DNA from: Natrinema versiforme
Lineage (GTDB): Archaea; Halobacteriota; Halobacteria; Halobacteriales; Natrialbaceae
Direction: 5' to 3'
NCBI RefSeq assembly: GCF_005576615.1
Contig: NZ_CP040330.1
Coordinates: forward strand, 1,612,001-1,676,000
Length of the DNA stretch: 64,000 bases
Part shown: piece by piece, positions 1 through 64,000 of the stretch
Layout: each line of letters starts with the position of its first letter
Position numbering within the stretch: position 1 is the first letter of the stretch
Program-made: the position numbers and the translations under genes
Notes under the pieces: generated by a model
The model's input: only the letters and a program-made list of their open reading frames with translations
The model's database searches: none
What the model was told of the DNA's origin: nothing

Positions 1-290
1 TCGATCCGGTCTTTGCCCGCGGGGAGGGTGACGGTGTCGCCGTGGGCCGCGAGCGCGTTCGGCGGCTTGAGAAAGAGCAGCGGTCGGTCGGGGACCTCCG
101 AATCGAGCTCCGCCGCGTGGTCGGCGTAGTTCTTCCCGATACAGACGATTTTCGACGGCTCTGACGGCGGGAGCACGTCGATCTCGTCGTCCTCGAGCGC
201 GTAGCTCTCGTTCGCGAAGTGAACGGTTCCGTTCTCGTACTCGCCGCGACGGACCGCGCCGGCGGGGTCGCGGAATCGGACGTATTTCAC
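1..290 (-). CDS. Fumarylacetoacetate hydrolase family protein (partial, N-terminus only)
   Basis: Only about 96 N-terminal residues lie in the window; the gene runs off the left edge. A GTG start at 290 gives MKYVRFRDPAGAVRRGEY. The FAH-family signature KIVCIGKNYADHA and the following PLLFLKPPNAL are visible. Family members hydrolyse or isomerise 2-oxo acids using a divalent metal, but the metal-binding acidic residues fall outside the window, so no substrate can be proposed. It lies 77 bp behind the TIM-barrel isomerase gene on the same strand and could be the last gene of that operon; co-transcription is inference. Confidence 0.85.
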   Translation of the reverse strand, partial: MKYVRFRDPAGAVRRGEYENGTVHFANESYALEDDEIDVLPPSEPSKIVCIGKNYADHAAELDSEVPDRPLLFLKPPNALAAHGDTVTLPAGKDRI

Positions 291-367
291 GCTCGGTGGA
301 ATGGGTGCAGGGGATAAAAAGCGTTGAGGAGGCGGTTCGCTCGAGGGTGGGTTCGACCGGCGGCGAG

Positions 368-1216
368 CTACAGGTAGCTCTCGAGTTGTGCCATCGCGTC
401 CCGCGCCGCGCGGTCGGGTTCGTCGGGGTAGGTGTAGAGTTCCAGCGTGGCGAACCCGTCGTACCCGATGTCTGCGAGCGCGTCGAAGATCGCCCGGAAG
501 TCGATGTCGCCCTCGCCGGGGATCCGGTGGTAGTGTTTCCCCCGGCGGCCGCCGACGATGTCCTCGAGGTGGATGCCCGTGATGGAGCCGGCACTAGCGC
601 GGATGCTCTCGGGAACGTCCTCGCCGTAGACGGCCGCGTGGCCGATATCGAGGTTGATCCCGAGCGAGTCGCGGCCCATCTCGTCGATCAACTCGAGCGC
701 CTCGCTGGTGTTCTCGATCAGCAGTTCGGGTTCGAACTCGATGCCGACCTCGATGTCGCGGGGGTCGGCGTAGTCGAGGATCTCGTGCAGCGAGTCGCGG
801 AGGTACTCGCGGGCCTCCTCGGGCGGCGTCCCCGGAAGCGGCCGGCCGGTCGCCAGACAGACCGCCGGCGAGCCGACGGCCTCGGCGAGGTCGATCGCCC
901 GCTTCGTGTATTCGACGCGCCACTCGCGGGCCTCGTTGTCCGCCCGAATGACGCTCGGTTCGAAGAAGGCCGACGGCGGCGCGTCGTCGTAGTAGCCCAT
1001 CGCCGTGTTCGCGTTGACGTTCGAGACCGCGAGCCCAGTTTCGGAGATAGCCTCGAGGACGGCCTCGCGGTCGCCGTCGCCGAACTCCGGAAAGTAGGCG
1101 TGGGGGTCGTCGCCGAGCAGTTCGACGCCGGCATAGCCGTGGTCGGCGATCCGGCGAATCGCCGCCGGGAGCGAGTGGCGCGTGTACGCGTTCGTCGAAA
1201 AAGCGAGTTCGACCAT
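368..1216 (-). CDS. TIM-barrel sugar phosphate isomerase/epimerase (EboE-like paralogue 2)
   Basis: A 282-residue protein of the AP-endonuclease-2/xylose-isomerase-like TIM-barrel superfamily. The start MVELAFSTNAY at 1216 is chosen because a GGAG motif lies about 11 nt upstream and because it matches the start of the paralogue at 2266-3096. Probable metal ligands are the Glu of GIEFEPELL, the Asp/His of LDIGHAAVYGE, the His of GIHLED and the Glu of ATLELYTYP. The two proteins share this ligand order and a similar C-terminus (DGFATLELY here, DGFVTVELY there), so they look like a duplicated pair. It is the fourth gene of a minus-strand run TatD - TIM barrel - UbiA - TIM barrel. The family suits isomerisation or epimerisation of a sugar or cyclitol; the substrate is unknown. 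Confidence 0.85.
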   Translation of the reverse strand: MVELAFSTNAYTRHSLPAAIRRIADHGYAGVELLGDDPHAYFPEFGDGDREAVLEAISETGLAVSNVNANTAMGYYDDAPPSAFFEPSVIRADNEAREWRVEYTKRAIDLAEAVGSPAVCLATGRPLPGTPPEEAREYLRDSLHEILDYADPRDIEVGIEFEPELLIENTSEALELIDEMGRDSLGINLDIGHAAVYGEDVPESIRASAGSITGIHLEDIVGGRRGKHYHRIPGEGDIDFRAIFDALADIGYDGFATLELYTYPDEPDRAARDAMAQLESYL

Positions 1217-1283
1217 CGATCTGCGTCTCCTACACCGGAGCGCCACTAATTCGTTGGCCCGTCACACTCGAGGGGCGACCGAA

Positions 1284-2264
1284 CTACGTCACGTCGAACA
1301 CCCGCGAGAGGCCCACCGCCGGGACGAGGAAGACGCCAGCGGCGACCGCCCAACGGAGTCCGGCCGCGGCGGCAAAGGCCGCGTCGAGCAACACCAGTCC
1401 GAGGATACAGGCACCGACCGCTGGCCCGACGGTGCTCGGCACCGGATCGGCGTGTGCGGCTCGCAGGGGCCGGCCGACCCACCAGCAGAACGCGGCGGTA
1501 AACGCGAGGGCGACCGCCGTCTCGAGCCGCGACGGGCCGACAGTCACGAGATACCAGCCGACGGCGAGCACCGCTGCAACGGCACCCGCAGCGGCGACGC
1601 TGACAGCGCCCCGGTTGCCGCCCTCGGTCTCTCGAGCGGCCATGAACGTGACCGCGGCGATGTAGCCGGTGACGACCGCGGGGACGGCGAGCAGTCGGTT
1701 CGGGGACTCGAGGAGCGCGCTCCCGGCGGCGGTCGTCCCGAGGACGACGTTCAGCCCGCGCGTCGCACCCATCGCGAGGAAGCCGGCGGCGGTCCCCTTC
1801 AGGAGTCCGTCGTAGGCGACGATCGCGAGGGCGATCAGTCCGGCGGCAACGGCACCGGGGCCGCCCGCGACGACGCCGGCGAGGGCGACGGCGGCGAGCA
1901 ACAATGCGACCCCGAGCGCGAACGCGGCTCGCCGCGAGACGCGACCGGAGGGGATCGGGCGTTCGGGCCGTTCGCGCGCGTCGATCGGCGCGTCGAACGC
2001 GTCGTTGAGCGTCGTGCCGGCGGCATAGAGGAGGACCGAACAGCCCGCGAGCCCGCCGACCGTACCCGGCTGCGGGTCGGAGCCGACGGCGGCCACGAGC
2101 GCGGCTCCGAGGATCACGTCCGGCGGCGCCGTACAGAGGTTCGGGACGCGGATCAGCGCCGCGTACGCACCGACCGTGGCCCGCAGACCGGCGTCCGTGT
2201 CAGTCTCCTCGAGGGCGTCCGAATCGCCGTTTTCGTCGGCTCCCGACCGGACGCAACCGGCCAC
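1284..2264 (-). CDS. UbiA-family prenyltransferase, EboC-like
   Basis: A 326-residue polytopic membrane protein. The first Asp-rich UbiA motif is N87-D88-x2-D91-x3-D95, followed by ERPERPIPSGRVS, the pattern recalled for EboC-type UbiA proteins. The second conserved region is YDGLLKGTAAGF with MGATRGLNVVLG (residues 151-176). UbiA enzymes move a polyprenyl or geranylgeranyl group onto an acceptor in the membrane using Mg2+. A GTG start at 2264 lies one base after the stop of the upstream TIM-barrel gene, so the two are almost certainly translated from one mRNA. The first ~30 residues are acidic and not membrane-like. The acceptor is unknown; a cyclitol made by the linked INO1 gene is a reasonable guess. 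Confidence 0.87.
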   Translation of the reverse strand: MAGCVRSGADENGDSDALEETDTDAGLRATVGAYAALIRVPNLCTAPPDVILGAALVAAVGSDPQPGTVGGLAGCSVLLYAAGTTLNDAFDAPIDARERPERPIPSGRVSRRAAFALGVALLLAAVALAGVVAGGPGAVAAGLIALAIVAYDGLLKGTAAGFLAMGATRGLNVVLGTTAAGSALLESPNRLLAVPAVVTGYIAAVTFMAARETEGGNRGAVSVAAAGAVAAVLAVGWYLVTVGPSRLETAVALAFTAAFCWWVGRPLRAAHADPVPSTVGPAVGACILGLVLLDAAFAAAAGLRWAVAAGVFLVPAVGLSRVFDVT

Positions 2265-2265
2265 C

Positions 2266-3096
2266 CTACGCCCACCCGTGTTCCTCGAGGTAGGCCATCG
2301 CCTCCTGTGCGGTCTCGATCGCCGTCTCCTCGTAGGGGTAGAGTTCGACGGTGACGAACCCGTCGTAGCCCCGATCCTCGAGTTCGGCGAGAAAGCCGTC
2401 GATGTCCATCGCCCCGTCGCCGAGTTGCGTGTGTTCGTGGGTCCGGTCGGCCGGGATGTCCTCGAGGTGGTAGTGTTCCGTGTGCTCCCAGAGGGGTTCG
2501 ACTAGCTCGGCCGGGTCCTCGCCGACCGAGTAGAAGTGACCGGCATCGAAGTTACACTTCACGCTCGGCGAGTCGACCCGCTCGAGGAGTTCGAGGAACT
2601 CCTCGCCGGTCTCGATCAGCAGGTCGGGTTCGGGTTCGACGAGCAGGTCGACGCCGAGTTCCTCGGCTTTCGGGATGACTTGCTCGAGACTGTCGACGAA
2701 GGTATCCAGTGCCCACTCCCGCGATTTCCCGTCGGGGATCGGCCCGCCGGGTTCGATCGAGATGTAGTCGTGGCCGAGGTCGGCCGCGGTCTCGAGCGCC
2801 GCGAGGGTGTAGTCGATCCGTCGCTGCCGGTACTCCTCGTCGGGTTCGATGTAGGAGGGGTGGTGAAAGCCCTCGATCGCGGTCAGCATGAACGCGTTGG
2901 CGTTGCTGATGGCGATCCCGTGTCGCTCGAGGACCTCGGTGACGCGCTCGCGTTCCTCGTCGGTGGCATCGGGCGGATACAGGTGCGGTTCGTCGAGCAG
3001 GATTTCGACGCCGTCGTAGCCCGCGTCGGCGATCGACTCGATGGCGTCCTCGAGTTGGTACTCCCGGAACGCGTTGGTGGAGAAGCCAAACCGCAT
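2266..3096 (-). CDS. TIM-barrel sugar phosphate isomerase/epimerase (EboE-like paralogue 1)
   Basis: 276 residues, MRFGFSTNAFREYQLEDAI at the start, same superfamily as the protein at 368-1216. Probable metal ligands are Glu in LLVEPEPDLLIE, Asp/His in NFDAGHFYSVGE, His in HYHLEDIPADRTHEHTQLGD and the C-terminal Glu in FVTVELYPYEE. The region after the His ligand carries extra histidines (RTHEH) that the paralogue lacks, so the two copies may use different substrates. The ATG lies 2 bases after the TatD stop and the gene ends 1 base before the UbiA start, a tight operon. In characterised ebo clusters the gene of this family is eboE; the reaction is not known. Confidence 0.86.
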   Translation of the reverse strand: MRFGFSTNAFREYQLEDAIESIADAGYDGVEILLDEPHLYPPDATDEERERVTEVLERHGIAISNANAFMLTAIEGFHHPSYIEPDEEYRQRRIDYTLAALETAADLGHDYISIEPGGPIPDGKSREWALDTFVDSLEQVIPKAEELGVDLLVEPEPDLLIETGEEFLELLERVDSPSVKCNFDAGHFYSVGEDPAELVEPLWEHTEHYHLEDIPADRTHEHTQLGDGAMDIDGFLAELEDRGYDGFVTVELYPYEETAIETAQEAMAYLEEHGWA

Positions 3097-3098
3097 CG

Positions 3099-3899
3099 TC
3101 AGGCCTCGTAGTCGAAGTTCGGCGACTGGTCGAAGAACTCGTAGGGGTTCTCGAAGACGACTTTCCGCACGTCCTCGCGGTCCCAGCCCCGGTCGAGCAT
3201 CATGTCGCGGGCCTTCGGCACCGCCAGCGGGTCCGAGGGATCCCAGTCCGCCGCGCTGTTGAAGATCATGTTATCGGTGCCGTACTCCTCGAGCAGGTCG
3301 ATCGCCGACTCGGCCTCGATCTTGCCGGGGTAGAGCGTGAAGCCGATCCAGCAGTCCGTTCGCGTCGAAATATCGATCGTGTTCTCGGTGTTGTGATCGA
3401 TGATGATTCGCTCTTGGGTGACTCCCATCTCCTCGATGATCTCGACGATGCGCTCGGTCCCCGACGGCTTGTCCGTGTGGGGCGTGTGGATGATGACGGG
3501 AAGCTCGCGGTCCTCCGCGATCTCGAGCTGGCGGCGGAACGCCCACTCCTCGTCGTCGGTGACCTGATCGAAGCCGATCTCGCCGACGCCGACGACGGGG
3601 TCGCGGTCGAGATACTCCGGAATCCGGTCGACGACTTCCTCGGCCATCTCGCGGTAGTTGGCTTCCTTGGGCTCTAAGCCGATCGTGACGTAGTGGTCCA
3701 TGCCGGCGGCCCGCTCGGCGCGGTCGGTCTCGTGTTCGATAATCTGCTCGAAGTAATCGAAGAACGACCCCGCGTTGTGTTTGTCCTGACCGCTCCAGAA
3801 GGCGGGCTCGATACAGCACTCGATACCGGCCCGTCGCGCTCGCCGGTAGTCGTCGGCCGAGCGCGATACCATATGCATGTGAGGATCGATAATCCGCAT
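3099..3899 (-). CDS. TatD-family metal-dependent hydrolase, EboB-like
   Basis: 266 residues of the amidohydrolase superfamily. Metal-binding elements appear in the expected order: HxH in IIDPHMHM near the N-terminus, Glu in VVGVGEIGFD, His in IIHTPHTDK, His in IIIDHNTENT, and Asp in NSAADWDPSD. Classical TatD proteins are nucleases, but the ebo-cluster relative (EboB) is thought to act on a small molecule. This is the first gene of the minus-strand operon, and the 301-bp gap upstream separates it from the divergent INO1 gene. The assignment to EboB rather than a generic TatD rests on the neighbouring UbiA, TIM-barrel and phosphodiesterase genes. Confidence 0.85.
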   Translation of the reverse strand: MRIIDPHMHMVSRSADDYRRARRAGIECCIEPAFWSGQDKHNAGSFFDYFEQIIEHETDRAERAAGMDHYVTIGLEPKEANYREMAEEVVDRIPEYLDRDPVVGVGEIGFDQVTDDEEWAFRRQLEIAEDRELPVIIHTPHTDKPSGTERIVEIIEEMGVTQERIIIDHNTENTIDISTRTDCWIGFTLYPGKIEAESAIDLLEEYGTDNMIFNSAADWDPSDPLAVPKARDMMLDRGWDREDVRKVVFENPYEFFDQSPNFDYEA

Positions 3900-4200
3900 A
3901 CCGGCCGTGCCACGAGCGACCGGTTTGGTGCTGTGATCGTTCGATCGGCAAACGCGAGGTTGAAAACGGCGAATCAGTCACTTCCGACGGCGGAATACGG
4001 CGTTACGAGCGACCAACTCCGTATTACTCCTGCTACGCGAGTCATAACGAAAGCCGTTCGGACCCCACCATCGCGGGAATGACCCGACGCGAACGAACGA
4101 CGGCAGTGGCGTATCCGCCGCGGATCGGCCCCGACACCGAGGGCGGCCGAAACGCGTCGACAGTCCGGATCGAACGGCCGTCGGGAGGGGATGAGACCCG
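3900..4200. other. Divergent intergenic region between the two arms of the ebo-like cluster
   Basis: 301 bp between the divergent starts of the TatD-like gene (3899) and INO1 (4201), so it must hold promoters for both arms. No confident TATA box or operator was picked out by eye. A GGAGG at 4184-4188 lies 12 nt before the INO1 ATG and is a plausible Shine-Dalgarno site, which argues for a leadered INO1 transcript. No coding frame here looks real. Confidence 0.55.
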
Positions 4201-5421
4201 ATGACCGACAGGCGAGAGCAACCGGCCGACGGCGCAGACCGAACGGGCGTCTGGCTCGTCGGTGCACGCGGCAACGTCGCGACGATGTCGATCGTCGGTG
4301 CCCGCGCGATCGCTCGCGGACTGACTGGGACGACCGGAATGGTCACGGAACGCGAGCCGGTCGCGAGTCTCGACCTGCCGCCGGTCGACGGGCTCGTCTT
4401 CGGCGGCCACGACATCGCTCCGGAGTCGCTCGTCGCCCAAGCCGAACGCCAGCGCGACCGGAACGGCGTCCCCGACGCCGAGACGCTCGCCGCCGTCCGG
4501 GACGATCTGGCCGAGATCGACGACCGGATCGAGGTCGGGACGGCGGTCAACTGCGGCGCGGCCGTCTCCGAGGACAGCGAACGACTGGACGAGAGCCTCG
4601 CCGTCCGGGACGTCGTCGATCAGATCCGGGACGACTACGAGACGTTCCGCGAGCGCCACGACCTCGAGCGATTGGTCGTCGTCAACGTCGCCTCGACCGA
4701 ACCCGAACTGGCGGCACCCGAGCGGTACGACACCCGCGACGCCCTCGAACGGGCGATCGACGAGGACGACCGCGACCTGCCGGCGAGCGTGCTCTATACC
4801 TACGCCGCGATCGATGGCGGCCACCCGTTCGTCAACTTCACGCCGAGTACGGGCAACACGCTCGGCGGGATCCGCGAACTCGCGACCGCGAAGGATGTCC
4901 CTCACATGGGTCGCGACGCCAAGACCGGCGAGACGCTCGTCAAGTCCGCGCTCGCCCCGATGTTCGCCGGGCGAAACCTGCAGGTGATGAGCTGGGAGGG
5001 CCACAATATCCTCGGCAACAAGGACGGACTCGTGCTCGAGGACGAGGAAAACGCCGCCGGCAAACTCTCGAGCAAGGGTGACGTGCTCGACTCGATCCTC
5101 CCCGACATCGGCCACAATCGGGTCCGGATCGACTACACGCCCTCGCTGGCCGACTGGAAGACGGCGTGGGACTACATTCACTTCGAGGGCTTCCTCGACA
5201 CGGAGATGACAATGCAGTTCACGTGGGAGGGGTCGGACTCCGCGCTGGCCGCGCCGCTGGTCCTCGATCTGGTACGACTGGTCGCCCACGCCGACGAACA
5301 CGGGAACGGGGGGCTCCAGCCCCAGCTCGCGTCCTTTTTCAAGGCCCCCATCGGGGTCGACGAACACGACTTCTCCCGCCAACTGGACCGTCTGTACGAC
5401 TACGCCGAGCAGCATCGCTGA
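4201..5421 (+). CDS. Inositol-3-phosphate synthase (INO1 family)
   Basis: 406 residues. The N-terminal Rossmann motif is VWLVGARGNVAT (residues about 17-28). Later signature segments are NFTPSTGNT, the Lys-rich active-site stretch KTGETLVKSALAPMFAGR and SWEGHNILGNKDGLVL, all hallmarks of myo-inositol-1(3)-phosphate synthase. The enzyme cyclises glucose 6-phosphate to inositol phosphate with catalytic NAD+. The ATG at 4201 is preceded by GGAGG. It is divergent from the TatD/TIM-barrel/UbiA operon and followed 55 bp later by a phosphodiesterase/phosphatase that could dephosphorylate its product. In canonical ebo clusters the carbocycle-forming position is held by a dehydroquinate-synthase-like EboD; INO1 may play that part here (inference). 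Confidence 0.93.
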   Translation: MTDRREQPADGADRTGVWLVGARGNVATMSIVGARAIARGLTGTTGMVTEREPVASLDLPPVDGLVFGGHDIAPESLVAQAERQRDRNGVPDAETLAAVRDDLAEIDDRIEVGTAVNCGAAVSEDSERLDESLAVRDVVDQIRDDYETFRERHDLERLVVVNVASTEPELAAPERYDTRDALERAIDEDDRDLPASVLYTYAAIDGGHPFVNFTPSTGNTLGGIRELATAKDVPHMGRDAKTGETLVKSALAPMFAGRNLQVMSWEGHNILGNKDGLVLEDEENAAGKLSSKGDVLDSILPDIGHNRVRIDYTPSLADWKTAWDYIHFEGFLDTEMTMQFTWEGSDSALAAPLVLDLVRLVAHADEHGNGGLQPQLASFFKAPIGVDEHDFSRQLDRLYDYAEQHR

Positions 5422-5476
5422 TGCGTCTGACTACCCCGTTCGACCGCACGACTGCGATGTCTGATACCCAGAACCA

Positions 5477-6865
5477 ATGACAGACCCCACCATCGCCGAG
5501 ACGACCGACAGTGCAGACCGCGTGATCGTCCTCGATGTCGTCGGCCTCCAGCCACAGCACATCGACGCCGACCGAACGCCGACCCTCGAGTCACACTTCC
5601 CGTCCGACTCAGTGACCGACCTCCGGCCGCCGTTCCCCGCGGTGACGGTGCCGGCCCAGACGACGCTGGCAACCGGGCGCGGTCCCGCCGAGCACGGCGA
5701 CGTCTCGAGCGGCGAGTACGACCGCGAGCGCCAGACGGCCGCGTTCTGGGAGCGCGACCGCGACGGCCGCGATCGCATCTGGGAGACGGCCAGCGAGGCG
5801 GGACTGACCACCGGCGTCCTGAACTTCCAGCACCTGATCGGAACGAGCGCCGACATCGCGCTCACCCCCTCGCCGATCGAGGACGAGGACAACAATATGC
5901 TCGAGATGAACTGCTGGACCAACCCCAACGGCTTCTACGACGACCTCCGGGACGACCTGGACCACTTCCCGCTGCACAACTACTGGGGTCCCGGCGCGAA
6001 CGAGGAGGGGAGCCGCTGGATCCTCTCGGCCGCGAGCGAGGCGATCGAGCGCTTCGATCCCGACCTGCTCTGGGTCTACGTCCCGCATCTGGATTACGTC
6101 GGCCAGAGCAACGGCCCCGGGAGCAACGCCTTCGACGAGGAACTCGCGGTCGTCGACGACCTCCTCGCGGACTTCCTCACCGACCTGTCCGAAACCGACC
6201 GCTGGGACGAGACCCTGCTCACCCTCGTCAGCGAGTACGGCTTTCACGACGTGGACCGACCAGTGTTTCCCAACCGCGCACTCCGCGAGGCCGGGCTGCT
6301 CGAGACGGGAGGAGACGGCGACGTCGACATCCCCGGATCGGACGCGTTCGCCATGGTCGACCACCAGATCGCACACGTCTACGCCGACCCGGACGCGGTC
6401 GCCGACGCCCGCGACGCGCTCGCCGATCTCGAGGGCGTCGATGCCGTCCTCGAGGAGTCGGGCAAGGGGGAGTACGGCATCGATCACCTCAACGCGGGCG
6501 AACTCGTCCTCGTGGCGGATCGGGACGCGTGGTTCCAGTACTACTGGTGGGACGACCGCGCGGCCGCGCCCCCGTACGCGACCGACATGGACATCCACAA
6601 GAAACCGGGCTTCGACCCCTGCGAACTCTTCTTCGGCGACGAGGGACTCGTCTCGCTCGACGCCGCGCAGGTCAGCGGCTCCCACGGCCGCGTCGACGAG
6701 TCCGCGCTCGGCACGTTCGGTCTCGGCGGCCCGGCCGCGCCCGCGCTCGAGGGCGACGAGCCGGTCGACGCGACCGACGTGACCCCGACGATCGCGGATC
6801 TGCTCGGGCTCGAGGGTGAGCTCTCGATGGCCTTCGAGGGCACGTCGCTTCGTCAGGAAGACTGA
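5477..6865 (+). CDS. Alkaline phosphatase / nucleotide pyrophosphatase family protein, EboF-like
   Basis: 462 residues of the type I phosphodiesterase/nucleotide pyrophosphatase branch of the alkaline phosphatase superfamily. Visible elements are the N-terminal metal Asp in VIVLDVVGLQ, the nucleophile region FPAVTVPAQTTLATG (Thr), VPHLDYVGQSN with Asp/His-type ligands, the SEYGFHDVDRP motif, and a late His in SGSHGRVDES. No signal peptide is seen, so it should act in the cytoplasm. It is 55 bp after INO1 on the same strand. In ebo clusters the homologue is EboF. A role in releasing phosphate from an inositol phosphate or a nucleotide-activated intermediate is inference. Confidence 0.87.
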   Translation: MTDPTIAETTDSADRVIVLDVVGLQPQHIDADRTPTLESHFPSDSVTDLRPPFPAVTVPAQTTLATGRGPAEHGDVSSGEYDRERQTAAFWERDRDGRDRIWETASEAGLTTGVLNFQHLIGTSADIALTPSPIEDEDNNMLEMNCWTNPNGFYDDLRDDLDHFPLHNYWGPGANEEGSRWILSAASEAIERFDPDLLWVYVPHLDYVGQSNGPGSNAFDEELAVVDDLLADFLTDLSETDRWDETLLTLVSEYGFHDVDRPVFPNRALREAGLLETGGDGDVDIPGSDAFAMVDHQIAHVYADPDAVADARDALADLEGVDAVLEESGKGEYGIDHLNAGELVLVADRDAWFQYYWWDDRAAAPPYATDMDIHKKPGFDPCELFFGDEGLVSLDAAQVSGSHGRVDESALGTFGLGGPAAPALEGDEPVDATDVTPTIADLLGLEGELSMAFEGTSLRQED

Positions 6866-7068
6866 CCGTTGGGGTTGGCGGGCGTTCTCGAGGCGACGAC
6901 AGTGTTTGTTGTCGGCAGAATAAGGGTTGCAGCGTGCGTGATGTGATGCCACTGCCGCCGCGGAACGGAACGCTTTTCATTAGCCCTCAGCAAGAAAGAG
7001 TTGCGAGACGCGCACCGTTGGCGAGACGGACGAAGTCCGTCGAGGCGCGGCGCGTGAACGCAGTGAAC

Positions 7069-7143
7069 GCTCCGTTGGTGTAGTCCGGCCAATCATTTCG
7101 GCCTTTCGAGCCGATGACCTGGGTTCAAATCCCAGACGGAGCA
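7069..7143 (+). tRNA. tRNA-Glu (UUC)
   Basis: A 75-nt cloverleaf: acceptor GCTCCGT (7069-7075) pairs with ACGGAGC (7136-7142), with A7143 as discriminator. The anticodon stem TCGGC/GCCGA encloses the loop CTTTCGA, with anticodon TTC at 7105-7107. The T arm is CTGGG-TTCAAAT-CCCAG. No CCA is encoded and no intron is seen. The DNA just downstream has several broken copies of its 3' half, suggesting it has served as an integration site. Confidence 0.96.
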
Positions 7144-7184
7144 CTCTTCTGAGGAACGACGTGACGAAGAAGGAAGCGCACGCT

Positions 7185-7196
7185 CTGGGATTTGAA
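7185..7196 (-). repeat. Inverted fragment of the tRNA-Glu T arm
   Basis: CTGGGATTTGAA is the reverse complement of the T-arm sequence TTCAAATCCCAG found in the tRNA gene 60 bp upstream. It sits between the gene and the first direct remnant, adding to the impression of a rearranged integration site. Confidence 0.6.
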
Positions 7197-7231
7197 TGAG
7201 AGAAACGCGAGCATCGCGAGCGTTTCGCGTG

Positions 7232-7256
7232 GTTCAAATCCCAGACGAGCATTCTT
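7232..7256 (+). repeat. Remnant copy 1 of the tRNA-Glu 3' end
   Basis: Begins GTTCAAATCCCAGACG and continues AGCATTCTT, matching the T arm and acceptor 3' strand of tRNA-Glu with one missing base (ACGAGC instead of ACGGAGC). It has no matching 5' half and cannot fold as a tRNA. It is best read as a duplicated attachment-type sequence. Confidence 0.7.
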
Positions 7257-7350
7257 CGGCGAACAAACTCGTGAGCCGAAACTGCGGCTCCGGTAATTTG
7301 AATTAGACGAGTCGCAGCACCGAGCGTCGCGAGGTGATCGTCTCGGCGTA

Positions 7351-7390
7351 GTTCAAATCCCAGACGGAGAATCCCAGACGAAGCACTTCT
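7351..7390 (+). repeat. Remnant copies 2 and 3 of the tRNA-Glu 3' end
   Basis: GTTCAAATCCCAGACGGAG at 7351-7369 is a perfect copy of the tRNA T-arm and acceptor strand. It is followed at once by a shorter second copy, AATCCCAGACGAAGCAC. Together with the copy at 7232 this makes three direct remnants within 250 bp of the intact gene. Confidence 0.7.
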
Positions 7391-7526
7391 ACGGCGGTTT
7401 TCGGATAATTCGAGCTTGATCCCTATCGGCCGGTGAGCGCAAACGGATCAATTTCTGCCGGTGTAAGGGTGGAGTCGGTACGTGGTTTTTAGTGGCTTCT
7501 GCGGATTCAACAGAGTCGGGATTTCG

Positions 7527-7535
7527 GATGTCAAG
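7527..7535. repeat. Left 9-bp target-site duplication of the transposon
   Basis: GATGTCAAG lies directly outside the left inverted repeat and is found again directly outside the right inverted repeat at 9486-9494. The bases beyond the two copies differ, so the duplication is exactly 9 bp. This implies transposition rather than chance. Confidence 0.88.
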
Positions 7536-7550
7536 GGCCTTGTTTAGACG
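7536..7550 (+). repeat. Left terminal inverted repeat
   Basis: GGCCTTGTTTAGACG, exact reverse complement of 9471-9485. Marks the left end of the transposable element. Confidence 0.88.
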
Positions 7551-7608
7551 CTGGAGAGGAAGACTCACTCCGGCAAACTAACCACCACCAGAGCCGGAAC
7601 CGAGTAGT

Positions 7609-8433
7609 GTGTCCTCTCGTCTCTCCCGTTTCACAGATCGTCTCGTAACGCTGGCACAACGCGCTGTCTCAGGTGATCCTGCGCCAGCAGTCAAGAAGGG
7701 TGACGGCGGCTACGCTGACTGGGTCATTATTGTGACCCACGGTCTCCGCGAATACCTCGACCTGCCATATCGACGGCTCCTTGATGTCCTTCACGAGATG
7801 CCCGGTATCGTCGAGAAGATGAGTCTCAACGTCAGCCAACTGCCGGACTTTACGACCGTGTGCGCACGGAACCAGCAGCTCCAGATGACGATCTGGCGAA
7901 CTCTGCTTCAGCTCTCTGCCGATCTTCACGATACCGGCGAGGTACAGGCTATCGACGCGACTGGCTTCGACCGGCACTCGGCCAGTCGTCACTACGCAAA
8001 TCGGACAAACTACACCTTCAGATCGGTGAAGACGACTGCGTTAGTTGATTGTGAGACCGGTGCTGTGTTGGATGTCCATTGCTCAATGAAGCAACCGCAC
8101 GACACGCAAGTCGGACGGCAAGTACTTACACGGAACCTCGACCAGCTTCAGACGGTCACTGCCGACAAAGGCTACGACTGGGACGCCCTTCGTCAGCGCC
8201 TACGGGAGGCAGATGTTCGCCCTGTGATCAAGCATCGTGAGTTTGTGCCATTAGATGTAGCTTATAACGTTCGCCAAGATAACAATACCTATCATTACCG
8301 GTCTGCGGTCGAGGCGATCTTTTTCGCTCTCAAACAACGGTATAGCGATACGCTCCGAGCACGAACGTGGTTCGGTCAGTTCCGCGAAATTGTGTTAAAA
8401 TCCGTTGCTCGAAATATCGAGATTGCTATCTGA
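7609..8433 (+). CDS. IS5-family transposase (ISH1-like group)
   Basis: 274 residues from a GTG start. The DDE-type catalytic core is recognisable: first Asp in VQAIDATGFDRH, second Asp in TVTADKGYDWDALRQR, and the Glu region in NTYHYRSAVEAIFFALKQRY, with the Y-x2-R-x3-E (YRSAVEAIF) and K signature of IS4/IS5-type enzymes. The N-terminal part (FTDRLVTLAQRAVSG) matches haloarchaeal IS5/ISH1-type proteins as I recall them. The frame is intact, so the protein is probably functional. It moves the element whose inverted repeats lie at 7536 and 9485. The exact IS name cannot be fixed without a database search. Confidence 0.92.
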   Translation: MSSRLSRFTDRLVTLAQRAVSGDPAPAVKKGDGGYADWVIIVTHGLREYLDLPYRRLLDVLHEMPGIVEKMSLNVSQLPDFTTVCARNQQLQMTIWRTLLQLSADLHDTGEVQAIDATGFDRHSASRHYANRTNYTFRSVKTTALVDCETGAVLDVHCSMKQPHDTQVGRQVLTRNLDQLQTVTADKGYDWDALRQRLREADVRPVIKHREFVPLDVAYNVRQDNNTYHYRSAVEAIFFALKQRYSDTLRARTWFGQFREIVLKSVARNIEIAI

Positions 8434-8542
8434 TTCAGGACACGCTCCTCGCGTGTGATCCGTTTCTATCGGTCAATGTGGGTGACGAATATACTACACT
8501 AGCCGCCGGCCTACCAACTATTTACCAAGAGATTTGAATGTA

Positions 8543-9283
8543 TCAAATGTCTTCAGATTGGAGAAGTTTATCGACAATAGTCTCGGACGATTCGATACGA
8601 CCGATCAACGTAGGATTACCGTCGGAAACGTAGTGGTATTCGGGGACGGATTCCAAGTCTCTGTAGAGATCGATAAACGCGCTGAGGTCATTTGTCTCGA
8701 AATAGGTAATATAATCGTAATCGGTGAGACCGCTGGAATGGTAGAGCTGACGGCGGATACGATCGAGATAGGGAAGCGCCACTTCGATGTGATCTCGCAT
8801 TTTCTCAATACGGTCAGAGTCGGGAAGATTCCACCACTCGGCGTTCTTATCTACTGGGATAATAATTGCGTAGTCTGGCGGTTCCGTTCCTTCGAAGGTG
8901 GCCGCCTTTTCGATCGCATCGAGATCAGGTGTTTGTGGGAGGTAGACGGCATCGCGGATAATCCCAATAAGCACATCGACGAGTTTCGAGTACCGTCCAA
9001 ACGATGTGGCCTGAAACTCTCGGAGGACTTCCTGAGCAGTCGTCAAGTCGTGCGCATGGATACGGACAAGGTAGTCCACTCCGGGGGTAAGCCCACTCAG
9101 TAGATACGTATCAACAAGCACTTCTTCTGACCTGTTGCTATCTTCAAGGATGTTGCTAACTTCTTTAGTGAAGATCTCAACATCATCGTCGGCTGTTTGA
9201 GGCCGCTCAAGTGTATATGCTGCAAACAGTCCAACCACGCCATCCTCTTCGAGCATGTCCGACCCATGGCTAGTTATACCCAT
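8543..9283 (-). CDS. cld: Chlorite dismutase (heme enzyme, long clade I type)
   Basis: 246 residues (237 from the second ATG at 9256). The C-terminal half strongly resembles respiratory chlorite dismutases: IIPVDKNAEWWN, then RRQLYHSSGL and DYITYFETNDLSAF. The proximal heme ligand is predicted as His165 (KMRDHIEV) and the distal Arg as Arg178, spaced 13 residues apart as in characterised enzymes (His160/Arg173 in the Nitrospira defluvii protein); Trp150 lies 15 before the His. The reaction is chlorite to chloride plus O2. Unlike the periplasmic bacterial enzymes, no signal peptide is visible, so it should be cytoplasmic. No perchlorate or nitrate reductase gene is nearby. It lies inside a transposable element. 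Confidence 0.85.
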   Translation of the reverse strand: MGITSHGSDMLEEDGVVGLFAAYTLERPQTADDDVEIFTKEVSNILEDSNRSEEVLVDTYLLSGLTPGVDYLVRIHAHDLTTAQEVLREFQATSFGRYSKLVDVLIGIIRDAVYLPQTPDLDAIEKAATFEGTEPPDYAIIIPVDKNAEWWNLPDSDRIEKMRDHIEVALPYLDRIRRQLYHSSGLTDYDYITYFETNDLSAFIDLYRDLESVPEYHYVSDGNPTLIGRIESSETIVDKLLQSEDI

Positions 9284-9306
9284 GTTCCGACAGGACGTAA
9301 TCCGTC

Positions 9307-9313
9307 TTCATAA
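9307..9313 (-). promoter_or_regulatory. TATA-like box for the chlorite dismutase gene
   Basis: Read on the minus strand the sequence is TTATGAA, centred about 27 nt before the ATG at 9283, the spacing of a haloarchaeal leaderless promoter. It lies inside the transposon, so the passenger gene appears to carry its own promoter. Confidence 0.45.
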
Positions 9314-9470
9314 GGGTACATCCCTACTCCAGTGGCTATTGTCGTTCTGAGGCACCTATCGAAAGTGTCCATGATCTCAGCGATAGATTTACACGCCCAC
9401 CTGACCGAGTGTTTCATTCCGGATTTAATCTAAAGAGTAAGGGGAGCAGCCTCGTTCTACTGTATATCTA

Positions 9471-9485
9471 CGTCTAAACAAGGCC
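9471..9485 (-). repeat. Right terminal inverted repeat
   Basis: CGTCTAAACAAGGCC, exact reverse complement of 7536-7550. Marks the right end of the transposable element. Confidence 0.88.
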
Positions 9486-9494
9486 GATGTCAAG
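9486..9494. repeat. Right 9-bp target-site duplication
   Basis: GATGTCAAG, identical to 7527-7535, directly adjoining the right inverted repeat and 14 bp from the stop codon of the RNase H-like gene. Confidence 0.88.
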
Positions 9495-9507
9495 CGGTGT
9501 AGGTCTG

Positions 9508-10170
9508 CTACCCGGGTCCAAACGCCGCGATATCGGCACCCACCGTCGCCAGTGCGTCGGCGGGATTCGGGTCGCTGTCGGCCAGATGCGTGTACTGGTG
9601 GTCCGGGATGCTCGAGAGTGCCGCCGTAACGGCCTCGCTGTACGTCTCGACGCCCGGTTCCGTCGGGTCCTCGCCGCCCCAGATGTCTCGGATGACCGTC
9701 ATCGAGTCGATGCGCACCTCCAGCGTGCGCGGTTCGTAGCGGGCCAGCAGTTCGGAGAGCCCGAGTTGGAGGGCGACGTACTCGGCGGTGTTGTTCCCCG
9801 TCCGGGAGCCGACGGGGCGGCCGAGACGGGCGAGTTGGTCCTCCGCAGCGCCCATGATGACAGCGCCCGCCCCTGCGGGGCCGGGGTTGCCACGTGAACT
9901 GCCGTCAACGTAGAGGACGAACGTGTCGCTCGTCGGCTCGGGGACGGGTGGCCGGGAGAGTCCCGACTCCAACAGGCTCTCGAGCGCGGAACGCAACTCA
10001 GCCGGTGTTGTCGCCGGGTCGAACAGACCGCCGTAGCCGGGGACGGCGTCGTCGATGGCGTCGGTGGCGGCTGCGACCTCGTAGCCGACGTCTGCGAGTG
10101 CTTCGTCGACGAGCGTGGCCAACGGCGAGAGGTGTTCGCTCGGCAGGGGGTCGTCGGTCACGCTACTCAC
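9508..10170 (-). CDS. Ribonuclease HI-like protein with N-terminal extension
   Basis: 220 residues from a GTG start. The first ~75 residues are a helical extension. The rest is an RNase H fold with the acidic residues in order: Asp in LYVDGSSRGNPGPAG, Glu in GNNTAEYVALQLG, Asp in EVRIDSMTVIRDI, and a late Asp in DSDPNPADALA. RNase HI cuts RNA in RNA-DNA hybrids. Haloarchaea often have several such proteins, and this one may be a paralogue of the housekeeping enzyme. The transposon inserted 14 bp past its stop codon and leaves the frame intact. Confidence 0.85.
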   Translation of the reverse strand: MSSVTDDPLPSEHLSPLATLVDEALADVGYEVAAATDAIDDAVPGYGGLFDPATTPAELRSALESLLESGLSRPPVPEPTSDTFVLYVDGSSRGNPGPAGAGAVIMGAAEDQLARLGRPVGSRTGNNTAEYVALQLGLSELLARYEPRTLEVRIDSMTVIRDIWGGEDPTEPGVETYSEAVTAALSSIPDHQYTHLADSDPNPADALATVGADIAAFGPG

Positions 10171-10639
10171 CCTTCGGGCTTCGGTTCCGGACTCTTACAC
10201 CTTCGGTCCCGGACGATCTCGCTGACTGGGTGCACCACTGCATATCGGTCCTCGATGGTCAAGCGGGATAATCTCTTCAGGTGGCATCGGTGGCAGCCCG
10301 TTTTAACTCAGTCGCACTCGTGAGACCCTCGGTGGCTGATACAACCGGCCTGCTGAATATAGAGGCTATATCCCTCGGAGAATGATTATATTTGATTTGT
10401 GATGGTGGGAACGACCCGTTTCGTGAAATCTCGAGTCCCCGAATGCAACGATCGGCGTCCGCTTTTGTCCACGCTGAGGAAAGACGCCCGCTCTGAACAG
10501 TCGCCGGTGAGTCACTGCGATTGCAGTAATTCACACCTCTGCAAGCGTTGTCCGCCTACATCGCAACACCGGCTCGCTGGAAGCGGATAGAACTGGATAT
10601 TCGTAAACTCCTAGTAGGTGGAGTGTGTCATACCAGTCA
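10171..10639. other. Intergenic region upstream of the Lrp regulator
   Basis: 469 bp with no convincing gene. A minus-strand frame at 10277-10534 was considered but shows no recognisable domain or haloarchaeal acidic composition. The stretch 10355-10400 is AT-rich (AATATAGAGGC, GATTATATTTGAT). The region may contain degraded accessory DNA linked to the transposon side; nothing firm is seen. Confidence 0.5.
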
Positions 10640-11095
10640 ATGACCTACGAACACCTGGATTCGGATCTGGTAAATGAACTACTCAACGACGGCCGCGCAA
10701 GCCTGCGCAGTCTCGCCGAAGAACTCGACGTCTCCGTGACGACCGTCTCGAATCACCTCTCCGATCTCGAGGAGGAGGGCGTGATCGAGGGGTATACGCC
10801 GAAGATCGACTACGACGAGGTCGGCTACGATGTGACCGCCGTCATGCAACTCAAAGCCGAGGGGAACGCCCTGCCCGAAATCACCGAGACGCTGAAAGAT
10901 CACCGCCAGATGATCTCCGTCTACGAGGTCACCGGCGACTACGACGTGATCGCCATCGGGAAGTTCGAGGATACGGACGACATGAACGATCAGATCAAGA
11001 CGCTGATCACCGATCCCGACATCAACCAGTCGAACACGAGCATCGTACTCAACGCCGTCAGCGAGAACGAACAGTTCGAACTCGACACGGAGTAA
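10640..11095 (+). CDS. Lrp/AsnC-family transcriptional regulator
   Basis: 151 residues from the ATG at 10640 ([15 protein letters not shown]), chosen over an upstream GTG at 10625 because it matches the usual start of haloarchaeal Lrp proteins. The N-terminal winged helix reads [20 protein letters not shown], followed by [13 protein letters not shown]. The C-terminal half is the ligand-sensing RAM domain ([18 protein letters not shown]). These proteins bind DNA as dimers or octamers and respond to amino acids. It precedes the PQQ dehydrogenase region by about 300 bp; whether it regulates those genes is unknown. Confidence 0.93.
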
Positions 11096-11391
11096 GCGAC
11101 GGTTCTCCCTCGAGCCACGGCGAAAACCGGACTTACGCCCGTGGATATTCCCTCCACCCCAGCGGTGTCTCTCTCCTCGGCCGCCGCCCGGCTCGTGATT
11201 ACTGCGGCTCGAGAGGTAACAATTGCCGGTTTACCCGCGAGCCGCGTCTCAATCACCGCTTGCCGTCGCCCATCATATACCGGGACTATCGAGTGGCACT
11301 GTCGCTCCCGCTCCACCGCGAAGAAATATTCCCTAAACCCCGCAACTGTAGAAGCTTCTAATGACTGCGGTGGTGTCGGTGAGCAAGCGTC

Positions 11392-12330
11392 ATGGCATAT
11401 GGTACCAATCCAGAAGACAGGTACAGTTACGGGGAAGTGAGCGACGAGGACCGTCGCGAATTCCTGCAAGCGCTCGGCGTTATCGCCGGCGGGGCCGTCG
11501 CCGGTGCGACGCTCCGTGATCTCCGCGCGGAGGTTTCAAGCGGCGCGGCCGGCGGGCTCGCCGAGATGGGAGAGGCGGTCCGTGGTGGCCTGACCGGAAC
11601 GCTCGACGCAACGCTGTTGAACGAAGAGTTGGCAGCCCTCGAGGAGAGCTTCGAGCTGCTTCCGCAGCTAGCGGCGATGGGGACTCCTGAGCAGGGCGTA
11701 TCGGCGTATCAGGAACTGACGACGGCCGCGTGGGCGATCAACGATCACCTCTCGGAGGTCGGCTTCTTCGCGAGCGCGGAGGAGAACCTGCCGGCGTTCG
11801 AGCCGGCACACATCGAGGAGACGACGCGGCAGTTGTTACACATCGACGCACTGCCGGCGACGCTTTCGGAGATCGGCTTCGCGACGGAGGAACAGACGGC
11901 GCTGGTGACCAACATCGTGAACTCGCGCGAGCAGCTCTCGTGGTGGATGGCGACGCCGGATTATCCGCCGGCCGAGGCCGTCGACGACGGCGTCGTCCAC
12001 GAGTACGTTGCGCCGCTCCACCAGCGGGCCGCGGAGGGATCGCTGCTGTGGATCGACGGGCTCGATCACTATCTCTGGCAGCGAGCGCCGCTCGTGACTG
12101 AGGAGATGATCGATCGCGGGTTGTGGGACACCAAGTCGATGCTCGGCGGCTACTACCTGCTGGGGTCGGCCGCGCGCGACCTCGCGGCCGGCGATATCGC
12201 CGACGACCACCTGACGACGCTGACGACCGCCAGTACCGCGATCATGATCATCAGCCAGGAGTTCCTCATCAACGACGTCATCCGGATCACGGACGACAAG
12301 CGTGCGCCACGGAACCCGGCATCGAACTAA
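11392..12330 (+). CDS. Tat-exported partner protein of PQQ dehydrogenase (unknown family)
   Basis: 312 residues. The N-terminus has a Tat-type signal, DRREFLQALGVIAGGAVAG, and the rest is mostly helical with no catalytic motif that I recognise. It ends 15 bp before the PQQ beta-propeller gene, so the two form an operon. The propeller protein lacks a signal peptide, and this protein could carry it through the Tat pore, or act as its membrane or electron-transfer partner. An intergenic stretch of 296 bp upstream holds its promoter; GAAGAAATATTCCC near 11320-11333 is a possible TATA region. Confidence 0.75.
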   Translation: MAYGTNPEDRYSYGEVSDEDRREFLQALGVIAGGAVAGATLRDLRAEVSSGAAGGLAEMGEAVRGGLTGTLDATLLNEELAALEESFELLPQLAAMGTPEQGVSAYQELTTAAWAINDHLSEVGFFASAEENLPAFEPAHIEETTRQLLHIDALPATLSEIGFATEEQTALVTNIVNSREQLSWWMATPDYPPAEAVDDGVVHEYVAPLHQRAAEGSLLWIDGLDHYLWQRAPLVTEEMIDRGLWDTKSMLGGYYLLGSAARDLAAGDIADDHLTTLTTASTAIMIISQEFLINDVIRITDDKRAPRNPASN

Positions 12331-12345
12331 TCAGGTGTTGACAAC

Positions 12346-14448
12346 ATGACCTACGAATCACACCTCGTCGAACTGCCAGAAGACGCACCGTGGAACGAAA
12401 AACCGGGTGAATCGACCGTCGAACAGGGCGATATCGATCAGATTCCGGAAGTCGACGTCACCGAAGACGACCTCCAGCAGACGGGCGAGGAACCGACGGA
12501 CTGGCTCATCATGGGCGGGTCCTACGAGGCACAGCGCCATACGACGGCCGATGTCATCACGCCCGAGAACGTCGATCAACTCGAGGCCGAGTATCGACTC
12601 GAGGTCGCGGACGACCCGAACGACTTCCAGGGCTCGCCGGTCGTCGTCGGCGGCGATCCGCCGATCATGTACACCACCGTCGGGCCGGACATGCTGTACG
12701 CGATCAACGCGCGGACGGGCGAGGTCCTGTGGACGCACTTCTATGAAAATCAGGACGGCGCGTCCGACGAGACGCCGCCGGCTGAGCGCGGGCCCGCCGT
12801 CCTCGGTGACACGGTCTACAAGAGCACCCTCGATCTCGGCGTCATCGCCATCGACCGCTACACCGGCGAGGAGCGGTGGTACTACAACGGTGCGGCCGCC
12901 TACCGCGGCGAGGTCGCCGACGACCTCGTCCACGAGGAACTCAGTTGGGAGCGATCCCGCGGGACCACGTCGTCGTTCCCGCCGCTGATCTACGACGGGA
13001 TGCTGATGAAGGGCAGTTTCGGCGGCGAGTTCGGTGTCAGCGGTTTCTTCGACGCGATCGACCTCGAGGGGAACCCGCAGTGGCGGGTCAACATGACGCC
13101 CGAACACGAGTGGGTCGGCGACTCGTGGGAGCACGGCGGCGCGACCGCGTGGGCCTCGGGCGCGATCGACTCCGAGAACGGATCGGTCGTCATCCCGTCG
13201 GCCAATCCCGGCCCGTGGTACGGAACCGTCCGGCCCGGATACAACCCCTACTCCTGTGGCAAAGTCGCCGTCAATGCCGCGGACGGCGAGTACGAGTGGC
13301 ACCATCAGGACTCGCCCCACGACTGGTGGGACTACGACTCGCCGAGCCCGCCGGTCGTCTTCGACGCGGAGGTCGACGGCGAAACCCGCAAGTTCGCGAC
13401 GTGGCCCGGCAAGACGGGGTGGGTGTACACGGTCGACATGGAGACGGGACAGCTCCACCAGCGCAGCGATGAGTACGTCCAGCACCTGAACACGTTCAAC
13501 CTGCCGCCGTACGACGACCTCGAGAGTTCCCCGTGGATCATGCCGGATCTCATCGGCGGGACGAATCCCCAGCCCAGCGCCTACGATCCTGAGACGCGGA
13601 CGCTGGTCGTCAAGGGGACCAACTACCCGATCAAGTTCTCGTGGTTCGAAGTGGACTACGAGGCCGGCCAGACCTACATCGGGATGGACACCGTCCGGAA
13701 GACGGAACCGGTCGACGCCGAAGAGGGCGAGCAGCGGGAAGGCGACGAGACGCCCGAAGACGAGGAGGGGGCAGCAGACGCGGAGGAGGCGGAAGCGGGC
13801 GAGCAGCGCGAGGGTGACGAGACGCCCGCAAACGAGACGGCAGCAGACGCGGACGAGGCGGAAGTGGGCGAGCAGCGCGAGGGCGACGAGACGCCCGCAA
13901 ACGAGACGGCAGACGACGGGGGCGGCGGAGACGAACTGCACGAAGAACAACAGGAGCGCGACGACGGCGAGGCGGCCGACGAAGACGCGGAGGAAGACAC
14001 GGAAGACGCGGAGGAAGACACGGAAGACGCGGAGGAAGACACGGAAGACGAGGAGGAAGAAGACGAAGAGGTCCAGCAGTTCCAGGACGAGGAAGTGCCG
14101 GAGTGGAACCAGATGGCCGGCGTCGTCGCCGGGATCGACCCGCTCACAGGCGATCTGAAGTGGCAGAACTGGTTCAGTTGGCGAGCGGGGCCGCCGTGGG
14201 GCGGGTCGCTGACGACCGCGACGGGCGTGACCTTCGCCGGCGGTCCGACCGGGCAACTCCACGCCTTCGACACCGAGACGGGCGAGCGGCTGGCCGCCCA
14301 CGAGGTCGGCGATCACGGCGTCGACGGAGCGCCGATGAGCTGGTACGATCCGAACGAAGGCAAACAGTACGTCGCGATACCCGGCGGCGGCGGAAATCAG
14401 GTCGACGAGGAGGGCAATACGATCGCCGTCTTCTCGCTCGAGGAATAG
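12346..14448 (+). CDS. PQQ-dependent dehydrogenase (quinoprotein alcohol dehydrogenase-like beta-propeller)
   Basis: 700 residues. Repeated propeller-blade motifs are clear: LYAINARTGEVLWTHF, VIAIDRYTGEERWYYNG, VAVNAADGEYEWHHQ, GIDPLTGDLKWQ, HAFDTETGERLAAHEVG. The segment HHQDSPHDWWDYDSP resembles the active-site blade of quinoprotein alcohol dehydrogenases, where Asp binds Ca2+/PQQ; the adjacent-Cys disulfide of methanol dehydrogenase is not seen. Residues about 463-585 are a highly acidic repeat-rich insert between blades. No signal peptide is present, whereas the gene 15 bp upstream encodes a Tat-signal protein. PQQ enzymes normally work outside the membrane, so co-export as a complex is likely. 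The substrate is unknown. Confidence 0.87.
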   Translation: MTYESHLVELPEDAPWNEKPGESTVEQGDIDQIPEVDVTEDDLQQTGEEPTDWLIMGGSYEAQRHTTADVITPENVDQLEAEYRLEVADDPNDFQGSPVVVGGDPPIMYTTVGPDMLYAINARTGEVLWTHFYENQDGASDETPPAERGPAVLGDTVYKSTLDLGVIAIDRYTGEERWYYNGAAAYRGEVADDLVHEELSWERSRGTTSSFPPLIYDGMLMKGSFGGEFGVSGFFDAIDLEGNPQWRVNMTPEHEWVGDSWEHGGATAWASGAIDSENGSVVIPSANPGPWYGTVRPGYNPYSCGKVAVNAADGEYEWHHQDSPHDWWDYDSPSPPVVFDAEVDGETRKFATWPGKTGWVYTVDMETGQLHQRSDEYVQHLNTFNLPPYDDLESSPWIMPDLIGGTNPQPSAYDPETRTLVVKGTNYPIKFSWFEVDYEAGQTYIGMDTVRKTEPVDAEEGEQREGDETPEDEEGAADAEEAEAGEQREGDETPANETAADADEAEVGEQREGDETPANETADDGGGGDELHEEQQERDDGEAADEDAEEDTEDAEEDTEDAEEDTEDEEEEDEEVQQFQDEEVPEWNQMAGVVAGIDPLTGDLKWQNWFSWRAGPPWGGSLTTATGVTFAGGPTGQLHAFDTETGERLAAHEVGDHGVDGAPMSWYDPNEGKQYVAIPGGGGNQVDEEGNTIAVFSLEE
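13981..14043 (+). repeat. Three perfect 21-bp tandem repeats in the PQQ gene
   Basis: The 21-bp unit GAAGACGCGGAGGAAGACACG occurs three times head to tail at 13981, 14002 and 14023 and partly a fourth time. Each unit encodes EDAEEDT. Being a multiple of three, copy-number change would lengthen or shorten the acidic linker without breaking the frame. Confidence 0.92.
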
Positions 14449-14557
14449 CGCCCTCGACGGGAGGTGAGCGATCGAACCTGCGGATTTTTCGATTCGAAAA
14501 AGAGTCCCAGTCGACGGGGAGCCGTGGCCGACGCCCGTTGTCGCGAATCGTCGCCGA

Positions 14558-16705
14558 TTACGACTCGGTCGTCTCGTTCGGCTCGTTCGTCTCGTTTCCG
14601 TCCGCCTCGGCTTCCGCTTCGGTTTCGGGCTCTCGCTCGACTTCCGTCTCGTTTTCCTCGGCGGACTCCGGTTCGTCGTCGGCCGTCTCCGATTCGTCGT
14701 CGGCCGTTTCGCCGTCCGTCTCGTCCGCCGGGACGATCCGGTGAACCGCGCCGTCGCCCTCGACCGTCGGCGTGCTGGTGGTGAGGACGTACAGTTCGCC
14801 GTCGGCGTCCCGGCCGAAGCCGTAGACGAGTTGGGTCGGCCGTCCGTCTTCGGCGGCCTCGCCTTCGACCTGCAGTTGCTCGATGGGCCACAGTCCGTCC
14901 CCGGTCGTCCCACCGTCAGCGTCGCTTTCCGTCTCGGTACCGGTCTCCGTCTCGTTGGCGGTCTCGTTGGCGGTCTCGGTTTCGTTCCCGCCGTCGTCGG
15001 TCGGCGGATCGAGGAACATATCCTCGAGGTCATCGCCATCCCCATCGTCGCCGTCGGTCGCTCCCGCTTGGGGACGGGCGAGGAACAGCGTTCCCGGCCC
15101 CTCGCCGTCCTGGCTCCAGTCGCCGAAGACGTACGTCCCCTCGAGTTCGTCGATCTCGTCGCCCTCGTAGAGGTAGCCGCCGGTAATGGAGACGCCGATC
15201 GCCCCGTCGTCACCGGTGTCCTCGCCGCCGCCGTTCTCGCCCTCACCCTCGGCACCGTCGGACTCGAGGATGCCGCGTTCGTGGGGGTACTCGATGACCG
15301 GATCGAGCAGCGGTTCGCCGGCGCGTGGGTCGCCGGCGTCCTCGCTGACCTCATCGGGGCAGTCCTCGGGCGGCTCCGTGGGGGTTTCCGTACTGAAACA
15401 GTGGGCCCCCTCCTTGACGTTCCAGCTGTAGTTGCCGCCGCGCTGGACGTGATTGACGCTCTCGAAGAGTTCCTGTCCGACGTCCGCGAGCAGGAACTCG
15501 CCCTCGCCGGTAAAGGAGAACTCGCCCCACGGGTTGCGCATCCCCCACGCGTAGTACTCGTCGCGGTGTCCTTCGGCATCGACCAGCGGGTTGTCGTCCG
15601 GAATTCCGTAGGCTCGCTCGTCGCTTTCGACATCGATGTCGAGCCGCAAGACGCCGCCGAGGAGGGTCTCCTCGGTGTCCTGTCCGTTGCCGCCCTCGTT
15701 GTCGTCGTACCAGTCCTCGACGTGGCCCTCGTCCGTGTCGTTCGCGCCGCCCCCGTCGCCCGTGGCCACGTAGAGGTAGCCGTCGGGACCGAACGCGATC
15801 GTGCCGGAGTTGTGGTTGAACTGCGGCTCCGGGATCTCGAGGATCGTCCGTTCGGAGTCGGGATCGGCGGTCGAATGGTCGTCGTCCGCCGTCCGGAACT
15901 CCGAGAGGACGAACGTGTGATCGTACTCCTCCGGCGTTCCCTCCCGCGGTGGCGAGCTATACCGGACGAAGAACCGCCCGTTCTCCTCGAAATCGGGGTG
16001 GAACGCGAGCCCGAGGAGGCCGCGCTCGTCGAAGTCCTGAAACTCGATGAGCTGATCCGTGACGTCGAGGAACGGCTCTTCCCGCAGTCCGTCCTCGTCG
16101 TGGACGTAGATGTACCCCGTCTGGTCGACGATGAAGCGGCGATCGGCCTCCTCGTCGGCGACCTGCAGCGTCACCGGCGCGGTCAGTTCGTCGGTGACCG
16201 TCTCGAGGCCGACCGCCGGTCCCTCGCCGATGAGTTGGTCGGACTCGCCGGTCCCGTCGCCGCCGGCCGCGTCGTCGACGAACTCGATATCGCCGCGCAT
16301 CGACTGCGGGTGCGGGCCGCAGTAGTACGTCGACATGCCCTCCTCCGCGGTGAACTCGACGGTCTGCGTTTCGCCCGCGTCCGCGAGGACGTCCGTCGCG
16401 ACGTAGTTCTCGCCCTCCGATTCGCCCTCGATGATGAAGTTGTGTCCGGCACCGTCCTGGTTCTCCCACGTGAGCGTATACTCCTCGCCGGCGACCAACT
16501 GGAGCGTCGGATTGCGTTCGTCCGCGATCGGCTCCGGCGAGACGCCGAGCCAGCCGCTCGTTCGCCCGCCGAGTTCGATCTCGCCGGTGATGGCGTCCTC
16601 CTGTGCCGCCGCCGGCAGCGCGAGGCCGGCCACGGAAAGCGCCGCAGTCGATCGGAGGACCGTCCGCCTCGAGGTCGCCCGTTTGGAGTCGTCGTTTCGT
16701 GTCAT
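14558..16705 (-). CDS. Cupredoxin-PQQ sugar (glucose/sorbosone) dehydrogenase fusion, Tat-exported
   Basis: 715 residues. A Tat signal (TSRRTVLRSTAALSVAGLAL) leads into a plastocyanin-like domain (about 37-147) with type 1 copper ligands His88, Cys129, His132 and Met136 (TYYCGPHPQSM). A soluble aldose sugar dehydrogenase propeller follows (about 160-660), with GLLGLAFHPDF, NHNSGTIAFGPDGYLYVATG, WGMRNPWGEFSF and LLADVGQELFESVN. The C-terminus is a low-complexity Glu/Thr/Asn tail. The fusion suggests electrons pass from PQQ straight to a bound copper. It converges with the PQQ propeller gene; both belong outside the membrane. Confidence 0.9.
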   Translation of the reverse strand: MTRNDDSKRATSRRTVLRSTAALSVAGLALPAAAQEDAITGEIELGGRTSGWLGVSPEPIADERNPTLQLVAGEEYTLTWENQDGAGHNFIIEGESEGENYVATDVLADAGETQTVEFTAEEGMSTYYCGPHPQSMRGDIEFVDDAAGGDGTGESDQLIGEGPAVGLETVTDELTAPVTLQVADEEADRRFIVDQTGYIYVHDEDGLREEPFLDVTDQLIEFQDFDERGLLGLAFHPDFEENGRFFVRYSSPPREGTPEEYDHTFVLSEFRTADDDHSTADPDSERTILEIPEPQFNHNSGTIAFGPDGYLYVATGDGGGANDTDEGHVEDWYDDNEGGNGQDTEETLLGGVLRLDIDVESDERAYGIPDDNPLVDAEGHRDEYYAWGMRNPWGEFSFTGEGEFLLADVGQELFESVNHVQRGGNYSWNVKEGAHCFSTETPTEPPEDCPDEVSEDAGDPRAGEPLLDPVIEYPHERGILESDGAEGEGENGGGEDTGDDGAIGVSITGGYLYEGDEIDELEGTYVFGDWSQDGEGPGTLFLARPQAGATDGDDGDGDDLEDMFLDPPTDDGGNETETANETANETETGTETESDADGGTTGDGLWPIEQLQVEGEAAEDGRPTQLVYGFGRDADGELYVLTTSTPTVEGDGAVHRIVPADETDGETADDESETADDEPESAEENETEVEREPETEAEAEADGNETNEPNETTES

Positions 16706-16908
16706 AGTCTCTCAGTAGTACGCCGTGTCGGATCGCGGATCTCGACCCCTGCGTATCCGCCCGCGTACCGGGTAGCGTGGTGTCGATATCCAGCAATAAA
16801 CCGGTTCGATCGTTCCCCGCTCAAGATCGACTTGTTCGAAATACGGGTCCACAATCACTGCTTAGGACGCCCTAACATCGTCTTTCGGCTCGAGCGAGGA
16901 GGTCTCGG

Positions 16909-18000
16909 TTACGCGTAGTTCGCGATCCAGTAGGCGACGTAGAGGGCGAACAGGACGACCCCGCCAAGGCGGGTGACGCGACCCCGCGCGAGCATGGCCG
17001 TCACGACGAGCAGGCAGCCGGCGAGGAACGGCCAGTGGACCGTCAGAACGTCGCCGCCGGACCCGATCGGATGAAGCACCGCGATGATGCCGACGTTCGC
17101 CGTCATGTAGAAGACGGTGCTACCGACCACGTTGCCGACGGCGAGTTCGGGGCGGTTTTGCCGCACCGGCTCGACGGTGAGCGCTAACTCCTCGATCGAA
17201 GCGATGAAGCTCAACACCGTCGCGCCGAACGCCAGCCCCGAGATCCCGAGCGCGACGAAGATCCCTTCGGCGCTGACCACCGTAATGCCGGACCCGATCG
17301 TTAGCCCGATCGTCGCGAGGACGGCCACGCCCAGATTGAAGAGGCCGCTTCGATGCTCGAACGAGGGGACGAGTTCGTCGAGGTCGAGATCGAGATCGAG
17401 ATCGAGGTCGAGCGCCCGATCCGCTCGCCCGTCCGGTTCGTCGCCGCCGTTCACCGCTTTCGTTCCCGTGCCGGTCCCCGCATCCGGTTCGGTCTCCAGT
17501 CCGACCACCTCCTGTACCTCGTCCGCGAGCAGATACGTCGTTTCGGAACGCCGCTCGCGCCAGAAGATGGCCGAGAGCAGCGGAACGAACAGGGCGAGGA
17601 GCGCAGCCCCCTCGAGCGGGTCGATCGTTCCGTCGATCGACATCGCGAACGCCGGGACGGGGACGAGAACGAGCACGAGCAGATACAGCCGCGGAACGTC
17701 CATCCGAAACGGAACGAGGATCCCCGCGAGCCCGACGGCGACGGCGAGGACGAACAGCGATTCGCCGAACACCGTCCCGAGCGCGAGGTCGGGAAGGGCG
17801 ACGAACGCGGCGGTCACGCCGAGAACGGCGTTCTCGAGGTCGACACCCGCTAACACGACCGCGAGAAAGAAGCCGGAAATCCCGAGCGAGACGGCGCTCT
17901 GGGCGACGGCCTCGATGAAGACCTCCACGCACCAGATCACCAGCACGACGCCGACGAGAAACAGCCCGACGAGGGCTATCGGGGAGCTCGGAACGACCAT
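16909..18000 (-). CDS. Sodium/calcium exchanger family (CaCA) membrane protein
   Basis: 363 residues with about ten membrane segments in two halves joined by a charged loop (residues ~170-210). The alpha-repeat-like segments are ISGFFLAVVLAGVDLENAVLG and ISGLAFGATVLSFIASIEELAL with AVGNVVGSTVFYMTANVG. In classical CaCA proteins the repeats carry GNA-S-x-P-E; here the second is S-I-E-E, so ion choice may differ. It is the downstream member of a pair of related genes (the other at 18084-19187), 83 bp apart. The charged loop has an Asp-Leu repeat. Confidence 0.82.
   Translation of the reverse strand: MVVPSSPIALVGLFLVGVVLVIWCVEVFIEAVAQSAVSLGISGFFLAVVLAGVDLENAVLGVTAAFVALPDLALGTVFGESLFVLAVAVGLAGILVPFRMDVPRLYLLVLVLVPVPAFAMSIDGTIDPLEGAALLALFVPLLSAIFWRERRSETTYLLADEVQEVVGLETEPDAGTGTGTKAVNGGDEPDGRADRALDLDLDLDLDLDELVPSFEHRSGLFNLGVAVLATIGLTIGSGITVVSAEGIFVALGISGLAFGATVLSFIASIEELALTVEPVRQNRPELAVGNVVGSTVFYMTANVGIIAVLHPIGSGGDVLTVHWPFLAGCLLVVTAMLARGRVTRLGGVVLFALYVAYWIANYA
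17378..17412 (-). repeat. Hexanucleotide microsatellite encoding an Asp-Leu run
   Basis: About six consecutive 6-bp units (GAGATC/GAGGTC) lie in the CaCA gene and encode alternating Leu-Asp in the cytoplasmic loop. Slippage would add or remove Leu-Asp pairs in frame. Confidence 0.8.
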
Positions 18001-18083
18001 GTCCCCGCGTCTACACTGCTATGGTACTTATTACCAAGTGTCGATCTCCGAGGGGGTCGAGCGAACGCGCGCCCGTTCAGCGC

Positions 18084-19187
18084 TCACAGCGCCTCGGGAA
18101 TCGGGATGCCGCCGAAGACGAGGAGCGAACACAGCCAGTAGGCGACGTAGAGGCCGACGAGCGCGTAGCCGTGACGGCGGCGGATTCGGCCGGTCGAGAT
18201 GACGGCGGCGGCGACGGCTGTGAGGACGACGACGGCGGGCAGATGAAAGGCAAGGACCGCCCGCGGAATCGTCACGTCGGCGACGTACGTGATGACCCCG
18301 ACGTTGGCCGTCACCGAGAAGATGACGCTCCCGATGACGTGACCGATGCCGATCTCCGGGATCCCGCGGCGGACCGGCTCGATCGTCAACAGCAGGTTCT
18401 CGACGGTCAACACGAGCGTCAGCACCGTCGCGCCGAAGACGGTCTCCTCGATCCCCCACGATTCGATGATCGCTTCCGAGCCCGTCTCGAGGAGCATCGC
18501 GCCGGCCATCACGCCGATCAGCGCGACGCCGGCGAACCCGAGCCAGAAGACGCCCTCGTAGCGCCGTTCGGCGACGTACCGGTCTTCGGGGATATCCTCG
18601 AGGACGGTCCCGCTGTCGACATCGCCGATGGCGAGTTCGTCGATCGGCACGCCGCCGTCGGCCTCGATTCGCTCCGCGATCTCCGAGTCCCTGAAGACGG
18701 GAACGTCGCGCTGTATCTCTCGGAGCACGATGTAGCCGAAGAGCGCGACGAAAACGCCGGTGAGGACGAGTCCGTGGCCGAGCGTGAGCGTCTCGGCGAC
18801 GACGAACGGGACCAAAAGTAGCGGCGAGACCACGAGGAGGAGCAGGTAGTCGCGTGGGACCTCAACCGGGAACGGTCTGTAGATCGCCGCGACGGCCAGC
18901 GTGATGCCGGTGATCGCGAGGGCGGTCCCGAGCGCGGTCCCGAGCGCGACCTGCTTGAGTTCGCCGGCACCGAACACGAGCGCGACGACGGTGTCGTCGA
19001 ACTCGATCCCGGTGAAGACGATCGCCAGCGCGAATATCGAGACGCCCAAGCCCAGCGCCGCCCGCGTGAGGTAACTGATGAGTTTTTCGACGCTGTAGGT
19101 CAGGACGATCGCGCCGACGGCGAGGACGAGGTACGCGACCCACAGCCCCCGCGCTTCGACGACGCTCTCGACGGCCGCTTCGATCAT
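18084..19187 (-). CDS. Sodium/calcium exchanger family (CaCA) membrane protein
   Basis: 367 residues starting MIEAAVESVVEARGLW at 19187. The frame stays open further upstream but that part overlaps the ArsR gene and is not protein-like. It has two membrane halves with ALGLGVSIFALAIVFTGIEF in the first, and FGATVLTLVLTVENLLLTIE plus IGHVIGSVIFSVTANVGVI in the second, the same architecture as the downstream gene. The usual P-E after the serine is replaced by V-E-N, so the ion-binding site departs from the Ca2+ exchanger norm. It follows the ArsR-type gene by 124 bp on the same strand. Confidence 0.82.
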   Translation of the reverse strand: MIEAAVESVVEARGLWVAYLVLAVGAIVLTYSVEKLISYLTRAALGLGVSIFALAIVFTGIEFDDTVVALVFGAGELKQVALGTALGTALAITGITLAVAAIYRPFPVEVPRDYLLLLVVSPLLLVPFVVAETLTLGHGLVLTGVFVALFGYIVLREIQRDVPVFRDSEIAERIEADGGVPIDELAIGDVDSGTVLEDIPEDRYVAERRYEGVFWLGFAGVALIGVMAGAMLLETGSEAIIESWGIEETVFGATVLTLVLTVENLLLTIEPVRRGIPEIGIGHVIGSVIFSVTANVGVITYVADVTIPRAVLAFHLPAVVVLTAVAAAVISTGRIRRRHGYALVGLYVAYWLCSLLVFGGIPIPEAL

Positions 19188-19311
19188 GTCCCCGATCCAC
19201 GGTAGCTGTTCACATATAGCTAACAGGGCGGGGATGAATTGCCGTGGGAAATGTATACACGCTCGAGCGATCGGACCGCCGGCTCCCCGTCGACGGCGGA
19301 CGGCGGTTCGA

Positions 19312-19608
19312 TCAGTCGCGCGCGAGCCGATCGGCCCCGTCGACCTCGTCGGCCTGCAGGATGAACGTCCGCTCTGGCGGCGGCGCGACCCGTAACTCGA
19401 CGTTGCGGACGAGTTCGTAGTACTTCCGGTTGCCGCGCCGGTAGTGAGCGACCAGCCCGGCCTCCTCGAGCGTCGAGAGGTGGTGGACGGCCGTCTTGCC
19501 GTCCGTTCCGGTCGCCTCCGCGAGTTCCGAGACGTACATCGGCTCCCGCGAGAGTTCCCTGAGGATGGCGAGGCGCGTCCCGTTGCCCAGCGCGTCGAGC
19601 AGGTCCAT
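19312..19608 (-). CDS. ArsR-type winged-helix regulator
   Basis: 98 residues. The HTH reads DLLDALGNGTRLAILRELSR, then VSELAEATGTDGKTAVHHLSTLEEAGLV and a wing YRRGNRKYYELV, typical of haloarchaeal ArsR-like regulators. No metal-binding cysteine is present, so it does not look like a metal sensor of the ArsR/SmtB type. It lies just upstream of the two exchangers on the same strand and may control them in response to a salt or ion signal (inference). Confidence 0.88.
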   Translation of the reverse strand: MDLLDALGNGTRLAILRELSREPMYVSELAEATGTDGKTAVHHLSTLEEAGLVAHYRRGNRKYYELVRNVELRVAPPPERTFILQADEVDGADRLARD

Positions 19609-19741
19609 AGCACTAGATATCGCGCGCTGTACACAAGAAGGGTTTCGGCGATCGAGCTAGACTCGCGGCTCGAGGCCCCGAAGCCGACGTATCGAACCGC
19701 GTGAACGGGGCTTTATCTCCGTCGGCGTGCCAGTCAGTGGC

Positions 19742-20044
19742 ATGAGCGACCGCGTCGACTTCCCGGACGAGCGAACCAGCGACCGCCGGACGATCACGAG
19801 CGGCTTCTTCGAACAGGAGGTGTACCTCTCCCGCGAGGAGACGGCGGCGTTCCTCCACGACCTCGCCGACCAACTCGAGGCCGGTACCTCGTTTACGATC
19901 TCCGCGTCGGAGTGGGAGATCCCCTTCGACTACAGCGATCCCGTCGAGGTCGAGATCGAGTTTGCCGAGCAACGGGAGCGCGAACTCGAGATCGAACTCG
20001 AGTTCACCGAGCCGAGCGGGGGCGACGACCTGTCGGTTCGGTAG
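19742..20044 (+). CDS. Amphi-Trp domain protein
   Basis: 100 residues from the ATG at 19742. The pattern FFEQEVYLSREETAAFLHDLADQLEAG followed by alternating charged/hydrophobic strands (VEVEIEFAEQRERELEIELEF) is the small amphi-Trp family, whose function is unknown. It is a stand-alone gene with its own short upstream region, divergent from the ArsR gene. The start is placed after a possible upstream in-frame ATG because this one begins MSDRVDFPDE, the usual haloarchaeal form. Confidence 0.78.
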   Translation: MSDRVDFPDERTSDRRTITSGFFEQEVYLSREETAAFLHDLADQLEAGTSFTISASEWEIPFDYSDPVEVEIEFAEQRERELEIELEFTEPSGGDDLSVR

Positions 20045-20212
20045 CCGGTGGATGTTCGCGCCACATCCCGTCCGTGCCGATCGGTGATAATGGATCGTGG
20101 AAGCGATCTAACACTATTTTTCACGCCTGTAACAGCGGGTAACCGATCGATTTGTCGAGAAACGATTGACGCGCTTTACCGGATTTCGGGTGGTCCGATC
20201 CGTCGCAGCACC

Positions 20213-21301
20213 ATGACTAATGACAACGTGTTCGAGACGATAGTCGGCAGCGGCGCTCGATCGGCGGTATCTCGTCGATCGGTAATCGGAGGTATCGCCG
20301 CGGCGGGAGCGCTGGCAGCGGTTCCGACCGGGGTATTCGGGAGACAGGACGAGACGGGCACGGACGGTGACCTCGAGATCGTCGCCGACTTCGAGCCGCC
20401 GGCGATGCCCGAGAACCTCGCGATCGATTCGGCGGGAACCACCTACCTGAGTATGGGACCGTCGGGCGAGATTCGGGCGGTCGACGCCGACGGGAACGAA
20501 TCGACGTTCGCGACGATCGAGACCGGCGAGGAGGGACTCTTGCTCGGGATCACGGTGCTCGGCGGCGACCTCTACGCCGCGAACGGCTCGGGGGAACCGG
20601 AGACCCACGGCGTGTGGCGCGTCGCGGCGGACAGCGAGCCCGAACGGATCGCGGAACTCCCGGCCGACGAGACGACGCCGAACGGGATTATTCCCGATCC
20701 GACCGACTCGGACGCGCTCCTCGTCTCCGATCACCTCGGCGGCGCGGTCTGGCGCGTGACGACCGACGGCGAGGCCGAGCAGTGGGTCACGGACGAGTCG
20801 CTCGAGCCGGACATGTCGGCCGATAGCCCGGTCGGCGCGGACGGGTTGGCCGTGCATCCGGACGGCGACGTCTACGTCGATAACCTCAACGCGGGGTCGA
20901 TCATCCGCGTCCCGGTCGAGGACGGCGATGCTGGCGACCCCGAAACCGTCGTGCAGGACGAGGGACTCGTCGGCGCGGACGGGATGACGTTCGACGAGGA
21001 GGGATCGCTGTACGTGGCGGTAAACGCCCAAAACGAGATCGCGCGCGTGACGCCGGACCACGAGATCGAGACGGTCGTCACCGGTGAGGGACTCGACTTC
21101 CCCGCCGACGTTCACTTCGGGACGACCGAGGAGACGGCGACCTCGCTGTACATCGCGAACTTCGCGTACGGGACCTTCCTGCAGGACGAGACGGCCGCGG
21201 AGCCGAGCCTCGCGAGGACCGACGTTGGCGTACGCGGGCACTTCCCCGACGCTGACGGGGACGGCGGAACGGCTACCGAAACCGAATCGACCGACGAGTG
21301 A
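20213..21301 (+). CDS. Tat-exported SMP-30/NHL-type beta-propeller protein
   Basis: 362 residues. The ATG at 20213 is followed by a Tat signal (VSRRSVIGGIAAAGALAAVP). The mature part has propeller repeats such as PENLAIDSAGTTYLSMGPSG, GADGLAVHPDGDVYVDNLNAG and GADGMTFDEEGSLYVAVNAQN. This is the SMP-30/gluconolactonase or NHL-like class, in which a metal site can act as a lactonase; I could not assign metal ligands with confidence. The C-terminus is a short acidic tail. It likely sits outside the membrane. It is monocistronic. Confidence 0.8.
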   Translation: MTNDNVFETIVGSGARSAVSRRSVIGGIAAAGALAAVPTGVFGRQDETGTDGDLEIVADFEPPAMPENLAIDSAGTTYLSMGPSGEIRAVDADGNESTFATIETGEEGLLLGITVLGGDLYAANGSGEPETHGVWRVAADSEPERIAELPADETTPNGIIPDPTDSDALLVSDHLGGAVWRVTTDGEAEQWVTDESLEPDMSADSPVGADGLAVHPDGDVYVDNLNAGSIIRVPVEDGDAGDPETVVQDEGLVGADGMTFDEEGSLYVAVNAQNEIARVTPDHEIETVVTGEGLDFPADVHFGTTEETATSLYIANFAYGTFLQDETAAEPSLARTDVGVRGHFPDADGDGGTATETESTDE

Positions 21302-21492
21302 TCGACGGCGAGCGCGAGCGGGCGAGTGAGCGCTCGCGGTCGTGTCGTCCCGCATCACCGGTCTCGCCCGGCGGGTTTTCGCCGTTTCGTTGGCGAACGC
21401 TCTCGGAAATCGATGCGTTCCTCAGTTTCCATCGGTTATAATTTACCGCCACTAGAGCTTCGAAAGCTATTAATACAGCGGTGTAGCGGTAG

Positions 21493-21753
21493 ATGGCAAT
21501 GAAACAATCCCTCGCGGTCGACACCGACGAGGTGCACGAGCGGATCGTTACCGGCGTCGCGGCGCTCGAGGGGGTCGATCCCCTCTCGTTACCGCCGCTG
21601 TTCGACGCGGTCGATCCCGATGCACTCACAGCGCTCTTCACGACCACGGAGTCGGGCGGTCGCCGGTCCGGCCACGTCGGCTTTACGTACGCCGACCATC
21701 AGGTGACGATCGAGTTCGACGAGAGCGATACCCCCGTCGTGACGATCGATTGA
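21493..21753 (+). CDS. HalOD1 output-domain protein
   Basis: 86 residues (84 if the second ATG is used). The pattern VHERIVTGVAALEGVDPLSLPPLFDAVDPDALTALF and HVGFTYADHQVTIEF is the haloarchaeal HalOD1 output domain, often attached to response regulators but here alone. It has no DNA-binding motif. The exact role is unknown; it is thought to be part of signalling. Confidence 0.82.
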   Translation: MAMKQSLAVDTDEVHERIVTGVAALEGVDPLSLPPLFDAVDPDALTALFTTTESGGRRSGHVGFTYADHQVTIEFDESDTPVVTID

Positions 21754-21879
21754 CGGTCCGTTCGGACGACCGGGTTGCCGGCCGTCGATCGGCGGACGAC
21801 GCCGGCGTGGCGTTCGACCGTTGCGATCCGATTTCGTTCGAACGAAGACTAATGGTGTCTCGGCTGATACGTACCGCCG

Positions 21880-22647
21880 ATGGCAGAACTCGAGCGGCTT
21901 CGCGCGTATCCGGTGAAGGGACTCGACGGGATCGATCTCGAGACGGCCCCGGTGCTCGAGGGCGGGACGGTGGCCCACGACAGGGAGTTCGCCCTGTTCG
22001 ACGCGGACGGCGACGTGCTCAACGGCAAACGGACCGACCGAGTACACGTTCTCGACACCGATTTCGATCCCGAGACGACTGTCCTCACGGTCGATCCGCC
22101 GGAGGGAGAGCCCCGTCGGTTCGACCTCGATGCCGACCGCGAGACCGCGGCGGCGTGGTTCAGCGAGTTCTTCGACGCGGATCTCTCGCTCGAGCGGGAC
22201 GCGTCGCTCGGGTTCGTCGATCGGCGCGAGATGGGGCCCTCCGTGGTCAGTACGGCGACGCTCGAGACCGTCGCGTCGTGGTTCGACGGGATGACCGTTG
22301 AGGGTGCGCGGCGGCGAATTCGGGCGAACATCGAGGTGTCCGGCGTCGACCCCTTCTGGGAGGACCGGTTCGTCGGCGAGGACGCGCCGGCGTTCGAAAT
22401 CGGCGGCGTTCGATTCGAGGGTGTCACGCCCTGTGGGCGCTGTGTCGTGCCCCAACGCAATCCCGATACCGGGGAGCCGATTCAAGAGTTTCAGGAACGG
22501 TTTATCCAGAAGCGAGAGGAAACGTTCCCGGACTGGGCCGACACGGCCGCGTTCGATCACTACTACTCGCTGATGATCATCACGCGCGTCGCCGAGCGCG
22601 ACCGCGGGACCACGCTTCGCGTCGGCGACCGGGTCGAAACCATCTAA
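21880..22647 (+). CDS. MOSC-domain protein (molybdenum cofactor sulfurase C-terminal type)
   Basis: 255 residues. The N-terminal MOSC_N beta-barrel (LERLRAYPVKGLDGIDL) is followed by the MOSC domain with the conserved FEGVTPCGRCVVPQRNPDTG; Cys185 and Cys188 include the expected sulfur carrier. MOSC proteins transfer sulfur or bind reduced molybdenum cofactor, as in YcbX and mARC, which reduce N-hydroxylated compounds. No electron-transfer domain is fused. A small minus-strand gene converges on it, with 3 bp between the two stops. Confidence 0.88.
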   Translation: MAELERLRAYPVKGLDGIDLETAPVLEGGTVAHDREFALFDADGDVLNGKRTDRVHVLDTDFDPETTVLTVDPPEGEPRRFDLDADRETAAAWFSEFFDADLSLERDASLGFVDRREMGPSVVSTATLETVASWFDGMTVEGARRRIRANIEVSGVDPFWEDRFVGEDAPAFEIGGVRFEGVTPCGRCVVPQRNPDTGEPIQEFQERFIQKREETFPDWADTAAFDHYYSLMIITRVAERDRGTTLRVGDRVETI

Positions 22648-22650
22648 TTC

Positions 22651-22980
22651 TCAGTGGTCGATTCCGGGGCGCTGGAACGTCGTCTCGGCTGTTCTGCTCC
22701 CGTCTCTCGGCCCCTCCATCGCGTTCTCGAGTTCCGGTGCGGCCAGTACCTCGTTCCGTTCGGGTTCGTCCGGCCGGCAGAAGTAGTAGGTGTCCGCACA
22801 GCCGGCGACCAGTTCGGAGAGCGGTTGGTCCTCGTCGTGGACGACCGAGACGAGGTCACCCGTCACCGCGATTAACGCCGCGTCGTCGGGTTTGTAGAGT
22901 GCGTCTCGGAGTTCGCTGACGGTACTGTCGGCCGGTAGCTCGAGGGTAACGCCGTCGACGGTCGCCCATCGCGTCTCCAT
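22651..22980 (-). CDS. Small hypothetical protein with a beta-grasp-like N-terminus
   Basis: 109 residues. The first ~70 residues (VDGVTLELPADSTVSELRDAL, then AALIAVTGDLVSVVHDEDQPL) read like a ubiquitin/ThiS-like beta-grasp fold. The usual C-terminal Gly-Gly is missing, so it is not a plain sulfur carrier. The tail after YYFCRPDEPE is polar. It converges with the MOSC gene at 22647 with 3 bp between stops. I do not recognise a named family. The frame has haloarchaeal codon use, and I consider it real. Confidence 0.55.
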   Translation of the reverse strand: METRWATVDGVTLELPADSTVSELRDALYKPDDAALIAVTGDLVSVVHDEDQPLSELVAGCADTYYFCRPDEPERNEVLAAPELENAMEGPRDGSRTAETTFQRPGIDH

Positions 22981-23152
22981 ACCCCGGTCTTCGGCCGTGA
23001 CGTTCTATACGGTTGTGCCCGCAGACACAGGCCGGTCGGCGGCTCCCGGTCGGGATCGCGGTCGCTCGCGGCTGCCGTCCCGATGCCGTCCCGGCGAGTA
23101 CCGCCCGCGGGGCCAGTGCGATAAAGTAGGTTCGCTCGGAGGACCAGACGTG

Positions 23153-23950
23153 ATGGCCGATCGAAAGGGGGACGCGATCGAGACGCTCGAGTACGTGGCG
23201 CGCTCGCCGAGCCGAGTGCGGATCCTCGAGACGCTGTCCGCGGAGGGTGCCGTTTCCAGAGACGCGTTGCGAACCGAGGTCGACGTCGTGCGAACGACGC
23301 TGCAACGGACCTTGACGGGGCTGCGAGAGCGGGGGCTGATCCGCGAACGCGACCGGTGCTACGAACTCACGTCGGCCGGCTCGCTCGCGACGAGCGGCCT
23401 CTCGACGGCCCTCGAACGGGTCGACGCCGCGGAGCGCCTGCGTCCGGTACTCGAGCGGGTTCCGGCGACGGAACTCGCGTTCGACACCGAACGGCTGGTC
23501 GACGCGACGGTCGTCGAATCCACCACGGCGAACCCGTACGGGCCGGTCGAATACCATGCGGCGAGTCTCGCCGATGCGATACGCGCCAGAGTGGTACTGC
23601 CGGCGACCGGAGCCACCCCGCTCGAACGGGCGAGGGAAGCCATCGAATCGGGTGCGGTCTTCGAACTGATCGTCACGGAATCGGTCGCGGAGACGTTGCG
23701 GACGGAACCATCGGTCGCGGATCCGTTCGCGGCGATCGCCGACGCCGACTCGGTTACCGTCTCGGTCGTCGAGCGCGAAATCTCGTTCTATCTCGGGATC
23801 GTCGACGACGCCGTCCAGATCGGCGTCCACGACGAGAGCGGACTCCCGACGGCACTCCTCGAGTCGACCGACGCGGGAGTCCGGGAGTGGGCGATCGACC
23901 GGTTCGACTCCCTCGCTGAGCGAGCGACGGCGATCGATCTCGAGGCGTAG
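23153..23950 (+). CDS. Winged-helix transcriptional regulator
   Basis: 265 residues from ATG 23153. The N-terminal HTH reads VARSPSRVRILETLSAEGAV, then SRDALRTEVDVVRTTLQRTL and GLRERGLI. The C-terminal ~170 residues lack membrane segments and resemble the sensor half (DUF1724-like) of haloarchaeal regulators. It has no neighbour in an operon, so its targets are not evident. The start after GTGATG is uncertain by one codon. Confidence 0.75.
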   Translation: MADRKGDAIETLEYVARSPSRVRILETLSAEGAVSRDALRTEVDVVRTTLQRTLTGLRERGLIRERDRCYELTSAGSLATSGLSTALERVDAAERLRPVLERVPATELAFDTERLVDATVVESTTANPYGPVEYHAASLADAIRARVVLPATGATPLERAREAIESGAVFELIVTESVAETLRTEPSVADPFAAIADADSVTVSVVEREISFYLGIVDDAVQIGVHDESGLPTALLESTDAGVREWAIDRFDSLAERATAIDLEA

Positions 23951-24266
23951 CCCTTCGTTGGTCGGGTCGCCGTCGGACGGTCGGCGCACTCGAGTCGACG
24001 CGTGCACGCCGTGCACATGCTGTGCGGGGTACACTGATACGGCCTCGCACCGGAGTACCGATGCGGTAGGTGGTGGTTCACGCGGCGCTGACGGCAGCGG
24101 ATGGGGGAGGACACGTCGACGGGCCGCGACGCAGACCGCTCGACGCCGACGCCGGTCCCGGTCCGGGACTGCCTTTCGTTTCGAGTGAGTTGGCCTCGAG
24201 AAACGGCTCCGTTCCGCGGAATTCGATTCAGGAAACGCTTAGGATGTCGCGTCCGGTACTCCGGGT

Positions 24267-24494
24267 GTGAGCGAGAATCGCGTCGTTCAGGGGCGAATGG
24301 TTACGGCCGAAAAACTCGCGGAACTGGTCGAAGGCGACTCCGTGATGGAAGTCGATTCGATCGAGGAGGCCGACGAGGAGTGTCCGGACTGTGGCGGGAA
24401 CGTACTGAAAGTGGTGTACATGCCGTCGGTCACCGAACTCGTTACCGGCTGGAAGTGCCAGGACTGCGACTGGAGCGAGGACGACCGGGACTGA
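24267..24494 (+). CDS. Small zinc-ribbon protein (DUF5795-like)
   Basis: 75 residues from GTG. Two CxxC pairs, CPDCGG and CQDCDW, are spaced as a zinc ribbon. The start MSENRVVQGRMVTAEKLAEL matches small haloarchaeal zinc proteins as I recall them. The function is unknown. It lies alone between the winged-helix gene and the UbiA gene. Confidence 0.7.
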   Translation: MSENRVVQGRMVTAEKLAELVEGDSVMEVDSIEEADEECPDCGGNVLKVVYMPSVTELVTGWKCQDCDWSEDDRD

Positions 24495-24676
24495 CCGTGT
24501 CTCCGGATGCCGACGGCGTCGGCAGCGGCTGCACCCAGTCGTGACTACCGGGTAGCCGTGGCCGGTCACACGATCTCTTCGTTCTGACCCGGATACGAAA
24601 TCCGCGGTCGAACGGGCGAGGACGTATCGCTCTCGCCCGGACGCGATCGGTATCGGATGTCGACTGCGATGGGCAG

Positions 24677-25549
24677 TCACCAGACCGCCCACTCGAGGGC
24701 CATCACGACGGCGGCGAGGAAGACGTGTTCGCCGTCGACGACGAAGCCGTAGTACAGCGGGCCGCGGTCGGGGGTCGCGAAGGGAATGTACGCACAGACG
24801 TAGGCGTTCATCGCGAGCACGACGAGGAACTTCTCGGAGAGCACGCCGGTGCTGACGAGGGCGATGACCGCCGCGGCGACGGCGACGGTCGAACACAGCG
24901 ACAGGAGTCTGGTCCACCGCGGCCCGAACAGGTTGGGGACCGTCGGAATCCCCTCCGCACGGTCGCCCTCAATGTCCTTGACGTCGAAGATCGCCGCGGC
25001 GATGGTGATCATGGTCGTGATATACGCGAACAGAAACAGGATCTCCGACGAGCGCAACTCGCCGTAGTAGTAGCCGACGCCGAGGGGAATCGCACCCCAC
25101 GCGAGGCCGACGACGAGGTTCTTCACGAGGAAGATTTGCTTGACCCCGCCGACGGAGTACAGGAGGACGACGGCGAGCGGGAGGAGCATGTACGCCGCGC
25201 CGGGCAGGCCGAGCGCGACGGCGACCCCGATCGCAGCCACGTAGAGGCCGATCCCGAGCGCGAGCCAGAGCCGACCGTACCGCTTCGTAAACGCCGCGCG
25301 CTGCGGGACGTTTTGCTCGTCCTCCTCGAGGTCGGTGAACCGGTTGACGGTGTAGACGAACATCGTGGCCGCGAAGACGATGAATACCGGCAGGGGCTCG
25401 AGGGGAAGCTCTGCGAGCAGAACGGTCGTGACGACGACGCTGACCGTGGCAAGCGAGATGAAGAGGTTGCTGTGGACGAGAAATCGGAGGGCGGTTTTCA
25501 CCGATGACACCCAACCCGGCGTCCGATGCGTTGCGGTGGGGTTCGTCAC
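24677..25549 (-). CDS. UbiA-family prenyltransferase
   Basis: 290 residues, seven to nine membrane segments, GTG start. Asp-rich motifs are NRFTDLEED (69-77) and DVKDIEGD (189-196), so the first motif has an Arg after the Asn instead of the usual Asp. The length and motifs resemble UbiA enzymes for carotenoids or quinones (lycopene elongase, menaquinone-type), but no carotenoid or quinone gene is adjacent, so the acceptor is open. It is unrelated in detail to the EboC-like protein at 1284-2264. Confidence 0.87.
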   Translation of the reverse strand: MTNPTATHRTPGWVSSVKTALRFLVHSNLFISLATVSVVVTTVLLAELPLEPLPVFIVFAATMFVYTVNRFTDLEEDEQNVPQRAAFTKRYGRLWLALGIGLYVAAIGVAVALGLPGAAYMLLPLAVVLLYSVGGVKQIFLVKNLVVGLAWGAIPLGVGYYYGELRSSEILFLFAYITTMITIAAAIFDVKDIEGDRAEGIPTVPNLFGPRWTRLLSLCSTVAVAAAVIALVSTGVLSEKFLVVLAMNAYVCAYIPFATPDRGPLYYGFVVDGEHVFLAAVVMALEWAVW

Positions 25550-25882
25550 AGCGGGTGCGCCTCGTGGGGTAGTAGGGAGAGGTGACGTTTGAATGCTGTG
25601 TCGGACGGTTCCGGCAGTCCCGGACTCGAACCGGCCGCCCTGCGAGAGATACCCCGAAAGACGATATTGGAAAATCGACTACTCACCGCGATGGTTCGGT
25701 GCCGAGTCCGAACGTGCGGGTAGGCCACACCCACCTTCGGTTGAAAACCCACAGAAAGACGGTGGAAAGAAAAACGGTACGGCGGTGACGGGCCCGATGG
25801 GGTCGATACACGTCGATTGATGTCCCGCGGCGAGTGGAAACTGGCAGGATTTAAGCAAGGTCGGAACGGCCGTTCAAATGGC
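25550..25882. other. Intergenic region with the sucC promoter
   Basis: 333 bp between the divergent UbiA gene and sucC. The right end has a TATA-like GGATTTAAG at 25847-25855. The rest shows no plausible haloarchaeal gene. Confidence 0.5.
25847..25855 (+). promoter_or_regulatory. TATA-like box of sucCD
   Basis: GGATTTAAG is centred about 31 nt before the sucC ATG at 25883, fitting a short-leader or leaderless haloarchaeal transcript. Confidence 0.5.
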
Positions 25883-27034
25883 ATGAAATTACACGAGTAT
25901 CAGGCGAAGAACGTCTTCGCCGATGCCGGGATTCCGACGCCGGCTTCGGAGCTCGCCTCCGACGTCGACGGCGTCGTCACCGCGGCCGAGGAGATCGGGT
26001 ATCCAGTAGCGGTGAAAGCGCAGGTACAGGTCGGCGGCCGGGGGAAGGCCGGCGGAATCAAACTCGCCGAGGACGAGGAGGAGGCCCGCGAGGCGGCCGA
26101 CTCCATCCTCGGGATGGATCTGAAGGGGTATCACGTCGACCGCGTGCTCGTCGAGGAAGCGGTCGACTTCGTGAACGAACTCTACGTCGGGATCACGATG
26201 GACCGCGGCGAGGGCAAACCCGTCGCCATGGTCTCGACCAAGGGCGGCGTCAACATCGAAGAGGTCGCCGAGGAAGATCCCGAGGCGATCGCCCGCGAAC
26301 ACATCGATCCCTCCTTCGGGATGCATCCCTACCAAGCGCGGAAGGCCGTCTACGACGCCGGCGTCGATCAGTCGATCGCGCGCGACGTCTCAAGTGTCCT
26401 CACCACGCTCTATCAGCTCTGGGACGACAAGGACGGCGCCGACGCCGAGATCAACCCGCTGATGGTCACGAGCGACGACGAGGTCATCGCGGCCGACGCC
26501 GTGATGAACATCGACGAGGACGCGTTGTTCCGCCAGCCCGAACTCGCCGAGATGGAAGAGGAGGCAGCCGGCGGCGACGAACTCGAGCAGAAGGCCGACG
26601 AGTACGGCTTCGACTACGTCCGTCTCGACGGCAACGTCGGCATCATCGGCAACGGCGCCGGACTCGTGATGACGACGCTGGATCTGGTCGACCACTACGG
26701 CGGCCAGCCCGCGAACTTCCTGGACGTCGGTGGCGGCGCCAAGGCCGAGCGCATTTCGAACGCGCTCGACATGGTGTTCTCGGACGATAACGTCGATTCG
26801 GTCGTCTTCAACATCTTCGGCGGGATCACCCGCGGCGACGAGGTCGCCCGCGGTATCAACGAGGCGCTCGAGCAGTTCGACGAGATCCCCAAACCGGTCG
26901 TCGTCCGACTGGCCGGGACCAACTGGGAGGAAGGCATGGAGATTCTGAATGAGGACCTCGTGACGGTCGAACAGACCCTCGAGGACGCGGTCCAGCGTGC
27001 AGTCGAGTACGCTGGGGAGGTGAACGACCAATGA
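25883..27034 (+). CDS. sucC: Succinate--CoA ligase (ADP-forming) beta subunit
   Basis: 383 residues from the ATG at 25883 ([18 protein letters not shown]), the usual sucC start; a longer in-frame extension lacks conservation. The ATP-grasp fold reads [29 protein letters not shown] and [12 protein letters not shown]. The C-terminal CoA-ligase-type domain has [13 protein letters not shown] and [17 protein letters not shown]. With sucD it makes the TCA-cycle enzyme linking succinyl-CoA to ATP. The genes overlap by 4 bp (ATGA). Confidence 0.97.
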
Positions 27035-27903
27035 GCGTACTAGTCGACGACGACACGCGCGTCGTGGTACAGGGCATCACCGGCGGGGAAGGCAAGTTCC
27101 ACGCCGAACAGATGATGGAGTACGGCACCAACGTCGTCGCCGGTGCAGTCCCCGGCAAGGGCGGGCAGGAAGTCAGCGGCGTGCCGGTCTACGACACGGT
27201 CCACGAAGCCGTCGACGAGGAGAACGCCGACACCTCGGTCATCTTCGTCCCGCCGGCCTTTGCCGGCGACGCGGTCTTCGAATCACTCGACTCCGATCTC
27301 GACCTCGCGGTCGCGATCACGGAGGGCATCCCGACCCAGGACATGGCGAGAGTCAACAAGCGTCTCTCCGAGACGGATACCCGACTTATTGGCCCGAACT
27401 GTCCCGGCCTCATCACGCCCGGTGAGGCCAAACTCGGCATCCTCCCCGGCAACATCTTCTCGGAGGGGAACGTCGGTCTGGTCTCCCGCTCCGGGACGCT
27501 GACCTACCAGGTCGTCGATAGCCTGACCTCTCGCGGCATCGGTCAGACGACGGCCATCGGTATCGGCGGCGACCCGATCATCGGCACCGACTTCGTCGAC
27601 GCCCTCGAGCTGTTCGAGGACGACCCCGACACCGACGCCATCGTCATGTGCGGCGAGATCGGCGGCGAAGACGAGGAGGAAGCGGCCGCGTTCATCGACG
27701 ACTACGTCGACACGCCGGTCGCCGGCTTCATCGCCGGCCGTACCGCGCCCCCGGGCAAGCGGATGGGCCACGCCGGTGCGATCGTCTCCGGCTCCGGTAC
27801 CGGCACCGCAGAGAGCAAGATCTCGGCGCTCAACGACGCCGGCGTCCCCGTCGGCGACACCCCCGAAGAAGTCGCCAACCACATCGAAGAGTTCCTCTCG
27901 TAG
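27031..27903 (+). CDS. sucD: Succinate--CoA ligase (ADP-forming) alpha subunit
   Basis: 290 residues. CoA-binding N-terminus with [20 protein letters not shown] and [17 protein letters not shown]. The phosphorylated His is in [20 protein letters not shown], matching the GHAGA motif of the family. The start overlaps sucC by four bases, so the two are co-translated. A hairpin and T-run follow the stop. Confidence 0.97.
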
Positions 27904-27950
27904 CGCTTCGATCCCGTGACCGCCTCGGCCCGTGACCGCGCTCGCGGGCT

Positions 27951-27969
27951 GACCGTTTTGCGGTCTTTT
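27951..27969 (+). terminator. Probable terminator of sucCD
   Basis: GACCG-TTTTG-CGGTC followed by TTTT: a 5-bp stem with a 5-nt loop and a T-run, 47 bp after the sucD stop. Archaeal termination depends mainly on the T-run; the hairpin is extra. Confidence 0.55.
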
Positions 27970-28092
27970 GTACTCAAGCCGATCTTCACTGCCCTCGAGC
28001 CACGGAACCGTCGCTCCGCTGTGTGACTCGCAGTGCACGCCCGTCGTATTCGCGCAGTAGGATCACGGGGAAGCCACACATCATTCGCCCGT

Positions 28093-28248
28093 ATGCCGGT
28101 CTGGCTCGAGTGTGAAAACTGCGGGAACGAGCACACGATTCCGGAGCGAGCGGACGATCCGGAGACGGGCGGCACGCGGTGTCCTGAGTGCGGCGCAAAA
28201 TCGTACGCGATTCGACGGGATGGGCTCGCCTGGCACCCCGAACCGTGA
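28093..28248 (+). CDS. Small zinc-ribbon protein
   Basis: 51 residues, [20 protein letters not shown], with CENCG and CPECGAKSY forming a zinc ribbon. Small proteins of this kind are common in haloarchaea; the function is unknown. The ATG at 28093 is chosen since the upstream extension is not conserved in character. Confidence 0.65.
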
Positions 28249-28378
28249 CCGCTCTCTCGAGGCCGATCGAAGCGCGAGGGAAAATCCGGGAGTGTATCGG
28301 GCGATCGTGGCGCGAATCGATGCGATTCCGCAACGCGCGATCGCTACCGACTCGTCAGCGGGACGTCGGCCGAGCGAG

Positions 28379-29365
28379 TCAGAACAACCCGCCGAGCGTC
28401 GACCGAAGCCGACCGAGCGGCCCCGACGACTCGCCGTCATCGGTCGCCGTCGCGTCCGCATCGTCGTCGGCGACGGTCTCGTTCTCGGCGTCGTCGCCAT
28501 CCTCGACCGTCGCGTCTTCGGCCGGAGGGGTTTCCGAACTGATCTCGAGGCCCGCGCCGTCGCCGTCGTCGTCCGCGGTATCGTCTTCTAGATCATCGCG
28601 ATCGTCGTCCGCCACGGCGTCGGTGCTCGAGTCGGGTTCCGCCTCTGGGGCGTCATCGGTATCGGCCGCTGCGGTCGTGTCTTCCGCAGTCACGGCCGTC
28701 GTATCGGCTGCGTCGGACTCGAGACCGTCGTCTGACTCGCTCTCAACACCGGACCCGCTTTCGGACGGCTCGTCGACGGCCTCGGTATCGCTCGAGGTGC
28801 CCTCCTCGTCATCGGCGTCCCAGAGCGGGTCGTCATTTTCCGTCTCGGCGTCGGTCGCAGGCGGCGCGTCGGCAGCCAACGGTTCTTCGGCGGCCGCATC
28901 GGTGTCTTCCTCAGTCGCGGCCGAGTCTCCGGTCTCGTCGCCCGGCGAATCGTCGGACCCGTTCGGATCGATCCAGAGGAACTCCCGGTCTTTCGTGCGT
29001 CCAGTGAGGAGTAGATCCGTCAGTTCGTCGTCGTCGGCCACCAACTCGTCGTCGACGGGCGTCTCCGGCTCGGGGTCCGGTTCGTCCGCGCTCGCGATGA
29101 TATCGTCCGGACTCTCGTCCGCGAGCACCTCGTCGGCACCGCCCTCGTCGGCCGCGTCTGCGCGGAGTTGATCGAAGACGTCGGCGGCCGTCGTATCCTC
29201 GACGCCGTCAGTTTCCTCGCCGTCGGTCCGGTCCCCCTCTGCCGTGGCAGCCCGGCGTTCGTCCCCCGAATCGCCGCCGGTCTCGATGTCCCCGAACAGG
29301 TCGTCGACGCTCGAGCCCACCTCGAGTGCCCCGTCGCCCGGATTGTCCGTTGTACTCTCTGTCAT
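28379..29365 (-). CDS. Acidic, mostly disordered protein of unknown function
   Basis: 328 residues. Nearly all of it is Asp/Glu/Ala/Thr-rich and predicted disordered. Two segments stand out: DELTDLLLTGRTKDREFLW (residues about 110-130) and a C-terminal GPLGRLRSTLGGLF that could form an amphipathic helix. The N-terminus has a shorter LEVGSSVDDLFGDIE motif. Such short motifs in a long acidic linker suggest a scaffold or adaptor. There is no signal peptide. I do not recognise the family. It stands alone on the minus strand. Confidence 0.6.
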   Translation of the reverse strand: MTESTTDNPGDGALEVGSSVDDLFGDIETGGDSGDERRAATAEGDRTDGEETDGVEDTTAADVFDQLRADAADEGGADEVLADESPDDIIASADEPDPEPETPVDDELVADDDELTDLLLTGRTKDREFLWIDPNGSDDSPGDETGDSAATEEDTDAAAEEPLAADAPPATDAETENDDPLWDADDEEGTSSDTEAVDEPSESGSGVESESDDGLESDAADTTAVTAEDTTAAADTDDAPEAEPDSSTDAVADDDRDDLEDDTADDDGDGAGLEISSETPPAEDATVEDGDDAENETVADDDADATATDDGESSGPLGRLRSTLGGLF

Positions 29366-29775
29366 ACTCTCGCTTCTGTGCTAGTGGATAATCACGCGAC
29401 TTTAATTTTTGGAATTTTCTCAGTCACGATAGATGAGAGAAGTACTGCATTAGTGTACTGGCCGTCAGGCGGGTTCGACGGTCGCGGAAGTTGACAACTG
29501 GGCAGTTGAATAGGGTCACGCATGCCGATACGGACAATCACGGGTGACGACAGGACGGGTCCAAACTCGACGACCGGCACGGACGGGCGGTACCACTGCG
29601 AACTATCGTATTCGCGGGGATACGTGCGAGACGATACCAGGGCGGATCAGATCCCTCGAGGCGTCGATAGACGGCGAGCGCCTCGAGCGTGACGCAGACG
29701 AGCACGCGGAACCGGCGCAGCCTCGAGAAGTCAGACGTGGGGACACCGCGCTGAGCGCAATCGAGACCCCGTCTG
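29366..29775. other. Intergenic region without a clear gene
   Basis: 410 bp between the divergent start of the acidic protein (29365) and the end of the dehalogenase (29776). An AT-rich TTTAATTTTTGGAATTTTC at 29401-29419 may be the promoter of the acidic-protein gene on the minus strand. Short open frames here do not show haloarchaeal acidic composition. Confidence 0.5.
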
Positions 29776-30687
29776 CTAGCGGGCCGATGACGTTCGATCG
29801 ATGAAGTCGACGATGTGTTCGGCGATTTCCTCACCGGCGTCTTCCTGTAAGAAGTGGGCGGCCTCGTCGATCCAGATATCGGGCTGCTCGCTCGCGGTCG
29901 GGATGTGGTGCCGGAGCGGGTCGCGGTCGTGGGACGTGATCGGGTCCTCCCGCCCGAACAGGACGAACGCCGGTTTCTCCCACTCGCCGAGCCGGTCTTG
30001 GGTTTCCGCCAGCAGGTCCGCCCCCGGATCGTCGGGCGACTGGGGGACGAGGCCGGGGAACGTCCGCGCAGCGGCCATGTATCGCTCGTCGGGGAACGGG
30101 GCGCGGTAGGCGTCGACCACGGCTTCGGAGAGGTCCCGGTAGCAGCCGTTCCGGACGAGTCTGCCGATGTCGAGGTCGTCCGCGGTCGCCACCATCTCCG
30201 CGAACTCGTGCCACCGGTCGCTCATTGCTTGGGTCCCGTCCGGTACGCCGGTGTTCATCGGCACGAGGCGCGCGAACCGCTCGGGTTCGTGGGCCGCGAG
30301 CGCCAGTCCGAGGACGCCGCCCCAGTCCTGACAGACGAGCGTGATATTCGTCAGCTCGAGTTTCTCGACGAACGTCTGCAGCGCGTCGTAGTGCATCTCG
30401 ACGGAGTACGCGTCGCGGTCCTCGTACCGATCGGAGCGGCCACAGCCGATCAGATCGGGGACGACGACGCGACCGCGTTCGGCCAGAGTGGGCATCATCT
30501 TCCGATAGAGGAACGACCACGTGGGTTCGCCGTGGAGACAGAGGAACGTCTCCTCGGCATCGCCGCTGCCCTCGCGACCGCCCGTTTCCACGTATGCCAT
30601 GTCTAACTCGCCGATATCGACGTACTGCGGCTCGTAGTCGAAGTTCGGCACGTCCGCGAACCGTTCCTCTGAGAGACTGACAACCAT
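29776..30687 (-). CDS. Haloalkane dehalogenase (alpha/beta hydrolase, HLD-I type)
   Basis: 303 residues from the ATG at 30687. The nucleophile elbow is CQDWGG with Asp121 and the halide-binding Trp122; the oxyanion/halide region is HGEPTWSFLYR (52-62). The catalytic acid is probably Asp248 (FGREDPITS) and the base His278 (EAAHFLQED). Asp at the elbow and Trp directly after it are the marks of haloalkane dehalogenases and separate it from esterases. The enzyme hydrolyses carbon-halogen bonds. Its natural substrate in a halophile is unknown. It is not in an operon. Confidence 0.85.
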   Translation of the reverse strand: MVVSLSEERFADVPNFDYEPQYVDIGELDMAYVETGGREGSGDAEETFLCLHGEPTWSFLYRKMMPTLAERGRVVVPDLIGCGRSDRYEDRDAYSVEMHYDALQTFVEKLELTNITLVCQDWGGVLGLALAAHEPERFARLVPMNTGVPDGTQAMSDRWHEFAEMVATADDLDIGRLVRNGCYRDLSEAVVDAYRAPFPDERYMAAARTFPGLVPQSPDDPGADLLAETQDRLGEWEKPAFVLFGREDPITSHDRDPLRHHIPTASEQPDIWIDEAAHFLQEDAGEEIAEHIVDFIDRTSSAR

Positions 30688-30898
30688 ATGCCACGACACC
30701 ACATGCCACTATTCAAAGGTTCGGAAACTGAGATGAATCCGCCCACCGTTTCCGGACGCAGCGATCCGAGCACAGGGATGTCGTCGACTCGCTGTCACTC
30801 ACGCCGAGACGCCATTTCGGACGTATCGGGCGGTGTATTCCCCTCCTGTGAGAAGCGATGGTCCTCGAGTACCGGTCAATCGGGATAATCATCCAAAA

Positions 30899-30909
30899 AC
30901 ATTATATTA
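30899..30909 (+). promoter_or_regulatory. TATA-like box of the bio operon
   Basis: ACATTATATTA is centred about 27 nt before the bioB GTG at 30931. This is the spacing expected when transcription starts at or next to the start codon, giving a leaderless mRNA. Confidence 0.6.
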
Positions 30910-30941
30910 TCGTTAACCGATTCTAGGATCGTGGTTTACGA
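30910..30941. promoter_or_regulatory. Candidate BirA operator at the bioB start
   Basis: TCGTTAACC (30910-30918), a 14-nt spacer, then GGTTTACGA (30933-30941). The two arms are inverted copies with one mismatch in 9. The published bacterial/archaeal BirA consensus, as I recall it, is TTGTAAACC-N14/15-GGTTTACAA; the right arm matches 8 of 9 and the left 7 of 9, with identical spacing. It lies between the TATA box and the first codons, where a repressor would block transcription start. The assignment to BirA is inference. Confidence 0.6.
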
Positions 30942-32037
30942 GACTGGAAACGAGACGGTCGACGACGCCCTCGAGCGGGTGCTGGCCGGCGAACGGCTCG
31001 ATCGCACCGACGGGCTCGCGCTGATGGCCCAACCGGTCGACGCACTCGCCGAAGCCGGCGCGGCCGTGCGCGATCGCTTCGGCGACGGTACGGTCGATGC
31101 CTGCTCGATCGTCAACGCGAAGGCGGGCAACTGTGCCGAGGACTGTGGGTTCTGTGCGCAGTCGGTCCACTTCGACACCGGTATCGACACCTACGGCTTC
31201 CTCGGGCCCGAGAAGATCCTCGAGGCCGCAAAACGCGCCGAACGCGACGGTGCCCAGCGCTTCGGCATCGTCGTCGCCGAGAAGGGCGTCTCGAAGGAAC
31301 GCCGCCCCGAGGAATGGGAGGAAGTCCTCGAGTCGATCCGCCTCGTCCGCGACGAGTGCGATCTCGAGGTCGACGCCTCGCTTGGCATTCTCACCGAGGA
31401 GGAAGCCGCGATCCTCGCCGATGAGGGGATCAACCACTACAATCACAACATCGAGACCTCGCCGAACTACTTCCCCGAGATCGTCGACTCGCACAGTTTC
31501 GAAGACCGGGTCGAAACGCTTGAGGTCGCCAAGGCGGCCGGAATGGACCTCTGTGCGGGCGTCATCCTCGGGATGGGCGAGACGCCGACCGATCGGGTCG
31601 AAGCCGCGATCGCCCTGCAAGACATCGGCATTTCCTCGCTGCCGGTCAACGTCCTCAACCCCGTCGCGGGGACGCCGCTGGCCGAGCAGGGGGTCGACAT
31701 CAGCACGGACGAAATCGTCAAGACGGTCGCGGTGTACAAACTGCTCCACCCCGAGTCGCGGGTCCGCCTGACCGGCGGCCGCGAGGTCAACCTCGCACCC
31801 GACGAGCAGCACCTGCCGCTCGAGGCCGGCGCTGACGGCCTCCTCACCGGCGATTACCTGACGACCGAGGGTCAATCCCCCGGCGAGGACTTAGAGATCA
31901 TCGAACGCGCCGGCCTCGAGCCCAATCGGGACACCAACGAGTTCGACCCCGAGGCGGTCAAGGCCCGCCACGGCGGGTCGGCCGAGTCCTCGAGCGACGA
32001 GACGGCGAGTACAGGCGCGGAACCGAGCGACGACTGA
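30931..32037 (+). CDS. bioB: Biotin synthase
   Basis: 368 residues from a GTG start at 30931. The radical SAM [4Fe-4S] ligands are Cys68, Cys72 and Cys75 in CAEDCGFC, with the following AQSVHF. Further hallmarks are HNIETSPNYFPEIV, GVILGMGETPTDR and VNVLNPVAGTPL. The enzyme inserts sulfur into dethiobiotin, using its [2Fe-2S] cluster as sulfur source. The last ~25 residues are an acidic haloarchaeal tail. It starts an operon with the BioU-like gene, bioF and bioD. A TATA box and a BirA-type inverted repeat lie at its start. Confidence 0.95.
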   Translation: MVYETGNETVDDALERVLAGERLDRTDGLALMAQPVDALAEAGAAVRDRFGDGTVDACSIVNAKAGNCAEDCGFCAQSVHFDTGIDTYGFLGPEKILEAAKRAERDGAQRFGIVVAEKGVSKERRPEEWEEVLESIRLVRDECDLEVDASLGILTEEEAAILADEGINHYNHNIETSPNYFPEIVDSHSFEDRVETLEVAKAAGMDLCAGVILGMGETPTDRVEAAIALQDIGISSLPVNVLNPVAGTPLAEQGVDISTDEIVKTVAVYKLLHPESRVRLTGGREVNLAPDEQHLPLEAGADGLLTGDYLTTEGQSPGEDLEIIERAGLEPNRDTNEFDPEAVKARHGGSAESSSDETASTGAEPSDD

Positions 32038-32064
32038 GACGGCGGATTCAACACATCGACAGTC

Positions 32065-33126
32065 ATGGACGAAATCACGTTTGCGGTACTCGGAACCGGC
32101 GGTATCGGCCGACGAGCACTCGAAGTGAGCCAGCATAAAGACGCGCTGACGCCCGTCGCGGCGTGCGATCGCCACGGCGTCGCGTTCGACGGCGACGGCC
32201 TCGACGTGGACGAACTGCTGGCGGCGACGGAGGGCAACATCGACAACGAGGTCGCGACGGACGGCGGATCCGGCGGGACGACCGCCGCCGAAGGCGGTGT
32301 CAAACAACACGGCCAGCAGCGGGGCGTCGTCGCCTCGAGTCAGGCCCGCCCGAGCGAAGACCCCATTCAGGAGGTCATCGACCGCGGCGACGAAATCGAC
32401 GCGGTCCTGCTGGCCCTGCCGAACTACGAACACGACTTCATCCCGCGGACCGCCGACCGCTTCGTCGACGGCGACTACGCGGGCGTGCTGGTCGACGTGC
32501 TCAAGCGCTCGCGCGTGATCGGCATGCTCGACGACCGCAGCGAGGACTTCGAGGCGGCCGGCATCACCTTCGTCTGCGGCGCGGGCGCGACCCCCGGCCT
32601 GCTGACCGGGGCGGCCGCGCTCGCCGCGCAGTCGTTCGTCGAGGTTACCGATGTCGACATCCACTGGGGTGTCGGCCTCAAATCGGGCTACGAGGACAAC
32701 CGTGGCACCGTCCGCGAGGACATCGCGCACCTCCCCGAGTACGACATCGAGACCGCGCGCGAGCTCTCCGAAGCCGAGATCGAGGCGATCATCGACGACC
32801 ACGACGGCGTCATCGAGTTCGAGGACATGGAACACGCCGACGACGTCCTCCTCGAGCGCGCGGGCGTTTGCGACGCCGAGGACGTCACGGTCGGCGGGAT
32901 CCTCGACGTTCGCAACGACGAGAAGCCGACGACGACCACGGTCCGCGTGACCGGGCGGACCTTCGACGGCGAGACGGCGACGAACACGTTCGAACTCGGC
33001 GACGAGACGAGCATGGAGGCGAACGTCAACGGGCCCGCACTTGGTTATCTCAAGACCGGTGTCCGGCGGAACCGCGCCGGCGAGTACGGCGTCTTCGGCC
33101 CGGCGGACCTGCTGCCCGGCTTCTGA
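32065..33126 (+). CDS. bioU: NAD(P)-dependent oxidoreductase, probable BioU (BioA replacement)
   Basis: 353 residues with an N-terminal Rossmann motif (VLGTGGIGRRAL) and a central VCGAGATPGLLTG typical of saccharopine-dehydrogenase/BioU-like proteins. It sits 27 bp after bioB and before bioF and bioD, while no bioA gene (the aminotransferase making diaminopelargonate) is present in this operon. In cyanobacteria BioU fills that step, using its own Lys124 as the amino donor in a suicide reaction, and haloarchaeal homologues have been reported as I recall. The Lys candidate here is Lys147 in LVDVLKRSR; residues about 58-95 are a low-complexity insert that would account for a shifted number. The name is based on context and partial motif; the exact catalytic type is open. 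Confidence 0.7.
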   Translation: MDEITFAVLGTGGIGRRALEVSQHKDALTPVAACDRHGVAFDGDGLDVDELLAATEGNIDNEVATDGGSGGTTAAEGGVKQHGQQRGVVASSQARPSEDPIQEVIDRGDEIDAVLLALPNYEHDFIPRTADRFVDGDYAGVLVDVLKRSRVIGMLDDRSEDFEAAGITFVCGAGATPGLLTGAAALAAQSFVEVTDVDIHWGVGLKSGYEDNRGTVREDIAHLPEYDIETARELSEAEIEAIIDDHDGVIEFEDMEHADDVLLERAGVCDAEDVTVGGILDVRNDEKPTTTTVRVTGRTFDGETATNTFELGDETSMEANVNGPALGYLKTGVRRNRAGEYGVFGPADLLPGF

Positions 33127-33294
33127 GCGTCGGCCCGGCATCGTCCGACTACTCTCGAACACATATGACACCGATACTCCAGCCCACACAGCGACTTACC
33201 GTCTCGAGCCGGCCGCTCCAGCCGTTTCGGGTCGAACCGACCGACCGATTAGAACCGTGAGAGTGAAACCGTGGCACTGAGTCCGTTTAGCCGA

Positions 33295-34518
33295 ATGGCC
33301 GACCGCGGGTTCGACCTCGAGGACCGACTCGAGCGCCTCGAGGACCACGACTTGAAACGCGCCCTCTCGCCCGTCGACCGGGTCGCGGAGCGGGGCTACT
33401 TCGCCGAGCCCTCGGGCGGTGAGCTACCCGTCCTCGAGGCGGGGGAGGCGCTCGTTTTCGCCTCGAACAACTACCTCGGGCTGACGGACGATCAGCGAAT
33501 TCAGGACGCGGCTCGGCAGGCCGCCGCGACCGTCGGCACCGGGGCCGGAGCGAGCCGGCTCGTCACCGGCGACACGATGGTCCATCGGGACCTCGAGCGA
33601 CTGCTCGCCGAGGTCAAGGGGACCGAGCGCGCGCTGACCTTTTCGTCGGGGTACGCCGCGAACGTCGGGACGATCACCGCCCTCGAGCCGGACGTCGTCT
33701 TCTCCGACGAATTGAATCACGCGAGCATCGTCGACGGCTGCCGGCTCACGGACGCCGACACTGTCGTCTACGACCACTGCGACGCCGCGAGCCTGCGATC
33801 GACCCTCGAGGAACGGGCCGACGCGGCCGCGCGGGACGGCCGAGACCCGGCCGACGAGTCGTGGCTGATCGTCACCGATTCGGTGTTCAGCATGGATGGC
33901 ACCGTCGCGCCCCTCGAGGCCATCTGTGACGCCGCCGAGGCCTTTGGCGCGTGGGTGATGGTCGATGAGGCCCACGCGACCGGCCTCTACGCGGACGGCG
34001 GCGGCGTCGTACAGGCCAACGGGCTCGAGGACCGGATCCAGATTCAGATGGGGACGCTCTCGAAGGCCCTGGCGAGTCAGGGCGGCTACGTCGCCGGCAG
34101 CGCGGACCTGATCGAGTGCATGGTAAACGACGCGCGCTCCTTCGTGTTCTCGACCGGACTCGCGCCGCCGGCCGCCGCGGCCGCGAGCGAAGCCTTGCAC
34201 GTCGCCCGACACGGCGACGCTCGAGAGCGCCTCTGGGAGAACGTCGCTCACCTCCGCGACGGCCTCGAGTCGATGGGGTTCGACGTCTGGGGCGACTCCC
34301 AGATCCTCCCGCTGGTCGTCGGCGACCGGGCGGACGCGATGGCCCTCGCTGACGGGATCCGCGAGCGCGACGTCGTCGTACCGGCGATCCGACCGCCGAC
34401 GGTTCCCGAGGGAACCAGCCGGCTCCGCGTCGTTCCGATGGCCACCCACGACGAGAGCGACATCATCGACTGTCTCGAGGCGTTCCGCGCGGCGGGCGAG
34501 GAAGTGGGGCTGCTGTGA
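33295..34518 (+). CDS. bioF: 8-amino-7-oxononanoate synthase
   Basis: 407 residues from ATG 33295 (MADRGFDLEDRLE); a GTG at 33271 would add eight residues. It is a PLP-dependent alpha-oxoamine synthase: substrate region SNNYLGL, DELNHASIVDGCRL, VDEAHATGLYADGG, and the PLP Lys in GTLSKALASQGGYV. The reaction joins pimeloyl-CoA (or -ACP) and L-alanine. No pimelate-supply gene (bioC/H, bioW, bioI) is in the operon, so pimelate may be made elsewhere. The end overlaps bioD by 4 bp. Confidence 0.92.
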   Translation: MADRGFDLEDRLERLEDHDLKRALSPVDRVAERGYFAEPSGGELPVLEAGEALVFASNNYLGLTDDQRIQDAARQAAATVGTGAGASRLVTGDTMVHRDLERLLAEVKGTERALTFSSGYAANVGTITALEPDVVFSDELNHASIVDGCRLTDADTVVYDHCDAASLRSTLEERADAAARDGRDPADESWLIVTDSVFSMDGTVAPLEAICDAAEAFGAWVMVDEAHATGLYADGGGVVQANGLEDRIQIQMGTLSKALASQGGYVAGSADLIECMVNDARSFVFSTGLAPPAAAAASEALHVARHGDARERLWENVAHLRDGLESMGFDVWGDSQILPLVVGDRADAMALADGIRERDVVVPAIRPPTVPEGTSRLRVVPMATHDESDIIDCLEAFRAAGEEVGLL

Positions 34519-35267
34519 CCGCGACCCGACCGATCGCCGTCGTCGGCACCGGAACGGGCGTCGGAAAGACGGTCGTGACGGCCGGCCTCACGCGGCTGCT
34601 CCGCGAGGCCGGCCGCGACGCGCGGGCGATCAAACCGGCCCAGACTGGCTACCCGCCCGACGATGTCGACGAGTCACAGTCGTCGGCTCGACGAGCTTCG
34701 CTCGTCGGTGATGCCGGATTCGTCGCCGCGGCCTGTGACGACCCCGCGGCCGCGACCTGCCCGCGCTACCTCGAGCCGGCGCTCGCACCCCGCGTCGCCG
34801 CAGAGGTCGCGGGCGAGGACCTCGCATACGAGACGATCCGCGCGGCCTGCGAGCGCGAAATCGAGGCGACCCCGGTCCCGATCGTCGAGGGAATCGGCGG
34901 ACTCCGGGTACCGCTGGCCGGCGACCGCGAGGTGATCGACCTCGTCGCCGATCTCGAGGCCGCGGCGGTCGTCGTCGCACGCTCGGGGCTGGGCACGCTC
35001 AATCACACCGCGCTCTCGGTCGACGCGCTCGAGGCCCGCGGGATCGATGTCTGCGGAATCGTCGTCAACGAGTACGCCGGCGAGACGGTGGCCGAACGGA
35101 CTAACCCCGACGAACTCGAGCGGATGACCGGCCACGCGGTCGAGACGGTCCCGCCGCTGGACGACGATGTGCCTGCGGGAGAATCCGACCCGCGTCACCT
35201 CGCTGCCGGTATCGGCAGCGCACTTTCCTCGGACTTTCTGGCGTCGCTTCCGGTCGACGGAATCTAA
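34515..35267 (+). CDS. bioD: Dethiobiotin synthase
   Basis: 250 residues from a GTG that overlaps the bioF stop (GTGA). The P-loop is VVGTGTGVGKTVVTAGL, followed by AIKPAQTGYPPDD and EGIGGLRVPL, all typical of BioD. It carboxylates diaminopelargonate with ATP and CO2 to give dethiobiotin. As the last gene of the operon it closes a set of bioB, bioU-like, bioF and bioD. Confidence 0.93.
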   Translation: MTATRPIAVVGTGTGVGKTVVTAGLTRLLREAGRDARAIKPAQTGYPPDDVDESQSSARRASLVGDAGFVAAACDDPAAATCPRYLEPALAPRVAAEVAGEDLAYETIRAACEREIEATPVPIVEGIGGLRVPLAGDREVIDLVADLEAAAVVVARSGLGTLNHTALSVDALEARGIDVCGIVVNEYAGETVAERTNPDELERMTGHAVETVPPLDDDVPAGESDPRHLAAGIGSALSSDFLASLPVDGI

Positions 35268-35278
35268 GCGCGTCGCGG

Positions 35279-35479
35279 TCAGTCGGCGGATGGTGCCGGA
35301 AGCTCGTCGTCGGCCGCCGCCGGTTCACGTCCGGACGACAGATCGGTCCCCGCCGCGTCGAGTTCGACCAGTTGGGAGACGACCTCGGATTTTCGGTGTT
35401 CGACCTCGAGGTGGACGCGAAGGTCGTTTCGGTCGTCGTACGACTCGGTGCAGAGCGGGCAGCTATGGGGGTCTGTCAT
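35279..35479 (-). CDS. Small C2H2 zinc-finger protein
   Basis: 66 residues from the ATG at 35479 (MTDPHSCPLCTESYDDR). A single C2H2 finger is visible: CPLC-x12-H-x4-H, with NDLRVHLEVEH. The tail is acidic and unstructured. Small C2H2 proteins in haloarchaea are known in some cases to affect biofilm or gene expression, but this one has no known role. It converges with bioD, with 11 bp between stops. Confidence 0.72.
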   Translation of the reverse strand: MTDPHSCPLCTESYDDRNDLRVHLEVEHRKSEVVSQLVELDAAGTDLSSGREPAAADDELPAPSAD

Positions 35480-35635
35480 TCGGTCGGTCACCATGAGATG
35501 GCACACCGTTCATCGACGTAATAGTGTCGTCAATCTGCGAATTGATATGTTCGATGAGGGAGAAACACGTCCGGAAAGGCCCGTTTCCGCGGCCGCCGAA
35601 CCGAGGGCGTCGCCGGGCGGCGATTCGGTCGTCGA

Positions 35636-37150
35636 TTAGAGGAAGTCGCCCAGTCCCGACTGATCCTCGTCCGGGTCCTCGGCTGCGGACGCCTCGTCCG
35701 ACGGCTCGCCGTCGCCTCCCTCGTCCGCCTCCGCGGCCGCGAGCGCCTGTTGGCCGCTCGAGTCATCGGCCGCGTCGCCGTCAGCGTTCCCATCGGCCCC
35801 CGTTTCGGCGGCGTCCGCGTCGCCCTCGCTCGAGCCCTCGGCCTCGAAGAAGGCGTTGCCCGAGTGCTCGACGGCTTGCTCGGCTTTGCGTTCCTCGGCG
35901 TCCTCGACGATCGACTGGACCTTGTTAGTGTCTTTGCCGCTGCCGGTGACGAAGGAGACCGCCGACTCGTCGAGGTCGTAGGCCGCGGCCATCCGGACGG
36001 TCAGCTCGCGGTTCTTGCAGTGGTGGGTCATCGCCGAGAGGAACGGCATGAGTTCGCGCCGAGCCGTCGCGACGCTCGTCCCCTCCCGTTCGGCGATGCG
36101 CTCGGCGATCGCGTCGCGGGTGTTCCGGGTCCCCTTGGTCCGGCCGAGTTTCGACCAGTAGCTCGGCGGGCCGTAGCGGGTCCAGCCGCCCTTGTCGCCA
36201 CGTCTCGAGGCGGCGACGCCGGCGGTCATGTTGTCCGTGGCGTAGCGCCAGTAGGAGTAGTCTTGTGTCGCCCGCACGCGGCCCAGCCAGCGGTCGGCGT
36301 TCGCGAGGAACTCGTAGGCGTCGGCGAGTTCCGCCCCCTCGTAGTCCTTCGGGACGTTGTCCTCGATCCAGTTGAGCAGGTCGTCCGGCGTCTCGTCCAC
36401 GTCGTAGGAGGCCCGCAGGGCCCCCTCGGCGTCTTTCTCCTTGATGAGTTCGTCGAGGAAGTCGAAGATTCCCTCCGTCGTATCGCGCTGGCCCGTCACC
36501 ACATCGTCGACGGTCAGCCGCTCGGTCTCCTCGGCGACGGCCTGCAGGTCGTTGACCGCAGAGCGCAGGTCGCCGCTGGTCGATTCCGCGATCTTCTCGA
36601 GAGCCTCCTCCTCGAACTCGACGCCCTCGCGGCGGCAGATATCGCGCAACACGGGAACGATCGACCGCTTCGAGACGTCGCGGAACTCGATCGTCTCACA
36701 GGAGTTGCGCAGCGACTTACTCATGTCGTAGAACTCGTTCGCCACGAGGACGATCGGCTGGTTCGCGTCCTTGACGACGCGGGTGACCTCCCGCGACCCG
36801 CCGTAGTCGGCGTTGCCGTGAAAGTTGTCCGCCTCGTCCAAGATGACGAGCCGGCGGCCCGCCTCGCCGCCGGTGAGCGTGCCACTCTTTGCGGCTTCGC
36901 CGGCGACCTTCTCGATGACATCGGCCCCGCGGCTGTCGCTGGCGTTTAGCTCCATGACGGGCCAGCCCATGTCGTTTGCCAACGCGTGGGCGGCGGAGGT
37001 CTTCCCGATCCCGGGACTGCCGTGGACGATCACCGATTTCCGGTGTTCATCCCAGCTCTCGGCCCACTCCTCGAGTTTGTCGCGGGCCTTGTTGTTTCCG
37101 CGCACCTCCGACAGCGTCGTCGGGCGGTACTTCTCGGTCCAATCAGTCAT
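35636..37150 (-). CDS. rfcL: Replication factor C large subunit
   Basis: 504 residues. AAA+ clamp loader: Walker A in HGSPGIGKTSAAHAL and Walker B in RLVILDEADNFHG, with start MTDWTEKYRPTTLSEVRGNN typical of RFC. The collar region has GPPSYWSKLGRTKG. The acidic C-terminal tail (residues ~415-504) ends in QSGLGDFL, a PCNA-interacting PIP-box-like motif. With RFC small subunit it loads PCNA. The gene has no partner nearby. Confidence 0.95.
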   Translation of the reverse strand: MTDWTEKYRPTTLSEVRGNNKARDKLEEWAESWDEHRKSVIVHGSPGIGKTSAAHALANDMGWPVMELNASDSRGADVIEKVAGEAAKSGTLTGGEAGRRLVILDEADNFHGNADYGGSREVTRVVKDANQPIVLVANEFYDMSKSLRNSCETIEFRDVSKRSIVPVLRDICRREGVEFEEEALEKIAESTSGDLRSAVNDLQAVAEETERLTVDDVVTGQRDTTEGIFDFLDELIKEKDAEGALRASYDVDETPDDLLNWIEDNVPKDYEGAELADAYEFLANADRWLGRVRATQDYSYWRYATDNMTAGVAASRRGDKGGWTRYGPPSYWSKLGRTKGTRNTRDAIAERIAEREGTSVATARRELMPFLSAMTHHCKNRELTVRMAAAYDLDESAVSFVTGSGKDTNKVQSIVEDAEERKAEQAVEHSGNAFFEAEGSSEGDADAAETGADGNADGDAADDSSGQQALAAAEADEGGDGEPSDEASAAEDPDEDQSGLGDFL

Positions 37151-37238
37151 TGACTACGGGTAGGTGTGAGTCGCGTTTAGTGGTTGCGGAGCCCGGATCC
37201 ACCCGATCCGGTTCGGGCCGATTCGCTCACCGAGTCGC

Positions 37239-38510
37239 TCACTCGAGGGCGAGCGAGTAGATGCCGTCACGCGTTCCCGCGATCACGGCGTCGTCCACGG
37301 CAAAGTGCTTGATCTGGGCATCGACTGAGGCGGTCCCCGTTACGTCGCCGGTCGGATCGAGCCGGGAGAATCGCGTGTCGCCGATCCGTGCGATCACACT
37401 GTGTGCGTCTGTATCGCCGTCGCCGGCGATTTGAAGCGACTCGACCGATGCCGAGTCGGTGATCGATTCGCGCCACAGTTCGTCGCCGTCGGCTATCCCG
37501 TACGCCCGTACCCGGTCGCCCGCGACGTATATCCGCTCGTGGGGAACCGAGACCGTTGCCCGGTCGACTCCCTCGATCGTCCACTGTCGGTCGCCGGTTT
37601 CGACATCGAGCCCGACGAGTTCGTTGCCGGCGTCGACGACGACCCGTTCGGTATCGACGGCCCTGATCGACCAGGACGATTCCGAATCGGCGTGCCAGCG
37701 TTCCGCTCCGTCGGCGATTGCGGCGATACCGTCCCGGGTCGAGACGTACGCGGTCCCGTCGTCGATCGTCGCATCGCGGATTCGATCGTCGCCATCGCCA
37801 TACGTCCAGCGGACGTTCCCGTCGTCCGGATCGAGCGAGAGGAGTCGCCCGGTCGTCACGTAGACGCTGTCGGTCACAGCGGCGACCGTTATCTTCCGTG
37901 ACGCCGTCGCCGGTTCGGAGACCCGCTCGCTCCAGCGCGTCGTCCCGTCGTCCGTCGCGAACGCGTGAACGACGCCGTCGTCACCGCCGACGTAGACGGT
38001 ATCGTCCGCGACTCGCGGGCGGGAGTAGACGCTGCCGGTCTCCCGTGACCACCGCAACTCGCCGTCGTGTCCGACTGCGATCGTTTTTCCGGCACCGTTG
38101 CCGATCACGTCGTCGCCGTAGCCGGCGTAGACGGCGTCAGCCACGGTCGGTTCCGTGTACGTTGAGTGCATACCGCTAGAGCCGTGCGTCCACAGGTGAT
38201 CGCCGGTCTCGCGGTCGAGCGCGAAGATACCGCCACCCAACCGATCGGACTCCTCGAGTAGGCTGTTTTCGGTACCGAACACGGTTCCGTTCGCGACGGT
38301 ATCGACCCGGCCGCCGACGTCGTGGTACCACTCGTATTCGCGCTCGCTCTCGCTCCTGCCGTCGCCGCCGTCGGTAGCGCTCGAGTCGCTATTCTGTTTC
38401 GCGACAGGCGTCTCGCTACCGTTCGTGGCGGACTGCTCCTCGCTGTCGAAACAGCCGGCGAGTGCAGCGGTGCCCGTGCCAGCGGCAGCGAGTAGCGTTC
38501 GTCGGTTCAT
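37239..38510 (-). CDS. Tat lipoprotein with PQQ-like (WD/YVTN-type) beta-propeller
   Basis: 423 residues starting MNRRTLLAAAGTGTAALAGC, a twin-arginine lipoprotein signal with lipobox Ala-Gly-Cys. The mature part has blade repeats such as GIFALDRETGDHLWTHGS, VGLDVETGDRQWTIEGV and RAYGIADGDELWRESI. There is no catalytic PQQ site visible, so it is more like a BamB-type or scaffold propeller than an enzyme. It would be lipid-anchored on the outer face of the cell membrane. Confidence 0.82.
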   Translation of the reverse strand: MNRRTLLAAAGTGTAALAGCFDSEEQSATNGSETPVAKQNSDSSATDGGDGRSESEREYEWYHDVGGRVDTVANGTVFGTENSLLEESDRLGGGIFALDRETGDHLWTHGSSGMHSTYTEPTVADAVYAGYGDDVIGNGAGKTIAVGHDGELRWSRETGSVYSRPRVADDTVYVGGDDGVVHAFATDDGTTRWSERVSEPATASRKITVAAVTDSVYVTTGRLLSLDPDDGNVRWTYGDGDDRIRDATIDDGTAYVSTRDGIAAIADGAERWHADSESSWSIRAVDTERVVVDAGNELVGLDVETGDRQWTIEGVDRATVSVPHERIYVAGDRVRAYGIADGDELWRESITDSASVESLQIAGDGDTDAHSVIARIGDTRFSRLDPTGDVTGTASVDAQIKHFAVDDAVIAGTRDGIYSLALE

Positions 38511-38742
38511 ACTAATGATTTCACACATGATATACTGTATCTTTTTATGTGTGTCTATTGACTCTATCGGAAGAAAGGAATGAGAGCAACTCGTTCGGCC
38601 GGCCAGCAGAGACGAGCGCGTCTCCGTCAACTCGGCGAGGTGGACCGCGTCGAAGGGTGTGCGCGTATCGCTGTGATCCTCGAGGAGATCGCCGGTCGCG
38701 CGTTTCGGGCTGCAAATCGGAGAGCGGCGCGGTTCGGGGGTC

Positions 38743-39708
38743 TCAGTTCGTGCCGTAGACGAGCACGGATCGTTCGGCCGCATCGGCGTCCGATTCGAGG
38801 CGGATTGGGAACTCCTGATCAGTAGCGACCGACGGAGTACGGTACCCCGTCGTGAGGCCCGTCTGCTCTCCGGCCTCGAGGGTTACCGACTGCTCTTCGA
38901 CCCGCTCCGCGCTGTGGCCGACGATCAACGCGAGGTCCTGCGTGCCCTCGGCTCCGCCGGTGTTCTCGACCGTCGCGCTCACCTCGAGAAAGTCGCCGGC
39001 GTCGACCGGGGTATTGGTCTCGAGGGCCGTCACCGAAAACGTCGCGTTTCCGCCGTCGGTCCCGTCGTCGGTATCGTTCGGTTCGATCTCGCTCAGACAC
39101 TCGCGCGCGTTCGGGTTTCCGTGTGTGGTGCCGCCCGTCCGATAATCCATCTCCTCGGTCGCGAGTCCCGAAATGACGGTGCCGTCACTGCCGTATTCCG
39201 GGATCTCGACGGTGATTTCGCCGTCGCCCTCGCGGACGGCGGAGTCGCCGCCGATTTCGAACACCACCGTTCCCGAGAACGGCGCGTCGACGTCCTCGCC
39301 GAAGACGAACCCGTCCTCGAGCATGGTGTTTCCGTACAGCCCGTCGTCGTAGAACCCCGTGTTCGCGAAGGCGACATCGCCGGCTTCGAACGTCCCCGTG
39401 AGCTCCGCCCGGGTACAGGAAGGAAACGAGACGGTCTGCTCCGAGTCCCCGCTCTCGTCATCGGAGTCGTCGTCTTCCGCGGCCTCGTCTGCCCCCTCCT
39501 CGGATTCGTCGGTGTTCGAATCGTCTTCCGACTCGGTCTCGTCGCCGGTCGACGAGTTCGCGTCGCTGAACGACTCGTCCGTGGTCTCGCTCGTTTTGTT
39601 CCCGGATTCCGGCTCGGCCTCAGCGTCCGAATCGTCGACAGCCGCGTTGAGACAGCCCGCGAGTCCGAGTCCAACGCCCGAGACGCCGATAAAGGTCCGT
39701 CGTTCCAT
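38743..39708 (-). CDS. Tat lipoprotein with CARDB-like C-terminal domain
   Basis: 321 residues from the ATG at 39708, starting MERRTFIGVSGVGLGLAGC, with the lipobox before a long acidic Ser/Glu/Asp linker. The C-terminal ~100 residues (VTALETNTPVDAGDFLEVSA, VENTGGAEGTQDLALIVG) are a CARDB-like beta-sandwich used in cell-surface adhesion or carbohydrate binding. The middle part has FPSCTRAELTGTFEAGDVAF, of unknown role. It is a surface lipoprotein next to the propeller lipoprotein, separated by a 232-bp gap; both lie on the minus strand. Confidence 0.78.
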   Translation of the reverse strand: MERRTFIGVSGVGLGLAGCLNAAVDDSDAEAEPESGNKTSETTDESFSDANSSTGDETESEDDSNTDESEEGADEAAEDDDSDDESGDSEQTVSFPSCTRAELTGTFEAGDVAFANTGFYDDGLYGNTMLEDGFVFGEDVDAPFSGTVVFEIGGDSAVREGDGEITVEIPEYGSDGTVISGLATEEMDYRTGGTTHGNPNARECLSEIEPNDTDDGTDGGNATFSVTALETNTPVDAGDFLEVSATVENTGGAEGTQDLALIVGHSAERVEEQSVTLEAGEQTGLTTGYRTPSVATDQEFPIRLESDADAAERSVLVYGTN

Positions 39709-39894
39709 AGCCGGAGGAAACACATCTCACAGCATAAAGATGTCGCATATATGTTATATCTGATTACAGTCATGGTCTCGTGAGCGACCGTCCGAAATAG
39801 CGGACCGTCGACTCGAGACGGAATGACCCACGAGATGACATCCCACGGAGAATCGCTCGGCCCCGGTGCGACCCGCATCGTCCCGCGTAGCGGC

Positions 39895-41262
<1,368 letters not shown>

Positions 41263-41619
41263 CGACCCCACCCCGGTCGCCGCGGGGGATCTCGCGTCGC
41301 CGGTATCGGGTCCGATCCGCCCCGCGTTCGATCACTGATTCGCTCTCCCACCGCGGCAGCGCCGGTGGGACGACGGATATCGCTCGGCGACGGGGACACG
41401 ACGGGCCGCTCGTCGCCGGTGAAGACGTCCATACGGCCACTTGGCACAGGACTTACAAAATCGTGGCGCTGGCGACCGACGACGGGCGGCCGGTTCGGAC
41501 GGCCTCGAGCGCGTTTCGAGCTGGGTTGGGGTTCCCGGCGGACGGTCGCGCAGTCCCGTTCCCTCTCGAGCGACGGCCGGAATCCGAGCCGATAACTGGC
41601 CGGGCGTCGAACCCCGGCT

Positions 41620-42381
41620 ATGAACGTCGCGATCGTCACCGTCGGCGACGAGATCCTCGCGGGATCGACGACCAACACCAACGCGTCGTGGCTGGCCGAG
41701 CGGATCACCGAGCGCGGCAGCACTGTCGGCCGGATCCTGACGATCCCCGACGACCGCGATCTCATCGCGGACTACGTCGCTCGCTGGCACGACGAGTTCG
41801 ACGCCGTGATCGTCACCGGCGGCATCGGCGGCACGCCCGACGACGTGACCGTCGAAGCCGTCGCCGACGGCTTGGAGCGCGAGTTCGTCGTCCACGGCGA
41901 GATCCGGGAGCGACTGGTCGAGAAGGCGGCCGCGTTCCGGGACGAAAACCCGGAGATGGTCGAGGAGTACGACCTCCAACTGGACATCGACGCGGCGGCC
42001 TCGATCCCCGAGGGGGCGACGCCGATCGTCACCGACGAGGGGTGGGCTCCCGGCTGTATCGTCGAGAACGTCTACGTCTTCGCCGGCATTCCCGACGAGA
42101 TGACGGCGATGTTCGAGGCGGTCGCCGACGAATTCCAGGGGGAATCGACCGCGGAAACGCTGTACACGCCGGCACCCGAGGGATCGCTCCACGAGGCGCT
42201 CGAGGGGGTCACCGAGCGCTTCGACGTTTCGGTCGGCAGCTATCCGCGGAGCGAGAACCGCCCCGGTCGGATCCGCGTCTCGAGTACCGATCCCGAGACG
42301 GTCGAGACGGCGATCGCGTGGCTCCGCGATCGCGTCGAGACCACGGAACCGCCGTCCTCGAGCGAGGAGTCGGCCGAGTAG
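41620..42381 (+). CDS. CinA N-terminal (MoCF biosynthesis-like) domain protein
   Basis: 253 residues. MNVAIVTVGDEILAGSTTNT and VIVTGGIGGTPDDVTVEAVA are the MoCF/CinA signatures (COG1058). In bacteria the CinA N-terminus is linked with ADP-ribose pyrophosphatase activity, while the NMN-deamidase half (CinA C-terminus) is absent here, as is common in archaea. The last ~15 residues are an acidic tail. The exact substrate of archaeal forms is uncertain. Confidence 0.85.
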   Translation: MNVAIVTVGDEILAGSTTNTNASWLAERITERGSTVGRILTIPDDRDLIADYVARWHDEFDAVIVTGGIGGTPDDVTVEAVADGLEREFVVHGEIRERLVEKAAAFRDENPEMVEEYDLQLDIDAAASIPEGATPIVTDEGWAPGCIVENVYVFAGIPDEMTAMFEAVADEFQGESTAETLYTPAPEGSLHEALEGVTERFDVSVGSYPRSENRPGRIRVSSTDPETVETAIAWLRDRVETTEPPSSSEESAE

Positions 42382-42425
42382 GTCGAATCCGGCGGCCGAG
42401 GAAATCGTCCGCGACCGGCGGCTCG

Positions 42426-43070
42426 TCAGTTCGGTCGGCGCTCTTCGACGATGCGGACGACGACCGCGGTGAACCCGGCGAGCGTGAGGACGAACCGTTC
42501 GCCGGTCGCCGCGATGGGGAAGATCCGCTCGACGGCCGTCGCGGGCTCGCCGCGCGTGGGGTCGAACCCGGTTCGGTAGTGCGTGTTTTCCGTGGTTCCG
42601 CGGGCCGTCGACTCGGCGAGGGCCCCAGCGTCGAGTTCGACGAACGTCTGGACCAGCCCGCGCTGATCGGTCACGAGCAGCGAGCCGGATAGGTCGTAGA
42701 ACCGGTCGTGGAGCGGCCAGAAGAGGTTGACGCCGTTGAAGAAGGCGTCGAACAGGATGTGCGCGAACAGCACCGCCGCCACCCCGGTCCACGCGACGCG
42801 GCGGCCGTAGATACCCCACCGTTCGTCGACGATCGACCGCTCGCGGACCGTGCCGTCCCACAGCAGGAGGGCGGCGGGAACGAGGACGATCCAGACGTTG
42901 TGCAGCGCCGCGCGGTGGGTTCCGGGGATGGCAATCCCGATCACTGTATCGAAATCGAGGAGAGCAGCACACCCCATTACGACCAGGATCGCCCGGGTAT
43001 CGAATTCGTCGCCGAGCAATGCAACCCCGAGTAATCCCGCGAACGCGACGTGGACGACGGTCGATGGCAC
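42426..43070 (-). CDS. Membrane-bound metal-dependent hydrolase family (YdjM/DUF457-like)
   Basis: 214 residues with four or five membrane segments. MPSTVVHVAFAGLLGVAL with His7, then LLDFDTVIGIAIPGTHRAALHNVWI, and FAHILFDAFFNGVNLFWPL give the His/Asp pattern of the family, in which a metal may be bound at the membrane surface. The region after residue 150 is a soluble, acidic loop before a last membrane segment. Function is unknown; some relatives affect phospholipid or SOS functions. Confidence 0.8.
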   Translation of the reverse strand: MPSTVVHVAFAGLLGVALLGDEFDTRAILVVMGCAALLDFDTVIGIAIPGTHRAALHNVWIVLVPAALLLWDGTVRERSIVDERWGIYGRRVAWTGVAAVLFAHILFDAFFNGVNLFWPLHDRFYDLSGSLLVTDQRGLVQTFVELDAGALAESTARGTTENTHYRTGFDPTRGEPATAVERIFPIAATGERFVLTLAGFTAVVVRIVEERRPN

Positions 43071-43219
43071 GTTCCGCCGACTCGAACCGGGAGGGCTTGA
43101 TTGTTTGGACCACCGAACTGGAGCGCTCGTCGATCGAGTCGGGATCGATCGCCGCCTCGCCCGCCGGGCGATCGGTCCGTCTCCGGTAGCTACTTGGCCC
43201 GACCGGCCGACCGTCGGGT

Positions 43220-43930
43220 ATGAGCGGACGCGGACCGAAACGGGAACTCGCGGAGAAGATCGCCGGGGAGATCACGCTGAGCGACGACCCCGGTGCCACC
43301 CTGCGGAAGTGGCGCACCGACTTCGACGTCTCACAGACCGATCTCGCGGCCGAACTCGACGTCTCGTCGTCGGTGATTTCGGACTACGAGAGCGGCCGCC
43401 GGGAGAGTCCGGGGATCGGCGTCGTCGGCCGACTCGTCGAGGGGCTGCTCTCGATCGACGAGCGCCGCGGCGGCGAGCGCATCCGGCAGTACGGCCGCGT
43501 CCTCTCGGCGGGCTTCGACAGCGACGTCGTCTACGACCTGCGGGAGTACGCCACCTCGCTGCCCCTCGAGCGACTGCACGACGACCTCGAGGCGACCGAA
43601 GTGGCCGCGGGCGGCACCCAACAGGTCAGCGGCCACACGGTCATCGACAGCATCGAGGCGATCACGCGCCTCTCGACGGAGGAGTTCTTCCGACTCTACG
43701 GCCAGAGCACGAACCGCGTGCTCGTGTTCACCAACGTCACCCGCGGCGAGGGCGTCGGCATCGCGCTCCGAATGGTCAACCCGACGCCGAACGCCGTGAT
43801 CCTCCACGGCCTCGAGGAGGAGAACCTCTGGGATCACGCGGGGGAACTCGCACGCATCGACGGCTACTCGCTCGCGGTCACGTCGGCACCGCTCGACGAC
43901 GTGCTCGAGCACCTCGTCACCCTCGAGTGA
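43220..43930 (+). CDS. XRE-type transcriptional regulator (COG1709-like)
   Basis: 236 residues. The helix-turn-helix is WRTDFDVSQTDLAAELDVSS with SVISDYESGRRESPGIG. The C-terminal part (LIEAITRLST-like, NRVLVFTNVTRGEGVGIALR and NPTPNAVILHGL) matches the archaeal COG1709 family, which has an XRE HTH joined to a ligand-like domain. Targets are unknown. Confidence 0.86.
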   Translation: MSGRGPKRELAEKIAGEITLSDDPGATLRKWRTDFDVSQTDLAAELDVSSSVISDYESGRRESPGIGVVGRLVEGLLSIDERRGGERIRQYGRVLSAGFDSDVVYDLREYATSLPLERLHDDLEATEVAAGGTQQVSGHTVIDSIEAITRLSTEEFFRLYGQSTNRVLVFTNVTRGEGVGIALRMVNPTPNAVILHGLEEENLWDHAGELARIDGYSLAVTSAPLDDVLEHLVTLE

Positions 43931-44341
43931 CATCCTCCTCGCCGTAAACGGCGGAATTCTCTCGCTGTTTAAAGATAGCGTTCCGCCAGAGCAGTGGGAG
44001 AACGGTACGCAACGCCGCGGGGCTCAGCACTATTGTACGATCGTTCGGTTCGTATTTCTCGTTTCGACCGAACGGATTTTCGATTCGGTATTGATGCGAA
44101 CGTATCTCACATCAATCGGGAATCCGTGGGGTTTATTTCGTTGTCGTTGCATTTCACTCGTAAGCGGGTATCCGGTTTCTGGATACCGTCTCACATCTCT
44201 CTGGCTTCAGGCCCCTCGAGCAGTGTATCATCCAGCGGACCGACGATCGCGCTCGAGCGAGAGACGAGATGCACTCCGGCGCTGGTCGCGTGATCCCTGA
44301 TCCGGGTGACTCGCGGCCTCACGACACCACACTCAGATCCA
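43931..44341. other. Intergenic region with a hairpin
   Basis: 411 bp between the COG1709-like regulator and the APC transporter. A perfect 7-bp inverted repeat, GGTATCC-GGTTTCT-GGATACC at 44167-44187, could be an operator or RNA hairpin. The surroundings (44030-44160) are more AT-rich than neighbouring genes. No protein-coding frame looks real. Confidence 0.5.
44167..44187. repeat. 7-bp inverted repeat (hairpin) upstream of APC-USP gene
   Basis: GGTATCC, 7-nt loop, GGATACC. It is 155 bp before the transporter start, too far to be a core promoter; it might be an operator or a stem-loop. Confidence 0.55.
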
Positions 44342-46549
44342 ATGACAAAAGACCTCGAACGAGACCTCGGACTGCCGTCGGTGATGGCGATTAGTATCGG
44401 TGCGATGATCGGGAGCGGGATCTTCATCCTGCCGGCGTTAGCGATCAAAATCGCCGGCCCGGGCGTCGTCGTCGCGTACCTGCTCGCGGGACTGCTCGTG
44501 GTTCCCGCCGCGTTGAGCAAGTCGGAAATGGCAACGGCGATGCCCGAGGCCGGCGGCACGTACATTTTCATCGAACGCGGAATGGGGCCGATACTGGGAA
44601 CGGTTGCGGGCGTCGGCACGTGGTTCTCGCTCGCGTTCAAGGGCGCGCTGGCGCTCGTCGGCGGCGTTCCCTATCTCGTGCTTCTCTTCGATCTCCCGGT
44701 CAAACCCGTCGCGCTCGTCCTCGCGACGGTTCTCATCGCGGTCAACGTCATCGGGGCCAAACAGACCGGCCAGTTGCAGGTCGCGATCGTCGTCGTCATG
44801 CTCGCCGCGCTGGCGTGGTTCGTCGGCGGCGGGGCGACGGGCATCGACCCCGGCCAGTTCGACGGCTCGTTCGACGACGGCGTCGGCGGCCTGCTCGCCG
44901 CCACCGGCCTCGTCTTCGTCTCCTATGCGGGCGTCACCAAGGTTGCGAGCGTCGCCGAGGAGATCGAAAACCCCGGCCGAAACATCCCGCTCGGCATCCT
45001 CGGCTCGCTGACGTTCACCACGATCCTGTACGTCCTCATCGTCGCGGTGATGGTCGGCATCTCGCCGCTCGAGTCCCTCGCGGATTCGGAGACGCCGATG
45101 GCGATCGCCGCCGAGGGGGCACTCGCCCGACCGGGCGTCATCGCCGTGGTGCTCGCGGCGATCCTCGCGCTCGTCAGCACCGCCAACGCCGGGATCCTCT
45201 CCTCGTCGCGGTACCCCTTCGCGATGAGCCGCGACAATCTCGCACCGCCCCGCTTTGCGACCGTCAGCGACCGATTCGGGACACCGACGACTGCCATCAC
45301 GCTCACCGGCGGCGTCATGCTCGTCCTGATCGCGTTCGTCCCCATCCTCGAGATCGCCAAGCTTGCGAGCGCGTTCCAGATCCTCGTGTTCATCCTGATC
45401 AACGTCGCCCTGATCGCGTTCCGCCACGCCGACGTCGAGGAGTACGAGCCGAGCTTCGAGTCGCCGCTGTACCCGGCGATGCAGCTCTTCGGGATCGCGA
45501 GCGGCTTCGTCTTGCTGACCCAGATGGGGACCGTCGCCCTCGCGGGCGCGGCCGTCATCACCGCGGGCAGCATCGGCTGGTACTGGGTCTACGCGCGCCC
45601 GCGGATTGACCGCGCCGGGATCGCCGTCGACACGGTCCGCCGAACGACCGGCCGCTCGGCCGTCGACCGAACCGAGGACGCCCTGGAGTCGACGACCTCG
45701 AACGTCCTCGTCGCGCTGACCGAGGGGACCGCCGAAGCCCGCGAGCGGCAACTCATCCGCATCGCCGCGGACGTGGCGCGCGAACGCGGCGGCGGGGTCA
45801 CGGTCATCCAGTTCGACGAGGTGCCGGATCAGGTGTCGCTGGGCTACGCCTCTGAGACGCAGTCGCCGGCGGACCTCGAGTTCGAGGAACAGACCGGAGA
45901 GCTGTGTGCGGAGTTCGATGTCCCGATCACCTACGGAGAAATCGTGAGCCACGACACGAAACACGCGATCGTCAACTTCGCGGCCCACGAGGGGGTCGAC
46001 GCGCTGTTGATGGAGCGCCAGCCCGGCGGGCTCCGCCACCAGTTCATCGGGAGTCCGATCGAGTGGATCCTCCACCGCGCCCCCTGTGACGTCGTCCTCG
46101 TCGAGGACCGCGACTTCGACGCCGTCGGGGAGGTCACGGTGCTTACCGATCGGAATCCGTTCGATCCGTCGAAGGTCAGGATCGCCGACGCGCTGGCCAC
46201 CGAGCTAGACGCGACGGTCCGGCTCGTGTACGCGATCGAGTCGTCGGCGTCGGCCGATCTCAGGCGGACGATCGAGGACTATCAGGACGAACTCGTCGAC
46301 CTCTGTTCCGCGCCGGTCACGACCGAAATCGTCGAAACGGACGGCTCGGTCGAGGAACTGATCGGGGTCGCACAGACTGCCGAGTTCCTCGTCATCGGTC
46401 GCGACGGCGGACGGCTGCAAACCGTCCTCGGGAACGACCTCGCGGACCGGCTCATCGACGCGACCGAGTCACCCGCGCTCGGCGTTCACGCACACGGCAC
46501 TCACCGCCCGGGACTGCTCGGCCGGATCGTCGAACGGTTCGTCTTCTGA
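44342..46549 (+). CDS. APC-family amino acid transporter fused to two UspA domains
   Basis: 735 residues from ATG 44342. The first ~420 residues form a 12-segment APC permease (SIGAMIGSGIFILPALAIKI, YAGVTKVASVAEEIENPGRN). The remaining ~300 residues form two universal-stress-protein-like domains in the cytoplasm (first RQLIRIAADVARERGGGVTV; second VLTDRNPFDPSKVRIADALA). USP domains bind ATP or AMP in many cases, so the fusion could link transport to energy state. The substrate is probably an amino acid or amine; it cannot be fixed by eye. Confidence 0.92.
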   Translation: MTKDLERDLGLPSVMAISIGAMIGSGIFILPALAIKIAGPGVVVAYLLAGLLVVPAALSKSEMATAMPEAGGTYIFIERGMGPILGTVAGVGTWFSLAFKGALALVGGVPYLVLLFDLPVKPVALVLATVLIAVNVIGAKQTGQLQVAIVVVMLAALAWFVGGGATGIDPGQFDGSFDDGVGGLLAATGLVFVSYAGVTKVASVAEEIENPGRNIPLGILGSLTFTTILYVLIVAVMVGISPLESLADSETPMAIAAEGALARPGVIAVVLAAILALVSTANAGILSSSRYPFAMSRDNLAPPRFATVSDRFGTPTTAITLTGGVMLVLIAFVPILEIAKLASAFQILVFILINVALIAFRHADVEEYEPSFESPLYPAMQLFGIASGFVLLTQMGTVALAGAAVITAGSIGWYWVYARPRIDRAGIAVDTVRRTTGRSAVDRTEDALESTTSNVLVALTEGTAEARERQLIRIAADVARERGGGVTVIQFDEVPDQVSLGYASETQSPADLEFEEQTGELCAEFDVPITYGEIVSHDTKHAIVNFAAHEGVDALLMERQPGGLRHQFIGSPIEWILHRAPCDVVLVEDRDFDAVGEVTVLTDRNPFDPSKVRIADALATELDATVRLVYAIESSASADLRRTIEDYQDELVDLCSAPVTTEIVETDGSVEELIGVAQTAEFLVIGRDGGRLQTVLGNDLADRLIDATESPALGVHAHGTHRPGLLGRIVERFVF

Positions 46550-46705
46550 CCGCAGTCGTTCGCTTCGAGTCGCGCCGGTTTCCTTCGTTTCTGACGACTT
46601 GAGCGCCTCGAACTGTCCTCGAGCGCAACGAGGCCCAGAATAAGAGAGTGAGAGAACGGGCGCTGCCGAAGAGCGATGGCTGACTCGCGCCGAAAACGGA
46701 CCGAT

Positions 46706-47089
46706 TCAGGCGATCTGCTCCTCGTACTCGTCGGCCGAGAGGAGCGCCTCGAGGTCGTCGGGGTCGTCCGGGTCGATCTCGAGCATCCAGCCCTCGCCGA
46801 AAGGGTCCTCGTTGACGAGTTCGGGGGCGTCGAAGAGCTCGTCGTTGATCGCGACGACTTCGCCGCCGACGGGCGCGTAGAGATCGGAGACGGCCTTGAT
46901 CGATTCGACGACGCCGAACTCCGCCTCTTGGGCGAGTTCGTCGCCCTCGTCGGGGAGTTCGACGAAGACCACGTCGCCGAGTTCGTCCTGTGCGAAGTCG
47001 GAGATGCCCACGCGGACGACGCCGTCGGTCTCGAGGGCCCACTCGTGCGATTCCAGATACCGTCTATCGTCGGGAATGTCGAAGCTCAT
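46706..47089 (-). CDS. gcvH: Glycine cleavage system H protein
   Basis: 127 residues. Lipoyl carrier protein with Lys65 in [13 protein letters not shown] and the typical N-terminal [20 protein letters not shown]. It shuttles the aminomethyl group between GcvP, GcvT and the lipoamide dehydrogenase. The start overlaps the gcvT stop by 4 bp (ATGA), so the two are co-translated. GcvP subunits lie 12 kb away at 60655-63503. Confidence 0.97.
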
Positions 47090-48183
47090 TGTACTGTATC
47101 GATGAAAGGTGTGGTTTCGACTCGTGCTTTTTTCGACTGGCCGCGGACGACCACCTGCAGGGTGGTCCCCGGCTCGGCGTACTCGACCGGGACGTAGCCG
47201 AGGCCGATCGGTTTCTCGAGGGTCGGGCTCATCGTCCCGCTGGTGACGGTGCCGATCACCCGGCTCTCGGTGGTCGTGATGTCGTAGCCGTGGCGCGGAA
47301 CCCCGCGGTCGATCAACTGGAAGCCGACGAGTCGCTCCTCGACGCCGCTCTCCTCGATCGCAGCCAGCGCGTCCCGGCCCACGAACTCGGTGTCGAGGGC
47401 CACGGTGAAACCGATGCCGGCCTCGTAGGGCGTCCGCGGGTTCGAGTCGAGATCGAAGTCCTGCCCGGCGAGCAGCAATCCGGCTTCGATGCGGAGCGTG
47501 TCGCGGGCTCCGAGCCCGCAGGGCTGGCAGTCGATGGCCGTCCAGATCTCCGCGGCGGCCGCCCACGGGACGATCAGTTCGAAGCCGTCCTCGCCGGTGT
47601 AGCCCGTCCGGGCCGTCCAGCAGTCGACGCCCTCGATCGTCGCGTATTGGGCCTCGAACCGGTCGAGGTCGGTGACCGGTCCCTCGGCGATGCCCTCGAG
47701 CAGATCGGCCGCGTTCGGCCCCTGCACGGCGAACATCGCGTACTCGTCGGTCCGGTTGTCGACGGTCGCCTCGAGGTCCCACTCGTTGCGGTAGCTGAGC
47801 CACCGTTCGTGGGTCGCCTCGTCGGTGCCGGCGTTCGGGACGAAGAGGTAGGTCGGATGGGACTCGTCGGGTAGTCGGTAGACGACGGTGTCGTCGATGA
47901 TGATCCCGTCCTCGTCGGTGATGGCGGCGTACTGGGAGTCGCCGACCGCCAGCCGGCTGATGTCGTTCGACGTCAGCCGCTGCATCAACGCCGTCGCGTC
48001 CGGGCCGGTGACGTGAATCTGACCCATGTGCGAGACGTCGAAGACCCCGACGTCCTCCCGGACGGCCGCGTGCTCGGTCCGGATCGAATCGAACTCGACC
48101 GGCATGTCCCAGCCGCCAAACTCCGTAAACTTCGCCCCGCGATCATCGTGTATCCCACGTAACGGCGGCGTCTGAAGCGGCAT
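47086..48183 (-). CDS. gcvT: Aminomethyltransferase (glycine cleavage T protein)
   Basis: 365 residues from ATG 48183 ([18 protein letters not shown]). Motifs are [41 protein letters not shown] and [13 protein letters not shown], typical of GcvT. It moves the methylene group to tetrahydrofolate and releases ammonia. It is divergent from the aldehyde dehydrogenase with a 217-bp gap, and gcvH follows with a 4-bp overlap. Confidence 0.97.
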
Positions 48184-48400
48184 ACCCGGAACGTCATTCG
48201 CGGAGTAGTAATGTCTTTTCGTCGCTCGAGCGCGAGACGGCCGCTCGAGGTGCCTGTGGGATCGACGACCGGAGTCGAAGCCGATCGCGTGCGAACCGAT
48301 TACGCACAGGGTTCGTAACCGGTTCCGATTACAACGCGAGGAGCTACCGTCTCCGGTTGCGGAAAACGTATGCCCGAAAATAACGTAGTCGGGAGACAGT

Positions 48401-49882
48401 ATGAGCACCCCAACGCTCGAGCCACAGGCTGATTGGGATCAGTTGTATATCGACGGCGAGTGGCGCGACGCCACTGGCGGCGAGACGATCCCGGTCGAGA
48501 ACCCGGCGAAACAGGACGTGTTTACGAACGTCCCCGCCGGCACCGAGGCGGACGTCGACGCCGCCTACGAGGCGGCCGAGGCCGCACAATCGGACTGGGC
48601 GACGACGCCTCGAGAAGAGCGCAACGAGATCGTCCAGAACCTGCTCGAGGAACTCAACGCACGCTTCGAGGAGATCGCCGGCCTGCTCGCGACGGAGGCC
48701 GGCACCCCCGGCTACCGCGCGATGGGCGAGTTCGCCACCGCGACCGGCGACGTGGAGATGGCCTTGGAGTTGGAACCGCCGGAAGAAGAGGTCCGGCCGT
48801 CCTCGTCGATCGACGACAAGGACAACCACATCGTCCACGAGCCGGTCGGCGTCGTCGGGATCATCTCGCCGTGGAACTTCCCGCTGCACCTCTCCCTGCG
48901 AGCGCTCGCACCCGCCATCGCGTTGGGCAACACCGTCGTCCTGAAGCCGGCGACGGACACGCCGATCACCGGCGGACTGCTCATCGCGAAGCTCTGTGAA
49001 GCCGCGGGCGTTCCCGACGGCGTCGTCAACGTCGTCACCGGTCGCGGCTCGGACATCGGCGATCGGATCGCCGGCCACCCGATCCCGCGGGTCGTCTCCT
49101 TTACCGGTTCGACGCCCGTCGGCAAGGGCGTCGCCGAGACGGCCGGCAAGAACCTCGCGCTGCCCGCCCTCGAGCTCGGAGGCAACGCGCCTTTCATCGT
49201 CACCGACGAGGCCGACCTCGAGCGGGCCGCCCGTGCCGGTGCCTTCGGCTCGTTCTTCCATCAGGGACAGGTCTGTATCTCGATCAACCGCCATCTGGTC
49301 CACGAGGATCTCTACGACGAGTACGTCGACCTGCTCGTCGACCACGCCGAGTCGCTCGTGATCGGCGACCCCTCCGAGAACGACGATGTCACGTTCGGAC
49401 CGGTCCAGAACGAAACCCAGCGCGACGATTTAGTCGAATTTATCGAGGGCTCGCTCGAGGCGGGCGCGACCCTCGAGACCGGCGGCGAGGCCGACGGCCT
49501 GTTCGTCGAGCCGACGGTTCTCTCGGACGTGACCAACGACATGCCGACGGCCTGTAACGAGCACTTCGGGCCGGTCGCGCCCGTGATCCCGTTCGCGGAC
49601 GACGAGGAGGCGATCGAACTGGCAAACGACACCGAGTACGGCCTCTCGGCGGCGGTCTTCTGCGAGGACGAAGAGCGCGCTCGAGCCCTCGCCGATCGCG
49701 TCGAGGCGGGCATGGTCCACATCAACGATCAGCCGATCAACGAGGACCACAACGCGCCCTTCGGCGGGGTCAAGCAGTCCGGCCTCGGCCGGTATCACGG
49801 CGAGTGGATTACCCGGGAACTCACCGAGCCAAAATGGATCTCTGTGCAGGGAGAAGAGCGCGATTACTTCATTTTCGAGTGA
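48401..49882 (+). CDS. NAD(P)-dependent aldehyde dehydrogenase
   Basis: 493 residues. The ALDH signatures are IISPWNFPLHLSLRALAPAI (NAD+ site), the general base Glu in LELGGNAPFIV and the nucleophile Cys in HQGQVCISINRHLVHEDL. The C-terminal NAPFGGVKQSGLGRYHG is also standard. The closest sub-type by eye is the vanillin/benzaldehyde or salicylaldehyde branch, but the aldehyde cannot be read from motifs. It is divergent from gcvT. Confidence 0.93.
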   Translation: MSTPTLEPQADWDQLYIDGEWRDATGGETIPVENPAKQDVFTNVPAGTEADVDAAYEAAEAAQSDWATTPREERNEIVQNLLEELNARFEEIAGLLATEAGTPGYRAMGEFATATGDVEMALELEPPEEEVRPSSSIDDKDNHIVHEPVGVVGIISPWNFPLHLSLRALAPAIALGNTVVLKPATDTPITGGLLIAKLCEAAGVPDGVVNVVTGRGSDIGDRIAGHPIPRVVSFTGSTPVGKGVAETAGKNLALPALELGGNAPFIVTDEADLERAARAGAFGSFFHQGQVCISINRHLVHEDLYDEYVDLLVDHAESLVIGDPSENDDVTFGPVQNETQRDDLVEFIEGSLEAGATLETGGEADGLFVEPTVLSDVTNDMPTACNEHFGPVAPVIPFADDEEAIELANDTEYGLSAAVFCEDEERARALADRVEAGMVHINDQPINEDHNAPFGGVKQSGLGRYHGEWITRELTEPKWISVQGEERDYFIFE

Positions 49883-49915
49883 TGCGGTGAGCGGCCGGCG
49901 GCGCCTCCGTCGGCG

Positions 49916-51532
49916 CTACCGTCCCCGCTCTTCGAGTCGCAACGTGTACTCGCCACTGCCGCTGGTCGCGTAGACGTAGAATCGGAACGCCTCGTCGCCC
50001 TCGAGCGAGAGCGTCATCGATTCGACCGCTCCCGTCCCCGTCAACGACTCGTCGTAGGTCCACCGGTCCGGTTTACTGCCGTCGGCGGTCACGTAGAGGT
50101 CGACGTCGCCGTCGGCGGGCCCGTCGACCGAAATCGTGATGGAGCAGGGATCGGCGGTGTTCAGCGCGTAGCTGTACCGATCGCTCTCGCCCCACCAGCC
50201 GCTGCCGTCGAGCGAGCCGCTCGCGCTCGCGGTGACGGTCTCGTCGCCGCACTCGCCGCCGGACTCGTCCCCGCTTGCGCCGTCGTCCGAAAACGGGTCG
50301 ATTTCGACCGCTGCGGCCGCGTCGACGCGCCCGTGGCCCTGTTCGTCTCCGTCGAGGCCGATGTCGACCGCGGTCGCCCGCAGGTGTTCGCGGAGTTCCG
50401 TCCGCGAGAGGTCGGGATGGGCCGAGAGCGCGAGCCCCGCCACGCCCGAGACCACCGGCGCTGCCATCGACGTTCCCGACATCCGTGCGTAGTCGTCCCC
50501 GGTCACGCTCGAGACGATCCGGCTGCCGGGCGCGGCGAGTTCGATCGCCGGTCCGGTGTTCGAAAAGGAGGCGATCGAATCGCCGTCCTCGAGCGCGGAG
50601 ACGGCGACGACGGTGTCCTCCGCGGCGGGTGAGAAGACCCGATCGCTGCCGTCGTTGCCGGCCGCGCCGACGAGGAAGACGCCGCGGTCGGCCGCGTACT
50701 CGCAGGCCGCGGTCAGCGTGTCGTAGGAGCCGTCGACGCCCAGCGAGAGGTTGACGATGTCGGCTCCGGCGTCGGCGGACCACTGGATCGCGTCGGCGAT
50801 GTCCGCGAGCGATCCCACGCCGTTCTCGTTGAGCGCGCGGACCGAGAGCAGCGAGCAGTCGCTGATGCCCGCGTGGCCGGTGCCGTCGTCGGTCCCGCCC
50901 GCGGCGATGCCGCCGACGTGGGTGCCGTGATCCGCTCCCCGCGACGGGTACGGATCGCCGTCACCGTCGACGAAATCCTCGCCGATCCGATCGTCGACGG
51001 ACGCCTCGAGCGCGGGGTGGTCGTACTGGATCCCTTGGTCGACGACGGAGATGACCACGTCGTCGCTGCCGCGGGTGGTCTCCCAGGCGGTCTCGCAGTT
51101 GATCTGCTGGGGTGCGTGCTGGTAGTCGTAATAGGGATCGTTCGGCTCGAGGAGCGACTGGACGGTCACGTTCGGTTCCGCGTACTCGATGGCCGGTGAG
51201 CTGGTGATCGCATCGATGAAGTCTTCGCGAGCGTGATCGGGCGCTTCCGACGGGAACTCGACGACGGCGTAGTGGATCGACTCGTTCGCGTGTACGATGT
51301 CGGCGTTCCCGGGAACGGCGGCGCGGGCCTCGCTGGCCACGTCCGTCGCCGACGGGGAGACGCCGACGAGGATTTCGTCTTTCTTCGGGCCCGGATCGCG
51401 GCCGGGCGTCGCGCTTGCCACGCCGCTCGAGCCGATCAGGCCGCCGACGGCGATCGAGCCGGCACCGGTCAGAATCGTTCGTCGGTCGTAGGTTCGGTCG
51501 GGGGTGTCGTCGGGGGGACCGTTCTGTGTCAT
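49916..51532 (-). CDS. Halolysin-like subtilisin serine protease (Tat-exported)
   Basis: 538 residues from ATG 51532 (MTQNGPPDD...). The signal is DRRTILTGAGSIAVGG (twin Arg). An N-terminal inhibitor-like propeptide (about 50-150) precedes the S8 domain, with Asp in ISVVDQGIQYDHP, His in DHGTHVGGIAAGG and Ser in SGTSMAAPVVSG. The C-terminal extension (about 430-538) has a PPC-type beta-sandwich with two Cys (GECGDET; DPCSIT) as in halolysins. It is exported folded through Tat and works outside in high salt. Confidence 0.93.
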   Translation of the reverse strand: MTQNGPPDDTPDRTYDRRTILTGAGSIAVGGLIGSSGVASATPGRDPGPKKDEILVGVSPSATDVASEARAAVPGNADIVHANESIHYAVVEFPSEAPDHAREDFIDAITSSPAIEYAEPNVTVQSLLEPNDPYYDYQHAPQQINCETAWETTRGSDDVVISVVDQGIQYDHPALEASVDDRIGEDFVDGDGDPYPSRGADHGTHVGGIAAGGTDDGTGHAGISDCSLLSVRALNENGVGSLADIADAIQWSADAGADIVNLSLGVDGSYDTLTAACEYAADRGVFLVGAAGNDGSDRVFSPAAEDTVVAVSALEDGDSIASFSNTGPAIELAAPGSRIVSSVTGDDYARMSGTSMAAPVVSGVAGLALSAHPDLSRTELREHLRATAVDIGLDGDEQGHGRVDAAAAVEIDPFSDDGASGDESGGECGDETVTASASGSLDGSGWWGESDRYSYALNTADPCSITISVDGPADGDVDLYVTADGSKPDRWTYDESLTGTGAVESMTLSLEGDEAFRFYVYATSGSGEYTLRLEERGR

Positions 51533-51805
51533 GGGACGACAGTCATCAATACCTGAAATTAGTAAACTCTTATCGAACTCAGGATCGTTTATGCCGACAA
51601 ATATCGCACCCATCTGGTTAGAATCGAACAAAATGTACACTTATACCGAGAATATGTACAGGGCGGCGCTGAAGCAACGACGGTGACGGCGAGAAACCGT
51701 TCCGGCGTTTTTGCGGTCTGACCGGATGTATCGTCCGGATCGCCGCGGCTCACCGACCCACCGCGTTTCGTCACATCTATCTCGCGGCCGGGGGAACTCC
51801 GGGGT

Positions 51806-52276
51806 ATGTTCGACCGCGTTCGCGCCCGTCTCGCCCAGTCCGGCGATCCACAGCACAACGCCGAGCCGGCAGTGGGCCTGTTCGTCGACGGGCCGAACGT
51901 CTTCCGCGACGAGTTCGATGTCGACCTCGACGACCTCCGCGACGCGGCCCGCGAACTCGGGCGGGTCGGCGTCATCCGAATCTACCTCGACGAACACGCC
52001 ACGCCCGGCCTCATTCAGGCCGCCGAGGCCCGCGGCTTCGAAGTGATCGTCACCAGCGGCGACGTCGACGTGAAACTCGCCGTCGACGCGACCGCATTGA
52101 CCGGCGACGGCACCGTCGATCGGCTCGCGATCGCCTCGCGAGATACCGATTTCAAGCCCGTCCTCGAGTACGCGGGCACCGTCAGCGTGGAAACGATCGC
52201 GATCGCGCCGGGGTCACACGGCCGCTCGGACGCGCTACAGAACGCGGCCGACGATGCGATCACGCTCGATCAGTGA
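51806..52276 (+). CDS. NYN-domain (LabA-like) ribonuclease family protein
   Basis: 156 residues. PIN-like/NYN fold: the Asp-rich site is FVDGPNVFRDEFDVD, TSGDVDVKLAVDATAL, and ASRDTDFKPVLEYA, with the last giving the third and fourth acidic residues. Family members are thought to be metal-dependent RNases. Archaeal versions (TIGR00288-type) are conserved; the RNA target is unknown. There is no operon partner. Confidence 0.88.
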   Translation: MFDRVRARLAQSGDPQHNAEPAVGLFVDGPNVFRDEFDVDLDDLRDAARELGRVGVIRIYLDEHATPGLIQAAEARGFEVIVTSGDVDVKLAVDATALTGDGTVDRLAIASRDTDFKPVLEYAGTVSVETIAIAPGSHGRSDALQNAADDAITLDQ

Positions 52277-52327
52277 GACGCCTCTCGAGTCGCTGAAAAC
52301 GAAGTACCGCGCGGATGCCGCGGTGAG

Positions 52328-52600
52328 CTACGCGTCGTAGGAGCTTTCGCCGACGACCTCGACGAACTCGCCGCGACCGCTCGCGGCCGCCTCGTCGAAC
52401 TCCGTGATGCGGACCCGCACCTGCTTCTCGACGCAGTCCGGCCCGGCACCCTCGATGACCAGTTCGGTGTCGCCGATGTACGCGCGGCCCGACGTGCCGT
52501 TCGACTCCGCGATGAAGACGTCAACTTCGCTGCCTTGCTTGAAGGCGGGCCGCGACGTGCGGAACCGCCAGCCTTTGAAGTACTTTCCGAGGAGGCTCAT
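52328..52600 (-). CDS. Small TRAM-like domain protein
   Basis: 90 residues. After a basic N-terminus (LGKYFKGWRFRTSRPAFK) comes GSEVDVFIAESNGTSGRAYI, GDTELVIEGAG and VRVRITEFDEAAASGRGEFV, a TRAM-type five-strand barrel that binds RNA in relatives. Its ATG overlaps the NhaC stop by 4 bp, so its translation is linked to the antiporter. In archaea small TRAM proteins act as RNA chaperones in cold response. A link to ion stress is inference. Confidence 0.72.
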   Translation of the reverse strand: MSLLGKYFKGWRFRTSRPAFKQGSEVDVFIAESNGTSGRAYIGDTELVIEGAGPDCVEKQVRVRITEFDEAAASGRGEFVEVVGESSYDA

Positions 52601-54168
52601 ACGCGAGCCACCTCCTCGGTCTCGCGGTCAGTCACGTACTCGCGGCCGAAGCCGGTCAGCGCGGCGACGATGAAGACGGCGACCAACAGCCACCCCTGAA
52701 AGACGTACGGGACGACGTCGATCGGCGTGACGACCATCGACTCGGTAAACCACTCGTAGTCGCCGGGCAGTTGCTGCATCGCCCCGTAGGCGGCGAGGAC
52801 GCCGCCCGACCACGGGAAGATGTAGCCCATGGCGGCGGTCTGCCCGTCCAAGATGTTCGCCCGGCGGTAGCCGTTCAGGTTGAACCGCTCGCCGATCTTC
52901 GAGATGTAGGGGCCGATCGCGACCTCTGCAGCGGTGTTGATCGTGATGATCGCGTTGATCAGTGCCGCGGTGCCGACCATCGTGAGTTCGGCGTTCCGGA
53001 CGTTCGTCGCGAGGTTTTCGATGGACCACTCGAGGAGCACCTCGAAGGCACCGCCGCGGATCATGATCTGGGCCGCGCCGATGATCAGCAAGACGAGGAT
53101 CGAGAGTTCGAGGAATCCCGCCACGCCGTCCATTAGGCTCCCGCCGACGCCGACCGCGTTGGCGTCCTCGACGATCGTGAGGATCGGCAGGGACTCGAGC
53201 GGCTGGGCCAGCGGCGCGTCCTCGGGCGCGTTGAACATGACGATATCACTGAGGCCCGCCAGACCGAAGACGAGGTTGAAGGCGATCGCGATGACGATCC
53301 CCCACGAGATCGCCTCGACGATGTGGCGGCCGGCGACGGCTGCGCCGATCACGGCGAGCATCGAGATCACGTGGACGAGGCCGAGGGCCTCGCTGCTATC
53401 GAGGAAGATCTCTTGGGCCTCCGCACCGATCTCGAGGCCACCCATCATCCCGCCGGCGACGACGTAGCCGACGAAGGCGATGACGGCGGCGACGATGATG
53501 TACTTGAACCGCGAGGCGACGACGCCGCCGATGTCGGCGTCCTGCGTGACGGCGCTGACGATCGTCGTGTCGCTGACGGGCGCGAGGTTGTCGCCGAAGA
53601 TCGCCCCCGAGAGGATCGCGCCGAACAGCAAGACGGGGTTCGCGCCGAGTAAGACCCCCGCCGGGAAGAACAGGCCGACGAAGGCGACGCTCGAGCCGTA
53701 GCCCGTCCCGATTCCGGTCGTGAAGACGGCGGCGAGGACGAACGTGATCGCCGGGAACAACGCCGCGCCGACGCCGGCGGCGTCGGCCAGCCAGACCAGC
53801 CCGCCGACGAAGCCGCCGTCTTGCAGGAGCTGGGCGAACATGCCGGCCCAGATCCACGCCACGATCGCCGTCACCGCGACGGGCTGGGTCATCCCCTCGA
53901 AGATCGTGTTGGCGTAGGTCTGCCAGTTCCCCCGAACGAAGAACATCCCGACGATCAATCCGACCAGGATGCCGACGATGAGGCCGCCGGTATCCTCGAT
54001 TCGCCAGAGTGCGGTCTGAACGATGGCCCAGAGGATGAAGAACACGATCGGAAGCGCACTCATCCCGCGGCCGCCGTAGAACTCGACTTTCGGACCGCCC
54101 TCTGTTTCGCCGCTGATGAACTGGTCGGCCGGCCCCTCGTCGGACGGTGGCTCTCCGTCCACACTCAT
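52597..54168 (-). CDS. NhaC-family Na+/H+ antiporter
   Basis: 523 residues with about 12 membrane segments. NhaC motifs are TTGIGTGYGSSVAFVGLFFP, IFGDNLAPVSDTTIVSAV and MGYIFPWSGGVLAAYGAM, consistent with Na+/H+ exchange. The N-terminus is a short acidic stretch (SVDGEPPSDEGPADQFISG) before the first segment. It may exchange Na+ or organic ions; the exact substrate is open. It leads a two-gene operon with the TRAM protein. Confidence 0.92.
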   Translation of the reverse strand: MSVDGEPPSDEGPADQFISGETEGGPKVEFYGGRGMSALPIVFFILWAIVQTALWRIEDTGGLIVGILVGLIVGMFFVRGNWQTYANTIFEGMTQPVAVTAIVAWIWAGMFAQLLQDGGFVGGLVWLADAAGVGAALFPAITFVLAAVFTTGIGTGYGSSVAFVGLFFPAGVLLGANPVLLFGAILSGAIFGDNLAPVSDTTIVSAVTQDADIGGVVASRFKYIIVAAVIAFVGYVVAGGMMGGLEIGAEAQEIFLDSSEALGLVHVISMLAVIGAAVAGRHIVEAISWGIVIAIAFNLVFGLAGLSDIVMFNAPEDAPLAQPLESLPILTIVEDANAVGVGGSLMDGVAGFLELSILVLLIIGAAQIMIRGGAFEVLLEWSIENLATNVRNAELTMVGTAALINAIITINTAAEVAIGPYISKIGERFNLNGYRRANILDGQTAAMGYIFPWSGGVLAAYGAMQQLPGDYEWFTESMVVTPIDVVPYVFQGWLLVAVFIVAALTGFGREYVTDRETEEVARV

Positions 54169-54419
54169 AGTCGATCACTCATACTGTAACACATTCTCAC
54201 TATCTGGATGGGTCATAATAACTATTGTTGACAGATTTGTCCAATTCGATAGTCGATCGGTATCAATCCTTTACTCAGTAGGGCCGAAGGTTGTGATTTA
54301 CCTATCGAATTCCGATCGGATCTCGACCGATCGCCGATCGGTTTCTCCGTCCGCTCGCGCCCACCGCTCCCCGCGCCGAAGTCGGTGACCTTTCCAGCGC
54401 GGGCCGCCCAGTAACGGCT

Positions 54420-55271
54420 ATGACCGACGAGACGCCGATCCTGGACGACCACCTCCACCTCGATCCGGACAACCACCGCGGGATCGACGCCGTTCGGGAC
54501 TTCGCTCGGCTGGACGGCACCCACCTGCTCGTGGTGAACAAACCCTCCTGGCACCTCGGCGTCGAGGCCGAGACCGGCGAGGACTTCCGCGTGGTCTTCG
54601 AACGAACCATCGAAATCGTCGCCGACGCCTCGAGCGAACTCGAGGGCCGTGCGTGGCCCGTCCTCGGCGTCCACCCGGGCCTGATCTCGCGGCTGGTCGA
54701 CGACCGCGACTTCGCGCCCGAGGCGGCTCGCGACCTCATGCAGGCCGGGATCGACGTCGCCGCCGAATACGTCGACGCAGGGGAGGCGCTGGCGCTGAAA
54801 TCCGGCCGGCCGCACTACGAGGTCGACGACGCGGTCTGGGACGCCTCGAACGCGGTCATGCGCCGGGCGTTCGAACGCGGGGCCGACCTCGAGTGTGCCG
54901 TCCAGTTACACGCCGAAGCCAGCGAGGACATGACCGAGGTCGCGGCGTGGGCCACGGAGGTCGGGATGGAGCCCCATCGGGTCGTCAAACACTACGCGAG
55001 CGGCCGCCTCGAGGGACCGACGCCGAGCGTCATGTGCGAGAAAGACCGCTTAGAGACCGCGGCCGAGCGCGGCGAGCCGTTCCTGATGGAGACCGACTAC
55101 ATCGACGACCCCGACCGGCCGGGGGCGGTACTCGGCCCCAAGACGGTTCCCCGGCGGGTCCGATGGCTCCTCGAGAACGGCTACGACGAGGCGGTCCGGA
55201 ACGCCCACGTCGAGACGCCGAAGCGAGTGTACGGGATCGATACCGAGGCGACCCTCGACCGAACGGAGTAA
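54420..55271 (+). CDS. TatD-like metal-dependent hydrolase
   Basis: 283 residues. Amidohydrolase features: HLHL in LDDHLHLDP near the N-terminus, His in GVHPGLIS, Lys/Gly in ALKSGRPHYEV, His in VQLHAEASED, His in VVKHYASG and Asp in MEALMETDYIDDP-type MEtD. It is not close to the EboB-like protein. Archaeal TatD-like proteins are mostly uncharacterised. Confidence 0.83.
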   Translation: MTDETPILDDHLHLDPDNHRGIDAVRDFARLDGTHLLVVNKPSWHLGVEAETGEDFRVVFERTIEIVADASSELEGRAWPVLGVHPGLISRLVDDRDFAPEAARDLMQAGIDVAAEYVDAGEALALKSGRPHYEVDDAVWDASNAVMRRAFERGADLECAVQLHAEASEDMTEVAAWATEVGMEPHRVVKHYASGRLEGPTPSVMCEKDRLETAAERGEPFLMETDYIDDPDRPGAVLGPKTVPRRVRWLLENGYDEAVRNAHVETPKRVYGIDTEATLDRTE

Positions 55272-55440
55272 TCACTGATTACGTTCACTCGAGTGCGGAC
55301 AGCAACGACGCTAAAGTGTACAGGAGGGGAGGTAGAGTGGCTGTAAGGCCCACTAAGCGATTCTTCCACCTCGGTTAAACAGTCACTCGAACCGTCCGGT
55401 GTAGAGAAAGGCATTTCAAGCGGCCGGTGTAGGTGTCTGT

Positions 55441-56019
55441 ATGAGCAATCCCCCGACCGAGTTCTACTCGGAGGAACGCTGGCAGAACTGGATCGATCGC
55501 ATCAAAGACGAAGACATCGATCCGGAGGACGAAGACTCGGCTCGACTCCTGCTCAACCTGCAGGACGACACGGCGATCGCGATCGCCAAGATCGTCGCCG
55601 CCTACGACGACGGGGAACTCGGCGAGGAGGAAACGCTCGAGGAGATCAACGACGTTCGCGAGATCGTCCTGAGCGAGGTCGACATCGAGGACGAGGAGAA
55701 ACTGATCCTCGTCGACGGCGTCCAGACGAGTCTGGTCTGTGTCTTCTTCGCGGCCGAGGAGTACGTCGCCAACGGCCCGGCCGAAGAGGGCACCGTCGGC
55801 GACTACCTCAGCGCGGCGGCCGACGCCGAAGCCGAGGAAGACCTAGACGCCGCGCTCGGCTACGCGGCGCAGGCGGGGACGCTCATCATCGACGAGCAGG
55901 ACCTCGACATGACCGTCGCCGAGGACCTCGACTACGGCCTCGTGACGGAGTGGATCAACGGCCTCGACAGCCTCCAGAGCGCGATGAGCGACCCCGAGGT
56001 CGTCGAGGAAGACGAATAG
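55441..56019 (+). CDS. DUF2150 family protein
   Basis: 192 residues, acidic and helical. MSNPPTEFYSEERWQNWIDR and the following SARLLLNLQDDTAIAIAKIV are typical of haloarchaeal DUF2150 as I recall them. There are no catalytic motifs or membrane segments. The gene is alone; the function is unknown. Confidence 0.82.
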   Translation: MSNPPTEFYSEERWQNWIDRIKDEDIDPEDEDSARLLLNLQDDTAIAIAKIVAAYDDGELGEEETLEEINDVREIVLSEVDIEDEEKLILVDGVQTSLVCVFFAAEEYVANGPAEEGTVGDYLSAAADAEAEEDLDAALGYAAQAGTLIIDEQDLDMTVAEDLDYGLVTEWINGLDSLQSAMSDPEVVEEDE

Positions 56020-56244
56020 CTGCGTTCGCGGGTCCGCGGGTTCGCGTATTCTCGACGCACAGTACTTAGCAACCGGATAGCCGCGGGTCGGTCTCCCCGA
56101 CTCGAGACGGGTCTCACGGCCTTCGCGGGACCGGCGAAGCGTCGCGTCACGGCTTCGTCGACTCGAGCGGCGGCCGGTTTTTCATCGACGACCGTCGAAA
56201 CACCGAACGACAATACCTTGTATCGTCACCTATATTGACCAGAC

Positions 56245-57582
56245 ATGACTGCAGTCGGTATCGACGCCGTCGAAATTTGGACCGGGAACCTCAAACTCGA
56301 CCTCCCCGGCACGTTCGCCCCGGAGAAGGGCGAAGACCCGGAAAAGTACACGAAGGGACTCGGCCTCAACGCCAGTTCGTTCCCCGACAGTTACGAGGAC
56401 ATCGTCACGATGGGGGCAAACGCCGCCCACCGATTGATGGAACGCAAAGGCCTCGAGCCCGATGATATCGGCCGTATCGACGTCGCGACCGAGAGCGCGT
56501 TCGACAACTCCAAGCCGGTTTCGACGTACGTCGCTGGCTGTCTCGAGCAGGTCTACGAGTCGGACTTCCATCACGCGAACAAGGGCGAACGGAAGTTCGC
56601 CTGTATCGCGGGGACCCAGAGCTTAGACGACGCGTACAACTGGATCCGCGCGGGCCGTAATCGCGGCCGCTCGGCGCTGGTCATCGCGACCGACACCGCG
56701 CTCTACGCCCGCGGTGACGACGGGGAGGCGACCCAGGGTGCCGGTGCCGTCGCGATGCTCATCAGCGAGGACCCGAATCTGGTCGAACTCTCCGCCGAAC
56801 AGGGCTACGGCTCGGCCGACGAAACGGACTTCCTCAAGCCCAACCAGCAGTTCCCGAGCGTCGACGGTAAACGCTCCGTGCAGGTCTACCTCGCCCGGAT
56901 GCGCGAAGCCCTCGAGGACTACGAGAGCGTCGCGGGCGAGGTCCATCCCGACGACCTCGTCTTCGCCCCGTTCCACACGCCGTTCCCGGGCATGGTCCGG
57001 AAGGCCGCCCTGCTCGCGTACCGCCACATCACCCGCAACACGGAGTTCGAGGACGAACTGGCGGAAGAGATCGGTCGCCAACCCCGTCCCGAGGCGTTCG
57101 ACTCGGACGAGGAGTACCGCGACGCCCTCCGGGAGTACATGGACCTCCTCAAGGACACCGAGCAGTACGCCGAGTGGTACGACACGACGATCGATCCGAC
57201 GCTGACGATCGCCCGCGAGGTCGGCAACTGGTACACCGGCTCCGTCCACGTCGCCCGCGCGAGCGCGCTCAAACACGCCCTCGAGCAGGACCGCGAGATG
57301 ACCGGCGAGCAACTGCTCGTCGGCTCCTACGGCAGCGGCGCGCAGGCAGAGATCCACTCCGAGACGGTTCGGGAGGGCTGGGCCGAGGAGATCGAGGCGC
57401 TGAACGTCGACGAACAGCTCGCCGAACGCTACGAGATGTCGTGGGACGACTACGAGGAGATCCACGACGCCCACAACCACGAGATGGACGTCGACGTCGA
57501 GGAGTTCACGACGCCGAGCGAGGAGTTCGTCTTCGACGGCTGGGGCCGCATGGGCGAGCGGAAGTACCGGTATGTCGAGTAG
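56245..57582 (+). CDS. hmgB: Hydroxymethylglutaryl-CoA synthase
   Basis: 445 residues. The catalytic Cys is in KFACIAGTQSLDDAYNW, with the thiolase-like SVQVYLARMREALEDY and FAPFHTPFPGMVRKA. The enzyme condenses acetyl-CoA and acetoacetyl-CoA to HMG-CoA for the mevalonate route to archaeal lipids and carotenoids. The C-terminal ~11 codons (MGERKYRYVE) are duplicated just downstream. There is no acetyl-CoA acetyltransferase gene nearby. Confidence 0.96.
   Translation: MTAVGIDAVEIWTGNLKLDLPGTFAPEKGEDPEKYTKGLGLNASSFPDSYEDIVTMGANAAHRLMERKGLEPDDIGRIDVATESAFDNSKPVSTYVAGCLEQVYESDFHHANKGERKFACIAGTQSLDDAYNWIRAGRNRGRSALVIATDTALYARGDDGEATQGAGAVAMLISEDPNLVELSAEQGYGSADETDFLKPNQQFPSVDGKRSVQVYLARMREALEDYESVAGEVHPDDLVFAPFHTPFPGMVRKAALLAYRHITRNTEFEDELAEEIGRQPRPEAFDSDEEYRDALREYMDLLKDTEQYAEWYDTTIDPTLTIAREVGNWYTGSVHVARASALKHALEQDREMTGEQLLVGSYGSGAQAEIHSETVREGWAEEIEALNVDEQLAERYEMSWDDYEEIHDAHNHEMDVDVEEFTTPSEEFVFDGWGRMGERKYRYVE
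57548..57582 (+). repeat. Original copy of a 35-bp direct repeat (end of hmgB)
   Basis: The last 35 bp of the HMG-CoA synthase gene, ending in its stop codon. It is repeated at 57653-57687 with a single mismatch (T/C within the Tyr codon), 70 bp away. Confidence 0.9.
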
Positions 57583-57592
57583 CGGTCAGAGC

Positions 57593-57613
57593 GGTTTTTA
57601 GCGTAGCTTTTTG
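57593..57613 (+). terminator. Probable T-rich terminator of hmgB
   Basis: Two short T-runs (GGTTTTTA and GCTTTTTG) within 30 bp of the stop codon, fitting T-tract-dependent archaeal termination. Confidence 0.5.
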
Positions 57614-57652
57614 CGAGCGAGCCCTTGCGCGAGCGAGGAAAAAGGTACGTCG

Positions 57653-57687
57653 GCATGGGCGAGCGGAAGTACCGGTACGTCGAGTAG
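57653..57687 (+). repeat. Second copy of the hmgB 3'-end repeat
   Basis: 35 bp matching 57548-57582 with one mismatch. It still encodes the last HMG-CoA synthase residues, ending in TAG, but has no upstream coding sequence. It could be an integration scar or recombination product. Confidence 0.9.
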
Positions 57688-57899
57688 GCCGCGTTTTCAA
57701 TAGTAAACGAGTCCCGCTGTGTCTTGTCACGTTCACTCTTCAGAAGCGAAGTGTTAGTCAGACTCCCTCGAGATCGATATTCTACGTCTCTGTCGGAAGA
57801 AAGGCCGCGAGTGCGACTCTTGATTGCGTTCGCGAGTCTCTTGAAACGTAGACGAGAATCGTTTTCCAATTTCGGCAATACTCACTGTGTGCTGCGGAA

Positions 57900-58346
57900 T
57901 TACTGAAGAGTGAGATTCGTCGTTCGACCGAAGTTATTCCAGATCCAATTCCCGAGCATTCCACCGATACTACCGATTATCCCATATATCACTATATATG
58001 CTAAAATAACCAGTGAAACACCAATAGGTGTGAATATCGTCACAAAGAGTGGTGGAGAACTGAACCAAATCTGTGATGTTGAGAATAGAAATTGCAGACC
58101 GCCATATGCGAGAGAAAGTCCACCCACTACTCCAGCCCGCCATCCAATACGAGTACTGGAGACTGGGTTCTTCACAGCCCACAACCCGGCAACAAATCCA
58201 GCGAGAAACGGCGGCACAACACTATAAAACTCGATATCCATATGTTGTATTGCTATTACAAACGGCATTGATGAAAGGCCTGAAATTATTGGATATCTCC
58301 ATGTTCCATCGGACCACAGTTCGTCAATTCTGTCATCCAGGCCCAT
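57900..58346 (-). CDS. Small membrane protein (DUF5518-like)
   Basis: 148 residues from ATG 58346 (MGLDDRIDELWSDGTWRYPI); an upstream ATG at 58367 would add seven residues. Four membrane segments appear: FYSVVPPFLAGFVAGLW, AGVVGGLSLAYGGLQFLF, LFVTIFTPIGVSLVILAYI and YGIIGSIGGMLGNWIWNNF. It resembles small haloarchaeal DUF5518 membrane proteins. The gene is AT-rich relative to its neighbours and is next to the hmgB repeat, suggesting it came in by transfer. Function unknown. Confidence 0.72.
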   Translation of the reverse strand: MGLDDRIDELWSDGTWRYPIISGLSSMPFVIAIQHMDIEFYSVVPPFLAGFVAGLWAVKNPVSSTRIGWRAGVVGGLSLAYGGLQFLFSTSQIWFSSPPLFVTIFTPIGVSLVILAYIVIYGIIGSIGGMLGNWIWNNFGRTTNLTLQ

Positions 58347-58548
58347 ACGATCTTGTTCACGGTACATCCATTTTAATTATTTGTCTCAGTTATTGTGGGT
58401 ATACTACATAGGTTGCCTCCACATTCGGAGTTAGTATGACGATGACGAGATCTGCGTACGTGCGTGGGTTCGCTGGAGGCCGTGGTCCTTGAGTAGTGGG
58501 ACCACTCGTATCAGTGGACTAATGGATATTGCGGTCACATGTCTGAGT

Positions 58549-59706
58549 ATGGCAGATCGTCCCGATCCGCCGGCATGGGCCGTCGAGCAACCCGCGCTGA
58601 CCGCGCTCGCGGTGGTCGGTGCCGGGCTCGGGATTCTCGTTCTCCTGCCGTACCTGCAGTACGTCCTCTTCGGCGGGGTCCTCGCGTACATCCTGTTACC
58701 CCTCCAGTCCCGGCTCGAGAAGCACGTCCGGCCGATGGTCGCCGCGACCATCTCGGTCATCACCGCGGTGCTCGTCATCCTGATTCCGCTGGTGTATCTC
58801 CTCAACGTCGCCCTCCGACAGACGACACAGCTCGTGGACGCGATCCGGACGGAGAACATCGACCTCGAGATGATCGAATCGGAACTCGCCGACAACGGGT
58901 ATCCGGTCGATCTCGCGGGGCTGTACGACTCCTATCAGGACGCGATTTCGACCGCCGTGGAGGGACTCGCGAACAGCGTGCTCGATATCGTCGGCGGGCT
59001 CCCGAGCGTCGCGATCGGGCTGACCATCACGCTGTTCGTTTGCTTCGCGCTGTTGCGGGACGGCGAGGACCTGCTCGAGTGGCTGTACCGCGTCGTCCCG
59101 ATCGACGACGAGATCCAGCGGGAGCTGTTCGCGGAACTGGATGGACTCATGGAAGCCTCGGTCATCAGCAACGTCCTCGTCGCGGCGATTCAGGCGGTGT
59201 TGCTTGGGGCGGGACTCATCGTGCTCGGAATCCCCGCCGTGGTGTTGCTCACCCTCCTGACCTTCGTGCTCACGCTGCTCCCGCTGGTCGGCTCTTTCGG
59301 CGTCTGGCTCCCGGTGTCGATCTATCTGGTCGCGGTCGGCCGCCCCGTCGCCGCGGGCGCGCTCGCGGTCTACGGCGTGCTCGTCATGCTCTCGGATACC
59401 TATCTCCGCCCCGCGCTCATCGGCCACACGAGCGCCTTCAACTCCACGATCGCCGTCATCGGCATCTTCGGCGGGCTCATCACCTTCGGCGCGGTGGGGC
59501 TGTTCATCGGACCCGTCGTCCTCGGCGGCGCGAAAGTCGCGCTCGATCTCTTCGCTCGAGAGCGCGCCGGCGGACCGGGAACCGAAACCGCGCTCGAGGG
59601 TTCGAGCTCCGGTACCGGTGCTCCGGATGCGACGGGGCGCACGGAGTCGGCGGCCGACGCGGGATCCGCCGCCGAGAGCGACATCGACCCCGAGTCGGAC
59701 TCCTGA
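58549..59706 (+). CDS. AI-2E-family transporter (TqsA/PerM-like)
   Basis: 385 residues from ATG 58549 (MADRPDPPAWAVEQPAL). Eight membrane segments in the order seen for AI-2E proteins: paired helices (VVGAGLGILVLLPYLQYVLF), a long soluble part (about 90-150), then AIQAVLLGAGLIVLGIPAVV and LPLVGSFGVWLPVSIYLVAV with the YLRPALIGHTSAFNSTIAV signature. The C-terminal tail is Ser/Glu/Asp-rich. Relatives in archaea are often proposed as Na+(Li+)/H+ antiporters rather than autoinducer exporters, which suits a halophile. Confidence 0.88.
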   Translation: MADRPDPPAWAVEQPALTALAVVGAGLGILVLLPYLQYVLFGGVLAYILLPLQSRLEKHVRPMVAATISVITAVLVILIPLVYLLNVALRQTTQLVDAIRTENIDLEMIESELADNGYPVDLAGLYDSYQDAISTAVEGLANSVLDIVGGLPSVAIGLTITLFVCFALLRDGEDLLEWLYRVVPIDDEIQRELFAELDGLMEASVISNVLVAAIQAVLLGAGLIVLGIPAVVLLTLLTFVLTLLPLVGSFGVWLPVSIYLVAVGRPVAAGALAVYGVLVMLSDTYLRPALIGHTSAFNSTIAVIGIFGGLITFGAVGLFIGPVVLGGAKVALDLFARERAGGPGTETALEGSSSGTGAPDATGRTESAADAGSAAESDIDPESDS

Positions 59707-59723
59707 TCGCTCGGCCAAAGCGC

Positions 59724-60440
59724 TCACTCGTTTTTCCAGTCACCCGGCTCGACCCCGTGGATTTCGCCTTTCGCCTCCCGTCCGCCCGGCCACAGTCCGA
59801 TCGCGATCACACCGGCGAAGAAGAGCCCGAGAATGACCGCCACGAGCGCGCCGTGGAGCCCCGGCAGTTCGGCGGCTTCGGTCCACTGTTGTTCCGGGGT
59901 AAACATCGTGACTTTGAACGTCCAGCCGACCCCGGCAACCGCGAAGAGGAGTCCGTAAACTCGGCGGATTCGCCTCGAGAGCGCCTCTCGAGTCGAGACC
60001 TTGAACGTGGGATTTCGCAGATCGTCGCTCAGTTCCTCGCGCCACGCCGGGTGTTCGACGCCGACGGGTTCCAAGGCGTTCGCGAACACGTTCTCCTGGA
60101 CGAACCGGACGCGGGCGCGCCAGTGGTCGTAAAACCGGTAGCGTCGCACCTCGTAGAACAGGAAAATCGAGAGGACGAAGATCCCGATCAGGAGCAGGAA
60201 GGCGGGCATGTTCCGGCTCGAGAAGACGAGCGAGAGCACGGCGGCGAGCAGCGTGATCGCCCAGTCGGTCGTGCGATCGATCCGGTCCTGTGCGCTGTTG
60301 GCCTGACTGACCTCGCCGCGGTAGAAGTGCGGGAGGACGCCGAGCAGGGCGTCGTCGTCTCCCGCGACCGTCGCGCCGATCTCCTGATCGTCTCGATCGA
60401 GCGGGCCGTCCTCGTCTGTGTCGGAAGTATCGTCGACCAT
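59724..60440 (-). CDS. DUF2270 membrane protein
   Basis: 238 residues. Three to four membrane segments: [36 protein letters not shown] and [18 protein letters not shown], then [19 protein letters not shown]. The cytoplasmic part [20 protein letters not shown] matches haloarchaeal DUF2270. Start: ATG 60440 ([12 protein letters not shown]). Function unknown. It converges with the AI-2E gene. Confidence 0.8.
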
Positions 60441-60654
60441 GCCACCCCTCGACATCGGGACCGTGTATAGTGATCCGTGTGGCGACTGCAGGGACCGACG
60501 CGCTCGAGCGCCAGTCGACCGCGGTCGATACCGCCGAAACGGGTGCGTTCATTACCCCGTGCCCGCTAGAGGACAGTATCGTGTCTCGGATCGAACGCTG
60601 CGATCGGCGCGGGTGGGGCGCGAACGGCTCGATCGCTCGAGACCACTGCTAGTC

Positions 60655-61992
60655 ATGCACGGATCACACGCCACGGGGAGTCCGTACGCTCCCCACACGG
60701 AGGAGGACCGCACGGCGATGCTCGAGGCGGTCGGCGCGGACACTGTCGAGGACCTCTTCGACATTCCCGCCGACGTCCGGTTCGAGGGTAGCTTCGACAT
60801 CGACGCGCGAACGGAGCGGGAGACGCGGCGGCTGGTTCGCTCGGTGCTGGGTCGCAACGACGACCTGACCGAACTGCTCGGGCGCGGCCACTACGGCTAC
60901 TACGTCCCGTCGCTGGTCGACCACCTCGCGGACCGCTCGGAATTTCTCACGTCCTACACGCAGTACCAGCCCGAGATCTCGCAGGGGTTCCTGCAGGCCC
61001 TGTTCGAGTACCAGTCGCTGCTGGTCGAACTGACGGGTCTCGCGGTCGCGAACTGCTCGATGTACGACGCGGCGACGGCGCTCGGCGAGGCCGCCACGCT
61101 GGCCGACCGCGTCCGCGACACCACGGGCCACCGCGTGCTCGTCCCCGAACGCCTGCGCGAGGAACGGCGGAGCACCCTCGAGAACTACGTCGCCGGCACC
61201 GACCTCGCGGTCGAGACCTACCCGGTCGACGACGGGAACGTCGATCTTGGGGCACTCGAGGCGTCCGTCGACGAGGAGGTCGTCATGCTCTACGCCGAGA
61301 ACCCCACGGTACGGGGGACAATCGAGGAGCACCTCGAGGCGGTCGGCGACCTCGCGGCGGCCAACGACACGCTCTTCGTCCTCGGTTCGGACCCGATCGC
61401 GCTCTCCGTACTGCAGCGCCCCGTCGACGTGGGCGCGGATGTCGTCGTCGGCGATGCGAGCGTGCTCGGGCTCCCGACGAGCTACGGGATGGGACTGGGC
61501 CTGTTCGCGACGCGGGAGGACTACCTCCGGCAGGTCCCCGGCCGGCTGGTCGGGGCGAGCGAGGACGCGACCGACCGCCGGGCGTTCACGCTCACGCTGC
61601 AGACCCGCGAACAGCACATCCGCCGGGAACGCGCGACGAGTAACATCTGTACGAATCAGGCGTGGGTCGCGCTCCGGACCGCGATGCACGCCGCCGTCCT
61701 CGGCCCGAGCGGCATGGTCGACCTCGCGGAGCGCGACGTGCGGCGAGCGCGGGACCTCGCAGCCCGCCTCGACGACATCGTCGGCGTGAAAGCACCGGTC
61801 CACGACCGCCACCACCTCCGGGAGTTCGTCGCCCGCGTCGACCAGCCCGCGACGGCCGTCGCCGAGGACCTCGAGCGACGCGGCTTCGCGGTCCACGTCG
61901 TCGGGGACCACGAGATTCAAGTCTGCGTCGCCGGCGTGTCCGACGACCGAATCGATCGGTTCGCCGAGGCCGTCGAGGAGGTGGCGCGATGA
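60655..61992 (+). CDS. gcvPA: Glycine dehydrogenase (decarboxylating) subunit 1
   Basis: 445 residues from ATG 60655 ([19 protein letters not shown]). Motifs are [39 protein letters not shown] and [14 protein letters not shown], all typical of GcvPA, whose N-terminal half builds the P-protein active site with GcvPB. It decarboxylates glycine and loads the aminomethyl group on GcvH. The stop overlaps the gcvPB start by 4 bp. Confidence 0.96.
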
Positions 61993-63503
61993 GCGACGAC
62001 CGACCCGCCGGCGAGGCGAATTCGCGCTACGACCAAGCCCGGTACATCGAGAACGGCGAGTACGAACCGCTGCTCTCGGAGAAGGATCTGACGCGAGTCG
62101 AAATCGACGGTGGTGTGGGTGACGGTGGCGACGAGAGCGATGGCGACGGCGACGACTCCCCGCTCCCCGACGACCTCACCCGGGACACCCTCGAGTTACC
62201 GGAACTCTCCGAACCCGAACTGGCCCGCCACTACACGCGGCTCTCTCAGATGATCTACGGGATCGACAGCGGGCCCTACCCGCTGGGCTCGTGTACGATG
62301 AAGTACAACCCGAAGTTCACCGAGGACGTGGCCGCGCTGCCCTCGGCTGCCGTCCACCCCGACCGGTCCGAGGGATCCGTTCAGGGCACCCTCGAACTTC
62401 TTTATCGGCTGCAGGACTATCTAGGCCGGATTGGCGGGATGGACGCGGTGACGCTCCAGCCACCTGCGGGTGCGGCCGGCGAATTCGTCGGCATCCGCGT
62501 CGCCGCGGCCTACCACGAGCACAACGGCGAGGGCCACCGCGACGAGGTCATCGTCCCCGAGAGCGCCCACGGGACCAACTTCGCCAGCGCCGCGCTGGGC
62601 GGCTACGACGTGGTTTCCCTGCCCAGCGACGACGAGGGGCGGGTCGATCTCGAGGCGCTCGAGGCCGCCCTGAGCGAGGACACGGCCGCACTGATGCTGA
62701 CCAATCCGAACACGCTCGGCCTGTTCGAGCGTGACATCGAGGAGATCGCCGAGATGGTCCACGACGTGGGCGGGCTGCTCTACTACGACGGCGCGAACCT
62801 GAACGCCCTGCTCGGCCGCGCTCGGCCGGGCGACATGGGCTTCGACGTGATGCACTACAACGTCCACAAGACCTTCGCGACGCCCCACGGCGGCGGCGGA
62901 CCGGGCGCGGGTCCGGTCGGCGTCGTCGACGACCTCGCCCCGTTCCTGCCCGCGCCTCGAGTCAGGGAGCGCGGCGAGGAATCGACATCCGGCGATTCGA
63001 TATACGAACGCTTCGAGCCCGAGCACACCATCGGCAAGGTCCACGGGTTCGACGGCAACTGGCTGGTGCTCGTCAAGGCATTCGCCTACATCGCGCGCCT
63101 CGGCGACGAGGGGCTGTCGGACGCGAGCGCCTCCGCGGTGCTCAACGCGAACTACCTCGCCGAGCAGGTCGAGTACGACGTACCGTACGGACCGTTCCAC
63201 CACGAGTTCGTCGCCAGCGCCGGCGAACAGGACGCAGCCGACGTGGCCAAACGGATGCTCGACTACGGCGTCCACCCGCCGACGACCAAGTGGCCCGAGA
63301 TCGTCCCCGAGGCCCTGATGACCGAGCCGACCGAGGTCGAGAGCAAGGACACGCTCGATCGGCTCGCCGCCGCGTTCAACGCCGTCGCCGGCGAGGACGA
63401 TGTGGCACTCGAGGACGCGCCCGAACGGACCACCGCACGCCGGATCGACCAGACGAGCGCCGCGCGGACCCCGCGGCTCTCGTGGCAAGCGCTCTCGGAA
63501 TAA
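61989..63503 (+). CDS. gcvPB: Glycine dehydrogenase (decarboxylating) subunit 2
   Basis: 504 residues. The PLP Lys is in [20 protein letters not shown]. Other motifs are [31 protein letters not shown] and [18 protein letters not shown]. The N-terminus has a short Asp/Gly-rich insert (about 40-58). With GcvPA it makes the split archaeal-type P-protein. The companion gcvT-gcvH lie 12 kb upstream on the minus strand. Confidence 0.96.
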
Positions 63504-63663
63504 GCGGTCGTCTCCTGCCTTGGATCCTCGATCGCGACAGAGCCGCTGAGAAGCAGTGCTCTAGTCGATCTCCGCTCCTCGAGTTCCGGCGAGAACGCTG
63601 GGTAGGCGACTCGGACGCGGAGTCGTCTCCGGGAGTAACGTGAAAATCGAGGAAACCGACGGT

Positions 63664-63840
63664 TTACGCCGTACTCGAGTCGACGGCGGTGCCGTTGTCG
63701 CCGATGCGGACGAAGCCGTAGTCACAGTCCGGGCAGTGCCATTTGACCTTCTCGCCGAGGTGAAGTGTCGTACTGGCGGCGCGGTAGAACATCTTCTCGC
63801 CCCCGCAGTTCGGACACTCGTGTTCGAGTTCCAGAGCCAT
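63664..63840 (-). CDS. Small zinc-ribbon protein
   Basis: 58 residues from ATG 63840 (MALELEHECPNCGG). Pairs CPNCGGEKMFYR and CPDCDYGFVRIGD form a zinc ribbon. The family is common in haloarchaea; function unknown. A longer in-frame upstream extension is not haloarchaeal in character. It is divergent from the PduO-type gene. Confidence 0.75.
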   Translation of the reverse strand: MALELEHECPNCGGEKMFYRAASTTLHLGEKVKWHCPDCDYGFVRIGDNGTAVDSSTA

Positions 63841-63964
63841 ACCCGACGGTAGTGAGCGAAGCGAGTTTAACGTACTGATTCCTCGGGCCGACTCGAGACC
63901 GCCGGAACGCCGCTGGGGCTCGAGTGACAGGGAAGTTAAGTGGAATCCCGCCGTCGGTTCGGCC

Positions 63965-64000
63965 ATGTCGATTTACACCGGCCGCGGCGACGACGGGGAG
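63965..64000 (+). CDS. Cob(I)alamin adenosyltransferase, PduO-type (partial, N-terminus only)
   Basis: Only 12 codons are in the window: MSIYTGRGDDGE. This matches the ATP-binding start (xIYTxxGDxG) of PduO-type corrinoid adenosyltransferases, which make adenosylcobalamin. The rest lies beyond the right edge, so the call rests on this short motif. Confidence 0.65.
   Translation, partial: MSIYTGRGDDGE

Follow-up and report, generated by a model that had tools for sequence, protein, structure and literature searches.

Many bacteria and algal plastids carry the ebo cluster, which is associated with striking phenotypes and, to our knowledge, still has no known product. The operon eboABCDEF has been described from Bacteroidota, Cyanobacteria, Pseudomonadota and eustigmatophyte plastids (PMC5133447, PMC6282210), and in Nostoc the ebo genes are needed to move the scytonemin monomer to the periplasm (PMC6282210). 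According to the abstract of one study, flavobacterial homologues of EboC are able to farnesylate quinaldic acids in vitro (PMC9235831). A related actinobacterial type, named after the prenyltransferase SCO3242 and seen here in Streptomyces loci L049, L050 and L181, comprises a myo-inositol-1-phosphate synthase (MIPS), SCO3242, a short TIM barrel, EboA, EboB, EboE and EboF. The open literature that we searched held no description of ebo clusters in which MIPS and EboD, a sugar phosphate cyclase resembling DHQS, replace one another as modules, and no relevant paper that connects ebo to inositol or deals with SCO3241-3243.

Results

Organization of the locus

The window analyzed here is a 64,000-nucleotide stretch of Natrinema versiforme DNA, and positions 368-6865 of it are occupied by a six-gene ebo-related cluster (Table 1). 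All five genes named in the sequence-only reading were recovered in their places with the expected Pfam folds, and the gene strands bear out its two divergent runs. It had omitted the first gene of the rightward run, MIPS, which is the most informative gene of the locus because it occupies the place of EboD. The near-zero spacing that it described applies to ubiA, tim1 and tatD, which are 1-2 bp apart, but not to tim2 and ubiA (~40-70 bp, varying with the start codon chosen) or to MIPS and pde (55 bp). As the longest open reading frame tim2 encodes 292 amino acids, and its true start is likely the ATG at 1216. Of the sequence between the two runs, the stretch kept best across 10 related genomes is CTACGCGAGTCATAACGAAAGCCG at 4033-4056, a block that is possibly a promoter or operator common to both.

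Table 1. Features of the ebo-related cluster of N. versiforme (window coordinates)
Feature	Position	Strand	Assignment	Pfam match (E-value)
tim2	368..1246	-	short xylose-isomerase-like TIM barrel	PF01261 (3e-46)
ubiA	1284..2264	-	membrane prenyltransferase, EboC/SCO3242 clade	PF01040 (1.3e-19)
tim1	2266..3096	-	second short TIM barrel	PF01261 (1.4e-47)
tatD	3099..3899	-	EboB-type amidohydrolase	PF01026 (7.7e-20)
divergent intergenic region	3900..4200	.	between tatD and MIPS	
MIPS	4201..5421	+	myo-inositol-1-phosphate (Ino1-type) synthase	PF07994 (7e-47), PF01658 (5e-33)
pde	5477..6865	+	EboF-type alkaline-phosphatase-superfamily phosphodiesterase	PF01663 (3.8e-46)

Identity of the cluster proteins

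The assignment of UbiA to EboC, for which a position among menaquinone or lipid enzymes had been named beforehand as the contrary outcome, was upheld by our tree, in which the protein fell inside the EboC/SCO3242 clade (SH-aLRT 98) and did not join the menaquinone, DGGGP, haem O or lycopene-elongase-like UbiAs that the same genomes also encode. This placement rules out a menaquinone, haem or core-lipid enzyme. The nearest outside clade was that of the archaeal DGGGP synthase, a lipid enzyme of the same superfamily that shares the NDxxDxxxD motif (intact in the cluster protein as NDAFDAPID) but forms a separate clade, and the Natrinema genome carries a DGGGP synthase besides the cluster UbiA. 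The NCBIfam EboC profile did match UbiA, at 189 bits, but below its cut-off of 250; the EboC of a canonical Azospirillum cluster scored just 89 bits on the same profile.

The EboB and EboF assignments of the sequence-only reading were both confirmed by specific best matches. TatD is 42-46% identical to bacterial EboB, was the sole match in the genome to an Aureibacter EboB query (E 2.3e-79, 47% identity) and keeps the HxH, E, H, H and D positions; its gene is the most conserved of the cluster (68-98% among Halobacteria). The pde product is 34-39% identical to six bacterial EboF proteins, and an EboF query matched it at 5e-72 versus 8e-5 for the next gene. Within the genome PF01658 occurs in MIPS alone, and this protein scored 281 bits to 1u1i. 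The four catalytic lysines of the Archaeoglobus fulgidus enzyme (K274, K278, K306 and K367) align to lysines in it, and these, together with its family, suggest that it has inositol phosphate synthase activity.

The duplicated TIM-barrel gene was correctly recognized, in that tim1 and tim2 are paralogues (38% identity). Their designation as two copies of EboE, conversely, is ruled out by the tree, by profile comparison and by whole-genome search. In the tree, tim2 groups with the barrels of one Myxococcota and one gammaproteobacterial ebo locus, and in hhalign both proteins matched the bacterial MIPS-linked short barrel at E ~1e-35 versus ~1e-10, and then only partially, for EboE. Canonical EboE, a TIM barrel of ~390 amino acids, had no full match in any of the 23 genomes with the cluster, where three weak partial matches were, by position, the cluster's own tim1. 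As judged from these comparisons, TIM1 and TIM2 belong to a separate short-barrel family that in bacteria is tied to MIPS. E154, D184, H210 and E251 of TIM1 are invariant among the haloarchaeal copies aligned. The predicted structures of both matched ketose 3-epimerases and many other sugar isomerases, which is consistent with an isomerase-type fold; the scores were tied and single out no substrate.

EboD had no match in the Natrinema genome, and among the 23 cluster genomes there were weak matches in five only, none of them inside the cluster. Six bacterial EboA queries gave no match in the haloarchaeal loci (tblastn, 1e-6), and EboA evolves fast. Because the searches recovered no EboA from the loci and no EboD or EboE from the genomes, a function in common with bacterial ebo clusters is one that we infer from three genes, those for EboB, EboC and EboF.

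Distribution among Halobacteria

The cluster UbiA was present in 23 of 194 Halobacteria and MIPS in 24, namely all 23 of these genomes and one other (G172), whose MIPS is too diverged for a tblastn match to that of the cluster. In 22 of the 23, MIPS is adjacent to the cluster. In 21 of the 22 other cluster-bearing Halobacteria the complete set of six fits within 16 kb, and 19 have the same arrangement; the exception, G020, has its MIPS 240 kb off, and neither tim2 nor pde turned up in the vicinity. Flanking open reading frames recur only inside a genus or family, and a wider conserved neighbourhood was therefore rejected. Since the six genes recur together in 21 of 22 genomes while the flanks differ, their co-localization is not due to chance. 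Synteny in related genomes, on which the sequence-only reading had staked its proposal beforehand, thus holds across genera and, with the UbiA tree and the specific EboB and EboF matches, substantiates an ebo-related cluster in a haloarchaeon. Outside Halobacteria no cluster was found in a sample of the same phylum, in which Halobacteria were thinned, so that its counts are not frequencies; it contained one extra TatD-like match (G362), without ebo neighbours.

Secreted GSDH-like (sugar-dehydrogenase-like) genes were also enriched ~20-fold within 15 kb of the cluster (13 observed versus 0.65 expected), and 9 of the 23 genomes had such a gene.

Comparison with bacterial ebo loci

Among 88 bacterial ebo loci, EboD was present in 60 and MIPS in 13, and none had both. 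The short barrel accompanied MIPS in 13 of 13 cases and EboD in 0 of 60. The significance of the exclusion between the two cyclases (Fisher, 1e-14) ignores relatedness, and the MIPS-type loci are mostly from one phylum. MIPS-type loci were seen in Actinomycetota, Myxococcota, Gemmatimonadota and Halobacteria, and the haloarchaeal cluster has the gene set of this (SCO3242) type: MIPS, short TIM barrel, EboB and UbiA, without EboD. What it shares with the eboABCDEF operon is adjacent EboB-, EboC- and EboF-type genes with TIM-barrel genes, but it lacks EboD and canonical EboE, EboA was not found, and it has instead MIPS and two short barrels in a divergent, two-run layout in an archaeal host. The actinobacterial clusters have MIPS, UbiA, short barrel, EboB and EboF in common with it, but keep EboA and canonical EboE, have one short barrel in a one-directional operon and carry a UbiA of their own clade. 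One Streptomyces MIPS-type cluster adjoins aromatic polyketide genes, a neighbourhood recalling the scytonemin case. The nearest bacterial gene set is that of a Myxococcota metagenome-assembled locus, L070 (MIPS, short barrel, EboB and UbiA), which likewise has no EboA, EboD or EboE on its contig and whose barrel groups with haloarchaeal tim2; it differs in its single direction and in having no EboF or second barrel on its 14 kb contig.

Discussion

From the gene content, synteny and homology observed here, the mutual exclusion of the two cyclases and the linkage of short barrel and MIPS, we infer, with a probability of roughly 0.55, a dedicated six-gene, inositol-type ("MIPS-type") relative of ebo that would make a prenylated, membrane-held cyclitol. 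MIPS would convert glucose 6-phosphate to inositol phosphate, and one or both of the metal-dependent short barrels may, judging by their fold, isomerise, epimerise or dehydrate the cyclitol or its ketone. UbiA, given its clade next to DGGGP synthase and its intact Asp motif, would then attach a prenyl chain to this cyclitol within the membrane, and in haloarchaea the chain would most likely be geranylgeranyl. Hydrolytic and dephosphorylation steps, in whichever order, would fall to the EboB hydrolase and the EboF phosphodiesterase. The product might help to transport or complete a metabolite at the outer face, an export-like role suggested by analogy with the ebo genes of one cyanobacterium, Nostoc.

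The flavobacterial farnesylation of quinaldic acids does not point to a cyclitol acceptor and counts against this reading. The best-placed alternative, which we nevertheless consider unlikely, is that the prenyl acceptor is aromatic (e.g. a quinaldic acid), with MIPS and the barrels giving only its precursor in a small meroterpenoid pathway. It draws on the in vitro farnesylation of 8-hydroxyquinaldic acid by the EboC homologue Ubi-297, as given in the abstract of PMC9235831, and on the presence among the TIM1 structural matches of AsbF, a barrel of the same superfamily that dehydrates 3-dehydroshikimate, but the conserved six include no aromatase, oxygenase or amino-acid-derived ring gene. 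The acceptors reported in that abstract are aromatic, which is no evidence that the enzyme rejects cyclitols.

It is less probable still that MIPS provides inositol phosphate for the usual polar lipids (archaetidylinositol) and only happens to sit beside an ebo-like cluster that serves another function. A survey from 2021 does list the Haloferax MIPS, HVO_B0213, in its polar-lipid table for inositol-headgroup synthesis with AisA (HVO_1297), and it cites the formation of archaetidylinositol from CDP-archaeol and glucose 6-phosphate in a methanogen (PMC8305020); against this, MIPS is restricted to few Halobacteria, tracks the cluster UbiA almost perfectly and shows the same linkage in bacterial MIPS-type ebo clusters. 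Synthesis of an osmolyte or signalling cyclitol (e.g. di-myo-inositol phosphate), or inositol degradation, would fit a MIPS of the A. fulgidus type, barrels resembling sugar epimerases and, more weakly, IolI, and the osmotic stress on haloarchaea, but is very improbable given that the six genes include no di-inositol-phosphate synthase or Iol pathway and that it leaves no place for the UbiA prenyltransferase, alongside which EboB and EboF are conserved.

Returning to the prenylated cyclitol, the bacterial EboB/C/F core would run with EboD as its sugar phosphate cyclase, and MIPS plus the short barrel may be the replacement for EboD. Because EboD and MIPS do not occur together in the 88 bacterial loci and the short barrel there accompanies MIPS but not EboD, two interchangeable modules seem to feed the common core. 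Whether these are two unrelated carbocycle modules in bacteria and archaea alike, with a prenylated cyclitol lipid as the ebo product, we rate at slightly less than an even chance. Inositol-phosphate synthase in Halobacteria, for its part, looks tied to an ebo-type cluster and not to inositol lipids at large. A swap of non-homologous ring enzymes in four phyla suggests that a cyclitol is what this step has to supply, and it narrows the search to a prenyl lipid derived from inositol, one that could be labelled and sought in tractable haloarchaea and Streptomyces. If the module swap is true, the ebo product would be pinned down as a prenylated cyclitol lipid, and haloarchaea would make the inositol-derived version of it.

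A six-gene ebo-type cluster shared among Halobacteria

The cluster consists of six genes in two divergent runs (window 368-6865). The sequence-only reading had described it as Ebo-like with two copies of EboE, and the five genes that it listed are all present, but it omitted the sixth, which encodes an Ino1-type myo-inositol-1-phosphate synthase (MIPS) that is the only PF01658 protein in the 4.67 Mb genome. Translation of tim2 probably begins at the ATG at 1216, not at the GTG that was listed.

Coordinates of the cluster genes and other features, with amino acid identity of the products in other Halobacteria to those of the window
Feature	Location	Position	Strand	Remark	Identity (%)
tatD (EboB)	window	3099-3899	-	leftward run	68-98
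tim1	window	2266-3096	-	leftward run	57-92
ubiA	window	1284-2264	-	leftward run	39-81
tim2	window	368-1246	-	leftward run	68-89
MIPS	window	4201-5421	+	rightward run	63-97
pde (EboF)	window	5477-6865	+	rightward run	56-92
CTACGCGAGTCATAACGAAAGCCG	window	4033-4056		divergent intergenic block	
tRNA-Glu	window	7069-7144		just past pde end	
DDE transposase	window	7609-8433		just past pde end	
PF07995 gene	window	15392-16177	-	GSDH-like neighbour of cluster	
Second UbiA-family gene	window	24788-25423	-	PF01040	
Diverged MIPS of G172	L171	9218-10306	-	adjoins oxidoreductase	
Streptomyces plasmid cluster	L181	1-13077		complete MIPS-type ebo cluster	

Cluster UbiA was identified (E <= 1e-20) in 23 of 194 Halobacteria from 13 genera, the window's own genome included. 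When the 16 kb around UbiA were compared in the other 22 positive genomes, all six genes lay within that stretch in 21 and the window's gene order and divergence were repeated in 19, bearing out the synteny on which the original claim depended; in a few genomes tim2 was 2-5 kb from ubiA or at the opposite end. Flanking ORFs were repeated only in closely related genomes, and the six genes are therefore the unit. The intergenic block in the table is well kept in ten related genomes, while most of that region is not. Distribution is patchy even inside the window's genus (5/15 sampled), which, together with the adjacent tRNA-Glu gene and transposase, would fit horizontal transfer.

In a tree of 71 sequences, a quick one with some long branches whose inner order we do not trust, the haloarchaeal cluster UbiAs formed a single clade within a group containing bacterial EboC and SCO3242 prenyltransferases (98 SH-aLRT). 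Outside that group were UbiAs from the same genomes that we took, from reading their sequences, to be DGGGP synthase, MenA, haem O synthase and lycopene-elongase-like proteins, so the assignment to EboC rather than to menaquinone or lipid enzymes held. The NCBIfam EboC model scored the window UbiA at 189 bits, below its cut-off of 250, but this cut-off is not decisive because the EboC of a canonical Azospirillum ebo cluster itself scored only 89. The second UbiA-family gene stands apart from the cluster UbiA, with an uncharacterised haloarchaeal set (sequences L156, L162 and L163). The proposed EboB and EboF were likewise picked out specifically by bacterial queries: tatD, 42-46% identical to bacterial EboB and retaining its HxH, GEIG, H, DH and D positions, was the sole EboB match in the genome, and pde, 34-39% identical to bacterial EboF across ~420 residues, matched EboF at 5e-72, the runner-up gene reaching 8e-5.

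The two TIM barrels share 38% identity and form separate clades, each present in nearly all cluster genomes, which indicates an old duplication. Their designation as EboE did not stand. By hhalign both matched the short barrel of MIPS-linked bacterial clusters (E 3.5e-35 and 2e-36), and their matches to canonical EboE were partial and far weaker (8e-10 and 5e-10). A canonical EboE profile had no hit in the genome of the window, and in the other cluster genomes it picked up the cluster barrels at most. TIM2 grouped with the barrels of one Myxococcota and one gammaproteobacterial ebo locus (95 SH-aLRT). Predicted models (mean pLDDT 88 and 90) resembled ketose 3-epimerases and, with equal scores, many related isomerases, and the common fold so modelled gives no substrate. 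We place the probability of this account of gene content, synteny, UbiA clade and barrel identity, taken together, at about 0.95.

MIPS and EboD define two kinds of ebo cluster

PF01658 was found in 24 of the 194 Halobacteria: all 23 cluster-UbiA genomes, with exactly one copy each, and genome G172. Cluster MIPS as a query matched nothing in the G172 region at 1e-4, so its MIPS belongs to a different kind; it adjoins a Gfo/Idh/MocA-like oxidoreductase, without ebo genes. In genome G020 the MIPS gene is 240 kb from UbiA on the same contig, still in the haloarchaeal clade. The linkage is strong, not absolute, since a plasmid-borne Halomarina MIPS of this clade has no ebo gene nearer than 8 kb. 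Among relatives with a solved structure the A. fulgidus enzyme comes closest (281 bits), and its K274, K278, K306 and K367 all align with lysines in the window MIPS. A different MIPS clade, on Hymenobacter and Roseomonas plasmids (L177 and L179), lies beside Gfo/Idh/MocA oxidoreductases and a YcaO-like gene, possibly another inositol-derived pathway.

Bacterial loci were sampled as the best 80 from an EboB profile scan of 84,980 species (one genome each) plus eight from plasmids, with gene presence called at 100 bits. Among these 88 loci, EboD was present in 60, MIPS in 13 and both in none (Fisher value 1e-14, descriptive because it ignores relatedness). The short barrel occurred in 13/13 MIPS loci, 0/60 EboD loci and three further loci, two on contigs seemingly cut nearby and one, from Microbispora, also lacking UbiA. 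MIPS-type loci belong to Actinomycetota (including Streptomyces), Myxococcota and Gemmatimonadota, in addition to Halobacteria, and the exclusion is likely to be a general rule. An aromatase/cyclase and FAD monooxygenases are encoded a few genes away from the cluster of Streptomyces sp. AMCC400023 (L181), as though the cluster served an aromatic polyketide.

A secreted neighbour

In 9 of 23 genomes (8 genera), including loci L031, L032, L035, L036 and L041, genes for PF07995 (glucose/sorbosone-dehydrogenase-like, GSDH) proteins lay within 15 kb of cluster UbiA, and three genomes carry one as an insertion between ubiA and tim2. This amounts to 13 genes versus 0.65 expected from their genome-wide number, an enrichment spotted post hoc and tested in the same genomes only. 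Several of the proteins carry a plastocyanin-like domain and one a recognised Tat signal. A Myxococcota locus has a distant GSDH relative, slightly below the Pfam cut-off, directly upstream of MIPS, and a Streptomyces locus a ScyD/ScyE-family gene. By analogy with scytonemin maturation, such a neighbour would be compatible with work at the membrane's outer face; we hold an export role in haloarchaea to be less likely than not.

Proposed chemistry

MIPS is unrelated to the sugar phosphate cyclases of EboD type, and both enzymes form a carbocycle from a sugar phosphate using NAD. That they are mutually exclusive in otherwise similar clusters suggests one and the same step for both. The MIPS product would retain a ring phosphate and fixed stereochemistry, which would explain the additional isomerase-type barrel always beside MIPS. 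UbiA may then place a prenyl group onto a hydroxylated, non-aromatic acceptor, which would fit its position adjoining DGGGP synthase in the tree and its intact Asp motif. The farnesylation of quinaldic acids in vitro by an EboC homologue, as described in one report (PMC9235831), remains an unexplained counter-indication to a cyclitol acceptor.

The actinobacterial cluster itself is already annotated: NCBI gives its UbiA the name 'SCO3242 family prenyltransferase' and labels the genes beside it EboA and EboE. Inositol is nowhere mentioned by Yurchenko (PMC5133447) or Klicki (PMC6282210), and we found no paper in the open literature joining it to ebo; the cyclase swap and the archaeal form are apparently undescribed. 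Yurchenko and colleagues (PMC5133447) proposed an isoprenoid-cyclitol for EboD-type clusters, a proposal that the swap independently supports, and we judge the chances to be even that the product is an inositol-derived prenylated cyclitol.

Follow-up and report, generated by a model that had tools for sequence, protein, structure and literature searches.

A chlorite dismutase gene as the cargo of an IS5-family unit transposon in Natrinema versiforme, and its place in a haloarchaeal branch of one-gene carriers

The 1950-bp unit at positions 7536–9485 of the window, i.e. the whole 64,000-nucleotide stretch of Natrinema versiforme DNA analysed, is very probably a complete IS5-family unit transposon that carries a chlorite dismutase gene (cld) as its sole cargo and belongs to a haloarchaeal branch of elements carrying one gene each. 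The unit was read directly from the sequence. Its left terminal inverted repeat of 15 bp (GGCCTTGTTTAGACG; 7536–7550, plus strand), located by mismatch search, has its exact reverse complement at the right end (9471–9485, minus strand). The repeats are enclosed by a 9-bp target duplication, GATGTCAAG, the right copy (9486–9494) being a perfect repeat of the left one (7527–7535), and the left copy having a single-copy counterpart in eight congeneric genomes. The two genes inside are convergent. On the plus strand lies an intact IS5-family DDE transposase of 274 aa with a GTG start (7609–8433), identified by profile matches (219.1 bits against the NCBIfam IS5 model NF033579, cut-off 140; 69.4 bits against Pfam DDE_Tnp_1, cut-off 23), and on the minus strand an intact cargo gene of 246 aa, a clade-1 type chlorite dismutase (8543–9283), assigned by profile, alignment with structurally solved relatives and dN/dS. 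No further genes are present. The original prediction had already placed the inverted repeats, the duplication, the IS5-type transposase and cld here, exact to the base.

The 15-mer of the ends was found only at these two places, both in the window when at most two mismatches were allowed (0.03 occurrences expected by chance) and in the whole 4.67-Mb genome when at most one was allowed. Also the whole-element search of the host genome returned a single copy, and the element and end searches of the whole genome revealed neither a second copy nor a MITE. The perfect 15-bp inverted repeats and the short target duplication are those of the IS5 family. The usual IS5 size is about 0.85–1.2 kb with a transposase only, according to a source that gives the range for Ralstonia (PMC7371123). 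Because of its 1950 bp and its extra gene, the window element was filed as a cargo-bearing variant of IS5 and not as a plain IS5 insertion sequence.

The stretch immediately upstream of the cld start, TTATGAAGACGGATTACGTC (9284–9313, minus strand), was identical in the three cld-bearing copies and may be a promoter. The earlier claim that cld has its own promoter at 9307–9313 was accordingly cut back to this conservation, which suggests such a role, and anything beyond it was dropped. Outside the element, degenerate direct copies of the 3' part of a tRNA were observed at window positions 7160–7391, behind tRNA-Glu (7069–7144); pieces of 7186–7372 matched many scattered sites in the host and in congeneric genomes, apparently as a dispersed tRNA-derived repeat.

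The distance from the transposase to the right end was measured for 84 loci (a redundant set) with a recognisable end pair, the ends being located by script. It was 319–1720 bp in all 26 (redundant) loci with a transposase identity of at least 75%, and exactly 40 bp in 50 of the 58 loci below 75%. Six of the other eight were end-coordinate effects or doubtful pairs, and one (L027) was a cargo carrier with a decayed transposase whose identity falls below 75%. The last, L066, with an apparent gap of 820 bp, was rejected as an exception: it is an artefact of the end finder, the true right end lying, with one mismatch, 40 bp after the transposase. A target duplication of 8–9 bp was present in 21 of the 26 redundant near relatives and absent in five. 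Seven cargo-free loci of 967–1078 bp, with transposase identities of 55–65%, bore exactly the window 15-mer at both ends, so the 15-bp ends as such are no marker of cargo. The original prediction had named as evidence against itself such ends bounding a transposase alone while cld stood in a fixed chromosomal context. The former was found at these seven loci; cld was not in a fixed chromosomal context, and the reading of it as a passenger therefore stands.

When redundancy was removed, 18 of the 20 two-ended members of the branch carried one extra gene between the transposase and the right end. The other two, L189 (782 bp) and L190 (964 bp), were remnants without clear cargo, internally deleted or decayed. 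The one-ended fragments L045, L183, L188, L191, L192 and L193 were counted neither way. Two of these fragments have lost much of the transposase and kept their cargo gene together with a right end with two mismatches: L192:3001–4763 (Haloarcula hispanica pHH400) retains the HAD-NUDIX gene and L193:2501–3656 (Haloferax larsenii) the 131-aa membrane-protein gene. The transposase was searched besides in all 125 and 170 genomes of two families. IS5 branches below about 55% transposase identity mostly yielded no end pair, and the survey thus speaks for the higher identities. When viral contigs were searched with the transposase, the 131 pattern matches included no relative, and head-to-tail ends were not found among 202 loci.

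Ten kinds of cargo were distinguished among the 18 two-ended carriers. A membrane protein of 131–133 aa was encoded in four elements, cld and a protein of about 415 aa with HAD-IIA and NUDIX parts (named by Pfam/NCBIfam) in three each, and a 54-aa membrane protein, with sub-threshold Pfam hits only, in two. Single elements encoded a 139-aa exported protein, a 225-aa protein, lipoprotein-like proteins of 169 and 153 aa, a 161-aa membrane protein, and a 70-aa zinc-ribbon protein recognised by Pfam just over the cut-off. The types given for the 131–133-, 54-, 139-, 169-, 153- and 161-aa proteins are our own reading of their sequences. With Pfam/NCBIfam, only the HAD-IIA/NUDIX and zinc-ribbon proteins were named among the nine non-cld cargo proteins, and six had no hit at all. 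PADLOC gave nothing for nine of the ten cargo proteins, cld included; in the HAD-NUDIX protein the NUDIX part alone matched PDC-S07. No similarity at E ≤ 0.01 was detected between cargo regions of different kinds. One carrier of the 131-aa membrane-protein kind (L016:245–2392) has an extra 217-aa frame between the cargo and the right end, which reads as transposase-like and is probably a nested insertion.

The maximum-likelihood tree included 53 transposases, 18 with cargo and 35 chosen without, near-duplicates and loci without a paired end having been left out of the latter. The 18 cargo carriers grouped in a single clade (support 99/95), which branched from within cargo-free elements of 934–1078 bp. 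The cargo label required one change on the tree against 15.1 in shuffles, and the ten kinds nine changes, each kind forming one group. Homologues of two cargoes were found on other plasmids, at 74% and 67% amino acid identity and with no such ends within 2.5 kb. Capture from replicons is therefore plausible, and these outside homologues would also fit a picture in which haloarchaeal IS5 elements of every branch capture cargo often and at random, with nothing special about this one. That view is nevertheless unlikely, as cargo was present in 18 of 18 chosen elements inside the clade and in 0 of 35 chosen relatives outside it, with a single change of label between them. By its tree and anatomy, the branch took up cargo a single time and has held about ten different genes since. 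The initial picture of cld on an IS5 element was in this respect right about cld and too narrow about the element, since the branch as a whole carries about ten cargoes, cld among them.

The assignment of the cargo protein as a chlorite dismutase was based on its profile match, its closest solved relatives and its active-site residues. The protein scored 112 bits against Pfam PF06778 (gathering score 25), and its best solved relatives were the chlorite dismutases 5a13, 2vxh and 3q08, with E-values down to 4e-49 over residues 10–239; the best coproheme decarboxylase match (E 9e-16) was far behind. In the alignment the proximal His is His165, the distal Arg is Arg178 and the Glu partner is Glu215; the spacings of 13 and 50 residues are those of the solved enzyme in the alignment. 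The active-site assignment followed the residue numbering of the bacterial enzymes. The Lys of the active-site network was not located in this alignment. Also the length of 246 aa agrees with the clade-1 (lineage 1) enzymes of the long type (PDB 5a13, 2vxh, 3q08, 3nn1), whose chains were matched over residues 10–239 with the His, Arg and Glu alike. The position of the second-shell Trp of that clade, presumably Trp227, reads Asp in the window protein. The roles of the distal catalytic Arg, the proximal His and the Glu partner, and the division into two clades, are as described in PMC7611857. Plasmid-borne bacterial enzymes, e.g. that of Ideonella, were about 42% identical to the haloarchaeal protein.

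Unlike in the bacterial clade-1 systems, no reductase genes of a chlorate or perchlorate reduction island adjoin cld, the element consisting of transposase and cld. This circumstance, together with the presence of both enzyme types in PF06778 and a best NCBIfam match to HemQ (sub-threshold, 78 bits against a cut-off of 235), would suit a haem enzyme of another function, a coproheme decarboxylase or a peroxidase. Such an identity was considered quite improbable, since the best solved relatives are chlorite dismutases, whose E-values are better by over 30 orders of magnitude, and the distal Arg, proximal His and Glu are kept at the spacings of the solved enzyme. Its family and active-site residues point to an enzyme that, produced within the host cell, would break chlorite down to chloride plus oxygen. 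In Haloferax mediterranei a putative cld, which may or may not be of the window type, was without activity (PMC6650914).

Among 391 haloarchaeal genomes, six encoded relatives of the window protein at E ≤ 1e-20. None of the six gave a match to TIGR03479 above its cut-off, and all six gave weaker ones. The host itself has, outside the window (G000:C2:2266000–2280000; L195:5027–11154), a type II molybdoenzyme cluster with an alpha subunit of 1067 aa, accompanied by frames that we read from their sequences as beta, chaperone-like and haem-subunit-like. The nearest solved structures to the alpha subunit were NxrA of nitrite oxidoreductase (7b04) and PcrA of perchlorate reductase (4ydd), and its score against TIGR03479 was 424 bits, below the cut-off of 985. 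The enzyme is a possible source of chlorite, or possibly a nitrite/nitrate enzyme.

In three of the six cld-bearing genomes the gene lay inside an element of the window type, so that the predicted arrangement of 15-bp ends flanking transposase and cld was recovered in three haloarchaeal hosts: N. versiforme itself, G226 and G175. The copy in G226, an archaeon of another family, is 1950 bp long with identical ends, its transposase being 97% and its chlorite dismutase 99% identical to those of the window. A clear target duplication was not seen at this copy, and its empty site was not found in seven genomes of the genus. The copy in G175, Natronosalvus caseinilyticus, is on plasmid NZ_CP100395, with 88% DNA identity over 1950 bp and an 8-bp duplication. 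When its flanks were joined and one 8-bp copy dropped, they coded for a 140-aa lipoprotein-like protein, of which the same plasmid has an uninterrupted second gene copy at 16430–16849, 96% identical over all 140 residues. The joined flanks and the uninterrupted copy were 98.0% identical over 410 nt without gaps, while dropping 9 or 0 bases forced gaps of 1 or 8. Regardless of how many bases are dropped, the junction is spanned by an open frame, and just the continuation of that frame differs. For the window copy, the expected empty sites without the 1950 bp and one 9-bp copy were likewise recovered: in 8 of the 29 genus genomes searched (own included) the alignment ran unbroken over the joined flanks and showed one target copy, as in L134 (AATGTTAAG), and two further congeneric genomes matched the right flank only.

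The predicted status of cld as the passenger of an IS5-type element moving as one unit, inside one end pair as in transporter insertion sequences, was thus borne out by three hosts, three sites, the congeneric empty site and the uninterrupted Natronosalvus gene. Since the right end of ordinary relatives comes 40 bp after the transposase, cld stands where DNA outside the element would be expected, and one could imagine that a stray second end near a normal IS5 copy has closed off ordinary chromosomal DNA, with no moving unit. This was rejected as very improbable, contradicted as it is by independent insertions: the same enclosed structure was found at three unrelated sites, the target duplications lie at the outer ends, the window copy has a congeneric empty site, and the target gene has an uninterrupted copy on the Natronosalvus plasmid. 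Least credible of all, and rejected, was the reading of the unit as one half of a composite transposon, in which an IS copy on either side mobilises cld in the manner of the bacterial chlorate-reduction transposons. Clark et al. in 2013 reportedly placed cld on composite transposons in bacteria, but the whole host genome has one element copy and exactly two end copies and thus lacks the two flanking IS copies.

The element was also proposed to explain the scattered occurrence of cld in haloarchaea; this held for three of the six cld-bearing genomes (391 surveyed) and not for the other three. A second haloarchaeal cld lineage, 51–53% identical to the window protein (L127:6632–7588 in G118; L128:6831–7787 in G298), lies in a 957-bp block that is 96.6% identical across two genera with unrelated surroundings and no clear edge repeats. 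This block is possibly another mobile route for cld. In G298 it lies between IS-like ends, three similar ones at about 6605, 7835 and 8905 (L128:6605–8905), and the adjoining transposase matches IS1182 below threshold; the block looks as though it, too, were enclosed by an IS. In G201 (L129:6144–8964) a Cld-family gene (43%) adjoins a siderophore-synthetase-like gene with sub-threshold FslA and SbnC/SbnF matches. The search of genome contigs with the Cld protein gave 56 pattern matches and no relative.

Between copies, cld showed dN/dS values of 0.15–0.17; between the window and Natronosalvus (dN/dS 0.17) 33 changes were synonymous and 21 nonsynonymous. The transposase gave 0.16 in the same comparison, and 0.51, from 13 changes only, between the window and G226. 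The low values indicate that both genes are kept under purifying selection. In the window–Natronosalvus pair the transposase value is as low as that of cld, so the cargo is not the sole target of selection. Over the cld and HAD-NUDIX genes together dN/dS was 0.11–0.21, the 131-aa membrane-protein gene gave 0.58–0.72, and the 54-aa gene had a single change between copies. The transposase frame was broken in nine of the 18 cargo carriers (L014, L016, L017, L027, L041, L042, L044, L064 and L184), and the cargo frame was open in all 18, which for the kinds seen once follows from how the frame was chosen. The open cargo frames even where the transposase has decayed suggest that the hosts retain the cargo in its own right.

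In the proposed mechanism, the transposase would act on the 15-bp ends and move the whole 1950-bp unit, cld included, the biochemistry of movement being what is expected of the DDE transposase family. New insertions would receive an 8–9-bp target duplication; insertion as a unit is shown by the duplications together with the empty sites and the separate locations of the copies. Present-day transposition, expression of cld and chlorite activity of the window element are inferred. The space between the transposase and the right end would serve as the cargo slot, for one gene each, and for some kinds recombination between the transposase and the right end, both of which they share, may allow swapping. 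A stretch of 70 nt just inside the right end was alike among the HAD-NUDIX, 225-aa, zinc-ribbon, 161-aa, 54-aa and 153-aa kinds (identity 0.55–0.84, z 1.8–11.6; the best pair being the 225-aa and HAD-NUDIX kinds) and less so in other kinds. Swapping through shared flanks fits some kinds because of this common stretch of about 70 nt. The cld element showed no such likeness (z at most 1.1) and, as its common right side is the 15-bp end only, fits an independent capture by way of a further copy of that end. The wider reading, in which this haloarchaeal IS5 branch is a dedicated one-gene shuttle whose slot was gained once, whose exchangeable single genes, cld among them, have moved between distant haloarchaea, and whose cargo is retained by the hosts in its own right, may equally well hold or fail.

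The nearest named elements in annotated plasmids are ISHtu1 and ISNma1 (69% and 67% transposase identity), of the haloarchaeal IS5 branch, which have an NF033579-type DDE transposase, similar short ends and an 8–9-bp target duplication as well. In haloarchaeal IS5 relatives of 934 bp the transposase starts about 73 bp from the left end, as in the window element. The difference is on the right, where the cargo-free relatives compared (934–1078 bp) end 40 bp after the transposase and the window element, at 1950 bp, has a second, unrelated gene. No IS name was attached to the cargo-clade members listed in annotated plasmids. Transporter insertion sequences (tIS), defined in PMC3129680 as insertion sequences with passenger genes unrelated to transposition, likewise combine one transposase and a non-transposition gene inside one end pair; here, in contrast, a whole clade bears cargo, of about ten kinds. 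A Halorubrum lacusprofundi transposon with the surface-protein-like passenger gene Hlac_3088 (PMC10544981) is also haloarchaeal and has a single passenger gene, the likeness being one of description only. Searches of the open-licence literature found no IS5 example of a transporter IS in haloarchaea, no cld-bearing IS5 element and no haloarchaeal IS5 cargo clade.

Wide horizontal transfer of cld, with occurrences in archaea, is reported in PMC9751292, and the element provides a concrete vehicle for the scattered haloarchaeal cld in half of its known occurrences in our sample. Very small archaeal IS elements can thus be gene carriers. With about ten cargo genes, mostly of unknown family, in one slot, the ends are usable for finding exchanged cargo genes of haloarchaea, and two 15-bp ends with one transposase make a simple genetic system for testing cargo transposition in archaea.
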